Translations under genes and position numbers: made by a program
Notes under the pieces: generated by a model
Database searches by the model: none
Seen by the model: the letters and a program-made list of their open reading frames with translations, nothing else
What the model was told of the DNA's origin: nothing
Source of the DNA: a virus
Strand: one strand, 5' to 3'
Length of the DNA stretch: 36,490 nucleotides
IMG/VR virus record: IMGVR_UViG_3300009128_000064
Coordinates: 1-36,490 of that record
In this document: positions 1 through 36,490 of the stretch, piece after piece
How the letters are laid out: every line of letters starts with the position of its first letter
Numbering within the stretch: the first letter of the stretch is position 1

Positions 1-2
1 CC

Positions 3-470
3 ATCAATGAACGGGACAGGCGATACTACGCCGACAACAAGGAAGCCATCGCTGAACGAATGAGTCGATACCAACGCACTCGGCGACAAGAGGACCCCGC
101 CTATCGCCTACGCCAGAATGTCTCCCGCTGTGTCTTGATGGCCCTCAAGAGGCGCAACTCAACCAAAGAAGGTAACTCCGTCTGGTCTAAACTACCTTAT
201 AGCCCAGACCAACTCTGTGAGCACATAGAGTCGCAGTTCGAACCTTGGATGACTTGGGGCAACCGCGCCGAGTGGCACATTGACCACATCTACCCTCACA
301 GCAAGTTGCCTTACGACACGATGGACCACCCCAACTTCCAGAAAGCGTGGGCTCTTGAAAACCTACGACCTCTCTGTGCCGAAGAGAACAGGCGGAAGGG
401 TGACAAGGTGGAGCTTGAGCTTCTCATAGAGTATGGCTTAGAGCACTATCACGACGCCGAGACAGCCTAA
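3..470 (+). CDS. HNH endonuclease, 5' end outside window
   Basis: The frame is open from the first bases of the window, so the apparent ATG at 60 is probably internal. The 19 codons before it give a basic, Y/K/R/E-rich segment typical of the spacer repeats in phage HNH nucleases. The HNH core is clear: WHIDHIYP (codons about 273-296), then ENLRPLCAEENRRKGDK near the end, giving the H-D-H metal site, the central N and a terminal K. HNH proteins of this type are usually free-standing homing or DNA-nicking enzymes of phages. A degenerate copy of the 3'-end repeat follows the stop. Family call is firm; target site and whether it is active are unknown. Confidence 0.85.
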   Translation: MNERDRRYYADNKEAIAERMSRYQRTRRQEDPAYRLRQNVSRCVLMALKRRNSTKEGNSVWSKLPYSPDQLCEHIESQFEPWMTWGNRAEWHIDHIYPHSKLPYDTMDHPNFQKAWALENLRPLCAEENRRKGDKVELELLIEYGLEHYHDAETA

Positions 471-478
471 TCCAAAAT

Positions 479-496
479 CCGGCACCAAAAGAAAAC
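479..496 (+). repeat. 3'-end repeat copy, degenerate
   Basis: CCGGCACCAAAAGAAAAC, a variant of the dispersed CGGCAACAAAAAGAATAA element. It lies 8 nt after the HNH stop and abuts the -35 box of the next promoter. Confidence 0.6.
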
Positions 497-524
497 TTGA
501 CAAAACCAGAAGATAAGGCATAAT
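497..524 (+). promoter_or_regulatory. Sigma-70-like promoter
   Basis: TTGACA (497-502), 16 nt, CATAAT (519-524). Transcription should start near 531. This makes an overlapping ATG at 523 unusable and supports the ATG at 581 as the first real start. Confidence 0.7.
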
Positions 525-580
525 GAAGAAGAAACAAACCCTCATCGACACAATGATCTACCACCTAGAGAGGTACAGAA

Positions 581-883
581 ATGAGCGACAAGAAGCACCT
601 AAAAGCGCTAAAACGCAAGGACAAGAAGAAACAGGGACAGGCGAAGAAGGAGCAAATCAACAAGACGAACAAAGAAGCAGAGAGGAAGATCGCATCGTTC
701 AGCAAAATGCCGAGCAACTGCACGACCTGCCAAGCCCCATTCGATAACGAGAGTCGCCAAGCCCACATGGAGTGGAAAGTAGCAGTCCGAGGCGATAAAG
801 TACGCCTGTTCTGCCCCGAGTGCCAAAAGAAGGCCCTAGAAGCGGCAGCAACAATAGAAGAAGGAGTTCAAGATGAGAATTGA
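581..883 (+). CDS. Small zinc-ribbon-like protein
   Basis: 100 aa. Residues 1-40 are highly basic and lysine-rich; C47-x2-C50 and C78-x2-C81 form a likely zinc ribbon, consistent with nucleic-acid binding. The start is supported by an AGAGAGG ribosome binding site (567-573) seven bases upstream, and by the promoter at 497-524. The stop overlaps the start of the IMPDH-like gene by 11 nt, so the two are probably cotranscribed and translationally coupled. No named family was recognised. Confidence 0.75.
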   Translation: MSDKKHLKALKRKDKKKQGQAKKEQINKTNKEAERKIASFSKMPSNCTTCQAPFDNESRQAHMEWKVAVRGDKVRLFCPECQKKALEAAATIEEGVQDEN

Positions 884-1895
884 GACAGCATTGACCTATG
901 ACGATGTGTTGCTGAAGCCCCAACTCAGCGACATCAGTTCCCGAAGAGAGGTAGACCTATCGGTCAATCTTGGGAACGGAGTCAAGTTGGGTATCCCGCT
1001 GATCGCCTCACCGATGGACACGATCAGCGGAGTAGAGATGGCGGTCGCTATGGACGCCTTGGGCGGTTTAGCGATCATCCACCGATACAACACCATCAAC
1101 GAACAGGCGGACCTTGTTGCCAGCGCGAAGGAGCGAGGAGCGACCAACGTCGGCGGAGCCGTCGGGGTAAACGAGGACTACTATGAGCGAGCCGAAGCTC
1201 TTGTCGGTGCGGGTGCCAATGTCCTTTGTGTCGATGTAGCCCACGGGTTCCACACGAAGGTCGCCCAGGTTGTCTATCGTCTAACGGATGCGTTCCCATA
1301 CATCCATATCATGTCGGGCAATGTAGCGACGAAGGGGGCTTACGAGTTTTTGTCCTCGTCGGATTCCGTGCGTGTCGGCGTGGGCTCTGGTTCTTGCTGT
1401 ACCACTCGCATCAACACGGGGCACGGCTTACCTGCCTTGGCCTCTGTGAGCGAGAGTGCCCTTGCGGAAGACGACACTACTGCCATCATCGCCGACGGAG
1501 GCATCCGCAACTCTGGCGACATCGTGAAAGCTCTTGCCGCAGGAGCCCGGGCAGTAATGCTTGGCTCTATCCTCTCGGGCACCGACGAGACCCCGGGCAA
1601 CCTCATCAGCCTCCCTGATGGTTCCTTTGCCAAAGAGTTCCGTGGCATGGCGAGTCGCAAAGCCCAGATGGACTGGCGCAGTCGCTCATCCTCACCCGAG
1701 GGTGTAGCCACCCATGTCCCCTATAAGGGATCCGTAGAACATGTCCTAGCCGACATCCTCGGCGGCGTCCGCTCAGGACTATCCTATTCTGGAGCCCGTT
1801 CAGTATTTGAACTCCAATCCCGAGCGATCTTCGTCCGCCAAACCCCATCAGGTTCCACCGAGTCCCGCCCCCACATCAGGTCCCACTCGGTCTAA
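873..1895 (+). CDS. IMP dehydrogenase / GMP reductase family enzyme
   Basis: 340 aa TIM-barrel oxidoreductase of guanine nucleotide metabolism. The N-terminus TYDDVLLKP, the catalytic loop GSGSCCTTR (171-179, catalytic Cys expected at 176), the phosphate-binding ADGGIRNSGDI, the FRGMAS segment and the C-terminal VPYKG...GLRSG-like stretch are all present. There are no CBS domains, and the flap between FRGMAS and VPYKG is short. That leaves open whether it oxidises IMP (towards GMP) or reduces GMP to IMP. An extra Cys precedes the catalytic one. Ribosome binding site GAAGGAG lies just upstream. Such an enzyme would rebalance purine pools during phage DNA synthesis. Confidence 0.88.
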   Translation: MRIETALTYDDVLLKPQLSDISSRREVDLSVNLGNGVKLGIPLIASPMDTISGVEMAVAMDALGGLAIIHRYNTINEQADLVASAKERGATNVGGAVGVNEDYYERAEALVGAGANVLCVDVAHGFHTKVAQVVYRLTDAFPYIHIMSGNVATKGAYEFLSSSDSVRVGVGSGSCCTTRINTGHGLPALASVSESALAEDDTTAIIADGGIRNSGDIVKALAAGARAVMLGSILSGTDETPGNLISLPDGSFAKEFRGMASRKAQMDWRSRSSSPEGVATHVPYKGSVEHVLADILGGVRSGLSYSGARSVFELQSRAIFVRQTPSGSTESRPHIRSHSV

Positions 1896-1897
1896 CT

Positions 1898-1920
1898 CCG
1901 GCAACAAAAGAAAAGAATAA
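1898..1920 (+). repeat. 3'-end repeat copy
   Basis: Near-consensus copy of the dispersed element (CGGCAACAAAAGAAAAG, then AATAA). It begins 3 nt after the stop of the IMPDH-like gene and also serves as leader of the following gene. Confidence 0.8.
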
Positions 1921-1923
1921 CAA

Positions 1924-2166
1924 ATGAGTAAATGTTTTGACATCCACGAGAAGTGGCAAGTATCCTGCGACAAAAAGGACTGCCGCAACTGGATGAGCTA
2001 CGAAGACGACCTAAACTGCGCTATTGTTTGCGCCAGAAAGTATGACAACGGACTATCTCTAAGAGAAGTTGCGGCGCGTATGGGAGTGTCCCACGTCCGC
2101 ATCGCTCAATTAGAGGCGGCTGGTGTGAGAAAGATGATCGAACGAGGCGGATTTAAAGAAGAGTAG
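1924..2166 (+). CDS. Small regulator with sigma-70 region 4-like helix-turn-helix
   Basis: 80 aa. Residues about 46-72 (LSLREVAARMGVSHVRIAQL followed by EAAGVRKM) have the layout of sigma-70 region 4, which contacts -35 boxes: helix, turn, then the recognition helix with V-R-x-x-Q-x-E spacing. The N-terminal half has five Cys (C4, C15, C20, C32, C36), possibly a metal site. No other sigma region is present, so it may work as a small accessory factor or an ordinary HTH repressor rather than a full sigma factor. Its start has no strong ribosome binding site. Confidence 0.7.
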   Translation: MSKCFDIHEKWQVSCDKKDCRNWMSYEDDLNCAIVCARKYDNGLSLREVAARMGVSHVRIAQLEAAGVRKMIERGGFKEE

Positions 2167-2188
2167 GCGGTTTGCAAAGTAGCATACT

Positions 2189-2197
2189 ATTTACAAG
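2189..2197 (+). promoter_or_regulatory. CTATTTA element, possible late promoter
   Basis: ACTATTTAC lies about 65 nt before the acidic repeat gene. Related CTATTTA(T/G)TTGA boxes precede the genes at 4011, 9216, 32716 and 35141. This copy is shorter, so confidence is low. Confidence 0.3.
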
Positions 2198-2259
2198 GAG
2201 CGCACAACAGAAAGATGTGTTCTCAATAAACCTGAAACTTCCCAACTGGAGAAAACCAA

Positions 2260-2760
2260 ATGTCCAAGAAGAGCCTAATGAACGAAGCCACCATCCGTCG
2301 CTGGGGCAAGCTAGCACAGCTTACTCCTCTCACCGAAAACTGGCTAGAGAACCTCACCGAAGAGGGTGAGGAAGAGATGGAGGAGCTACCCATGGGCGAA
2401 GAGCCTGCTATGGAAGAGCTTCCCGCCGAAGAGCCTGCTATGGAAGAGCTTCCCGTCGAAGAGCCCGAGTCTGCCGAAGAGGCAAGCGTAGAGGACATCG
2501 TCGGCGCAGTCGTTCAGGCTATCTCTGACGTCACCGACGTTGAGATCTCTATGGACGCTGGCGAAGAGATGCCCGCCGAGGAGCCCGCCATGGAGATGGG
2601 TGCCGAGGAAGAGGAGCTTCCCGCCGAGGAGCCTGCTATGGAGATGGGTGCTGAGGAAGAGGAGCTTCCCGCTAATCGCACCGAAGACGAAATCGACGCT
2701 GACGACCTCACCGAAGCTGTCCTTCGTCGTGTAGTCAAGCGCCTCCTAGCCAAAAAGTAG
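2260..2760 (+). CDS. Acidic repeat protein, possible virion component
   Basis: 166 aa. Residues 1-30 (MNEATIRRWGKLAQLTPLTE region) are a mixed helix; the rest is extremely acidic with two internal repeats: a 10-residue EEPAMEELPA unit twice and a 16-residue EEPAMEMGAEEEELPA unit twice. A basic amphipathic C-terminal helix (EAVLRRVVKRLLAKK) closes the protein. Acidic tandem-repeat proteins with a short conserved N-terminus are common in marine phages, where I would infer a scaffold or virion-associated role, but no function is shown. GGAGA ribosome binding site at a good distance. It is followed by a strong hairpin. Confidence 0.75.
   Translation: MSKKSLMNEATIRRWGKLAQLTPLTENWLENLTEEGEEEMEELPMGEEPAMEELPAEEPAMEELPVEEPESAEEASVEDIVGAVVQAISDVTDVEISMDAGEEMPAEEPAMEMGAEEEELPAEEPAMEMGAEEEELPANRTEDEIDADDLTEAVLRRVVKRLLAKK
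2401..2460 (+). repeat. 30-bp tandem duplication in acidic gene
   Basis: Two adjacent 30-bp copies (2401-2430, 2431-2460) that differ at one base, encoding the 10-residue acidic unit. Confidence 0.9.
2578..2673 (+). repeat. 48-bp tandem duplication in acidic gene
   Basis: Two adjacent 48-bp copies (2578-2625, 2626-2673) with only a few synonymous differences, encoding the 16-residue acidic unit. Confidence 0.9.
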
Positions 2761-2800
2761 ACCAGCAGTAGCCCTCTGGGCACAGCTTCCTACGACAGAA

Positions 2801-2859
2801 CAAAGACACCCCCTCACTCTACGGAATATAGAAAGCCGAGTAGTGAGGGGGTGTCTTTG
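2801..2859 (+). terminator. Long hairpin, probable terminator
   Basis: A perfect 18-bp inverted repeat: arms 2801-2818 and 2842-2859 around a 23-nt loop. The arm ends in CTTTG rather than a pure T tract. Because the A-rich and T-rich flanks are symmetrical it could also act on the other strand. It separates the acidic gene from the next promoter. Confidence 0.75.
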
Positions 2860-2911
2860 TCTGTGCGTGAGAAGCCCTCGCTATCACTCAATCCTTGTCC
2901 GCCTTTTTCTT

Positions 2912-2930
2912 TCGGCAACAAAAGAAAGAC
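2912..2930 (+). repeat. 3'-end repeat copy
   Basis: TCGGCAACAAAAGAAAGAC, immediately upstream of the promoter at 2932. Confidence 0.75.
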
Positions 2931-2931
2931 C

Positions 2932-2960
2932 TTTACAGGGCGACCAAAATAGGGTAGAAT
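2932..2960 (+). promoter_or_regulatory. Sigma-70-like promoter
   Basis: TTTACA (2932-2937), 17 nt, TAGAAT (2955-2960). The predicted start point (about 2967) falls on the ATG of the next gene at 2968, so its AAGGAAG sequence would not be in the transcript; a leaderless mRNA is possible. Confidence 0.6.
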
Positions 2961-2967
2961 AAGGAAG

Positions 2968-3279
2968 ATGGAAAAGCCAAAGCTAGTAATGAAGCAAGCT
3001 GTCAAGATGCTCACCTCGCAAGGATACGCAGCCGACGAGGGAAACCTAATAAACGCCGAGAACTTCTTCTTTGGCTATCGAATCCTAGAGTGGGCTGTTG
3101 AGCAGAACAACCCAGAAGCAATAATGCGCTATATGATGCTTTTAGAGTATTACAACAAAGGAAAGGTAGAAATACATTTTGACGAAGAAAACAACCTGCG
3201 CTTTCGTGAAACGGAGCTTTTCGGAATCCCCGAAGAAGACAAGCAAGAAGAAGTCGGCAACGAAAAAGAAGAAGAATAA
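2968..3279 (+). CDS. Hypothetical protein
   Basis: 103 aa, not recognised. Mostly helical, with aromatic residues in the middle and an acidic tail. The ATG at 2968 has AAGGAAG directly upstream but also coincides with the predicted transcription start; an alternative start is ATG 2989. The end of the gene runs through a copy of the 3'-end repeat, which supplies the stop codon. A perfect Shine-Dalgarno sequence follows the stop, pointing to cotranscription with the ClpP-like gene. Confidence 0.65.
   Translation: MEKPKLVMKQAVKMLTSQGYAADEGNLINAENFFFGYRILEWAVEQNNPEAIMRYMMLLEYYNKGKVEIHFDEENNLRFRETELFGIPEEDKQEEVGNEKEEE
3254..3279 (+). repeat. 3'-end repeat copy containing a stop codon
   Basis: TCGGCAACGAAAAAGAAG followed by AAGAATAA; the final TAA is the stop of the hypothetical protein gene. 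Confidence 0.7.
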
Positions 3280-3331
3280 AGAGGAGGTAGTCGAGATAAT
3301 CGCAACCGACCCCTACATCGATCTTGAGACG

Positions 3332-3958
3332 ATGACCGAAGAAGAGATTGACGAGATCCCCATGTCATACCAGCAAGTAGACACGGAGCCCGCCAAGTCT
3401 CGTTCTATCAACTTCCACGCCGAGTTAAACGAGGAGACAGCGGGACAGATCGTCACCGGTATGCTAAACCTCCACAACAACTCCTTGTTCCATCTTATCG
3501 ATCAAGACCCAGAGGGAACACCAGAGAAGGTCTATTACGGCAACAAGCCAATGAAGTTTTACATCTCCACGTTTGGAGGCTCAGCCGTAGAGATGTTCGG
3601 CATCCACGACCTAATGATCAATATCCGCGAGGAAACGCCCATCCACACTTACGGCATCGGCAAGGTAATGTCTGCTGGCGTCCTATTACTCGCCTCGGGC
3701 ACACAAGGTCATCGTTATATTGGTCGCCACACTCGCCTAATGATCCACTCGCTCCAAGCGGGCTATCAGGGGCCGATGCATGAACTGGAGACCGAGTACG
3801 AAGAGACCCATTGGCTCCAAAAGCAGTACTTCCGAGTCCTCTCGGAGCACACAAATATGAGCCAGAAGTTCATCAAGAAGCTGATGGATCGCCACACGAA
3901 CGTCTACATCAGCGCCGAAGAGGCAATTGAGTATGGCATCGCCGATGAGATGATGTAG
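3332..3958 (+). CDS. ClpP-like serine protease family protein 1
   Basis: 208 aa from ATG 3332. ClpP fold signatures: FGGS substrate-strand loop, GKVMSAG with the nucleophile Ser (114), TRLMIHS with His (139), and the C-terminal SAEEAIEYGIADEMM. At the catalytic Asp position (Asp in the ERDRFxS segment of ClpP) it reads TNVYIS, so Asn replaces Asp and activity may be reduced or lost. The start is uncertain: the frame is open back to 3179, and AGGAGG at 3282-3287 precedes no ATG, GTG or TTG in frame, only ATA 3296. Phage ClpP-like proteins often act in prohead maturation; a second paralogue with a complete triad lies at 16000. Confidence 0.85.
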   Translation: MTEEEIDEIPMSYQQVDTEPAKSRSINFHAELNEETAGQIVTGMLNLHNNSLFHLIDQDPEGTPEKVYYGNKPMKFYISTFGGSAVEMFGIHDLMINIREETPIHTYGIGKVMSAGVLLLASGTQGHRYIGRHTRLMIHSLQAGYQGPMHELETEYEETHWLQKQYFRVLSEHTNMSQKFIKKLMDRHTNVYISAEEAIEYGIADEMM

Positions 3959-3978
3959 TCCTTTTGTTCCTGTCAGAC

Positions 3979-3993
3979 CTATTTATTGAGACA
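3979..3993 (+). promoter_or_regulatory. CTATTTATTGA element, possible late promoter
   Basis: CCTATTTATTGAGA, about 20-30 nt before the ATG at 4011. The same 14 bases recur before the gene at 32716, which encodes a protein of the same N-terminal motif family. Confidence 0.45.
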
Positions 3994-4010
3994 ACCCGGA
4001 GAACACCAAA

Positions 4011-4283
4011 ATGAAACTAGACATCACCAAAAGACGGCTACAGCAACTAATCACCGAAGAGCATGCCAAACTCCGCTCAGAGGGGTTGCTCAACGAGAGC
4101 GCCCTCCGCTCCTATGAACTTGGCGACCAAGTCAAGAGTATCTCCACGGGCGAGCAGGGCGAAGTAGTCACCCTTCAAGCCCACGGCGCTATAATCAAGC
4201 TTGAGGACGGCACAAATGTCAAGATGGAAGAGACAGATATTGAACTAGCCTCTCCTGAAGAGACAGAATTAGAGGGCATCTAA
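4011..4283 (+). CDS. Small protein with N-terminal basic helix motif and SH3-like segment
   Basis: 90 aa. The N-terminus (TKRRLQQLITEEHAKL) matches the motif T-K-x-x-L-x-x-I-I-x-E-E shared with proteins at 32716, 32975 and 35141. The middle (YELGDQVKSISTGEQGEVV, then IIKLEDGTNVKM) looks like a small SH3/KOW-type beta barrel. A virion-associated role is inferred from the family pattern and the upstream CTATTTA element. The stop overlaps the next ATG (TAATG), so translation is coupled to the 606-aa gene. Confidence 0.75.
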   Translation: MKLDITKRRLQQLITEEHAKLRSEGLLNESALRSYELGDQVKSISTGEQGEVVTLQAHGAIIKLEDGTNVKMEETDIELASPEETELEGI

Positions 4284-6103
4284 TGACCATCATCGCCACC
4301 CTGTCCACTGACCCCCACATCGCAGATGAATTCGGGCAAAAAGTAAAAGAACTCCAGGGAAGATTATCAAACCAGTCGATGAACTACAGAGATTGGGACA
4401 CTCTCACAGACAAGCAGCAAGCCCTATTCTCCACCGACCTATTCTTGGATGGAGAATCAGCCAGAAGCGTAGAGGACTATGTGAGAGTAGCCCATGGCGC
4501 ATGCGACTGCCCAGACACTCAGGACGACCTTGAGTTCCACTCGCCCAAATTATTAGACAAGCTTCGTAAAGCACAGCAAGCCCCACCCAATATTCAGGTG
4601 GAGAACTTGTCGATCTTAGATGAGATGATTGAGCAAGCGATGCTGACGGAATCAAGTAAGGGTATAGCCCATGATGACAAGATGGGCGTAAGAATCCAGA
4701 ATAGCGCCGGTGAAGAACTTACACTCAAGAGACACTACAGACTGGAAGTTGAGCTAGAAGTTGACGAGGATGGAAACGAGAAAAGTAACCTCCTTGATCA
4801 GATTGGCGGCGAAAGCGTAGAGGTTCTATATAGCAATAATCCCACAGGACGCCCTCCGTACAGGGCGCTAGTCATCGTCGCCGAGGGCGATGGGGGTGAG
4901 TATGCGTTCGTTCGCTATACAACCTCCAGGATGTGGACTCAGACTGCGTTCGGAAGAGACACCGGATGGGGAGTGCGAGGCACAACCGCAGAGACAGAGG
5001 CTCTCGCCCTTAAACCATCAGACCTTTTACCTGGCGACCAAGCGATTCCGAAGAGAGACCTCGCATCAATTGTTGGAGCAAGATTAGAGACAGCCTCATT
5101 GTCCCCTATAACTAAGGCATCGATCGTTTCGCACCTGCAAAGTATTATATCGGGATCCTCGCCTACACCTATTGTCTTCGCAGACGAGGAGTCTCGCAAA
5201 GTGTCCTTACCTGCTGTGATCAAGTATTATGGCGAGATTGTTGCCCCGCTCTTGTTGTCTGTTGAACATGACGCTTTATCACCAACAAGTACAATAGTAG
5301 ACTCAACAAAGCACCTATTGAACCCCAATAAGATCGATAACTACAAACAAGCAGTCTCACTTGAGTGGCCCTCCTCGGTGACTCATGCAATGGTGGACAG
5401 TTATCTGCACTTCGCCGGAGGTTATAAGGTCGGCGTGAGTTCAAAAGGAGCGAAGGGTGGCGGAGCGAACCCTAGTATACGTTCACTACTCGAAGTGATT
5501 GAGGTTGCTGGTCGTACACCCGAGCAAATTAAAGAGATGTGGGGGGGGTCTGAGATTCTCGAACACCTCTATTTGGCGTTGCGCAGTCTGGGGAGGCTCT
5601 CATCTAAAGCGGGTCCAGCCGCAGCATTGTACGCCTTTGGGCTGATCGGCGGAGAAGAGTATAAGATGCTTGAGTCGATATACACATCGAAAGACACAGA
5701 TTTATCAGGCAAGGTCTCTAGAGACTACTTCGAGAAGAAAACTAGCAAGTATTTCCCCGTCGATGAGAGGAGTAAGAGGTCATCTCGCTATAGTCCTTAT
5801 TACCACCTGCTCGGAGCCCTCGCTCGCCAGGTGGAGTCTCAAGTCAACAACCTCAAGACTGAGAGCGGTGAGCCGGCATTCACAGAACTCGCAAAGATTG
5901 CCTATTCCCAAGGAGCAATAGTTCAGATTTACGCAGACTTCGCCAAGGGCAAAACAAACCAAGACGGCTCGGCACTAGTCGAGATGCTTCCGTTTAAGCT
6001 CATCTATCCAGCCCGCTTTGAGGGTTCGATCCGACTTGACGCAGGCAAGAACTACATGACCACCTATGTGAATGGGCGTCTAACAGTCAACATCCGGCAC
6101 TAA
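4283..6103 (+). CDS. Large hypothetical protein (606 aa)
   Basis: Not recognised. The second half holds a glycine/serine patch, GVSSKGAKGGGANPSI (about residues 386-401), followed by helical segments; similar SSKG..GA..S patches occur in some nuclease-like or DNA-processing proteins, but I cannot assign a family from memory. No signal peptide or membrane segment. Codon use from about 5050 to 5450 is more AT-rich than its neighbours. The gene ends inside a degenerate 3'-end repeat. Its coupling to a putative virion gene suggests a structural or ejected protein, as an inference only. Confidence 0.7.
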   Translation: MTIIATLSTDPHIADEFGQKVKELQGRLSNQSMNYRDWDTLTDKQQALFSTDLFLDGESARSVEDYVRVAHGACDCPDTQDDLEFHSPKLLDKLRKAQQAPPNIQVENLSILDEMIEQAMLTESSKGIAHDDKMGVRIQNSAGEELTLKRHYRLEVELEVDEDGNEKSNLLDQIGGESVEVLYSNNPTGRPPYRALVIVAEGDGGEYAFVRYTTSRMWTQTAFGRDTGWGVRGTTAETEALALKPSDLLPGDQAIPKRDLASIVGARLETASLSPITKASIVSHLQSIISGSSPTPIVFADEESRKVSLPAVIKYYGEIVAPLLLSVEHDALSPTSTIVDSTKHLLNPNKIDNYKQAVSLEWPSSVTHAMVDSYLHFAGGYKVGVSSKGAKGGGANPSIRSLLEVIEVAGRTPEQIKEMWGGSEILEHLYLALRSLGRLSSKAGPAAALYAFGLIGGEEYKMLESIYTSKDTDLSGKVSRDYFEKKTSKYFPVDERSKRSSRYSPYYHLLGALARQVESQVNNLKTESGEPAFTELAKIAYSQGAIVQIYADFAKGKTNQDGSALVEMLPFKLIYPARFEGSIRLDAGKNYMTTYVNGRLTVNIRH

Positions 6104-6117
6104 AAAACCAAAAACAG
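6094..6117 (+). repeat. 3'-end repeat copy, degenerate, containing a stop codon
   Basis: CCGGCACTAAAAAACC and A-rich tail; the TAA inside it ends the 606-aa gene. Confidence 0.55.
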
Positions 6118-6129
6118 AAAGGAGGGCAA

Positions 6130-6795
6130 GTGGAAGAAACCACCCCTCAACTCATCAAGACAACCAACAGCAATCAACACGACATCATTAGAGACATTCA
6201 GCGCCTCTATGTCCCAGAGGGGTTTGAATTAGATCCAACATATAGTAAGGGTAAGTTCTATGAAAAGCCCGGAGTCATCACTCCAACGCACAAATACGAC
6301 CTCTACCCTCAGCGACCAGATGTATTGAAAGCAACCGCCGAGGATCTACCCTTTGACGATGCTTCAATCAACAGCATAATGTTCGACCCTCCATTTATGG
6401 CGGGCTACACAAAAGCCAAACCAACAGGGGTGATGGGTGAGCGCTTCCATGGCTTTCGCTATGTGACCGAGATGTGGGAGTGGTACGACGCCTGTCTCGC
6501 TGAGTTCTCACGCATCCTCAAACCAGGAGGAATCCTCACCTTCAAGTGTCAGGACACAGTCTCAGGTGGCAAGAACTGGTTCTCACACTCCTATGTGATG
6601 AACTGCGCCATCGAGAAGGGATTTTACCCACGAGACATGTTTGTGTTGGTGGCGAAGAACAGAATGATCGGGCATAATCACGCCAACCAAAAGCACGCTC
6701 GCAAGTTCCATTCATACTTTTGGGTCTTTGAGAAAGAGAAAGAGGGACGCCAAAAGATCAACTACAACCTCCGACACGAAAGCGACAAAACTTGA
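6130..6795 (+). CDS. DNA methyltransferase, N4/N6 type
   Basis: 221 aa with GTG start behind AGGAGGG. DPPF (86-89) is catalytic motif IV of amino-methyltransferases; ILKPGGILTFKCQD (129-142) is the post-motif strand typical of N6_N4 methylases, and AEDLPFDD lies before motif IV. It would transfer a methyl group from S-adenosylmethionine to an exocyclic amine of A or C. No cognate restriction enzyme is adjacent, so it is probably an orphan phage methyltransferase that protects phage DNA. Overlaps the next start by 4 nt. Confidence 0.85.
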   Translation: MEETTPQLIKTTNSNQHDIIRDIQRLYVPEGFELDPTYSKGKFYEKPGVITPTHKYDLYPQRPDVLKATAEDLPFDDASINSIMFDPPFMAGYTKAKPTGVMGERFHGFRYVTEMWEWYDACLAEFSRILKPGGILTFKCQDTVSGGKNWFSHSYVMNCAIEKGFYPRDMFVLVAKNRMIGHNHANQKHARKFHSYFWVFEKEKEGRQKINYNLRHESDKT

Positions 6796-7559
6796 AATCA
6801 CCTCTTCGCTACCCTGGCGGCAAGACCCGAGCCCTAAAACACATCATCCCCCACTTCCCGGACGACATCCCAGAGATGGTAAGTCCGTTTTTGGGGGGAG
6901 GGTCCATCGAACTCCACTATGCCGCCCAGGGCACGAAGGTCCATGCCTACGATGTGTTCGAGCCTCTCATCAACTTTTGGCAGCAAGCACTCTTGGATGC
7001 TCCTGCGATGGCTCACATCCTTGAGGGGGCGATGCACCCAATCAGCAAGGCGCAGTTCAAGCGATTTCAGGAGAGGGTCGCCGACCTCACTCTTGACCCT
7101 CACCTACGAGCCTGCGCCTTTTACGCAATCAACCGCTCCTCGTTCAGCGGCGCAACTTTGAGCGGCGGAATGTCCAATAACCACCCACGCTACACGCAGT
7201 CCGCAATAGACCGCCTAGCCTCCTTCTCCGCCCCCAACCTCACCGCTAAGTGCCTTTCATTCGAAGACAGCCTCGCCCTCCACGACGACGACACCTTCAT
7301 CTACGCCGACCCACCCTACCTCTTGGAGAGCAACACCCTCTACGGCAACAAGGGCTCCACCCACAAGCACTTCAACCACGCCCTTTTTGCGGCAACAATA
7401 AAAAAGAAGAACAACTGGATAATATCATATAACCCACATCCAGAGATTTTAGACCTTTACAGAAATCACGTAATAGAGTATAATCTTGAATGGAAGTACG
7501 GAATGAGCAAAGACAAGACATCGAAAGAGATACTAATCATCAACAGAAAGGGAAACTGA
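6792..7559 (+). CDS. D12-class adenine-N6 DNA methyltransferase (Dam-like)
   Basis: 255 aa, probable TTG start overlapping the previous stop (TTGA). SPLRYPGGK (3-11) is the SAM-binding motif of D12 methylases, PFLGGGS follows, and ADPPY (172-176) is the catalytic motif; together they identify a Dam-like enzyme. A copy of the 3'-end repeat lies inside the coding region at 7389-7410, and the sequence after it becomes much more AT-rich than the first 600 bp, as if the C-terminal 55 codons had a different history. The stop overlaps the chaperonin ATG (TGATG). Confidence 0.9.
   Translation: MKSPLRYPGGKTRALKHIIPHFPDDIPEMVSPFLGGGSIELHYAAQGTKVHAYDVFEPLINFWQQALLDAPAMAHILEGAMHPISKAQFKRFQERVADLTLDPHLRACAFYAINRSSFSGATLSGGMSNNHPRYTQSAIDRLASFSAPNLTAKCLSFEDSLALHDDDTFIYADPPYLLESNTLYGNKGSTHKHFNHALFAATIKKKNNWIISYNPHPEILDLYRNHVIEYNLEWKYGMSKDKTSKEILIINRKGN
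7389..7410 (+). repeat. 3'-end repeat copy inside the Dam-like gene
   Basis: GCGGCAACAATAAAAAAGAA, read as A-A-T-I-K-K-K. It marks an abrupt fall in G+C within the gene. Confidence 0.6.
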
Positions 7560-9151
7560 TGAATAATAGCAAGGATAATATCCTATTTGACGACGAGATC
7601 AGAACGAAACTACTGGCGGGAGCGAACAAACTCGCCGACGCAGTAGCATCCACATTAGGACCACGAGGGCAGAACGTGATCCTCTATAAGCGTGGGGCAC
7701 CGCCAGTCATCACGAAGGACGGAGTGAGCGTCGCCCGAGTTGTGGAGTTGGAAGATAACTACGAACAGGCTGCGGTGGAAGTGATCCGCCAAGCCGCCCT
7801 CCAAACCAACAACCATGCGGGAGACGGCACCACAACGAGCACAGTTCTCGCCCGAGCCATCATGGAGGAAGCCCACCGCCAAGTGGTCGCTGGTGCTGCT
7901 TCCATCGAACTCAAACGAGGGATCGACGCAGCCGTCGAGAAGATCGTGGAGAACCTCGGAGAGATGGCGACCCCAGTCTCCTCGGAGGAACAAATCGCCT
8001 CCATCGCCACGGTTTCCGCCAACGGCGACAAGTCCATTGGCACCCTCATCGCCACAGCGGTCGATGCGGCAGGCAAGGACGGAGCGATCACTATCGAGGA
8101 GAGTCGCTCTTTGGAGACCTCTCTTGATGTGGTCGAGGGCTACCAGTTCCTCGGCGGCTATGTGTCCTCGCAGTTCGTCAACGACCAACGCCGAGCCGCT
8201 GTAACTATGACCGATGCTCTCGTTTTGGTCACGGACGCCACCCTCTCAACCATCGACGAAATGCTCCCCTTATTGGAGGTCGCAGCCCGAGACGGACGCC
8301 CGCTGGTTATCGTCGCCGAGGAGATCGAAGGGCAACTCCTCGCCGCCCTTGTCATGAACGTGATGCGGGGACAAATGAAAATCGTAGCAATCAAGCCGAA
8401 CCACTACGGAGAAGAGCGCAGAAACACCCTCAACGACATCGCTCTCACAACGGGAGCCACCTTCATCAGCAAGGACTCAGGTGTCCGCCTCAACAAGGTC
8501 ACTCTTGACCACCTCGGCACATGCAAGTCAGTAGAAGCGTTCAAGGGTCGTACTACTCTCGCAGGGGGCGGAGGTGACCTCAGCGCCATCGAGGAGCGAC
8601 TAACTATCCTTCGTGGCGAGGTCTCATCTACTGAGAGTCTACGAGACGCCGAGCGCATCCAGAATCGCATCACTCAGCTCGCATCAGGCATCGCCATCAT
8701 CCGAGTCGGCGGAGCAACAGAGATCGAAGTAGAGGAGAAGCGCCATCGAGTAGAAGACGCTCTCGAAGCGGTCCGTTCAGCACAAGAAGAGGGAGTAGTA
8801 CCGGGTGGAGGCGTCGCTCTCATCCGAGCAAGTGAGAATCTCGAACTCGAACTTGAGAATGCCGATCAACATCTCGGTGCCTCCATCGTCGCCAACGCAT
8901 CATTTGCTCCAATAAAGCAGATTTTAGCCAACGCAAACATCTCAGCGGACCTCGTCATCAGCAACCTCATCGCCCAAGAAGACAAGGGTGTCGGCTTCAA
9001 CGTCCGCTCAGGTCAATTTGAAGACCTTGTTAATGCGGGGGTTATTGATCCAGCCAAAGTCACAAAGCAAGCACTCATTAATGCTGCCTCTGCTGCTGGT
9101 ACGCTTCTCACGACAAATTGCGCTGTTTTGAGGGCATCAACAACAGAGTAG
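7559..9151 (+). CDS. groL: GroEL-type chaperonin (Cpn60)
   Basis: 530 aa from ATG 7559; the longer frame from 7490 overlaps the methyltransferase. STLGPRGQNV (31-40), ITKDGVSVAR with Asp54, GDGTTTS (88-94), HRVEDALEA, GVVPGGGVAL and the C-terminal VIDPAKVTKQALINAAS are all in place, covering the ATP site and catalytic Asp residues. It is slightly shorter than GroEL of E. coli (548 aa) and ends without a GGM tail. No GroES-like gene is in the window, so it may use a host co-chaperonin or none. Phage chaperonins are known from several large phages and probably fold virion proteins. A terminator follows directly. Confidence 0.95.
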   Translation: MNNSKDNILFDDEIRTKLLAGANKLADAVASTLGPRGQNVILYKRGAPPVITKDGVSVARVVELEDNYEQAAVEVIRQAALQTNNHAGDGTTTSTVLARAIMEEAHRQVVAGAASIELKRGIDAAVEKIVENLGEMATPVSSEEQIASIATVSANGDKSIGTLIATAVDAAGKDGAITIEESRSLETSLDVVEGYQFLGGYVSSQFVNDQRRAAVTMTDALVLVTDATLSTIDEMLPLLEVAARDGRPLVIVAEEIEGQLLAALVMNVMRGQMKIVAIKPNHYGEERRNTLNDIALTTGATFISKDSGVRLNKVTLDHLGTCKSVEAFKGRTTLAGGGGDLSAIEERLTILRGEVSSTESLRDAERIQNRITQLASGIAIIRVGGATEIEVEEKRHRVEDALEAVRSAQEEGVVPGGGVALIRASENLELELENADQHLGASIVANASFAPIKQILANANISADLVISNLIAQEDKGVGFNVRSGQFEDLVNAGVIDPAKVTKQALINAASAAGTLLTTNCAVLRASTTE

Positions 9152-9216
9152 AAACCTCCTCGTCAGCACTATTTAGTTGAGATGAGATAGTGCTGACGAC
9201 CGAGGGGGGTTTATTT
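9152..9216 (+). terminator. Rho-independent terminator overlapping the next ribosome binding site
   Basis: Long hairpin: arms 9152-9172 and 9187-9212. The inner 12 bp (CGTCAGCACTAT / ATAGTGCTGACG) are perfect and the outer part AAACCTCCTCG pairs with CGAGGGGGGTTT; TTTATTTT follows. The AGGGGGG of the outer arm is also the only ribosome binding site for the TTG start at 9216. Confidence 0.85.
9169..9181 (+). promoter_or_regulatory. CTATTTAGTTGA element, possible late promoter
   Basis: ACTATTTAGTTGAG lies in the loop of the terminator hairpin, 35-45 nt before the start at 9216. If it is a promoter, its transcript would begin after the first hairpin arm and leave the ribosome binding site free. 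Confidence 0.35.
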
Positions 9217-9839
9217 TGCCGAACGATAAAGAAGATCTGTTACGAGACATAAAGAAGATGTTGGCGCAGGTCAACGAGACCACCTCCAAGGCACCAGTGC
9301 TCAACGGAGGTTTTGATAGGCTGATGGAGAGGGTATCCGCTAACGGAGTCAAGATCTCAGAGGTCAACGGAAGTTTTGATAGGCTGATGGAGAGGGTATC
9401 CGCTAACGGAGCCAAGATTTCAGAGATCAAAACGGCTCTTTTTGATCCAGATAGGGGACTTTACGTGAGAGTGAGAGACATGGAATACAAACAAGAGCAA
9501 CATGGTGAGCAAGTCACCGACTATCGTCAGGATTGCGACCACCGCAACGACGTTTATGCCCCAATACTTGCCGCCGACCCTGAGCGCCAAGCATGGCGAG
9601 CCACTACGACCCAACACACCCAAGAGAACCATGATGCGATAGAGGAATTGGGCGATCAGATCCAAGCCGAGGCAGCCTCTCGTTTAGAGAGGGACACAGC
9701 CACGACTACCGAGATGACCGAATTGCGCCACAAGATAGAGATCCTCGACGGCTACCGCTCCAACGCCAACCGCATCGTGTGGGCTCTTGTCATGTTAACC
9801 GTGATATCGTGGGCTAAAACAATTATGGAAATGATGTAA
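9216..9839 (+). CDS. Coiled-coil protein with C-terminal membrane anchor
   Basis: 207 aa from TTG 9216. It carries an exact internal duplication (GFDRLMERVSANG-type 21-residue unit twice), then the segment LFDPDRGLYVRVRDMEYK, which resembles phage holin-like or tail-associated proteins, long helices, and a C-terminal transmembrane helix (about 186-204). This tail-anchored coiled-coil layout fits a holin-like, spanin-like or envelope-associated protein; no family is certain. The start codon depends on an SD sequence buried in the preceding terminator. An ATG at 9258 is an alternative start. Confidence 0.7.
   Translation: MPNDKEDLLRDIKKMLAQVNETTSKAPVLNGGFDRLMERVSANGVKISEVNGSFDRLMERVSANGAKISEIKTALFDPDRGLYVRVRDMEYKQEQHGEQVTDYRQDCDHRNDVYAPILAADPERQAWRATTTQHTQENHDAIEELGDQIQAEAASRLERDTATTTEMTELRHKIEILDGYRSNANRIVWALVMLTVISWAKTIMEMM
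9300..9425 (+). repeat. 63-bp tandem duplication
   Basis: Two adjacent copies (9300-9362, 9363-9425) with 4 differences, in frame, giving a repeated 21-residue unit. A recent duplication. Confidence 0.9.
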
Positions 9840-9846
9840 TTTCCTC

Positions 9847-9874
9847 TTGACACCAGCCCTATCCGTGCTATTGT
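9847..9874 (+). promoter_or_regulatory. Early-type promoter, TTGACA-16-TATTGT
   Basis: TTGACA (9847-9852), 16 nt, TATTGT (9869-9874). Transcription is expected at G9881, the first base of a hairpin leader. Confidence 0.8.
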
Positions 9875-9882
9875 ATTCTTGA

Positions 9883-9902
9883 GGGGAGGACAGACCTTCC
9901 CC
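9883..9902 (+). promoter_or_regulatory. 5'-terminal leader hairpin
   Basis: GGGGAGG (9883-9889), loop ACAGA, CCTTCCCC (9895-9902). It starts 2-3 nt from the predicted 5' end of the transcript. Confidence 0.65.
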
Positions 9903-9921
9903 AAGACGAAAGGTGCCTAAA

Positions 9922-10548
9922 ATGTCCTACTCCCGCCACTTCCCTCGCCACACCCCCACCCCCAAGTTCGAAGTAGAGAACGGCGAAGCCCGCTTCGAGG
10001 CTCTCCTCTCCAAGCCTCTCACTGACCGTGATCGTGAGTTCATGTCCTCCCTCCGAGATCAGTTGACCACCAGGGGCACCCTCTCCAAAAAGCAGATTGA
10101 TTGCCTTGTTTCCTCCGAGCAAAAGTATTCAGACGAAGCCATCGCCGCCCGTTCAGCCTGGATCGAACTCTACCGAGCATCTTATCGTGAGACCATGCTA
10201 ATCTGCGCCAGGTACTATGTCACCACCCATTATTTCCGAGACCTCGCCTTGCGGGTCACCACCGACGAGGACTTTGTTCCCACCCGTCGCCAATATAATG
10301 CGATGTGCAAGAACAAGTACGCCGAGAAGGCCATCAAGGCGGCTACCGAAGAGCCCTTGTTCCCTGTCGGCTCCCTCTGCAAGGTCCGCAAGAACGGGGG
10401 CGCTGCTCGTCGCCACCACAACGAGCTAGCCCTCGTCGTCGCCACCCACCCCGAAGGGCTCTACCCCTCCACAACCGTCGTCGTAAATGGTGAAACCATC
10501 AAATACGATCAACGCCTCCTAAAACGCCACACCCGCAAACGCAAATAA
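9922..10548 (+). CDS. Hypothetical protein with C-terminal SH3-like segment
   Basis: 208 aa from ATG 9922, chosen because AAAGG lies 8 nt upstream. The N-terminal half is helical (LTDRDREFMSSLRDQLTTRG region, then YRASYRETMLICARYY). The C-terminal 60 residues (FPVGSLCKVRKNGG, LALVVATHP, VVVNGETIKYDQRLLKRH) repeat the PGDLV-type beta-barrel pattern seen in many small proteins of this window. Basic tail suggests nucleic-acid binding. Not otherwise recognised. Confidence 0.75.
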   Translation: MSYSRHFPRHTPTPKFEVENGEARFEALLSKPLTDRDREFMSSLRDQLTTRGTLSKKQIDCLVSSEQKYSDEAIAARSAWIELYRASYRETMLICARYYVTTHYFRDLALRVTTDEDFVPTRRQYNAMCKNKYAEKAIKAATEEPLFPVGSLCKVRKNGGAARRHHNELALVVATHPEGLYPSTTVVVNGETIKYDQRLLKRHTRKRK

Positions 10549-10570
10549 CGGGCAACAAAAAGAAGAATAA
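10548..10570 (+). repeat. 3'-end repeat copy
   Basis: CGGGCAACAAAAAGAAG then AATAA, starting with the last base of the TAA stop and ending 3 nt before the next -35 box. Confidence 0.8.
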
Positions 10571-10573
10571 CCC

Positions 10574-10602
10574 TTACCAATAACCAAAACCTCTGCTATA
10601 AT
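10574..10602 (+). promoter_or_regulatory. Sigma-70-like promoter
   Basis: TTACCA (10574-10579), 17 nt, TATAAT (10597-10602). Confidence 0.75.
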
Positions 10603-10614
10603 AGTGGAGCAACA

Positions 10615-10628
10615 GGGGAATGAACCCC
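10615..10628 (+). promoter_or_regulatory. 5' leader hairpin
   Basis: GGGG, loop AATGAA, CCCC, about 6 nt from the predicted transcript start and before the AGAAGGAGAG ribosome binding site. Confidence 0.5.
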
Positions 10629-10641
10629 AGAAGGAGAGAGA

Positions 10642-11055
10642 ATGAATGATAGTGTAATGGCCTCCATCCAGTTTGAGGCAGAACTGAGTCGCCTCCCAGA
10701 CATCGTGAGGACCCTACTTGTCGAAGAGGGAAACCAACTCGTCAAGATCGTCCAGAACTTTAGTCCCAACATCGTGGAGCCTTTGACCGACAAGGAAGAC
10801 GACCCCGTCGATGTTAGTTTAACCCTAGAGAACCTAGACGAACTACGCCAACTGTTAGCTAAAGTCGATAATCAAATGGCTCAATACCAGTCAATGCTCT
10901 TGGGTTATTACCAGAAGTCCAACGAGGCTCTGATGCCCCAAGGGCAGAGTGTTGCTGAACTCCAAGAGCAACTAGCCCAAGCCCAGCGGTTCAATGAGTT
11001 TGCTAATCGCATTCCTGCGGACAACCCAGCCGAGGCAAGTGGTGAAGACGGGTGA
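10642..11055 (+). CDS. Hypothetical coiled-coil protein
   Basis: 137 aa, not recognised. Acidic, mostly helical; residues about 70-125 form a probable coiled coil (NLDELRQLLAKVDNQMAQYQ region). Strong AGAAGGAGAG ribosome binding site. First gene of a run of overlapping small genes extending to 12739. Confidence 0.75.
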   Translation: MNDSVMASIQFEAELSRLPDIVRTLLVEEGNQLVKIVQNFSPNIVEPLTDKEDDPVDVSLTLENLDELRQLLAKVDNQMAQYQSMLLGYYQKSNEALMPQGQSVAELQEQLAQAQRFNEFANRIPADNPAEASGEDG

Positions 11056-11290
11056 CCTAGTCTACCTGCCTGCCGAAGTCACACTGGTCAAGTATGACAA
11101 AACGGGCAAGGTGGTGTCGAACTGGGTGAGCTTGCAAGAGCCTGCCTTTGTTCTCGTCACCTTGCCCATCGGCGTCTTGGGCGATCCCGATAGCCCATTC
11201 GTGGGGGTTCACTACCAAGGCTCATCATGGCTCACAAAGGTGGAGAATTGTCGGGAAGTGAGGGCACAAGAGATTGTTTCACAGACGTAA
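11042..11290 (+). CDS. Small SH3-like protein of the GDLV type
   Basis: 82 aa from GTG 11042, which overlaps the previous stop; GTG 11039 is equally possible and the longer frame from 10994 would overlap by 60 nt. Begins MKTGDLVYLPAEV, the pattern shared with proteins at 27818, 30994, 32493 and 35428, followed by beta-strand-rich sequence ending SSWLTKVENCREV. Probably a small beta-barrel; function unknown. Confidence 0.65.
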   Translation: MKTGDLVYLPAEVTLVKYDKTGKVVSNWVSLQEPAFVLVTLPIGVLGDPDSPFVGVHYQGSSWLTKVENCREVRAQEIVSQT

Positions 11291-12035
11291 CCCGACATGG
11301 CAGGAGTTACGGACATTCTACGCTTGCTATCCAGAGACGAAGGATGGAAGGAACCCTTATTATGAACCATTTACTATACGGAAGTTTAACCCAACCAGAT
11401 CAGATGATGCAACGAGTGTCCGCATAGTTTTCTTGGATCGCCTCCTGCGGGACCACAGAGAGAGGGACTATCGTGCTCTTGTTAGGGATGGACGCCCTGT
11501 CCGATGCTACGACCTCCGCTATGAGGGGACTGGACTAGACAGACACAGACAGTTCAGTTTCACGCTTCGCGGGGGCAAGAAACGATTTGTGGTCAGTGAA
11601 CACTATGCCCTATTGGTTTCATCACGAACTTATGTTCGCCCTGTATGGCCAAACAGAGCAAAACCGAACGATGGGATACTCCACAGAATGGGAACGGTGT
11701 TCGGTTTCCCACCAGCAATTCAAATGATGTATTACAACAGTCCATTAGCGGAGTATCTCACCTACAAGGAATTCAGCAACCACCTTGAGATGGAGCACCC
11801 CTTGTCTCCTGGTTCGTTGGTCGCCCCTCGACTCGGACTGTGGAGAAACCTATCTTCAATCTCCGACAAGAGACAGTCGATGGAATTCCCTTATGGGCTG
11901 ATTTTGGGCAAAGAGAAGAGGAAATATAGTGAGTTGTATGGTCGAGAACTATTTATTGTAAGAATCTGTGACCAAGTTGTAAGAAACGTTCACCTAGCAG
12001 AAATGGAGTTAATCAAAGAACATGAAGACCTTTAA
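11274..12035 (+). CDS. Hypothetical protein
   Basis: 253 aa from TTG 11274, overlapping the previous gene by 17 nt. Not recognised. Arginine- and aromatic-rich, with an internal stretch PGSLVAPRLGLW that resembles the window's SH3-like pattern. The last 15 codons overlap the glutaredoxin gene. The coding character is supported by the long open frame and the overlap pattern, but the start is only moderately sure. Confidence 0.65.
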   Translation: MFHRRNPTWQELRTFYACYPETKDGRNPYYEPFTIRKFNPTRSDDATSVRIVFLDRLLRDHRERDYRALVRDGRPVRCYDLRYEGTGLDRHRQFSFTLRGGKKRFVVSEHYALLVSSRTYVRPVWPNRAKPNDGILHRMGTVFGFPPAIQMMYYNSPLAEYLTYKEFSNHLEMEHPLSPGSLVAPRLGLWRNLSSISDKRQSMEFPYGLILGKEKRKYSELYGRELFIVRICDQVVRNVHLAEMELIKEHEDL

Positions 12036-12282
12036 CATTTACACGAGAGTTACTTGCCCCTATTCTCAGATGGCGATTAATTTGTTGAGAGAGCAGGGCG
12101 TCAGTTTCACCACGCGCTCATTAGATCATAGCCCGGAGATACTGCAAGAGATTCGTTCGCATCACAATCGTGATACGACACCAGTCATCTTTGACACCAC
12201 GAACGGGCAAAACAAGCTCGTTGGAGGATACACAGACCTTCAGGAGTATCTCGCCAGCGGGAAGCAGTTGTTGAGAGGATGA
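12022..12282 (+). CDS. Glutaredoxin, monothiol-type active site
   Basis: 86 aa. Thioredoxin fold with active site CPYS (12-15), in place of the CPYC of classical glutaredoxins, so only the N-terminal Cys remains. The cis-proline segment DTTPVIF and the glutathione-side GGYTDLQEYL are present. It would reduce glutathione mixed disulfides, or feed ribonucleotide reductase less efficiently than a dithiol form. Overlaps genes on both sides (14 nt upstream, ATGA downstream). Confidence 0.88.
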   Translation: MKTFNIYTRVTCPYSQMAINLLREQGVSFTTRSLDHSPEILQEIRSHHNRDTTPVIFDTTNGQNKLVGGYTDLQEYLASGKQLLRG

Positions 12283-12596
12283 GTTTTCTTTTACCATTGG
12301 CCACCTACAACGCCGGAGTCCGACAGGTTTCAACCAATCTAGATCATCTCCACTTTCTTCGCTCTGATTTCATGTCTTACGCCCCCAGCGATGTGGGGAG
12401 CCTCATTTGTTCCACTTATCTGTGTGTTGACGAGTATCTAAACTACCTAACCGACGATCTTGCCTCTTGTCCTGTGAGTACGGATGGCATTGGGATTACG
12501 AAGGAGCAGGGCACGATGTTGACGATGTTCCAGGATAAGATGAACGGTTTGATCTTGGAGTTACATAATAATGGGATTTCATTTACCGAGCACTGA
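12279..12596 (+). CDS. Hypothetical protein
   Basis: 105 aa, not recognised. ATGA overlap with the glutaredoxin gene and TGATG overlap with the next gene place it firmly in the operon. Ribosome binding site GAGAGG precedes the start. Confidence 0.65.
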   Translation: MSFLLPLATYNAGVRQVSTNLDHLHFLRSDFMSYAPSDVGSLICSTYLCVDEYLNYLTDDLASCPVSTDGIGITKEQGTMLTMFQDKMNGLILELHNNGISFTEH

Positions 12597-12739
12597 TGTC
12601 TAAAGATAGAGTCAAACAACTAGCGATCAAAGTGGGAGTTGCGACTCTCGGCGTAGCATCCTTGGCTCTCATAGCAGCGGTGATGCTATTAAAGCCAGAA
12701 ACTACTCATGGCGACCTTGACAAAACAGATAAAGAGTAG
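12596..12739 (+). CDS. Single-pass membrane mini-protein (47 aa)
   Basis: Starts in a TGATG overlap. A basic N-terminus (MSKDRVKQLAIK) is followed by one hydrophobic helix (residues 13-32) and a short acidic tail. The last codons contain the -35 box of the next promoter. Confidence 0.6.
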   Translation: MSKDRVKQLAIKVGVATLGVASLALIAAVMLLKPETTHGDLDKTDKE

Positions 12740-12745
12740 TATAAT
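12717..12745 (+). promoter_or_regulatory. Sigma-70-like promoter
   Basis: TTGACA (12717-12722), 17 nt, TATAAT (12740-12745), a consensus match. It overlaps the end of the upstream mini-protein gene. Confidence 0.75.
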
Positions 12746-12772
12746 AGACAAGAAGAGGCGGGACCAATCAGG

Positions 12773-13039
12773 ATGGATTCGAAAGAGAGAAGGCAGATGA
12801 TTTATGGGGTGTTCGACGCTGTGGGGTGTAATCCGACCATAGACATCATCAACAGCCACTTGCGCCAGCGAAACTACGAAGAGATCACCCCACAAGACTA
12901 CGCCTTGTGGGCACAGTATTACTACCCCATCTCGAAGCGGCATTTGCCTGTTTATGAAGGGGTTATCAACAAGGGCGAACCTTTAGTATGGATCGCCCGC
13001 TATCTACGGGCACAAGCCCAGAAAGAGAGTTTGTCTTGA
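12773..13039 (+). CDS. Hypothetical protein, possible winged-helix
   Basis: 88 aa. The order of helices (RRQMIYGVFDAVGCNP, IDIINSHLRQRNYEEITPQD) recalls a small DNA-binding domain, but this is weak. CAGGA lies just upstream of the start. Ends in a TTGA overlap with the next gene. Confidence 0.6.
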   Translation: MDSKERRQMIYGVFDAVGCNPTIDIINSHLRQRNYEEITPQDYALWAQYYYPISKRHLPVYEGVINKGEPLVWIARYLRAQAQKESLS

Positions 13040-13410
13040 GCAAAAAGAAGAAGGATGAGACAGCATGGTTTTGCACCTTTTGCAAGCAGAACCGCCTACG
13101 CTTGGTCCAATCATCAGATAACTGGCCCATCGCTCGTTCAATCGGGAAATGGAAGGAAGACAACTTCTATGAAGGTTTTGGTGAAGGCATCGTCGGCATT
13201 CACGTCCGTCGGGAAACAAAGAAACAATTCACACATCTAAAAAAGCGCCTAGTCGAGAAATACGGATGTGAGATCCATCAAGAGGCAGAAACCGAAGGCA
13301 CATTCACGATAAACGCTTGGTCTGCGATCCCAATAGCCAAGCACCTCAAGATCGCCAAGGGGCGAGCCCGAGTTGAGAACCCAGACTGGCTAAACGGAGA
13401 AGAGGCATGA
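13036..13410 (+). CDS. Hypothetical protein with CxxC motif
   Basis: 124 aa from TTG 13036, which overlaps the preceding TGA; an ATG at 12988 would overlap by 52 nt and is less likely. FCTFC near the N-terminus could be half of a zinc site. Rich in basic residues. Not recognised. Confidence 0.6.
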   Translation: MSKKKKDETAWFCTFCKQNRLRLVQSSDNWPIARSIGKWKEDNFYEGFGEGIVGIHVRRETKKQFTHLKKRLVEKYGCEIHQEAETEGTFTINAWSAIPIAKHLKIAKGRARVENPDWLNGEEA

Positions 13411-13703
13411 GCAACACAGAGAACCAAGACCAGACGCTACGTTTGATTTATAACAAGATCAACCCACTTGTGTTGGACCGCCTTCGATTCCCTTCTTATT
13501 ATGGGAACCTCTCTCAATCACAATCCGACCTGATCTGGGAGGTGTTTGAGATCACGGAGTCCCACTTGTCCGAAGATGTAGATCATTCGATTTTAGAGAA
13601 AGATGAGGTGTTGAGAGAGACAATAGAGGAACTAGAAGGCATCTCTGCTAATTTGCGCCGCCACGCCGACGACTTGGGCTATCTTATCACGTCCTCGTCG
13701 TAG
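13407..13703 (+). CDS. Hypothetical acidic helical protein
   Basis: 98 aa, ATGA overlap with the previous gene. Acidic, helical; residues 70-95 may form a coiled coil. Its last 17 nt overlap the end of the convergent minus-strand J-domain gene. Confidence 0.65.
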   Translation: MSNTENQDQTLRLIYNKINPLVLDRLRFPSYYGNLSQSQSDLIWEVFEITESHLSEDVDHSILEKDEVLRETIEELEGISANLRRHADDLGYLITSSS

Positions 13704-14505
13704 TTTCCTCTTGGTCGGGGTCGATTCCGTAGATAGAGCAGAACCGTTTTTGAATAGCGGACCTCTCATCTTCGGTCTCGGCTTCCGCCCAGAGCCACCC
13801 GATAGTGTTCTTTTTGCCAGCAACGAACGCCCTCATCTCCTTGATCTGCTCTTCTAGGAACTTGTTGCGTTCGCGCTCCATCCCGACAGGCACATCAACA
13901 CCTAACTCATCAGCGACATTCAGTAGTTCGCCGATGTTCCCAGATTGAAACGCCTCGGTGGCTCTGCGGAACTGGTCCAGATAGATCGGACCAACCTTGT
14001 CCGGGTGGCTTTTCTCAACGATTGCCCTGTATATCTTCCTGGCCCGCTTGTCCTTTGGTGCGCTATTTCTCGCTTGCGGTTCTTCTGCTTCGTTGGAGTT
14101 TTCGAACATCTCTTTAAACCAGTCAGGCATTTCCTCCCAGATGTCGTTTCCTTTTTCCGAGCATTCTGCAAGGAGGTTCCGTATCTTCTTTTTCTTGCGC
14201 CTTTTACCGACAGCCCCATTTCTACGCTTCTGCTTCCAGCGCATCCAATGTGGCATGTCCTCATCGAACTCCTCTTCATCTTCCCACTCATCATCCTCGT
14301 CCTCACCTTTGTCTTCTGGTGCTACATCAGGCTCAGCGGGGCCTGCTCGCCTCCCAAGTGCCTTCTCACAGAGTTGTTGATACCACTCGAACTTGCGTAG
14401 TTCCATCTCGCTCTCACGAGACGCCTCATCGATCTCTTCTTTCTCCACTTCGAGGTAGCGGTATTCAAGCCTCAGGCGTTTGTTTTTTAGTGCGGCTCTG
14501 CTCAT
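13687..14505 (-). CDS. J-domain (DnaJ-like) protein, the only minus-strand gene
   Basis: 272 aa. The region YRAIVEKSHPDKVGP (159-173) carries the HPD signature at 167-169, followed by a helix III pattern (FRRATEAFQSGN); in DnaJ this element stimulates Hsp70 ATPase activity. Unlike classical DnaJ, the J-domain is central to C-terminal; the N-terminal part is a long charged helix, an acidic stretch (61-84) and a basic stretch (91-108). No zinc finger. Convergent with 13407 and divergent from the promoter at 14537. The reverse strand shows CTATTTACTTC just before its ATG. It may recruit the host Hsp70; the chaperonin gene lies 5 kb away. Confidence 0.75.
   Translation of the reverse strand: MSRAALKNKRLRLEYRYLEVEKEEIDEASRESEMELRKFEWYQQLCEKALGRRAGPAEPDVAPEDKGEDEDDEWEDEEEFDEDMPHWMRWKQKRRNGAVGKRRKKKKIRNLLAECSEKGNDIWEEMPDWFKEMFENSNEAEEPQARNSAPKDKRARKIYRAIVEKSHPDKVGPIYLDQFRRATEAFQSGNIGELLNVADELGVDVPVGMERERNKFLEEQIKEMRAFVAGKKNTIGWLWAEAETEDERSAIQKRFCSIYGIDPDQEETTTRT
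14492..14503 (-). promoter_or_regulatory. CTATTTA element on the minus strand
   Basis: GGCTATTTACTTC reads towards the J-domain gene and ends at its ATG. It resembles the elements at 3979 and 32690 but is very close to the start codon. Confidence 0.25.
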
Positions 14506-14536
14506 GAAGTAAATAGCCTACTGCTTTTATCTTTCC

Positions 14537-14565
14537 TTTACAACCACGGGCTTTCGTGCTATAAT
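14537..14565 (+). promoter_or_regulatory. Sigma-70-like promoter
   Basis: TTTACA (14537-14542), 17 nt, TATAAT (14560-14565), followed by AGAAGGAG and the ATG at 14587. Confidence 0.75.
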
Positions 14566-14586
14566 CACAGAATAGAAGGAGAACAC

Positions 14587-14922
14587 ATGTTTGCATCACC
14601 GATCCTCTTAATGACACTTTTGTCTCCGATCGTCTGTCCTCGATGGTTAGGCGACGGAGCCACCCTCGCCCCCCAAGGCATCCACCTCACTAACAAACAG
14701 AGAAGAGCGAACAAACTACGATGCTACTGGGAGGTCGTAAAGCCCGCCGAAACGCTCTGTAAAACCCGTAACCCACCTCCTAAATGCGAAGAACGAACAG
14801 ATAGATGGCTCACCACCAACTTCTCCACCCCCACTACTCTCAACTCTGCTTGTTATGAACTTCGGCAACGACAAGACGAGACAGCAACGACTATTATGAT
14901 GACAACTTGGAAGGACGACTAA
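14587..14922 (+). CDS. Hypothetical exported Cys-containing protein
   Basis: 111 aa. The first 17 residues are hydrophobic and could be a signal peptide or anchor; four further Cys residues suggest disulfides outside the cytoplasm. Ribosome binding site AGAAGGAG. It heads an operon with pilin-like, metallopeptidase-like, ClpP-like and lytic transglycosylase genes, which fits an envelope role. Function unknown. Confidence 0.6.
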   Translation: MFASPILLMTLLSPIVCPRWLGDGATLAPQGIHLTNKQRRANKLRCYWEVVKPAETLCKTRNPPPKCEERTDRWLTTNFSTPTTLNSACYELRQRQDETATTIMMTTWKDD

Positions 14923-14923
14923 A

Positions 14924-15175
14924 ATGCTAGACACAATTATGCTCCACGAGGTTTTTTCTGCGGGGGGCAAGATCATCGGCATCTTTCGCAACCTGGACAA
15001 GGCACACATTTTCGCCGACATAGAGCGCAAGGCGAGGACAGAGCAAGTAAACGCCAGAATTGAGACGGGCGAACTCATTACCGATGGCGAGGTCCGAGGC
15101 GAACTTACCTATGCCACCGTGGGCATCCAAGTGAGGACTCGCACGATCACCTTCGACGACCATCTTATCCCATGA
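14924..15175 (+). CDS. Hypothetical protein
   Basis: 83 aa, not recognised; alternating helix and strand, no membrane segment. Starts 1 nt after the previous stop and overlaps the pilin-like gene by ATGA. Confidence 0.65.
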   Translation: MLDTIMLHEVFSAGGKIIGIFRNLDKAHIFADIERKARTEQVNARIETGELITDGEVRGELTYATVGIQVRTRTITFDDHLIP

Positions 15176-15573
15176 CTTCCCACCGAGGGTCAGCCCTGTT
15201 CCTTGTCTTGTTGGTAATCACACTCATCAGCGTCCCGATCTCGATGCTGTTCCTGTCCTCTTCAATCGAGACCATCATCGCAGGCAACACTCGCCGAGCA
15301 TCCTTAGCCCACCAGGCTTCCCTATCAGGAATCGCCCATTTCCAGTCACTCAACCTCCATGCCCACGACCTTATAGATATGGCTAACGGGCAAGAAGAAA
15401 TAGAAGTGATACCTTACACCCAGATGTTTAACTCAGAATATCGTGTGGTAGCCAAAAACATAGGTGAGGATGTATTTACTATTACGAGCGAAGGAAGAAT
15501 GCTTGACGGCGGGAGAGTGATAGCAATCGCCCGAACATCGGCCAGGTTTAAAACCACATACAGAGAGGAATAG
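15172..15573 (+). CDS. PilX-like type IV pseudopilin
   Basis: 133 aa. After SHRG (3-6) comes a long hydrophobic helix (SALFLVLLVITLISVPISML, 7-26), then ETIIAGNTRRASLAHQAS. That is the order of minor pilins of the PilX N-terminal family: a prepilin-peptidase glycine, hydrophobic helix without Glu5, then an AGN-R-x-x-AxQA segment. The C-terminal part is beta-rich (EYRVVAKN, VFTITSEGR), as in pilin heads. It would be processed by a host prepilin peptidase and enter the type IV pilus or type II secretion system. Phage pilin-like genes are unusual; possible roles are superinfection exclusion, pilus modification or adhesion. Located in an envelope gene block. Confidence 0.65.
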   Translation: MTSHRGSALFLVLLVITLISVPISMLFLSSSIETIIAGNTRRASLAHQASLSGIAHFQSLNLHAHDLIDMANGQEEIEVIPYTQMFNSEYRVVAKNIGEDVFTITSEGRMLDGGRVIAIARTSARFKTTYREE

Positions 15574-15575
15574 AA

Positions 15576-15983
15576 ATGCTAAGAAATATCAAGCCAATTT
15601 TTATAGAGAACAGCAGGATCCCTGTGTGGCTCTCCTATTTTGCACCACTAAACATCGGAGCAATCACAATCGTGTTGCTTGTTATTTCCCGAGGCAAGAT
15701 GACGGAGGAGACCAAGCGCCACGAGACCATCCATGTCCAGCAGACGCTTGAGATGCTTATCCTCCCGATGATCATCGCCTATATTGGCAGTTATCTGTGG
15801 AATATGTGGCGATTCCGTAACGACTGGAAGGGACAGACAAACCAGAGGGGCGGTGAGTATTCCTCACTAGGAAACAAAGCATACCACCAAATCATCTTCG
15901 AGAGGGAAGCATACGACAACGAGCACGACCCAGATTACCTACAAAACAGAAAACGCTACAATTACTTCTTCGGCAACAAATAA
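15576..15983 (+). CDS. Membrane protein with HExxH metallopeptidase motif
   Basis: 135 aa. Two hydrophobic segments (about residues 18-38 and 56-76) flank RHETIHVQQT (48-57), an HExxH zinc motif; FEREAYDNE further on could supply the third ligand. The geometry fits a small membrane-associated zinc peptidase, possibly acting on an envelope protein such as the adjacent pilin, which is inference. The gene ends in G-N-K-stop inside a 3'-end repeat. Confidence 0.65.
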   Translation: MLRNIKPIFIENSRIPVWLSYFAPLNIGAITIVLLVISRGKMTEETKRHETIHVQQTLEMLILPMIIAYIGSYLWNMWRFRNDWKGQTNQRGGEYSSLGNKAYHQIIFEREAYDNEHDPDYLQNRKRYNYFFGNK

Positions 15984-15990
15984 AAAAGGA
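15970..15990 (+). repeat. 3'-end repeat copy containing a stop codon
   Basis: TCGGCAACAAATAAAAAAGG; the TAA in the middle terminates the HExxH protein gene. Confidence 0.75.
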
Positions 15991-15999
15991 AACAAACGA

Positions 16000-16602
16000 A
16001 TGCATTTTGAAAAGAATATTGACCCCTCCATCCGCAAGCTAGAACTCAAAGCCCCGCCGATCATCGTGAGGGTAAACAAATTTGATGAGGATGCGGCGGA
16101 GAAGTTCAGCGCAGACATGCAAGTCGCCAGAAACTCAGGACAACCAGTCATTCCGATAGTTATTGACAGCTATGGCGGTCAGGTCTATTCGTTGATGTCG
16201 ATGATCTCGGAGATCAAGCGCTGTGAGGTCCCCGTAGCCACCATCGTAGAATCAAAGGCGATGTCATGTGGTGCTGTCCTATTCACCTTCGGAACCCAGG
16301 GATATCGTTTTATGGCTGAAGACGCCACTGTGATGATCCATGATGTCAGTTCAGGGGGGCGAGGTAAGGTGGAGGAGGTCAAAGCATCTGCTGCCGAGTC
16401 TGAGCGTCTGGACCAGAAGATCTACAAGATGATGTCACAGAATTGCGGGAAGAAGGATGACTACTTTAAGAAGATCGTCCACAGGAAGGGACACGCAGAC
16501 TGGTTCCTTGATTCGGACGAAAGCAAGAAGCATGGTGTATGCAACCACATCCGCATCCCAACGCTCCGAGTCTCTATTGAGGTGAAAGTCGAAGTGGAAT
16601 GA
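16000..16602 (+). CDS. ClpP-like serine protease family protein 2
   Basis: 200 aa. DSYGG (56-60) is the ClpP substrate loop; SKAMSCG holds the nucleophile Ser89, TVMIHD holds His114, and ADWFLDS places Asp167 at the catalytic Asp position, so the triad looks complete. The paralogue at 3332 has Asn there. Starting with MHFEKNIDP, it has no signal peptide and should act in the cytoplasm. No ClpX/ClpA partner is in the window. Its stop overlaps the transglycosylase start. Confidence 0.87.
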   Translation: MHFEKNIDPSIRKLELKAPPIIVRVNKFDEDAAEKFSADMQVARNSGQPVIPIVIDSYGGQVYSLMSMISEIKRCEVPVATIVESKAMSCGAVLFTFGTQGYRFMAEDATVMIHDVSSGGRGKVEEVKASAAESERLDQKIYKMMSQNCGKKDDYFKKIVHRKGHADWFLDSDESKKHGVCNHIRIPTLRVSIEVKVEVE

Positions 16603-17234
16603 TGAGGAATAGTGTGTTTTGTTCGCTCCTCTTTGTCGCCGTTTGCAGCCAGCCCTTTGTGCCCTCACTTGACGCTGGTCCACCCGATACTAGCGGTCCG
16701 GAGTATCGAATCCTCCCGAGAGATAAAGAGGGCATGGAGTCCCTCTTGGAAGTTGAGACGATCCAGGTGAGTTTTAGTAGCAGTCCTCTGGATTCAGTCC
16801 AGTCAGAGAACTTCGCCGAGGTGCTAGAAGTTTCCCAAGCATACGGCGCAAATCCATTCGCCATGGTAGCCATAGCATTCAGAGAGTCTTCATTCAGGAA
16901 AACCGCTGTGTCCCCAACTGGCGACGTAGGTATTTTTCAGATCAACTATCGTTGGTGGGGCAAGGAACTCGGCTACAAGAACTACGAGGACTTTTTGAAG
17001 CACAATACCGCCATCAAGCGCAACACACGACATGCCATCGAGATCCTGCGTATTTTTTCCCGCCACCGAGCCTGTCTAGGCGAGAACCTCTATGCCTGCT
17101 ACAACGGAGGCTACGGCTGGCGAAAGTCTCCCAAGCGCCGCCAGATAGAGTTTTATCGAGACAGAGTGGTCAAGACGATCAAGTCGATTGAGAGAGGATA
17201 CCCTCAATGGGGCGCAAACCCAAAAAGCCACTAA
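16599..17234 (+). CDS. Lytic transglycosylase (SLT domain) with signal peptide
   Basis: 211 aa. The N-terminus (residues 1-25) is a signal peptide-like hydrophobic stretch. The SLT domain follows: FRESSF with the catalytic Glu at 96, the GIFQI motif (111-115) and ACYNGG near residue 168. It would cleave the MurNAc-GlcNAc bond of peptidoglycan in the periplasm, either for lysis or for local wall opening during DNA entry or envelope-structure assembly. Its place in the pilin/ClpP block rather than next to a holin leaves both options open. Confidence 0.88.
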   Translation: MMRNSVFCSLLFVAVCSQPFVPSLDAGPPDTSGPEYRILPRDKEGMESLLEVETIQVSFSSSPLDSVQSENFAEVLEVSQAYGANPFAMVAIAFRESSFRKTAVSPTGDVGIFQINYRWWGKELGYKNYEDFLKHNTAIKRNTRHAIEILRIFSRHRACLGENLYACYNGGYGWRKSPKRRQIEFYRDRVVKTIKSIERGYPQWGANPKSH

Positions 17235-17941
17235 GGAAGAAAAAGAAGAAGATGCCTTCGCCACCCCCAACCTACAAGGGGGCCAAGCATAATTTCTATT
17301 TACTCCCCAAGTCCGAACAGGTGAAGCGCTGGCTCAGCGCCCCAAAGGGTTGCATCCCAAAAGTGCTCGCCACCTACTATAAGGATGTTCAGAACGAGAA
17401 GAAGCGCTTCCATGACCCGGGACCACGCATAATAAAGTGGGTGAAGGTGCCTAAGTATGCCCCTTATGAGGAGTGGTCGGAAGAGGAGTTGGCGAAGGAG
17501 ACCCCAGCAAACATAGAGCGCATAAAGCGGTGGGAGTCTCCTAGGGGTCCAGACAGAAAAGGGCGACCACCACTAGATCTCAGCAAACACCAGCGGTTCG
17601 GCCCGGCAAGGGTACGCCGCAAGCGCCACAGGTTAAAGTTATCACCCAGCGAGGTTGAGTGGATAAGGTGCCAAGCGGGCACAGGACTCTCCTATCAGGG
17701 TATTGCCGACGCCTTCAATGCCAAATATGACATTATGAGAGGGAGCAAAGGGGTAAGGATAACGAGGGAGACAGCATTCCAGATAATCACCTACAAGACG
17801 CATGTCCCCAAGTGGATGAAGGATCAGAAAAGGAGAGAGGAGGACGGCGCAGTGGACATCTATGATCTCATCAACTCAGAACTCACCGACGAGGAACTAG
17901 ATGACCTAGGCACCGGGGATGTGATCTTTGACGACGACTAA
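17207..17941 (+). CDS. Basic protein with helix-turn-helix segment
   Basis: 244 aa. The N-terminal 20 residues are almost all basic. Residues about 144-185 (LSPSEVEWIRCQAGTGLSYQ, then GIADAFNAKYD and TRETAFQIITY) form a plausible helix-turn-helix like those in small terminase subunits or phage regulators. The C-terminus is acidic. Not assigned to a family. Overlaps the transglycosylase gene by 28 nt; a 3'-end repeat follows the stop. Confidence 0.65.
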   Translation: MGRKPKKPLRKKKKKMPSPPPTYKGAKHNFYLLPKSEQVKRWLSAPKGCIPKVLATYYKDVQNEKKRFHDPGPRIIKWVKVPKYAPYEEWSEEELAKETPANIERIKRWESPRGPDRKGRPPLDLSKHQRFGPARVRRKRHRLKLSPSEVEWIRCQAGTGLSYQGIADAFNAKYDIMRGSKGVRITRETAFQIITYKTHVPKWMKDQKRREEDGAVDIYDLINSELTDEELDDLGTGDVIFDDD

Positions 17942-17964
17942 GCGGCAACAAAAACAAAAAAGAG
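17942..17964 (+). repeat. 3'-end repeat copy
   Basis: GCGGCAACAAAAACAAAAAA and GAG, one base after the TAA stop. Confidence 0.75.
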
Positions 17965-17985
17965 CATTTAGGTGAAAATAGACCC

Positions 17986-18014
17986 TTGACAGATAGCCCA
18001 TTCTAGAGCATAAT
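17986..18014 (+). promoter_or_regulatory. Sigma-70-like promoter
   Basis: TTGACA (17986-17991), 17 nt, CATAAT (18009-18014). Confidence 0.75.
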
Positions 18015-18061
18015 AGGATAGTAGAGAAAACAACAACCAGTCATTATGAAAGGAAATCAAT

Positions 18062-18379
18062 ATGACTATCGCAAACCAAGCCACCTTCACCAAAAAGAAC
18101 GGGGAGTCCCGAGAGATGCTCTTCGTCCGTCTCGCCGACCTACCTGAAGTAGCCCTCGACGAACTTGTCGGTTCGGACTCACCACCTCGCAAGCTCCCCG
18201 AGGGCTCTGAGTTAGTGTTCGACCTTCAAGCTCACGACCTTCGTGTCTTCAACCACAGCACGCTTCAAGGCACCATCGAGCCCTATGAGATCACCATCGA
18301 CGACTATTGGTCCGACGACGATGAGGGGGGACCACTTGACGACCTTGGCTGGTCCAGCGATGAAGTCCCCCTCTGTTAG
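18062..18379 (+). CDS. Possible WYL_2/DUF2693-like small beta protein
   Basis: 105 aa. The opening ATFTKKNGESREMLFVRLAD and the later segment DLRVFNHSTLQG match the pattern of phage Sm/SH3-like WYL_2 (DUF2693) proteins, in which a K-K-D/N-G-E/T start is followed by a V-x-D/N motif. The acidic C-terminal tail is not typical. AAAGGAAA ribosome binding site. Moderate confidence. Confidence 0.6.
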   Translation: MTIANQATFTKKNGESREMLFVRLADLPEVALDELVGSDSPPRKLPEGSELVFDLQAHDLRVFNHSTLQGTIEPYEITIDDYWSDDDEGGPLDDLGWSSDEVPLC

Positions 18380-18547
18380 ATGTGGCGACTGCGACTAACT
18401 CTCGCTAACACCTTGATGTCCCTGGGGAAGTGGCTTACGGGCTACACTCCCCTCGGGCACTTGGTGTTCCACATGGGAATCAAGCAAGCCATCGCCGCAG
18501 GCGTCCAACGAAACCGCCTCATCGGGCAACAAAAGAAAGAGAAGTAG
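18380..18547 (+). CDS. Small hydrophobic/basic protein (55 aa)
   Basis: ATG 18380 follows the previous stop directly. One amphipathic or membrane-associating stretch (TLANTLMSLGKWLTGYTPLG) and a basic tail whose last codons (I-G-Q-Q-K-K-E-K) are a copy of the 3'-end repeat read in a different frame. Not recognised. Confidence 0.55.
   Translation: MWRLRLTLANTLMSLGKWLTGYTPLGHLVFHMGIKQAIAAGVQRNRLIGQQKKEK
18522..18544 (+). repeat. 3'-end repeat copy within coding end
   Basis: TCGGGCAACAAAAGAAAGAG and AAG, translated as I-G-Q-Q-K-K-E-K. Confidence 0.75.
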
Positions 18548-18550
18548 TAG

Positions 18551-19279
18551 ATGACCTATGAGAAGACAATCGACCTCTACGGCGACGGCATAGGCAAAGT
18601 GACCTATATCCAACATTCAGGAAGCGATAAGATGGCTGTAAATGCCGCCAGAGTATCATTCGGACAAGACGACCTAAGCTCAGAACTCACAGAGAAAGAT
18701 GTGAAACTCATCAACTATTTGGTGAAGCACAACCACTCGTCACCGATGGAGCACTCAAACATCACATTTATGATTGAGGTCCCTTTATTTGTGAGGAGCC
18801 AACATCACCGCCATCGTGTCTGGAAATTCAACGAGATCTCACGGCGTTACACAGAGGAGAACATTCAGTTCTACGAGCCTAAAGCGTTCCGCACCCAACA
18901 CAAGGACAACAGACAGGCCAGCAACCCAGAGAACCTAATCAACCCCAACGCAACAGCGATCTGTCCTGGGTTCATCCAATCGAAGGTAGTAGCAGATGCT
19001 TCGTCGTTAGTCGCTCGCCACCACAAGATCAGCCTCGATCTATATCAAAGCCTAATGGAGCAAGGGGTTTGTCGTGAACAGGCCCGAGGGGTCCTACCTC
19101 AGAACCTAATGACTCGCTACTACGGCACTTGTGACATCAGCAACCTAATCAAGTTCATCACCCTCCGCACCCATGAGGGAGCCCAGTGGGAAATCCAGCA
19201 AGTAGCGGAAGCCATGCGAACCATCGCCACCGACCTGTTCCCAGCGACGATGAACGCCTATAACTCCGGCAATAAATAA
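18551..19279 (+). CDS. thyX: FAD-dependent thymidylate synthase ThyX
   Basis: 242 aa. The ThyX signature RHRVWKFNEISRRY (87-100) is complete in RHR...S..R, and the second conserved block (SSPMEHSNITF; RGVLPQNLMTRYYGT) is present. The enzyme makes dTMP from dUMP using FAD, methylene-tetrahydrofolate and NADPH; phages carry it to raise thymidine supply. Length is typical of the family. Ends in S-G-N-K-stop inside a 3'-end repeat. Confidence 0.95.
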   Translation: MTYEKTIDLYGDGIGKVTYIQHSGSDKMAVNAARVSFGQDDLSSELTEKDVKLINYLVKHNHSSPMEHSNITFMIEVPLFVRSQHHRHRVWKFNEISRRYTEENIQFYEPKAFRTQHKDNRQASNPENLINPNATAICPGFIQSKVVADASSLVARHHKISLDLYQSLMEQGVCREQARGVLPQNLMTRYYGTCDISNLIKFITLRTHEGAQWEIQQVAEAMRTIATDLFPATMNAYNSGNK

Positions 19280-19287
19280 AGAGATAA
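19266..19287 (+). repeat. 3'-end repeat copy containing a stop codon
   Basis: CCGGCAATAAATAAAGAGAT; the second TAA terminates thyX. Confidence 0.65.
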
Positions 19288-19405
19288 ACAAGGCGCTAGA
19301 AACCAACAGATGTAGGGCTAATAATCAGGGAATAAATGGTAGTAAACAACCCTACGACACTACTTACTATGTCAACAGAACAGAAGGACCTAGAGATAAC
19401 TAACT

Positions 19406-19558
19406 ATGGCATATGACCCGACCGCAATTCCTGAGAAGCACCATAAACTTGCAATAGAGCAAGCTGTAAACTCTTCCAAATTGGAGTCTAAACAGCGTCT
19501 AATGCGACTTACGGCTTTAGCCTTCGCTGTTGGCTTTATTCTTGGCTTACTACTCTAA
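19406..19558 (+). CDS. Tail-anchored membrane mini-protein (50 aa)
   Basis: A soluble helix of about 30 residues (PEKHHKLAIEQAVNSSKLES) is followed by a C-terminal hydrophobic helix (LTALAFAVGFILGLLL). No strong ribosome binding site. Plausible because of its clear protein-like layout in an otherwise unassigned 435-bp gap (19280-19715). That gap also contains a weak GTAGGG/CCCTAC inverted repeat (19312-19355) and the terminator below. Confidence 0.5.
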   Translation: MAYDPTAIPEKHHKLAIEQAVNSSKLESKQRLMRLTALAFAVGFILGLLL

Positions 19559-19639
19559 CAATAGAACTGATGAGATACAACAGAAAGAAGGTGATCCTAA
19601 GGCTTGTGATCTCGTAGTCGTTTAGGGACAAGAGCGAGG

Positions 19640-19664
19640 AAGGCGGGTTTATCCCCGCCTTTTT
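19640..19664 (+). terminator. Rho-independent terminator
   Basis: AAGGCGGG, loop TTTATC, CCCGCCTT, then TTTC: an 8-bp GC-rich stem followed by T residues. Confidence 0.88.
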
Positions 19665-19715
19665 CGTTGAGAGACAAAGCCACCCAGACAGACAACCACC
19701 AGAAAGGACAACTAT

Positions 19716-19937
19716 ATGTCAAACGTCGAGCACCCCAGTCACTACAACCATGGCATTGAGGCCATCAAGATCATCGAGAGTTGGGATCTAAACTTCCACA
19801 TCGGCAATGTGATCAAATACGCCCTTCGAGCCCCTCACAAGGGCAATGAGATAGAAGACCTAGAAAAGGCGTTATTTTACCTCACTCGCCACCTAGGCAA
19901 CATCCGCCAACAACAAACAACAAAGGAGAGTCAATAA
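19716..19937 (+). CDS. DUF3310 family protein
   Basis: 73 aa. HPSHYNHGIEAIKIIESWDL and NVIKYALRAPHKGNEIEDLE are the two halves of the DUF3310 (SaV-like) domain common in phages. Its role is unknown; it is often found with nucleotide metabolism genes, as here next to thyX and thioredoxin. Stop overlaps the thioredoxin start by one base (TAATG). Confidence 0.9.
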   Translation: MSNVEHPSHYNHGIEAIKIIESWDLNFHIGNVIKYALRAPHKGNEIEDLEKALFYLTRHLGNIRQQQTTKESQ

Positions 19938-20281
19938 TGAGCAACAACAATGAAACCAACAACAACATCACCCCTCTAAACCAAGAGACCTTTGCGGAGT
20001 TCATAGCGGAGGGAATAACCCTAGTCAAATTCGGGGCAGAATGGTGCGGACCATGCAAGTTAGTGAGCCCTATTCTGGCGAGAATGAGCCTCAATGAATT
20101 ATACAGCGAAGTTAGGTTTGGAGAGGTCGACACAAGTGAGAGCCCAGACCTAACAAACAGCTTAGGAATCCGAGGAATACCAACCATCTACGTATTCAAC
20201 AACGGACAGATAACAGCACACACATCAGGCTTCAAAGACGAAGCAGCCCTATCAGCACTCCTTGACCTAAACACCGATTAA
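19937..20281 (+). CDS. Thioredoxin
   Basis: 114 aa. Active site WCGPCK (36-41), cis-proline GIPTIYVF and C-terminal helix are present, with the usual length. A general disulfide reductant; with ThyX, glutaredoxin and the IMPDH-like enzyme it points to phage control of nucleotide metabolism. The N-terminal run of Asn/Thr is additional. Followed by a 3'-end repeat. Confidence 0.95.
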   Translation: MSNNNETNNNITPLNQETFAEFIAEGITLVKFGAEWCGPCKLVSPILARMSLNELYSEVRFGEVDTSESPDLTNSLGIRGIPTIYVFNNGQITAHTSGFKDEAALSALLDLNTD

Positions 20282-20303
20282 CGGGCAACAAGAATAATAA
20301 ATA
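20281..20303 (+). repeat. 3'-end repeat copy
   Basis: ACGGGCAACAAGAATAATAA and ATA, starting with the final base of the thioredoxin stop. Confidence 0.75.
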
Positions 20304-20636
20304 AAACCAAAAACAGAAGAAGAAAGACAAATGTGAAGAAAGTTAGAGATAAATAAAGATGCACAGAGAGAGAAAGAACAATAGAGAGAAAAGAGAAGGA
20401 GAGGAAGATATTAGAGAGATAGGAGAAAGATATAGAGAGAAAGAAGAGAAAAAGAACCCAGAGAGAAAAGAAGAGAAGCAAGGGTTGGTAAGAAGGGTAA
20501 AGAAGAGAAAGAACCAAAAAAGAGTTCAGCATGAGAAGAAGAGAGAAAAGGAGAGAAGAGGAGAGAAAAGGGGAGAAGAAGAGAACGACAGCCATGAGAA
20601 GACACAGAAGAAGAATATTGAGGAACTAAGCTCACT

Positions 20637-20709
20637 ATATCCCAATATATCCACTATGCCCCAATATATCCCAATATATCCACTATGCCCCAATATATCC
20701 CACTATACA
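20637..20709 (+). repeat. 29-bp direct repeats, 2.5 copies
   Basis: Copies at 20637-20665 and 20666-20694 are identical; a partial third copy follows. Each unit contains ATATCCCAAT and ATATCCACTATGCCCC, i.e. a nested shorter repeat. Confidence 0.9.
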
Positions 20710-20863
20710 ACGGGTTGTGAGGGGATGCCCGCCAAAGGAACGAGGACCGCAGAGAAGGAATAAAGCTGCACAGAGGGGAACAGAGCCGCCATAAAAGGAG
20801 GTGGGAAAGTCGCCTGTGAAACCTAAGAAATTATGCCCAGGAATTTTAGAGCCCTAAGAAGCC

Positions 20864-20996
20864 ACCGAAAGCCGCTAGAGGTTGTTGGCGAGCCACCAGA
20901 AGCTGCTGCTAGCGAGCCGCCAGAAGCCGCCAGCAAGTCACCAGAAGCCGCCAGAAGCTGCTAGAAGCCGCCAGAAGCTGCTAGCGAGCGGAGCGA
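20864..20996 (+). repeat. CCAGAAGC repeat array
   Basis: CCAGAAGC at 20896, 20920, 20941, 20951 and 20971, with CTAGAAGC at 20961: four units from 20941 to 20980 are spaced by exactly 10 bp, about one helical turn, so a protein could bind all on one face. Confidence 0.85.
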
Positions 20997-21203
20997 GCGC
21001 CTATAAATTAGTAAATATACTGAACGCTTGTACAGGTCCCAAATACGCCATAAGTAGTGTTTTTGTCAACCCAAACGCCCCCTTTTTCTGACAATAACAC
21101 CCTTTTCGCCCCTTGGACCACCCCATTCCCCAGGCAAGAATCGTGCCAAACCAGACACTTGTCCCCCCTCATCAAATAAACGGCATAAAAGATGAAATAA
21201 AGC

Positions 21204-21231
21204 TTGACAAAGAGAGGTGGCGTGGTATAAC
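21204..21231 (+). promoter_or_regulatory. Early-type promoter with AAATAAAGC upstream box
   Basis: AAATAAAGCTTGACA; TTGACA 21204-21209, 16 nt, TATAAC (21226-21231) preceded by TGG (extended -10). Confidence 0.85.
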
Positions 21232-21242
21232 TAAGATGAGGA

Positions 21243-21260
21243 GAGGGGAAGACGCCCCTC
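21243..21260 (+). promoter_or_regulatory. 5' leader hairpin
   Basis: GAGGGG, loop AAGACG, CCCCTC; perfect 6-bp stem about 5 nt from the predicted transcript start. Confidence 0.7.
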
Positions 21261-21273
21261 AAGGAGACCCGTC

Positions 21274-21408
21274 ATGAGCATCATCGTTTACTATAGCAAC
21301 CCAAGCACCAACAGCCGGGCTAGGGTAGAAGCCACCGAAGCCACCCTAGACGAGGTCTGTAAAGCCCTCAGGGACGCTGGCAACTTTATTGAGCACATCG
21401 CCAAATAA
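21274..21408 (+). CDS. Small hypothetical protein (44 aa)
   Basis: ATG 21274 follows AAGGAG (21261-21266). The product is soluble (SIIVYYSNPSTNSRARVEA, then TLDEVCKALRDAGNFIEHI). It sits between two copies of the same promoter class, with its own leader hairpin, which supports real expression. Not recognised. Confidence 0.65.
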   Translation: MSIIVYYSNPSTNSRARVEATEATLDEVCKALRDAGNFIEHIAK

Positions 21409-21411
21409 AGC

Positions 21412-21439
21412 TTGACATCACGCTAGCCTGTGGTATTGT
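21412..21439 (+). promoter_or_regulatory. Early-type promoter with AAATAAAGC upstream box
   Basis: AAATAAAGCTTGACA; TTGACA 21412-21417, 16 nt ending TGG, TATTGT (21434-21439). Confidence 0.88.
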
Positions 21440-21448
21440 ACAGGTGAG

Positions 21449-21465
21449 GGAGGGATAGCCCCTCC
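21449..21465 (+). promoter_or_regulatory. 5' leader hairpin
   Basis: GGAGGG, loop ATAGC, CCCTCC; begins 3 nt from the predicted +1 at 21446. Confidence 0.7.
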
Positions 21466-21495
21466 AAGACGACAAATGATTTGGGAGAATCACAA

Positions 21496-22548
21496 ATGAG
21501 CATCGACTTCAAGAATTTCATCAGCATCGCCCCCAGCGTCTCAGCCGCCGGGTTGCCCGTTATGCTCCGTGGTCGCCATGGCGTCGGCAAGTCCCAAGTA
21601 GTCTACCAAATCGCCGAGGAAATGGGGCTTCCCATCATCGAGCGCCGTGCCAGCCAGATGACCGAGGGTGACCTTGTTGGGCTCCCCAGCGTCGACGCAG
21701 ACCGCACCACCTTCAACCCTCCGGACTGGTTCAAGGTTGCCTGTGAGAAGCCTGTGGTCCTATTCCTTGATGAGGTTGATCGTGCTGTCCTTGAGGTCCG
21801 CCAAGGCATCTTTGAGCTAACCGACAGCCGCAAGCTCAACGGCAACCACCTCCACCCCGAAACCGTTGTATTTGCGGCGGTTAACGGCGGAGAGCATGGG
21901 GAGCAGTACCAGGTCAACGAGATGGATCCAGCCGAGTTGGACCGCTATTCCGTATGGGACATTGAGCCCACCGTTGAGGATTGGCTCACTTGGGGCAAGA
22001 GCAACGTTGACAGTCTCATTTGGGACTTCATCAACCAGAACCACAACCATTTGGAGCACAACGGCGACTACGAGCCCAACAAGGTCTACCCGTCCCGTCG
22101 GTCGTGGGATCGTCTCAACAGCGTGCTTGTGAAGTCCGACAATCTCACCCATGGTCCTGTAATGTTCCATTTAGCCACCTCATTTGTGGGCTTCGAGGCC
22201 GCAGTCTCCTTCAATGACTTTGCCAAGAACTATGACCGACAGGTCACCATCGAGCAGATGCTGGCGGGCGAAAGGGACGAGATCATCGAGGGTTTCAGCC
22301 TGAACGACTTTTGTGCCTTGATTGAGAAGATGGAGGCTGAGGGCACCTGTAAGCGAAAGTTGAACGAAGTCGAGATCAAGAACCTTGTGACCTTCTTCTG
22401 CCGTATGCCCTCCGAGGCTGCCATGAAGCTTTGGAGTGTAGTCTCCACAGCCGGTGTTCAAGACAACGTGCTCAACCTGCATTCAAATGGCGCGGGTGAG
22501 TACCTCGCCCACTGCCTCGCTGAGACTTTCGGGCCAAGGTCAACATAG
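21496..22548 (+). CDS. MoxR-type AAA+ ATPase
   Basis: 350 aa from ATG 21496 (GGGAG ribosome binding site; the upstream TTG is less likely). Walker A GRHGVGKS (26-33), Walker B VVLFLDEVD (87-95), sensor 1 VFAAVNGG and an ELDRYSVWDIEP segment with the probable arginine finger define a MoxR-like AAA+ protein. Such ATPases act as chaperones that load metal or remodel partner proteins containing VWA domains. The next gene is exactly such a partner, under a nearly identical promoter. Confidence 0.9.
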   Translation: MSIDFKNFISIAPSVSAAGLPVMLRGRHGVGKSQVVYQIAEEMGLPIIERRASQMTEGDLVGLPSVDADRTTFNPPDWFKVACEKPVVLFLDEVDRAVLEVRQGIFELTDSRKLNGNHLHPETVVFAAVNGGEHGEQYQVNEMDPAELDRYSVWDIEPTVEDWLTWGKSNVDSLIWDFINQNHNHLEHNGDYEPNKVYPSRRSWDRLNSVLVKSDNLTHGPVMFHLATSFVGFEAAVSFNDFAKNYDRQVTIEQMLAGERDEIIEGFSLNDFCALIEKMEAEGTCKRKLNEVEIKNLVTFFCRMPSEAAMKLWSVVSTAGVQDNVLNLHSNGAGEYLAHCLAETFGPRST

Positions 22549-22691
22549 TAGAGCCCATTTGGAAAAGCACACTTTTTACGAAAGCCAATTTCCCAAAAGC
22601 CTCCCCCACCCGAGCAAGTGGCTAAACTGCTCCCTTTTTGGGTCCCTTTTGGGGGGTAGGTCTAGAGTTGGAGCGCCTTTATGCACCCTCC

Positions 22692-22718
22692 ATCGGGCAC
22701 AAAGAAAACGAAGAAAAC
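22692..22718 (+). repeat. 3'-end repeat copy, variant
   Basis: ATCGGGCACAAAGAAAACGA and AGAAAAC; nearly the same variant occurs at 31191. The rest of 22549-22690 holds no gene I can support; it has runs of CCC and TTTT with the pair CCCTTTTTGGG / CCCTTTTGGGG, perhaps a terminator. Confidence 0.65.
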
Positions 22719-22731
22719 CTCCAAATAAAGC

Positions 22732-22759
22732 TTGACCTATACCAGAAGCATGGTATTGT
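22732..22759 (+). promoter_or_regulatory. Early-type promoter with AAATAAAGC upstream box
   Basis: AAATAAAGCTTGACC; TTGACC 22732-22737, 16 nt ending TGG, TATTGT (22754-22759). Confidence 0.88.
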
Positions 22760-22767
22760 ACAGATGA

Positions 22768-22786
22768 GGGAGGGACAGACCCTCTC
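22768..22786 (+). promoter_or_regulatory. 5' leader hairpin
   Basis: GGGAGGG, loop ACAGA, CCCTCTC, one G-T pair; begins 2 nt from the predicted +1 at 22766. Confidence 0.7.
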
Positions 22787-22799
22787 AGGAGAGATCACC

Positions 22800-24050
22800 A
22801 TGACCACCAAATTCGACCTCAAGGACCGAATCGTCCAATTGTTGCACGAGGAGCCCTTCTTCGCTCACCTCAGCCGCAACATCAACAAGGTCGCTTCGGA
22901 CGCCATTCCGACCGCAGGTGTCCGAGTGACCGAAGATGGTCGCTATGAGATGATCTACAATAACGAGTTCTTCGAGAGCCTGCCCAGGAAGCAACAACTG
23001 GGGGTCATCAAACACGAGCTATATCATCTTGTCTTCGAGCACTGCTCTGTCCGCAAGGTCGAAGGAGTCTCTCCTCGCCTTCAGAACATCGCTGCCGATT
23101 TAGCGATCAACAGCCACCTTGCAGGCCAACTGCCCGAGAACTGCTGTATGCCTGGCGTAGGTCCCTTTGCGGACTATCCATCAGGCGAGAGCTTTGAGTG
23201 GTATTTAGCGAAGATGATGGACGAGCAAGAAGAGCAAGAGGGCGAAGGTGAGGGCGAAGGTGAGGGCGAAGGCGGCGAAGGCTCCCCAAGCGACGATAGT
23301 GCCTCTGATAATGGCGAGCAAACCGATCAAATGAGCGGTGATCACTCCCAATGGTCCCAAGGACAATCAGGCGAAGCCCAAACAGCCGCCGAACAGATAG
23401 CGAAGCAACGCCTCAAAAAGGGCATCAAGAGAGCCGCCCAAGCCGCCGCAAGCGGCCGAATCGGAGGTGGTATTGTTGGGCCATGGGGAAGTATTTCCTC
23501 GGCAACACAAAAAGACATCCTCAAATCGTTAGAGACCCATGTAGACTGGAAGAAGATCCTGCGATACTTCATCAAGACCTCACAACGGGCGAACAAGAAG
23601 TCAAGCATAAAGACCATCAATCGTCGATACCCATATATTCAGCCAGGTCGCAGAGTGAAGCGTACTGCTAAGATCGCTATTGCTGTTGATCAAAGTGGGA
23701 GCGTAAGCGACCGGATGCTCTCAGCCTTCTTCGCTGAGATGAACAAGTTAGCCAAGTTAGCCACTTTTATTGTGATCCCATTCGACCATGAGGTCGATGA
23801 GAGCAAGATCTATGAGTGGAAGAAGGGCAAGAGCCACCCAACTGAGCGAGTGCTCCAAGGCGGCACCTGCTTCAACGCTCCAACCGAGTGGGCTAACAAG
23901 AACAGCGTCGACGGCTTGATCATCCTTACAGACCTCGCTGCCCCCAAGCCTATCCGATCCAAGAGCCAACGAATGTGGATGACGACCAAAGAGCATGCCT
24001 CTCGTCCCTACTTCACCACCCAAGAGCGAGTGATCGTCATTGACGTATAG
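22800..24050 (+). CDS. VWA-like protein with N-terminal metallopeptidase domain (DUF2201-type)
   Basis: 416 aa from ATG 22800; a longer frame upstream would cross the promoter. The N-terminal domain has VIKHELYHLVFEH (69-81) with HExxH, as in DUF2201 putative metallopeptidases. A low-complexity acidic linker (EGEGEG repeats, about 147-185) follows, then a VWA-like domain with the MIDAS-type motif DQSGS (about 297-301) and LTDLAAP. This domain pair next to a MoxR ATPase is a known bacterial two-gene unit of unsettled function. In a phage it may remodel a host or virion protein. The promoter and leader hairpin mirror those of the ATPase gene. Confidence 0.88.
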   Translation: MTTKFDLKDRIVQLLHEEPFFAHLSRNINKVASDAIPTAGVRVTEDGRYEMIYNNEFFESLPRKQQLGVIKHELYHLVFEHCSVRKVEGVSPRLQNIAADLAINSHLAGQLPENCCMPGVGPFADYPSGESFEWYLAKMMDEQEEQEGEGEGEGEGEGGEGSPSDDSASDNGEQTDQMSGDHSQWSQGQSGEAQTAAEQIAKQRLKKGIKRAAQAAASGRIGGGIVGPWGSISSATQKDILKSLETHVDWKKILRYFIKTSQRANKKSSIKTINRRYPYIQPGRRVKRTAKIAIAVDQSGSVSDRMLSAFFAEMNKLAKLATFIVIPFDHEVDESKIYEWKKGKSHPTERVLQGGTCFNAPTEWANKNSVDGLIILTDLAAPKPIRSKSQRMWMTTKEHASRPYFTTQERVIVIDV

Positions 24051-24054
24051 ATAG

Positions 24055-24144
24055 CCCGTCAACAAACTGACGCAGCCCTCCTATTTACCCTGTCCCCATC
24101 AGCCCTCAATTATCATCTAAGCCCCCCGTCAATAAACTGACACA
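24055..24144 (+). repeat. Pair of 20-bp direct repeats
   Basis: CCCGTCAAYAAACTGACRCA at 24055-24074 and 24125-24144, two mismatches; each contains the small inverted repeat GTCA/TGAC. A TCCTATTTACC box lies between them. They occupy the intergenic gap after the VWA gene and may be an operator. Confidence 0.7.
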
Positions 24145-24150
24145 CCCATT

Positions 24151-24172
24151 ATCGGGCAACAATAATAAGAAC
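24151..24172 (+). repeat. 3'-end repeat copy
   Basis: ATCGGGCAACAATAATAAGA and AC; the flank CACCCATT is shared with the copy at 24491. Confidence 0.75.
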
Positions 24173-24191
24173 AAACATAGGAGAGAACATA

Positions 24192-24452
24192 ATGTCATTC
24201 GAAGAAGGAGATCACATAGAAGAACTATTGGAGGTATTAGACCAAGTGAACACAAGCCTCCTACAAGTACAACAAGACAACCGCATCCTCATGCACCTAT
24301 TAGCCACCCTAACTGGCTACACCCCACAATCAGCCACCATCGCACGAAACAACCCAGTAACCATCCCACAAGTGCGCATCATAGAAGATGAAGAGAACAC
24401 CTCAGCAGACACCCCAGACCCAACAGACGCTGAACCACCCGCCTTCCTATAA
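24192..24452 (+). CDS. Small coiled-coil protein
   Basis: 86 aa. Residues 1-45 form an acidic coiled coil (EELLEVLDQVNTSLLQVQQD), followed by a Pro/Asp-rich tail. GGAGAG ribosome binding site. After the TAA stop the same frame remains open for 77 codons (to TAG 24684-24686) with protein-like sequence including KVCELC, but there is no start codon in it. Confidence 0.65.
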   Translation: MSFEEGDHIEELLEVLDQVNTSLLQVQQDNRILMHLLATLTGYTPQSATIARNNPVTIPQVRIIEDEENTSADTPDPTDAEPPAFL

Positions 24453-24490
24453 GGTCACCATAGCCACCATAGCCACCACAGCCACCCATT

Positions 24491-24514
24491 ATCCGGCAAC
24501 AATAAAAAGAATAG
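24491..24514 (+). repeat. 3'-end repeat copy
   Basis: ATCCGGCAACAATAAAAAGA and ATAG. It is preceded by three copies of a 9-bp ATAGCCACC-like unit (24457-24486). Confidence 0.75.
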
Positions 24515-24684
24515 AAAACAACTCACAGAAGAAGATGATAATACATACGGACTCAACTACCAATGGTTTAGAACTCACAAAGTATGCGAACTATGCAACA
24601 CAAATAGAAATACAAAGAATACAAAGAATACAAGAAAACAAAGAAACACAAAGAAAACACTTGACAAAAGAACAGCAGAGTGGT
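24515..24684 (+). other. A-rich stretch without a supported gene
   Basis: Very A-rich, G- and T-poor sequence with ATACAAAGA tandem repeats (24608-24640). Two overlapping frames are open but neither has a ribosome binding site. It ends at a possible promoter, TTGACA (24661-24666), 17 nt, TAGAGG (24684-24689), which would drive the structured segment that follows. Confidence 0.4.
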
Positions 24685-24830
24685 AGAGGGAGGGGGGTCA
24701 CTGGAGGCGGGTGGACGGAGAGTATGTCTCTAGTGGGGGGGTGGCACATCCTGTGCTTGATACGCTCGTTAGACGGGGAGCTATTTTTCCCAAATGTTGC
24801 CTCCCTCTAAAAATCACACCCAGTTTTTTT
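24685..24830 (+). ncRNA. Candidate structured RNA
   Basis: The arms AGAGGGAGG (24685-24693) and CCTCCCTCT (24800-24808) are perfectly complementary and enclose 106 nt. Inside are GCACA/TGTGC around a 3-nt loop, AGAG/CTCT around TATGT, and GGGA/TTCCC: a closed multi-branch layout. It is followed by AAAAATC...GTTTTTTTC, a possible end signal. A weak promoter overlaps the first arm, which is a problem because the arm would then be partly untranscribed unless transcription begins further upstream. Confidence 0.35.
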
Positions 24831-24853
24831 CTAGAATAATCACTAAATAACCC

Positions 24854-24881
24854 TTGACTAATCCCCAACCCATGGCATAAT
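24854..24881 (+). promoter_or_regulatory. Early-type promoter
   Basis: TTGACT (24854-24859), 16 nt ending TGG, CATAAT (24876-24881). No leader hairpin follows. Confidence 0.78.
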
Positions 24882-24902
24882 AAGATAGAAGGAGACACAC
24901 TA

Positions 24903-25193
24903 ATGTCCAAAGCCGCTCGTCGCCGTAACCGCAAAGCACGCAATCTCAACCGATCACGCTCAGCCACCTGTCTATCTCAATCACGCCAACTCCACCCAGG
25001 CTCCCTCGTGACCCGTATCGCCCAAGGAACCCTAACTCCCAACGCACGCCGCGACCCTCGTCTCCTCCTTGTCCTTTCGGTCGTCCGAGCCCCCAATTGC
25101 ATCCCCCAGTACCTATGCCAATTTTGCGACACAGGCGACGAACGCTACTTTTTGCCCCACCAGATCTCACCTCACGACGAAGAACTACGATGA
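24903..25193 (+). CDS. Small basic protein with SH3-like start pattern
   Basis: 96 aa. Arg-rich N-terminus (SKAARRRNRKARNLNRSRS), then LHPGSLVTRIAQG, which matches the PGDLV-type pattern, and a Cys pair YLCQFC near the end. Likely nucleic-acid binding. AGAAGGAG ribosome binding site. ATGA overlap with the next gene. Confidence 0.7.
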   Translation: MSKAARRRNRKARNLNRSRSATCLSQSRQLHPGSLVTRIAQGTLTPNARRDPRLLLVLSVVRAPNCIPQYLCQFCDTGDERYFLPHQISPHDEELR

Positions 25194-25342
25194 TCCTAAC
25201 CGCCCTATGCCTCGTGGTAATCGTTTGCATAAACCCCCGCGGGGGTGGTACATTCGCAAAAGATGACTATGCCAGCGATCACTGCACCTACCAAATCATC
25301 AAAGAGTCGTCCCCAGCCCCCGAGTCCCACAGCGAGGAATAA
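25190..25342 (+). CDS. Small exported or membrane protein (50 aa)
   Basis: ATGA overlap with the upstream gene. Hydrophobic start MILTALCLVVIVCI, then a short polar tail with one Cys. The palindrome CCCCCGCGGGGG lies within the coding sequence (about 25233-25244). Confidence 0.55.
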   Translation: MILTALCLVVIVCINPRGGGTFAKDDYASDHCTYQIIKESSPAPESHSEE

Positions 25343-25345
25343 CGT

Positions 25346-25504
25346 ATGAACGAACTAATCACCCTAGTCGCCCTAGTCTATATCTTCTTCAAAGCCATCC
25401 CGTTCGTCATGTCCATCGTAGGCTCAGCGATCAAGACGCTCTTCATCCTAGCCACCACTTGCTTCTTTGCCTACGTCATCATCCTAACCCTATTGACCTC
25501 ATAA
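25346..25504 (+). CDS. Small membrane protein, two hydrophobic helices (52 aa)
   Basis: ATG 25346, three bases after the previous stop. Almost entirely hydrophobic: ITLVALVYIFFKAIPFVM, then IKTLFILATTCFFAYVIILT. Second of four consecutive tiny genes. Holin-like in size, but no lysis gene adjoins. Confidence 0.6.
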   Translation: MNELITLVALVYIFFKAIPFVMSIVGSAIKTLFILATTCFFAYVIILTLLTS

Positions 25505-25520
25505 CCACAGGAGCCCCCAA

Positions 25521-25673
25521 GTGAGCATCATCCAAATCCTCACCCTAGTTGCTTTATCCTCAGCCCTAGTCACCCTAGCTCTCACTTGCGTCCATCTCCT
25601 AAACCATCCCACCAAGTCCCCGGAGCCCCAGATGTCCTCTAAGAAACACAAGTCCAAATACGGGCAAGAATAA
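25521..25673 (+). CDS. Small single-pass membrane protein (50 aa)
   Basis: GTG 25521 behind CAGGAG. N-terminal hydrophobic helix (IIQILTLVALSSALVTLALT) and a basic Lys-rich tail. The gene ends in Y-G-Q-E-stop within a 3'-end repeat. Confidence 0.6.
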   Translation: MSIIQILTLVALSSALVTLALTCVHLLNHPTKSPEPQMSSKKHKSKYGQE

Positions 25674-25680
25674 AAACAAC
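25660..25680 (+). repeat. 3'-end repeat copy containing a stop codon
   Basis: ACGGGCAAGAATAAAAACAA; the TAA ends the membrane mini-protein gene. Confidence 0.65.
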
Positions 25681-25696
25681 ACAACAACACACCCTC

Positions 25697-25725
25697 TTAA
25701 CGATGGAAAAGGGCTATGCTATGAT
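25697..25725 (+). promoter_or_regulatory. Possible promoter
   Basis: TTAACG, 17 nt, TATGAT. The -10 fits well, the -35 poorly. It would place the transcript start inside the small frame at 25703. Confidence 0.4.
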
Positions 25726-25828
25726 GTATGAGATGATGATGAAAAATCATAAAAGACTCAATCACCTTGAAAAAGAACTTACTAAACTTGAACGCAACAC
25801 TACCTTAGCAAAGGATAAGAAGGTATGA
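25703..25828 (+). CDS. Small hypothetical protein (41 aa)
   Basis: Met-rich start and a Lys/Glu coiled-coil-like tail (LEKELTKLERNTTLAKDKKV). Ends in an ATGA overlap with the 324-aa gene, which argues for translation. Start uncertain: in-frame ATGs at 25721, 25724, 25733 and later are alternatives, depending on the promoter. Confidence 0.45.
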   Translation: MEKGYAMMYEMMMKNHKRLNHLEKELTKLERNTTLAKDKKV

Positions 25829-26799
25829 ATATGTGGAATCCCACTACTCGTCGTGTAATGTATCGTCTCATGAGGCGTCATGGTATCCCCGAATATAAAC
25901 ACTGGAAAGGGGTGATGTATCCCTCACTGCCGGGTCTTGTTGGAAAAGATTTTGACAGGGCGCTTGGGAGGGTTGCTCGTGACCTCAATCTTTTGTGTAA
26001 CAACTTTCTGACCCGAGGAAAATATTACAAAGAAACCTCGGTAAAGCAACAGATTGCCTTTACTTTGCAGCAGGGAATTCGAGCAAAAGGCTATCAGCAT
26101 CGCTTTGGTGGTCGAGAAAGTTCCTGTTTTGGCAATCTTCAGGCGGCAATTGTTGAAGGTTTTATTACTTTTGAGGAAGTGCATAGCACAATGCATCCTT
26201 TTATTATTAGTGCTGCATCTAACATTGCTTTTTCTGAGCTTGAAAAGCAACTAAGTGAGAAATCTCCCGAAGAAAACGCCAGAGAGGCTCAACTTGCTTT
26301 GGATAGTGTCGAAGCCGGCACCCCACCTGTCTTGGAAGATGAAATGATTTTTACAGAACCTGCCAGCCGTCCTGATGCTTTGGCAGCATTTCTTGATGCG
26401 GTGCGACCCTACGTGTCTTGGCAGAAACGTCACAACCGGAACGGAGATGGTCACCGACTAGACGACCCTGCTTTCATTGCCCTGTGGCAATCCTCCTCAA
26501 CCCCAGAGGAGGTAGAAATTAAGTATAATGCCCTGATTGATGACACTGTGCGCCAACTCAAAGGTTTTTCGGTCAAAAAAGGACATTTTCGTCCTTATAC
26601 TTGGAAATATGTGCGACTAAAGGCGACTCGCATCGGGGGGCTGCGCTACATTCCATCTCCTGCCAAGATTGAAAAAATGAACAGATATCAGGAACTTATT
26701 TGTGGTGACATAATGAAGCGTGGAAACCTAGTTGGGGAAAAATGGCGTCAAGTTGAAGAGAAAATGGACTTGTGGAAAACGCTAGGGTTAAAAGAGTGA
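25825..26799 (+). CDS. Hypothetical protein (324 aa), atypical codon use
   Basis: Not recognised. Soluble and basic, mainly helical, with tyrosine/arginine-rich segments (TRRVMYRLMRRHGIPEYKHW; PYTWKYVRLKATRIGGLRYI). Codons end in T far more often than those of the neighbours, and the gene is preceded by a short gene of similar AT-rich style, so this pair was probably acquired separately. It interrupts a run of tiny membrane-protein genes. Confidence 0.7.
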   Translation: MNMWNPTTRRVMYRLMRRHGIPEYKHWKGVMYPSLPGLVGKDFDRALGRVARDLNLLCNNFLTRGKYYKETSVKQQIAFTLQQGIRAKGYQHRFGGRESSCFGNLQAAIVEGFITFEEVHSTMHPFIISAASNIAFSELEKQLSEKSPEENAREAQLALDSVEAGTPPVLEDEMIFTEPASRPDALAAFLDAVRPYVSWQKRHNRNGDGHRLDDPAFIALWQSSSTPEEVEIKYNALIDDTVRQLKGFSVKKGHFRPYTWKYVRLKATRIGGLRYIPSPAKIEKMNRYQELICGDIMKRGNLVGEKWRQVEEKMDLWKTLGLKE

Positions 26800-26866
26800 A
26801 AAAGATAATCCACGTCAACCAACACGTCATCAAGCGCAACACAACAACACGATCAAGGAGATCAAA

Positions 26867-27112
26867 ATGACCACAGACACCCCAACACCCACCCTAGCCA
26901 CCGAAGTCGCCGAGTTCCTATCGCGCCTATCGGCCATCGAGGGCGAACTAACCATCCTCAAAGATGACCGCAAATCCCTTATGGATGAGTTTTCATCTCG
27001 CCTCGATGTTAAGGCGCTCAAAGCCGCTCTGCGCATCCACAAGATCCGCATCCAGAACTACGACAACAACCATACGATTGATCAACTCTTAGAAGTCATC
27101 AACGGACAATAA
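26867..27112 (+). CDS. DUF2312 / GapR-like protein
   Basis: 81 aa. VAEFLSRLSAIEGELTILKD, a charged coiled coil, is followed by RLDVKALKAALRIHKIR, the conserved pattern of DUF2312 proteins such as GapR, which clamp overtwisted DNA ahead of replication forks. The tail extends about 20 residues. A phage copy could help replication or compact DNA. Overlaps a degenerate 3'-end repeat at its end. Moderate confidence. Confidence 0.6.
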   Translation: MTTDTPTPTLATEVAEFLSRLSAIEGELTILKDDRKSLMDEFSSRLDVKALKAALRIHKIRIQNYDNNHTIDQLLEVINGQ

Positions 27113-27120
27113 AACAAACA
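27099..27120 (+). repeat. 3'-end repeat copy, degenerate, containing a stop codon
   Basis: CAACGGACAATAAAACAAAC; the TAA ends the DUF2312-like gene. Confidence 0.4.
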
Positions 27121-27136
27121 GAAAAGGAAACCCCTC

Positions 27137-27433
27137 ATGAGCAATACAAACAACACACCAAGCAACGAAGAGATCTCCAGCCGCCTTGCTGCCCTAGACG
27201 CCTCGGGTCCACCCCAGTGGCTCATGCGCCTTGCTGCCTTCACTCGCCCTTTGGACCCCTATATGTTCCCATTCTTTCTATTTTTGGTTATGGTCTTCTC
27301 TTGGTCTATGACTTCCCTGGCCCAGAAGCGCTTCCAGAGCGCCATCAATGACGCCGCCACAGCCGCCCTAGCCGCCCATCATCATAGCCTCCAAGCCACC
27401 ACTTGCCCCGAGGTCCCAAATGCAGAACAATAA
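27137..27433 (+). CDS. Single-pass membrane protein
   Basis: 98 aa. Soluble N-terminal 45 residues, one hydrophobic helix (MFPFFLFLVMVFSWSMTSLA), then an Ala-rich helix with several His. AAAAGGAAA ribosome binding site. Overlaps the next mini-gene. Confidence 0.65.
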   Translation: MSNTNNTPSNEEISSRLAALDASGPPQWLMRLAAFTRPLDPYMFPFFLFLVMVFSWSMTSLAQKRFQSAINDAATAALAAHHHSLQATTCPEVPNAEQ

Positions 27434-27515
27434 CCTTTTTTTCATCAAAGTCTTTGTAATCACCTCACTCTTCTTTGTGGGCGTTTATTCCTACTACATC
27501 CATTCGCCCCCATAA
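27420..27515 (+). CDS. Membrane mini-protein (31 aa)
   Basis: ATG 27420 overlaps the previous gene by 14 nt. Nearly all hydrophobic (FFIKVFVITSLFFVGVYSYY). Its nested position in a series of such genes is the main support. Confidence 0.45.
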   Translation: MQNNNLFFIKVFVITSLFFVGVYSYYIHSPP

Positions 27516-27542
27516 GCCCTTAAGCCACCTACTTATTCCACT

Positions 27543-27821
27543 ATGAAGAGCATATCGAGCTACATAGAGGAACGAGCCAGATCCCTCGCCGAAGACACCA
27601 AGCCACACCTCCGCGTACAAGTCGCTTACCAACTCCAAGTATACCCTCCAAGGCACATCCTAAATGGCCTCCAAGGCAACCTAGTCAACATCCATGTCCT
27701 AAACTGCGGAACCATCCTCACCTTAGTCCACCTAGACACCAAGTCCCCTTTAATTTCAGCCCTAGCCCACCAAGCCACCCATCTCCACCTATTCCGCCCA
27801 GAGGACCTGATACCCTTATGA
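27543..27821 (+). CDS. Hypothetical protein
   Basis: 92 aa, not recognised. N-terminal helix, then beta-rich sequence ending HLHLFRPEDLIPL; possibly another small barrel. No clear ribosome binding site before ATG 27543. ATGA overlap with the next gene. Confidence 0.6.
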   Translation: MKSISSYIEERARSLAEDTKPHLRVQVAYQLQVYPPRHILNGLQGNLVNIHVLNCGTILTLVHLDTKSPLISALAHQATHLHLFRPEDLIPL

Positions 27822-28000
27822 ACACCAAGCCCACCTTGAGTCCAGGCGACCTTGTTTACGACAAAACCACCAAGAGGGACGGGATCATCATTCGCATCCG
27901 CTCAGGCTGTCTCGTTCTTGTCTCTTATTTGGACAATCCCCATGAGGCTCGCTGGTGCTCCTTTTACGAAATAGCCCCCCATTATCCCGATGCCTCTTAA
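27818..28000 (+). CDS. Small SH3-like protein of the PGDLV type
   Basis: 60 aa. LSPGDLVYDKTTKRDGIIIR, CLVLVSYLDN and ARWCSFYEIAP give the strand pattern of a small SH3/KOW-like barrel shared with proteins at 11042, 30994, 32493 and 35428. Overlaps genes on both sides. Confidence 0.7.
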   Translation: MNTKPTLSPGDLVYDKTTKRDGIIIRIRSGCLVLVSYLDNPHEARWCSFYEIAPHYPDAS

Positions 28001-28112
28001 AGACAAGTTCGCTATTTTCTTCTTTTTGCTGTTGATGACGCTAGCCAACACCGCTCTTGCTCTTCATCGCATTTTCACCCAAGCCACCGAGGACGACGAA
28101 GATGACTTTTGA
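27990..28112 (+). CDS. Membrane mini-protein (40 aa)
   Basis: ATG 27990 overlaps the SH3-like gene. Basic start, hydrophobic helix (FAIFFFLLLMTLANTALAL) and an acidic tail (EDDEDD). Overlaps the next mini-gene by 11 nt. Confidence 0.5.
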   Translation: MPLKDKFAIFFFLLLMTLANTALALHRIFTQATEDDEDDF

Positions 28113-28200
28113 CCTATCAGAGTACCTATTAGATTTTGCCTTCATAGTGGTCAACATCGCACTACTTATCTTAGAGACCACGGAGGTATTATGGCGATGA
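28102..28200 (+). CDS. Membrane mini-protein (32 aa)
   Basis: ATG 28102 lies inside the previous gene. One hydrophobic helix (LLDFAFIVVNIALLIL). Its 3' end contains the GGAGG ribosome binding site and start of the next gene. Confidence 0.45.
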   Translation: MTFDLSEYLLDFAFIVVNIALLILETTEVLWR

Positions 28201-28667
28201 TGGACCCCAACCTATCGAACCTAAAGGCGCGAATTCGCCTTTTAGAGATCGACTTACAGGCACTACAAGACCGCCAAAGGTCCTTTGTACGCCGTAGTTC
28301 CCTTATCGCCACCATCGCCCTAATAATCCTCCTATCTCTCTTTGGGAGCTGTAGCCACCAAGCCACTCAAGTCGCTCAATGCTCACCCAATTCGGGCAAT
28401 GGACCTATCGCCACCTGTGGTGCTGGTCCCACTCAAGCCGCCGGAGCCGCCCAAGTCGGCAAAGACGTCGGCAAAGGCAACCAGCAGTACAAAGCGGAAG
28501 CGGTCAACTCTCTTGTCGAAGCACGCCTATTGCAGTTTAACCACCTATGTCTTGCCTTAGAGTCATACAAGGGGTTGGTACCCAAATCCACTGAAACGGG
28601 ACTCATCCTCCACAAGGCACTTAAAGACTGCTATTGGATCTATGGCGGAGGCGCGGGGGTAAAATGA
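28191..28667 (+). CDS. Membrane-anchored protein with coiled coil and possible lipobox
   Basis: 158 aa. ATG 28191 follows GGAGG. Residues 9-38 are a coiled coil, 39-57 a hydrophobic helix (SLIATIALIILLSLFG), then SCSHQ and a Gly/Ala-rich, Cys-containing outer part ending in an ordered helical domain. The LFGSC sequence resembles a lipobox but sits unusually far from the N-terminus. Nested with two membrane mini-genes, it could be part of a spanin-like or envelope complex; not proven. Confidence 0.65.
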   Translation: MAMMDPNLSNLKARIRLLEIDLQALQDRQRSFVRRSSLIATIALIILLSLFGSCSHQATQVAQCSPNSGNGPIATCGAGPTQAAGAAQVGKDVGKGNQQYKAEAVNSLVEARLLQFNHLCLALESYKGLVPKSTETGLILHKALKDCYWIYGGGAGVK

Positions 28668-28819
28668 GACGCCCCGTAACAACCCAAAAGGAGATCGCCT
28701 TTGTGGAGACTCTGGTCCGAACCCTCCCCGATAGCACCCTCAACTACAAAAGTGCCCCTCGTCTCTTTGCGGATGCTTGTCGCAACCCCTCTTGTTCCCA
28801 TGTGACCGTAGACAACTGA
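28664..28819 (+). CDS. Small hypothetical protein (51 aa)
   Basis: ATGA overlap with the previous gene; a longer frame from 28634 would overlap more. Basic start (MRRPVTTQKEIAFVETLVRT) and two Cys near the end. Not recognised. Confidence 0.55.
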   Translation: MRRPVTTQKEIAFVETLVRTLPDSTLNYKSAPRLFADACRNPSCSHVTVDN

Positions 28820-28858
28820 GAGACGCTTTTGTGAGAATTATGACTTTGGAAATAAAAC

Positions 28859-28874
28859 GGCGTGGTCTTACGCC
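28859..28874 (+). promoter_or_regulatory. Small hairpin upstream of HAD gene
   Basis: GGCGT, loop GGTCTT, ACGCC, 26 nt before the ATG at 28900. No T tract follows. Confidence 0.4.
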
Positions 28875-28899
28875 CTAACAGAAAGGAAACTAGAAGAAA

Positions 28900-29232
28900 A
28901 TGCCTGAGATGAAAAACATTTGGCTAATTGATATTGATGGGACTGTTTGTGAGGACATCCCCAACGAAGAGGCTGAGCGATTTGAGACAGCCAAGCCACT
29001 AAAAGGCGCAAGAGAAAAAGTTGAGGCACTATGGGCTCAAGGGGACCGAGTGGTCTTCTTCACGGCAAGGACCTCGTATCATGCCGAGGTCACAGAGTAT
29101 TGGCTCACCAAGCATGGCTTTGTCTATGAGTCTGTTGTCTACAACAAGCCCCGCATTGGCGATGGCTGGAAATACAACTGGATTGATAACAAGGAAGTGG
29201 AAGGGCACTTTGTGCCGGAGGGACTGAAATGA
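28900..29232 (+). CDS. HAD-superfamily phosphatase
   Basis: 110 aa. Motif I IDIDGT (10-15) with Asp11 and Asp13, motif II FFTART, and a late acidic segment (GDGWKYNWIDNK) define a small HAD hydrolase without a large cap domain. Phages use such enzymes as nucleotide or polynucleotide phosphatases; the substrate cannot be deduced here. GAAAGGAAAC lies upstream. ATGA overlap with the next gene. Confidence 0.82.
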   Translation: MPEMKNIWLIDIDGTVCEDIPNEEAERFETAKPLKGAREKVEALWAQGDRVVFFTARTSYHAEVTEYWLTKHGFVYESVVYNKPRIGDGWKYNWIDNKEVEGHFVPEGLK

Positions 29233-29459
29233 ACGGACTAACCCTAGACGCCTTGGGCATCCTCCTACAAGACAGGAACTACGAGGCGGCACATGCCCTA
29301 GCAGAAGTCTTGACCGTGAATCACCCAAACGAACTTGTCCGCACCTTTATGGGAGAATTCACAGCCACAAGCGACAACCACCCACATGTACTAAACAACC
29401 TGTATCGCCTAGCCAAAGAAGTCCTCACAAAGGAGTCCGCCCATGCGCAACGAATTTGA
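29229..29459 (+). CDS. Small helical protein
   Basis: 76 aa. Helical throughout (LTLDALGILLQDRNYEAAHA, then helices) with TPR-like spacing; not assigned. Overlaps both neighbours. Confidence 0.6.
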   Translation: MNGLTLDALGILLQDRNYEAAHALAEVLTVNHPNELVRTFMGEFTATSDNHPHVLNNLYRLAKEVLTKESAHAQRI

Positions 29460-29595
29460 CAACCTCCACTACACCCCAACCACCCCACAGGCCGCCTCTA
29501 TTGGGCGATGGGAGACGATCGTGATGGTTGTGGGAAACAGCATCATCATCGCTGTCTGCCTCTATGGAGCCATCGGTGGCTTCGTCTACTCCTAG
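29443..29595 (+). CDS. Small single-pass membrane protein (50 aa)
   Basis: ATG 29443 with AAGGAG 6-11 nt upstream. Soluble first half, then one hydrophobic helix (IVMVVGNSIIIAVCLYGAIG). Confidence 0.6.
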   Translation: MRNEFDNLHYTPTTPQAASIGRWETIVMVVGNSIIIAVCLYGAIGGFVYS

Positions 29596-29866
29596 CCCCA
29601 CCCCAAAACTCTACTGCGTCTATGTGTTGAGTTGCGCCTCTAAAAGGACGGGTATGACCTCTACCCACATAGGCATAGCTATCGACCCCCGCAAACGCCT
29701 AAACGACCACAACAATGGGCGTATAAAGGCGACAAGGGGCAGAATAGCCACCCTTCTAGGACACACCCTCCCTATGCCCCACGGAGACGCTTTGCGCTTA
29801 GAGATGAAACTCAAAAAACTTGGTCGTCTAGAAAAAAGGAGTTGGATAGAGAAAAATAAAGCTTGA
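29576..29866 (+). CDS. GIY-YIG nuclease domain protein
   Basis: 96 aa from GTG 29576, chosen for the GGAG five bases upstream; ATG 29564 is an alternative. YCVYVLSC matches the GIY strand, THIGIAIDPRKRLNDHNNG the YIG strand with its conserved Arg and His-Asn, and LEMKLKKLGR the metal-binding Glu helix. Compact URI/UvrC-type nuclease, as in small phage or repair-related GIY-YIG proteins. Confidence 0.8.
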   Translation: MASSTPSPTPKLYCVYVLSCASKRTGMTSTHIGIAIDPRKRLNDHNNGRIKATRGRIATLLGHTLPMPHGDALRLEMKLKKLGRLEKRSWIEKNKA

Positions 29867-29890
29867 CTCTCTGCGAGGGTGTGGTATTGT
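29863..29890 (+). promoter_or_regulatory. Early-type promoter with AAATAAAGC upstream box
   Basis: AAATAAAGCTTGACT; TTGACT 29863-29868, 16 nt ending TGG, TATTGT (29885-29890). No leader hairpin: GAAGGAGGT follows directly. It overlaps the end of the GIY-YIG gene. Confidence 0.85.
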
Positions 29891-29908
29891 CTAGGTGAAG
29901 GAGGTGCT

Positions 29909-29965
29909 ATGCGCATCAATACCAACGTCGCCCTTTCCATCACTCCCATTCAGAAAGTTGTCTAA
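29909..29965 (+). CDS. Leader peptide-sized ORF (18 aa)
   Basis: ATG 29909 has a near-perfect GAAGGAGGT Shine-Dalgarno and its own promoter, yet encodes only 18 residues (MRINTNVALSITPIQKVV). It may couple translation to the next gene, whose ATG is one base after its stop. Confidence 0.5.
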   Translation: MRINTNVALSITPIQKVV

Positions 29966-29966
29966 A

Positions 29967-30080
29967 ATGAGCATTTCACTTCTATCTTTATTTCTTGTTG
30001 CCGGTCCTTCGCTGGTCAATACACCTGAGGTGACTTGCCGACAACGAGCACAGGACTGGTGGAGGAAGACGATCCGCTAA
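29967..30080 (+). CDS. Small secreted or membrane peptide (37 aa)
   Basis: Hydrophobic start (SISLLSLFLVAGPSLV) that could be a signal peptide, then a short basic tail with one Cys (TCRQRAQDWWRKTIR). Its signal-like codons contain an inverted copy of the 3'-end repeat. Confidence 0.5.
   Translation: MSISLLSLFLVAGPSLVNTPEVTCRQRAQDWWRKTIR
29985..30004 (-). repeat. 3'-end repeat copy in reverse orientation
   Basis: The minus strand reads CCGGCAACAAGAAATAAAGA, a near-consensus match, here inside a + strand gene. Confidence 0.6.
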
Positions 30081-30082
30081 AC

Positions 30083-30102
30083 CCCGGCAACAAAAAGAAA
30101 TA
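30083..30102 (+). repeat. 3'-end repeat copy
   Basis: CCCGGCAACAAAAAGAAATA, 3 nt after the stop of the small secreted peptide. Confidence 0.8.
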
Positions 30103-30117
30103 AACTCAAAATAAAGC

Positions 30118-30145
30118 TTGACCACCAACGAGAACGTGGTATAAA
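30118..30145 (+). promoter_or_regulatory. Early-type promoter with AAATAAAGC upstream box
   Basis: AAATAAAGCTTGACC; TTGACC 30118-30123, 16 nt ending TGG, TATAAA (30140-30145). Confidence 0.87.
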
Positions 30146-30153
30146 CAAAATGA

Positions 30154-30172
30154 GGGAGGGATGGACCTTCCC
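30154..30172 (+). promoter_or_regulatory. 5' leader hairpin
   Basis: GGGAGG, loop GATGGA, CCTTCCC with one bulged base; begins 2 nt from the predicted +1 at 30152. Confidence 0.6.
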
Positions 30173-30194
30173 CGCTCAGAAAAGGAGAAATTAA

Positions 30195-30407
30195 ATGGAT
30201 ACGCAATATCACATCGATAAAATCCTAAATGCTACCGGCGTCAATGCAGCATTGGCATGGTATGCATTTTCAACCGAAGCAAACGGCGCAGAACCGGTAA
30301 TTATTGAAGTTCACCGTGCTACCTCCGCACACCTTGCGCGTGAGTTGCAGGCTGCCAAGGAAACTAAACCGATCGTATTGTGGATTAGTGACGATGGAAG
30401 AACATAA
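30195..30407 (+). CDS. Hypothetical protein
   Basis: 70 aa, not recognised; alpha/beta (LAWYAFSTEANGAEPVIIEV). It shares the exact translation-initiation context AAGGAGAAATTAAATG with the next gene at 30433, suggesting a duplicated leader. Confidence 0.65.
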   Translation: MDTQYHIDKILNATGVNAALAWYAFSTEANGAEPVIIEVHRATSAHLARELQAAKETKPIVLWISDDGRT

Positions 30408-30432
30408 ATCCAAACTAACAAGGAGAAATTAA

Positions 30433-30654
30433 ATGCTGACTTTCACTCGAAAGCTCGCCCTGGTCGAAGACACCCTCGATGACCTCATCGCACAAGGAAA
30501 CCGAGAGGCAACGAACTTCTGGCGGACAACCCAAGAGGACTATGATATTCTCATGAGTTCTTCGCCCGACGAGAACGAGGAGTATGACCGAGCCCTTGAG
30601 CGCTTCGAGCATATCCACGTCGAAGCACGACAACTCGCCGACTGGTTTCAGTAG
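30433..30654 (+). CDS. Hypothetical acidic helical protein
   Basis: 73 aa, not recognised; acidic, helical, about 50% charged residues. Same AAGGAGAAATTAAATG initiation region as the gene at 30195. Confidence 0.65.
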   Translation: MLTFTRKLALVEDTLDDLIAQGNREATNFWRTTQEDYDILMSSSPDENEEYDRALERFEHIHVEARQLADWFQ

Positions 30655-30666
30655 GAGGGCTTGTTG

Positions 30667-30756
30667 ATGTTGAGCAAGCTCCAAGTAACCATCGGCGGAG
30701 GTAGTGGGCTCTTTATGTTCGTCCTCCCCACCCTTGCTCTCAAGAACACCCTCTAG
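30667..30756 (+). CDS. Mini-protein (29 aa), possible
   Basis: ATG 30667 follows AGGAGG (30654-30659). Gly-rich then hydrophobic (GGGSGLFMFVLPTLAL). Supported only by its ribosome binding site and by filling the gap. Confidence 0.4.
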   Translation: MLSKLQVTIGGGSGLFMFVLPTLALKNTL

Positions 30757-30769
30757 AGAGGGATTTATT

Positions 30770-30997
30770 ATGTTTAAGATTATCTTTTCTGATGCCGACG
30801 GAACCGTAGATTACAACATCGCTGGATATGCCAAAGAGTTGGCGTTCCCTCATGACCCGAACACCGAGGGATATTCCCAGCGGTGGGCGGCAGAGCAGGC
30901 GGCGAAGCACTCGGTCGGACTGATCAACGTGAGCCGACGGATGGACTATATCCCGTTTGATAGTGATGTGGTTGCCGAGGTCGTGGAAGTCGGGTGA
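30770..30997 (+). CDS. Hypothetical protein
   Basis: 75 aa from ATG 30770 with AGAGAGGG upstream; an earlier frame start lacks support. Starts FKIIFSDADGTVDYNIAGYA, which looks HAD-like (DADGT) but there is no later HAD motif, so this is only a resemblance. GTGA overlap with the next gene. Confidence 0.6.
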   Translation: MFKIIFSDADGTVDYNIAGYAKELAFPHDPNTEGYSQRWAAEQAAKHSVGLINVSRRMDYIPFDSDVVAEVVEVG

Positions 30998-31224
30998 ACT
31001 GCGATAATGTTCGGCCCGGTGATCTCGTGTTCTACGAAGTGAGAACAGGCGACAACAAGAAGATCACAATTGTTGAGCGCCTCGGGCTCGTCATCGGCGA
31101 AGAAGACACTCGACCGCTTCTACGTATTCAACCCATAGAGGGAGGGCTGCCCCTCGTTGTCTACCTCGGATCAATCAAGAGAGTTGTCTCATCCGGCACA
31201 AAGAAAAACGAAGAAAAAGTTTGA
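30994..31224 (+). CDS. Small SH3-like protein of the PGDLV type
   Basis: 76 aa from GTG 30994 in a GTGA overlap. VRPGDLVFYEVRTGDNK, RLGLVIGEED, LLRIQPIEGG, VVYLGSIKRV repeat the small-barrel pattern. The C-terminal codons are a variant 3'-end repeat. The TTGACC box of the next promoter begins at its stop. Confidence 0.72.
   Translation: MNCDNVRPGDLVFYEVRTGDNKKITIVERLGLVIGEEDTRPLLRIQPIEGGLPLVVYLGSIKRVVSSGTKKNEEKV
31191..31220 (+). repeat. 3'-end repeat copy, variant, within coding end
   Basis: ATCCGGCACAAAGAAAAACG and AAGAAAAAGT; same variant as at 22692, directly before a TTGACC promoter in both places. Confidence 0.65.
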
Positions 31225-31248
31225 CCAATACCATATCCGTGGTATTGT
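31221..31248 (+). promoter_or_regulatory. Early-type promoter
   Basis: TTGACC (31221-31226), 16 nt ending TGG, TATTGT (31243-31248). Confidence 0.87.
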
Positions 31249-31254
31249 ATTCTT

Positions 31255-31269
31255 GAGGGAAGGACCCTC
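31255..31269 (+). promoter_or_regulatory. 5'-terminal leader hairpin
   Basis: GAGGG, loop AAGGA, CCCTC, beginning exactly at the predicted +1. Confidence 0.7.
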
Positions 31270-31290
31270 CAAGATTTTGGGAGAAATCAG

Positions 31291-32160
31291 ATGTCTTATA
31301 GGCAAGAAATCCAATGTTCTTATTGCTTCACATATGGGCATAACCGGCGGTCCTGTGCGTGCCGGAAGAAAGCCGTCGCCGCAGCAGAGGCATCTCTCCT
31401 AAATCCCGAGAAAGAACTCGACTACAACGAGAGGCTCCTACTGACGGAACAAGCAAGGAGCGAAAGACAGGCGGCGGAACGTAAGTCCGTCTCTCGCAAG
31501 TGTTCCTATTGCAATGAAGTAGGACATAACCGACGGACCTGCAAGGCGAGGAAGCTTCGCCTCCCCGAACAATTGAAAGCAGCAAGTTACATTCATCGCT
31601 TTTGCGCTTCAATCTTTCGCGCCTCTGGGTGTGTCCCCGGTGCCCTGTTCCGAACAAATATCCGTCGTTATGATCGCGACTACGAGGCTCTCCCTGATCT
31701 GGTGGTCTTCGGCGTCCTCACCAAGATCCACTGGGCCCTCCTCGGCATGTTTGACCCAAACAAAAGGGCAATGCCTTCAGGTGAGGTTACAGCAGACCTG
31801 TTCGGACGCAAATCTTTCCTAGAAGTCAATTGGATGCTCCCCGACACCACCAACGATAATGATGGTGGCTTCCACTATAAGCCGTCAAATTCTATCGCCC
31901 TCCCTCGCAATATCCTCTACCCAGAGATAGGATTAGATGCGCGCAACAGCGTCCTCGTCGGACCAGTGGCCTCCAGCGACTCCTATGAGTTTTCGGATGA
32001 GTTCTATCAGGGCGCTGACTACGAGGGCTGTCCCAGAGACTTCGTTCTGAGGAATATACCAGGTTCTCAATCTGCTTTCTATGCTGATGCTGGTATTATC
32101 TTTGACGATGATCCCTGTCGGCGTGATGAGATCCTCTCTTTCGATGAGAGGGGTCATTGA
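31291..32160 (+). CDS. Protein with two CCHC zinc knuckles
   Basis: 289 aa. CSYCFTYGHNRRSC (9-22) and CSYCNEVGHNRRTC (71-84) both fit C-x2-C-x4-H-x4-C exactly, the retroviral-type zinc knuckle that binds single-stranded RNA or DNA. The linker is a charged helix. The remaining 200 residues are a unique acidic domain (FDDDPCRRDEIL near the end) of unknown fold. Expressed from its own strong promoter with a leader hairpin. It may bind phage mRNA or ssDNA. Confidence 0.8.
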   Translation: MSYRQEIQCSYCFTYGHNRRSCACRKKAVAAAEASLLNPEKELDYNERLLLTEQARSERQAAERKSVSRKCSYCNEVGHNRRTCKARKLRLPEQLKAASYIHRFCASIFRASGCVPGALFRTNIRRYDRDYEALPDLVVFGVLTKIHWALLGMFDPNKRAMPSGEVTADLFGRKSFLEVNWMLPDTTNDNDGGFHYKPSNSIALPRNILYPEIGLDARNSVLVGPVASSDSYEFSDEFYQGADYEGCPRDFVLRNIPGSQSAFYADAGIIFDDDPCRRDEILSFDERGH

Positions 32161-32203
32161 GATCATGACTTTCGCTTCATCATCAATACTTACATCTATG
32201 GTA

Positions 32204-32223
32204 TTTTATTTTCTTGTTGCCGG
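32204..32223 (-). repeat. 3'-end repeat copy in reverse orientation
   Basis: The minus strand reads CCGGCAACAAGAAAATAAAA. It follows a TGGTATTTTA sequence resembling the -10 region of the early promoters, but no -35 box is seen. Confidence 0.6.
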
Positions 32224-32238
32224 ATCTATGGAGGGCTT

Positions 32239-32496
32239 ATGATTTTATCACGCTTTGAGGGAATCTTCGATGAGTACATTACGTCAAAGAACGAACTGCG
32301 GATTGCTTGGTCTTTCCCTAACGGGTATGGTGCGAGTTTAGCCCACACCCTTGGGCGGAACGAACTGGCTGTGTTGCATGGCGGACGTGTATGCTATGAT
32401 ACGCCGGTGGTCTCTGACGTTGTTGTACATGTTACTCGGCAGGAGGTTGAAACCCTTCTCGAACTGATTCAACTACTCGAAGAGGGGACGAAATGA
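32239..32496 (+). CDS. Hypothetical protein
   Basis: 85 aa, not recognised; alpha/beta. GGAGGG ribosome binding site. ATGA overlap with the next gene. Confidence 0.65.
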   Translation: MILSRFEGIFDEYITSKNELRIAWSFPNGYGASLAHTLGRNELAVLHGGRVCYDTPVVSDVVVHVTRQEVETLLELIQLLEEGTK

Positions 32497-32681
32497 CTTT
32501 GCCCGAAGTGGGAGACATCGTCCGATGGAACGGAACGACAGGTATAGGCATCATAACCAAACGGGGCGACTGCCTTGACGCCAAGACCTTCCAGGTGTTC
32601 TGGTTCGATAACAGCGACCTCGTAGATGGATATACCAAGGACGATTTATCGGCAACAAAAATAGAAATAGTAAATGAATAA
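32493..32681 (+). CDS. Small SH3-like protein of the GDIV type
   Basis: 62 aa. LPEVGDIVRWNGTTGIGIIT, FQVFWFDNSDLVDGY: same barrel pattern as its relatives at 11042, 27818, 30994 and 35428, with the V-x-W-F strand typical of such domains. The last 11 codons (L-S-A-T-K-I-E-I-V-N-E) are a 3'-end repeat in a third reading frame. Confidence 0.72.
   Translation: MTLPEVGDIVRWNGTTGIGIITKRGDCLDAKTFQVFWFDNSDLVDGYTKDDLSATKIEIVNE
32648..32670 (+). repeat. 3'-end repeat copy within coding end
   Basis: ATCGGCAACAAAAATAGAAA and TAG, translated S-A-T-K-I-E-I. Confidence 0.75.
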
Positions 32682-32689
32682 ACAAGAGC

Positions 32690-32702
32690 CTATTTATTGA
32701 GA
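32690..32702 (+). promoter_or_regulatory. CTATTTATTGA element, possible late promoter
   Basis: CCTATTTATTGAGA, identical over 14 bases to the element before the gene at 4011, and about 20 nt before the ATG at 32716. Confidence 0.45.
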
Positions 32703-32715
32703 ACGAAAGGGAGTT

Positions 32716-32973
32716 ATGAATCATATGAACCTGACAAGAGACGCAATCCGCATCCTCATCAAGGAGGAGTTGGAAAAAGTAGTAACAACGACAACAAAAG
32801 AAGACACCACGATTGAAGAAGTAGTCGTGATCCAAGGCGACGACTATGACGCCATCCACCAACTATCAACAGAAATGGTAGAGAAGTTCGGCGCAGAGAA
32901 AGCCGAGCGTGTTCTCACTATGGCTGCTGGAATTGCTCGCCAAGGTGGGCGAGTCTCCACGGGTGGCTACTGA
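32716..32973 (+). CDS. Small protein with N-terminal basic helix motif
   Basis: 85 aa. LTRDAIRILIKEELEKV at the N-terminus matches the motif family at 4011, 32975 and 35141. The rest is an acidic, Thr/Val-rich linker and a helical C-terminus. GAAAGGGAG ribosome binding site. A virion role is inferred from the shared motif and from location next to the type III secretion-like genes. Confidence 0.7.
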   Translation: MNHMNLTRDAIRILIKEELEKVVTTTTKEDTTIEEVVVIQGDDYDAIHQLSTEMVEKFGAEKAERVLTMAAGIARQGGRVSTGGY

Positions 32974-32974
32974 T

Positions 32975-33217
32975 ATGAAGGTCACCAAGTCGCACCTCCG
33001 CAAAATCATCAGGGAAGAGATATCCGAACTCCCTCCCCCCAGTGGAGTCGCAGAAGAGTTCAAAGCGAGCCCTCGCCTCAACGACGCGCTCCATCTCGCT
33101 CTGGTTGAGTTTGCTGAGTCCACCCCTACGATGGAGCCTGCCCGTCGTGACCTAGTGGTCGAGACTGCCCTAGATTCCATCCGTCGGGGTTGGCACAACA
33201 GAATCAAGCCGTCCTGA
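32975..33217 (+). CDS. Small protein with N-terminal K-T-K-x-x-L-R motif
   Basis: 80 aa from ATG 32975; a longer frame from 32909 would overlap the previous gene. MKVTKSHLRKIIREEISEL is the clearest form of the shared motif, nearly identical to the start of the protein at 35141 (MKVTKTELRKIIREEI). The remainder is helical with a basic end. Confidence 0.75.
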   Translation: MKVTKSHLRKIIREEISELPPPSGVAEEFKASPRLNDALHLALVEFAESTPTMEPARRDLVVETALDSIRRGWHNRIKPS

Positions 33218-33218
33218 C

Positions 33219-33332
33219 TTGAACGACGATACCAAGTTCCAAATAACCTTCCTCGGAGGGTTCGCCGGCATCTGGCTCCTTGTCGGCGGCGCAACATATC
33301 TCATAGAAGAGATAATCGGGCAACTAAAATAA
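33219..33332 (+). CDS. Membrane mini-protein (37 aa)
   Basis: TTG 33219, one base after the previous stop. One hydrophobic helix (ITFLGGFAGIWLLVGGATYL) and an acidic end that runs into a 3'-end repeat (I-G-Q-L-K-stop). Confidence 0.5.
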   Translation: MNDDTKFQITFLGGFAGIWLLVGGATYLIEEIIGQLK

Positions 33333-33336
33333 AATA
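33315..33336 (+). repeat. 3'-end repeat copy containing a stop codon
   Basis: TCGGGCAACTAAAATAAAAT; the TAA at 33330-33332 ends the mini-protein gene. Confidence 0.65.
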
Positions 33337-33397
33337 GCAACCCTACCAGAAACCATCCGATAAAGAACATAGAACCCAATAACGGAGGAGTTTCAAA

Positions 33398-34216
33398 ATG
33401 GTAATCAACTCACTAGGCACACGCTTCAACAGAGCCCTTGACCGAGCAGGTCTCCCTGATGTTGTCGGAGACATCGCAGGCGCTCAACTAGACCTCGCAA
33501 CCTTCAACATCTCAGGTGCGGCCCAGAACTATCGTGATGCGGTTAGTGGTTTAGATACTTCTTTTATGTCGCCGAAGAAAGCGATAGAGAGAAGTCGCCA
33601 GGTGAGTGGTGATACCTATGCGAAGGGCACGGGCGGAACCTTGGCTTCGGCGTTCCAAAAGATGGACGGGGAGTTGATGGAACTCATGGGCGCTGTCGGC
33701 AAGAAGGTCGGCTCCCTTATGAGCCAGCAGAACAGCGGACAAGAGAATGTCGGCGACCTTGTTGGCCCCAATGCCCCCATTGAGGACAGAATCGCAGCGT
33801 TCCTTTTCAAGCAGATGAAAGAGAGCGACAAAGCCCTCGAAGCCCAGATGAAGAAATACGAAGCCCTCGGCAAGAACACCACCAAGAAGAAGTCAGGTGG
33901 TTTCTTCGGTTCAATCAAATCAGCATTCAAGAGCGTAGCGAGCACAGCCTTCTCTATCGGCGGTGGCGCTCTCGGTGGAATGGTCGGCGGTCCAATCGGC
34001 TCCAAACTCGGCTCCTCCTTTGGTGGCGGTCTCTTCGGTGGAATGTTCGGCAACAAAAAGAAATCATCAACAGGAAACAACGAACATAGCAAAAGCGTTA
34101 TGAACTTCAAAATACAGATTTTGATGAATAAAAGAAAAGAACTCCACGATCTCGTGAGCAATATGTTAAAGACCATGCACTCGATGAGTATGGTCGCAAT
34201 CAACAACATCCGATAG
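33398..34216 (+). CDS. Glycine-zipper protein with type III secretion needle-like C-terminus
   Basis: 272 aa. Residues 1-110 are helical; 128-157 (IEDRIAAFLFKQMKESDKAL) form a charged amphipathic helix; 186-218 are a Gly-rich, hydrophobic stretch (GGGALGGMVGGPIGSKLGSS); 233-272 (FKIQILMNKRKELHDLVSNM then LKTMHSM and INNIR) look like the terminal helix of type III secretion needle subunits, which end in similar S-N-x-x-K-x-x-x-D-x-x-x-I-x-N-x-R patterns. The next protein ends with the same INNIR. GGAGG ribosome binding site. A 3'-end repeat lies inside at 34046, just before the needle-like part, with more AT-rich DNA after it. Could be a translocator, needle or ejected virion protein. Confidence 0.6.
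   Translation: MVINSLGTRFNRALDRAGLPDVVGDIAGAQLDLATFNISGAAQNYRDAVSGLDTSFMSPKKAIERSRQVSGDTYAKGTGGTLASAFQKMDGELMELMGAVGKKVGSLMSQQNSGQENVGDLVGPNAPIEDRIAAFLFKQMKESDKALEAQMKKYEALGKNTTKKKSGGFFGSIKSAFKSVASTAFSIGGGALGGMVGGPIGSKLGSSFGGGLFGGMFGNKKKSSTGNNEHSKSVMNFKIQILMNKRKELHDLVSNMLKTMHSMSMVAINNIR
34046..34068 (+). repeat. 3'-end repeat copy inside a gene
   Basis: TTCGGCAACAAAAAGAAATC, read F-G-N-K-K-K-S, between the Gly-rich domain and the needle-like domain. Confidence 0.6.
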
Positions 34217-34227
34217 GAGAGAAACAA

Positions 34228-34680
34228 ATGAGCATCAGCAGACTAAACAGCGGTGGAAGCATCCGACTAAACAACCAACCACAACACACACGACAGACCC
34301 CAAACAACAGCTTCGGGGCGCAGATACAACGAGGCGTAGCCAACGGAGCAGGGGCGATGTCTCACGCTGCAAATGTCGCTGCGCCGTTTGTGCCTGGTGG
34401 TACGGTGGTGGCTGCGACCCTCAACGGGTTCGCAGGACAATCAACGGGTCAAAGCCAGCAACAGATGCCCTCTGGAACTCCTGATGCTCTCACGGGAGAG
34501 AATAAGCCATCAGTACTGGAGCAAACCAAAGCGCTCCAAGAACAGGGTTACTCGCAGAATATGCAGTATCTTCAACTCCAAACCAAAATGCAAAATGAAT
34601 CACGCCAATTCACGACGATTAGTAACATAATGAAGGTGCGGTACGAGACGCAAAAGTCCTCAATCAATAACATAAGATAA
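34228..34680 (+). CDS. Type III secretion needle-like protein
   Basis: 150 aa. The N-terminal 95 residues are Asn/Gln/Gly-rich and probably disordered, with a small Ala/Val-rich patch (48-66). Residues about 100-150 are one long helix: YLQLQTKMQNESRQFTTISN, IMKVRYETQKSS, INNIR. The pattern L-Q-x-K-M/L...S-N-x-x-K-x-x-x-x-x-x-x-x-I-x-N-x-R is that of the C-terminal polymerising helix of SctF/PrgI-type needle subunits. Needle subunits are usually about 80 aa, so the long N-terminal extension is odd. GGAGAG ribosome binding site, 11 nt after the preceding gene. Confidence 0.55.
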   Translation: MSISRLNSGGSIRLNNQPQHTRQTPNNSFGAQIQRGVANGAGAMSHAANVAAPFVPGGTVVAATLNGFAGQSTGQSQQQMPSGTPDALTGENKPSVLEQTKALQEQGYSQNMQYLQLQTKMQNESRQFTTISNIMKVRYETQKSSINNIR

Positions 34681-34707
34681 AGAATATAACTTGGAGCACT
34701 ATCTCTA

Positions 34708-35073
34708 ATGGACATCTCTCCCGCCGACCTCTTACAACAGATCGTTGCCCAGTCTGGGGGTGTTTCCCAAATCGGGCAACAGCAGGAAATAGGGAAACAG
34801 TCGTTCAAGGAAATACTCGCAGAAAAAGCGAGCAAAACCAACGAGATACAACAGACAGACAAAATAACTACGCTATTACAAGGGGTTATGAACGGGCAAG
34901 GGAAACTCAACAAGATCATCAAACTCGCAACCTCCGGCAAAGCGTTCAGCCCTACTGAACTCATAGCGATCCAAGCCGGCGTCTATAAATTCAGCCAGGA
35001 GCTTGAACTAACTTCCAAGGTGGTTGAGAAAGCCACAGACGGCATAAAGCAGACCCTTCAAACACAAGTATAG
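34708..35073 (+). CDS. Type III secretion inner rod-like protein (YscI/EscI/HrpB family)
   Basis: 121 aa. Residues 79-120 (AFSPTELIAIQAGVYKFSQE, LELTSKVVEKATDGIKQTLQ, TQ) follow the conserved C-terminal pattern of inner rod proteins: F/L-S-P-x-E-L-L-x-L-Q...Y-x-x-S-x-E-L-x-L-x-S-K-V-V-x-K-A-x-x-x-V/I-x-x-L-x-x-x-Q. In injectisomes this helix packs at the base of the needle. N-terminal residues are Gln-rich and flexible, as in the family. No other injectisome gene (ATPase, secretin, export gate) lies in the window. Start ATG 34708 has GGAG 17 nt upstream, which is long. Confidence 0.68.
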   Translation: MDISPADLLQQIVAQSGGVSQIGQQQEIGKQSFKEILAEKASKTNEIQQTDKITTLLQGVMNGQGKLNKIIKLATSGKAFSPTELIAIQAGVYKFSQELELTSKVVEKATDGIKQTLQTQV

Positions 35074-35092
35074 CGTTTTGTCTTGTCGGGTG

Positions 35093-35105
35093 CTATTTAG
35101 TTGTA
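35093..35105 (+). promoter_or_regulatory. CTATTTAGTTG element, possible late promoter
   Basis: GCTATTTAGTTGTA, about 35-45 nt before the ATG at 35141; nearly the same 11 bases (CTATTTAGTTG) as at 9169. Confidence 0.4.
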
Positions 35106-35124
35106 GCGCTCACGCCTAAACTAT

Positions 35125-35140
35125 TATCGGGGAACCAAAA
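35125..35140 (+). repeat. 3'-end repeat copy, degenerate
   Basis: TATCGGGGAACCAAAA, directly before the ATG at 35141. Confidence 0.35.
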
Positions 35141-35311
35141 ATGAAAGTCACCAAAACAGAACTACGCAAGATTATTAGAGAAGAGATAATGAAAGAAGCC
35201 ATTAGAGAAGAGATGGAGGCAGTAGCCACCAAGGTCGCTTCGGAAGAAACAGCCACCACAGAGACAGATCAAGTTGTGGCCGTTGATGAGGTTGTCCCCG
35301 CTAAATCCTAA
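35141..35311 (+). CDS. Small protein with N-terminal K-T-K-x-x-L-R motif (56 aa)
   Basis: MKVTKTELRKIIREEIMKEA, immediately followed by a second I-R-E-E unit, then an acidic Thr/Val tail. Almost the same N-terminus as the protein at 32975, on the other side of the type III secretion-like genes. Followed by a terminator. Confidence 0.7.
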   Translation: MKVTKTELRKIIREEIMKEAIREEMEAVATKVASEETATTETDQVVAVDEVVPAKS

Positions 35312-35329
35312 ACTCGTGTTGCATCGAGC

Positions 35330-35360
35330 GGAAGAGGGGGGCTTATGCTCTCCTTTTTTT
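35330..35360 (+). terminator. Rho-independent terminator
   Basis: GGAAGAG pairs with CTCTCC (one bulge, extra G-T pairs inside) and is followed by seven T. It closes the putative late block. Confidence 0.78.
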
Positions 35361-35374
35361 GTGCGAGAAATAAC

Positions 35375-35402
35375 TTGACGCCAGCCCTATCTGTGGTATA
35401 AA
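35375..35402 (+). promoter_or_regulatory. Early-type promoter
   Basis: TTGACG (35375-35380), 16 nt ending TGG, TATAAA (35397-35402). No leader hairpin. Confidence 0.83.
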
Positions 35403-35427
35403 CAGACACAAAGAAAAGGAGTCCACC

Positions 35428-35643
35428 ATGTCCCAACAGCGCCAACTTCGCCCAGGCGACCTCGTTCGTTCCCGAGTCAGCAAATACTTCTCGGGTCTCG
35501 TCATCTCATCTCCCTATGTCCTCCCCGCCTGTGGTGATCGAAGCGAGACCGAGTGCGTCAAGGTCAGGTGGTCCTCTGGCTTCACCGACATGGACTATGT
35601 CACCAAGAACCTCGAACTTCTATCGGCAACAAAAAAGACGTAA
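35428..35643 (+). CDS. Small SH3-like protein of the PGDLV type
   Basis: 71 aa. LRPGDLVRSRVSKYFSGLVI and CVKVRWSSGFTDMDYV carry the barrel pattern; the C-terminal codons L-S-A-T-K-K-T are a 3'-end repeat, in the same frame as in the relative at 32493. AAAAGGAG ribosome binding site. Confidence 0.75.
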   Translation: MSQQRQLRPGDLVRSRVSKYFSGLVISSPYVLPACGDRSETECVKVRWSSGFTDMDYVTKNLELLSATKKT

Positions 35644-35647
35644 ATAA
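35622..35647 (+). repeat. 3'-end repeat copy overlapping the stop
   Basis: ATCGGCAACAAAAAAGACGT and AAATAA; it merges directly with the AAATAAAGC box of the next promoter. Confidence 0.75.
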
Positions 35648-35650
35648 AGC

Positions 35651-35678
35651 TTGACGACCACCAGAAGTGTGGTATTGT
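35651..35678 (+). promoter_or_regulatory. Early-type promoter with AAATAAAGC upstream box
   Basis: AAATAAAGCTTGACG; TTGACG 35651-35656, 16 nt ending TGG, TATTGT (35673-35678). Confidence 0.88.
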
Positions 35679-35686
35679 TACTATGC

Positions 35687-35700
35687 GGGGAGATGACCCC
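35687..35700 (+). promoter_or_regulatory. 5' leader hairpin
   Basis: GGGG, loop AGATGA, CCCC, 2 nt from the predicted +1 at 35685. Confidence 0.6.
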
Positions 35701-35714
35701 AATAAGGAGAGACG

Positions 35715-36188
35715 ATGAAAACTCAAGCAGCAATCAAGAAGATCAACACCCGAGCAAAGAAGGTCGGAGTTAAGGTCGATATTTTAGCACCCTCACCTAA
35801 CGACAGCAGAAACGCCTACTATGCCGAATTCGAAGGCAGTGGTCAAACCATTTCGTTCCATGGCAGTCTCAACGGACGAGATGAGATCCACCTCATCAAG
35901 GTCACCCGCCACGGAGATGTGAGCGATCCTCATACGGACTACTTCGCAGGGTCTTTCGTGGAGAACATCACTCAGGCACTCAACTGGGTCGCCCCACTGC
36001 CGCCGAAATATCCCGCAGGCAGTCTTGTCCGCTTCAAAGACAACAAGCGGAACATCCGCTCGAATGTTAACGGCAAGCTTGCGCTGGTCACCAAGGCAAG
36101 ACCTCTGCAAGTCGAATTTGTAGGTGAGTCCAAGCCAAATAAATATATCCTCACTTATAGCGAACGAGATGTGGAGATCGCAAAATGA
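35715..36188 (+). CDS. Hypothetical protein with C-terminal SH3-like segment
   Basis: 157 aa. The N-terminal half is alpha/beta (KINTRAKKVGVKVDIL, YYAEFEGSGQTISFHG). From about residue 98 it has YPAGSLVRFKDNKRN, GKLALVTKARPLQVEFVGES: the same PG[SD]LV barrel, here fused to another domain as in the protein at 9922. AAGGAGAG ribosome binding site. Confidence 0.75.
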   Translation: MKTQAAIKKINTRAKKVGVKVDILAPSPNDSRNAYYAEFEGSGQTISFHGSLNGRDEIHLIKVTRHGDVSDPHTDYFAGSFVENITQALNWVAPLPPKYPAGSLVRFKDNKRNIRSNVNGKLALVTKARPLQVEFVGESKPNKYILTYSERDVEIAK

Positions 36189-36340
36189 GCATCATCAAGA
36201 ACATCTTCCTCTATCCAATTTCTCACCCTTGTGCGGGGGAGTTACGAGCCACCACTGCCTGTGTGATGCTCGCAGGACTCTTCCTCCTCGGTTGCTATGT
36301 TGACGGCTATTACTGCGAAGTTCACGGCATCTGCGAATAA
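36185..36340 (+). CDS. Small membrane protein, Cys-rich tail (51 aa)
   Basis: ATGA overlap with the previous gene. One hydrophobic helix (TTACVMLAGLFLLGCYV) and a tail with three more Cys. LLGC resembles a lipobox but is deep in the sequence. Confidence 0.55.
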   Translation: MSIIKNIFLYPISHPCAGELRATTACVMLAGLFLLGCYVDGYYCEVHGICE

Positions 36341-36360
36341 CCGGCAACAAAAAGAATAAA
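36341..36360 (+). repeat. 3'-end repeat copy
   Basis: CCGGCAACAAAAAGAATAAA, immediately after the TAA stop; the closest match to consensus. Confidence 0.85.
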
Positions 36361-36367
36361 TAAACCC

Positions 36368-36395
36368 TTGACAATAGTTAGAATGGTGGTATTGT
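36368..36395 (+). promoter_or_regulatory. Early-type promoter
   Basis: TTGACA (36368-36373), 16 nt ending TGG, TATTGT (36390-36395). Confidence 0.88.
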
Positions 36396-36403
36396 ATATT
36401 TGA

Positions 36404-36417
36404 GGGGAACGGACCCC
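36404..36417 (+). promoter_or_regulatory. 5' leader hairpin
   Basis: GGGG, loop AACGGA, CCCC, 2 nt from the predicted +1 at 36402. Confidence 0.65.
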
Positions 36418-36430
36418 GAGGAGAAACAGA

Positions 36431-36490
36431 ATGAGCAACAACCCTGAATTCGATTTCCATCTTGATCGTTTCCTCACTGAGACCCAGACC
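36431..36490 (+). CDS. Start of a gene cut by the window end
   Basis: ATG 36431 follows GAGGAGAAAC. Twenty codons are visible (MSNNPEFDFHLDRFLTETQT); the frame is open at the edge. Nothing can be said of function. Confidence 0.65.
   Translation, partial: MSNNPEFDFHLDRFLTETQT

Follow-up and report, generated by a model that had tools for sequence, protein, structure and literature searches.

Phages carry toxins, effectors of type III secretion systems (T3SS), metabolic genes and other morons or auxiliary genes. In the literature that we searched, there was no report of phages with structural axial parts of an injectisome. The T3SS* of Myxococcus xanthus is recruited to the places where the cell touches prey, and prey lysis requires it (PMC12075869). 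Abby and Rocha (2012) reported that Myxo systems lost SctF, and the Myxococcus T3SS* has been described as needleless (PMC3459982, PMC10433427, PMC12075869). The Myxococcus loci have already been reported to include SctI (PMC10433427, PMC3459982). Here we analyzed a window of 36,490 nucleotides, the whole stretch from position 1 to 36,490 of the IMG/VR virus record IMGVR_UViG_3300009128_000064, and compared three of its genes with those of Myxococcota T3SS loci.

A three-gene cassette in large tailed phages

A preliminary description, made from the letters of the window, had pointed to three consecutive genes resembling axial injectisome proteins. The three ORFs are present where it placed them, and are listed here with the small genes around them.

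32725-32973 and 32975-33217, plus strand: two small phage genes upstream of A, with an N-terminal motif in their translations; context, not T3SS
33398-34216, plus strand: gene A, 272 aa; needle-domain or translocator-like T3SS substrate, with a needle-like C-terminal helix ending in AINNIR
34228-34680, plus strand: gene B, 150 aa; its host counterpart is at the sctF position, and its needle-like C-terminal helix ends in SINNIR
34708-35073, plus strand: gene C, 121 aa; inner-rod protein, SctI of the Myxococcota type, on the basis of PF17001, NF038054 and the sctJ neighbourhood in hosts
35141-35311, plus strand: small phage gene downstream of C, whose N-terminus also has the motif (MKVTKTELRKIIREE); context, not T3SS

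A and B are separated by 11 bases and B and C by 27, and a plausible Shine-Dalgarno-like site lies ahead of each gene. The translations show the needle-like C-termini of A and B, both closing with INNIR, and the C-terminal inner-rod pattern of C, as had been described; the C proteins of all four phages align to PF17001 with their C-termini in register. The comparison with needle subunits applies to B and A in part: their C-terminal domain is needle-like, but both proteins are much larger than a needle subunit. Residues ~185-220 of A form a Gly-rich hydrophobic stretch.

The small flanking proteins do have a common N-terminal motif, which reads K/N-x-T-K/R-x-x-L/I-R-x-x-I-R/K-E-E in the two upstream genes. 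An N-terminal motif like MKVTKTELRKIIREE is common to otherwise unrelated-looking phage proteins (window 4011, 32725, 32975 and 35141; L134:110) and is possibly a targeting or processing signal. The proposed late promoters flanking the trio were not borne out: three sigma-70-like sites were found where 2.3 ± 1.3 are expected, which is not above chance. Elsewhere in the window, the ORF at 20359-20763 consists almost solely of charged residues (R, K and E repeats) and may be non-coding purine-rich DNA.

A, B and C form a tight cassette that recurs, with its order kept, in another three distinct phages (five IMG/VR contigs). With the window included, the trio occurs in identical order in four distinct phages. 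One of these contigs, of 235,681 bases, is a large, complete-looking contractile-tailed phage with matches to terminase (3e-47), portal (2.5e-72), major head protein (9e-71), two tail sheaths (3e-62 and 3.5e-57) and baseplate wedge (4e-21). This gene set rejects the possibility that the relative is a chromosomal fragment miscalled as a virus. Genes that the window shares with this relative include those for GroEL, an IMP-dehydrogenase-like protein and a head maturation protease, the last at 73% identity. The window itself encodes head maturation proteases, of which this is one, and represents part of the genome of a large tailed phage. Like auxiliary genes derived from hosts, the trio is carried by a bona fide phage and has relatives among host genes. 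In phage L005, an HNH-type endonuclease-like gene (L005:6496-7458) lies between A and B, and both are still open.

Among GenBank phages, tblastn with C found no homolog, and the first 20 kb of the window had no near match at the DNA level. PHROGs had no family for C and marginal ones only for A. Other products of the window include an IMP-dehydrogenase-like protein (873-1895), GroEL (7490-9151) and ThyX (18551-19279); the 235-kb relative encodes an FtsH-like AAA protein and has a weak match to PhuZ tubulin (L135:10290-12125 and L134:8189-9211). A prepilin-like protein is kept in these phages (window 15172-15573 and L002:10830-11258; PilX_N, E 0.043 and 1.3e-4). It is noteworthy because the T3SS* works with a Tad pilus that has minor pilins as its tips.

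The preliminary description had drawn two inferences, an ejection conduit and the modification of a host injectisome. If A-C were structural proteins, they would form an ejection channel or be injected with the DNA. Conservation of the cassette in four phages agrees with this, and needle-type proteins can form tubes. However, the 235-kb phage already has two tail sheaths and baseplate, portal and capsid genes. Its trio, at ~219-221 kb, is ~85-105 kb away from the terminase-to-sheath genes at ~114-135 kb. The host homologs of A, B and C, moreover, are all inside T3SS loci. The contractile tail, the distance from structural genes and the host T3SS homologs make a virion conduit improbable, and of the two inferences we favour the modification of a host injectisome.

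Relatives of A, B and C in Myxococcota T3SS loci

In a single-sequence search, the C protein of the window matched PF17001 (YscI/HrpB/PscI) over nearly the whole model with an E of 0.0031 and the NCBIfam SctI model NF038054 with an E of 0.016; its scores are below both curated cut-offs (18.3 against 32.4 bits and 15.3 against 39 bits, respectively). The four phage C proteins matched PF17001 with E values of 0.003-0.006, and the alignment ends at the last model position. Since the single-sequence profile scores were all below the curated cut-offs, we built the case on relatives and gene order.

With a profile of the phage C proteins, homologs were found in 153 of 193 Myxococcota genomes, many of which have two or three. 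The matches to host loci reach an E of 6.6e-41, with 49-66% identity in the alignment, and C is homologous over its full length to SctI encoded in Myxococcota T3SS loci. Close relatives, 69-74% identical, appeared in only three MAGs (labelled Myxococcota, Myxococcales or Deltaproteobacteria) in a scan of a species-genome collection. In genome G077 (9.8 Mb), two T3SS loci were examined (L065 and L066), and both C homologs are directly upstream of sctJ there (TIGR02544, E 1e-38 and 1e-42). SctV, SctU, SctR and SctN of the second locus scored over their curated NCBIfam cut-offs. The sctJ-adjoining homologs of Myxococcota also score under the PF17001 and NF038054 cut-offs, and none of 117 Myxococcota genomes passed that of PF17001, sctJ-adjacent homologs included. 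The curated SctI models therefore miss the Myxococcota branch. An unbiased PF17001 scan of the same number of Myxococcota genomes gave matches in 66 (best E 1.1e-5), which were the C loci wherever both lists could be compared, and in none of 14 control genomes. C retains almost all conserved residues of the host rod, and the SctI reported earlier from Myxococcus loci fits the identification of C as SctI. Three other matches of C were discarded: FliE, a single weak match (E 0.08, L002) rejected because the host homologs are beside sctJ, and NusB and TFIIB, both under cut-off.

B homologs were found in 37 of 38 Myxococcota genomes, and host B is encoded next to sctI. One G077 locus has the order B-C-sctJ. 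In the other, B follows a small gene X, and a TPR gene, the 131-aa gene Y and a further stretch come between B and C, with sctJ after C; by comparison with L067 and L026, the stretch between Y and C probably holds a gene for a FliA-type sigma factor. The known order yscE-F-G-H-I-J is similar to this X-B-TPR-Y-C-sctJ order. In L066, and in L067 and L026, the host B gene is at the sctF position, between a small gene and a TPR chaperone gene and ahead of sctI-sctJ. The TPR protein of L067 matched LcrH/SycD (6.5e-9) and CdsG (7.4e-8). Two needle models matched host B, PF09392 over positions 16-71 of 71 with an E of 0.0024 and TIGR02105 with an E of 0.002, both at scores below cut-off (18.5 against 29.4 and 18.5 against 41.7 bits), and phage B matched neither model. 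In length B is 150 aa in the phage and ~170-190 aa in most hosts, not the ~80 aa of a needle protein. A match of B to Arg_decarb_HB was under cut-off and was dropped.

The predicted structure of C has two helices, 48-75 and 82-120, with a pLDDT of 75-87 over much of the hairpin and a mean of 64. That of B is a single long C-terminal helix, 93-149, with a mean pLDDT of 57.5. Both models, of modest confidence, are compatible with rod and filament proteins and prove nothing. Foldseek against the PDB found no fold match for either of them, which was to be expected of long helices predicted with modest confidence. A sequence search of the PDB with the A, B and C profiles gave nothing relevant; a marginal match of the A profile to a 43-residue T3SS chain (7y6c_F, E 0.36) was not used.

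A homologs occur in 35 of 38 Myxococcota genomes at an E of 0.01 or better. They are often several to a genome and very variable in length, and many have only the C-terminus in common. The closest, in MAG ANT-56 (G003), is downstream of sctU (TIGR01404, E 1.3e-103, just below cut-off), a gene of 82 aa and a TPR gene with an LcrH match (6.6e-11). As a putative translocator, A would insert in the target membrane and have an LcrH-type chaperone; the LcrH-like gene upstream of host A is evidence of the genomic-neighbour kind. The A protein of the window matched the SseD translocator with an E of 0.0067, at 16.5 bits against a cut-off of 130, and A relatives matched PF09392 below threshold. In one comparison by hhalign, the C-terminal profiles of A and B aligned with a probability of 97.5 and an E of 5.8e-12. 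The C19orf12 and pdsO matches of A were under cut-off and were dropped.

A PF09392 scan listed 47 matches. Twelve are A/B loci that had been found independently and 15 more are within 5 kb of a C locus; more needle-domain genes are among the remaining 20. In G084, two copies beside a TPR gene pass the cut-off. Because one of 14 control genomes also gave a sub-threshold match, single weak PF09392 matches mean little. Whole-genome scans with PF17001 and PF09392 fall on the C and A/B T3SS loci. A separate group of large multi-copy Myxococcota proteins has variable N-terminal parts and a needle-like C-terminus (L114:6576-9038, L115:1-1080, L118:3408-5636, L119:2742-4403 and L122:8682-10298); these are possibly T3SS substrates with an attachment domain.

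Small needle-like proteins occur in tandem at the following positions.

L167:14819-15918 (G077) and L117:4997-10205 (G175): inside a T3SS locus of the kind called needleless
L169:15624-17169 (G074) and L171:14883-16121 (G083): related proteins of 74-123 aa and 77 aa

The long T3SS locus of G077 has three tandem 72-aa proteins, identical to each other, in the interval from sctU to sctV. LcrH-like genes are nearby, one of which (L167:16744-17220) scored over cut-off at 6e-32. The 72-aa class is seven-fold in G175, and tandem relatives of 74-123 aa and 77 aa are found in G074 and G083. The C-termini of the small proteins matched the A and B profiles with E values of ~1e-5 to 1e-9 among 1318 ORFs, and PF09392 matched them weakly, at 4.9e-5 in the best case (G098) and at 0.14 in that of the G077 copy. 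From their sequences and positions, B, beside sctI, and the tandem 72-77-aa proteins are candidates for the missing T3SS* filament.

Short helical proteins might resemble SctI and SctF models by chance, and the phage-protein scores below all curated cut-offs and the empty Foldseek search would agree with that. Strong homology to host genes inside T3SS loci, together with genome-wide significant PF17001 matches at those loci, makes such a coincidence scarcely credible. Host homologs, gene order and conservation of the phage cassette support the presence of axial injectisome-type proteins in the phage. We are confident in identifying C as an SctI of the Myxococcota type, and A and B as related T3SS proteins that are axial or distal.

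Selection, origin and missing machinery

Synonymous sites are saturated or nearly so from phage to phage. In contrast, the last 60 residues of C are identical at 50-57 of 60 positions (83-95%), with a dN of 0.03-0.11. A and B are conserved between phages too, and the B protein of the window has 32 of 60 C-terminal identities with the other phage B proteins. The trio is under purifying selection, which is strong on C.

Trees of C and of B both pair the window copy with that of host ANT-56 (support 86/80 and 82/90), and the other phage copies are nearby. One or two acquisitions would both fit the two trees, which do not fix the direction of transfer. From the relationships of these genes, the phage apparently infects Myxococcota. 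In ANT-56, A is on one contig and B and C are on another. For this reason the phage seems to have gathered exported parts from separate loci, without their chaperones.

Phages do pick up host DNA, and the phage copies group with host sequences in the trees; the trio could accordingly be a recent passenger with no function for the phage. The constant make-up and order of the trio across four divergent phages and the origin of A and B-C from separate host loci speak against it. So do synonymous sites near saturation in genes whose protein is conserved, a dN/dS pattern that refutes the simple form of this explanation. We consider it highly improbable.

No injectisome ATPase, export gate or ring gene had been noticed in the window, and tblastn and PF00771 searches agreed. 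Using host SctV, U, T, R, Q, N, L, J, O, chaperones and sigma factor as tblastn queries, we found none of them in the window, G004, G005 or G007, with the exception of a poor ATPase match (E 0.002). PF00771 was absent from six phage records. The search for other Sct proteins, which the preliminary description had suggested for the rest of the phage genome, was run on related phage records too and found no base genes. A complete phage-encoded T3SS with export gate, ATPase and ring genes was not found in these records, which may be fragments, so that a chaperone gene or another T3SS gene may have been missed. Since the searched phage DNA yielded neither base, export-gate or ATPase genes nor a chaperone gene, the phage probably depends on the host machine.

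Proposed function and comparison with known systems

The identity of the phage proteins is well supported, and the function proposed here is what we infer from it. Our reading, to which we give slightly better than even odds, is that the phage supplies exported axial parts of the putatively predation-linked T3SS* of its host to rebuild or re-tool the machine in infection. The phage would carry an inner rod SctI (C), a needle-position protein (B) and a needle-domain or translocator-like substrate (A), and nothing of the machine that exports them. A-C would be made during infection and exported by the host T3SS* base, using host chaperones. They would then be assembled into the rod and filament of the host T3SS*, where C may form the rod, and the infected cell would bear a phage-specified version. 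The likely pay-off would be that contact-dependent prey lysis by the infected predator is kept up or redirected. Expression, export and benefit are parts of the proposal; functional assembly on the host machine has, in our judgment, an even chance.

The main rival is sabotage, in which the phage copies would become part of the host T3SS*, cap or jam it and so block secretion. This might, for instance, save energy, prevent contact with other cells or exclude phages that use the apparatus. Carrying exported parts without chaperones would suit this, and so would the divergence of the window B from the other phage B proteins, as might be seen in an imperfect mimic. However, three axial parts kept together, each under purifying selection, exceed the needs of a plug, and C keeps nearly every conserved residue of the host rod. 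We regard sabotage as unlikely. Because rod, needle-position and distal needle-domain proteins are carried together, the set argues for building or re-tooling a filament over plugging.

Taken further, the re-tooling reading would make the trio a conversion kit, carried by large phages of predatory Myxococcota, that re-tools the contact-dependent T3SS* in infection, and the same families would supply the T3SS* filament. We put this forward tentatively, at somewhat less than an even chance. It suggests that phages may modify the weapon of a predator, and hence predator-prey interactions. The comparison also bears on the open needle question of the Myxococcus T3SS*, and B and the 72-77-aa families are directly testable in M. 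xanthus.

Compared with SctI (YscI/EscI/HrpB/PscI; PF17001 and NF038054; Myxo-type, MXAN_2434-2464 locus), C has the same C-terminal pattern and a predicted two-helix hairpin, and its host genes are directly upstream of sctJ. It differs in being encoded by a phage whose searched DNA lacks a T3SS base; it misses the curated cut-offs like the other Myxococcota members tested. B resembles SctF (PF09392 and TIGR02105) in the match of the host C-terminal domain and in a host order like sctE-F-G-H-I-J, whereas its 150-190 aa, with an N-terminal extension and a hydrophobic stretch, differ from the ~80 aa of a needle subunit. A is like the SseD/EspB/YopD translocators in its Gly-rich hydrophobic stretch, C-terminal helix, weak SseD match and host neighbours of the LcrH chaperone kind. 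In contrast to them, its match is far under cut-off, its C-terminus is shared with needle-like proteins, and its family is multi-copy and variable in length. The "needleless" T3SS* of Myxococcus xanthus belongs to the same system family, with SctI, LcrH-like chaperones and no secretin reported; the literature reports no needle or translocon, whereas needle-like candidates are found in such loci here (PMC12075869, PMC10433427, PMC3459982). Like phage-carried T3SS effectors and other morons, A-C would be phage genes acting through a host machine, but here they are structural, exported parts of the syringe.
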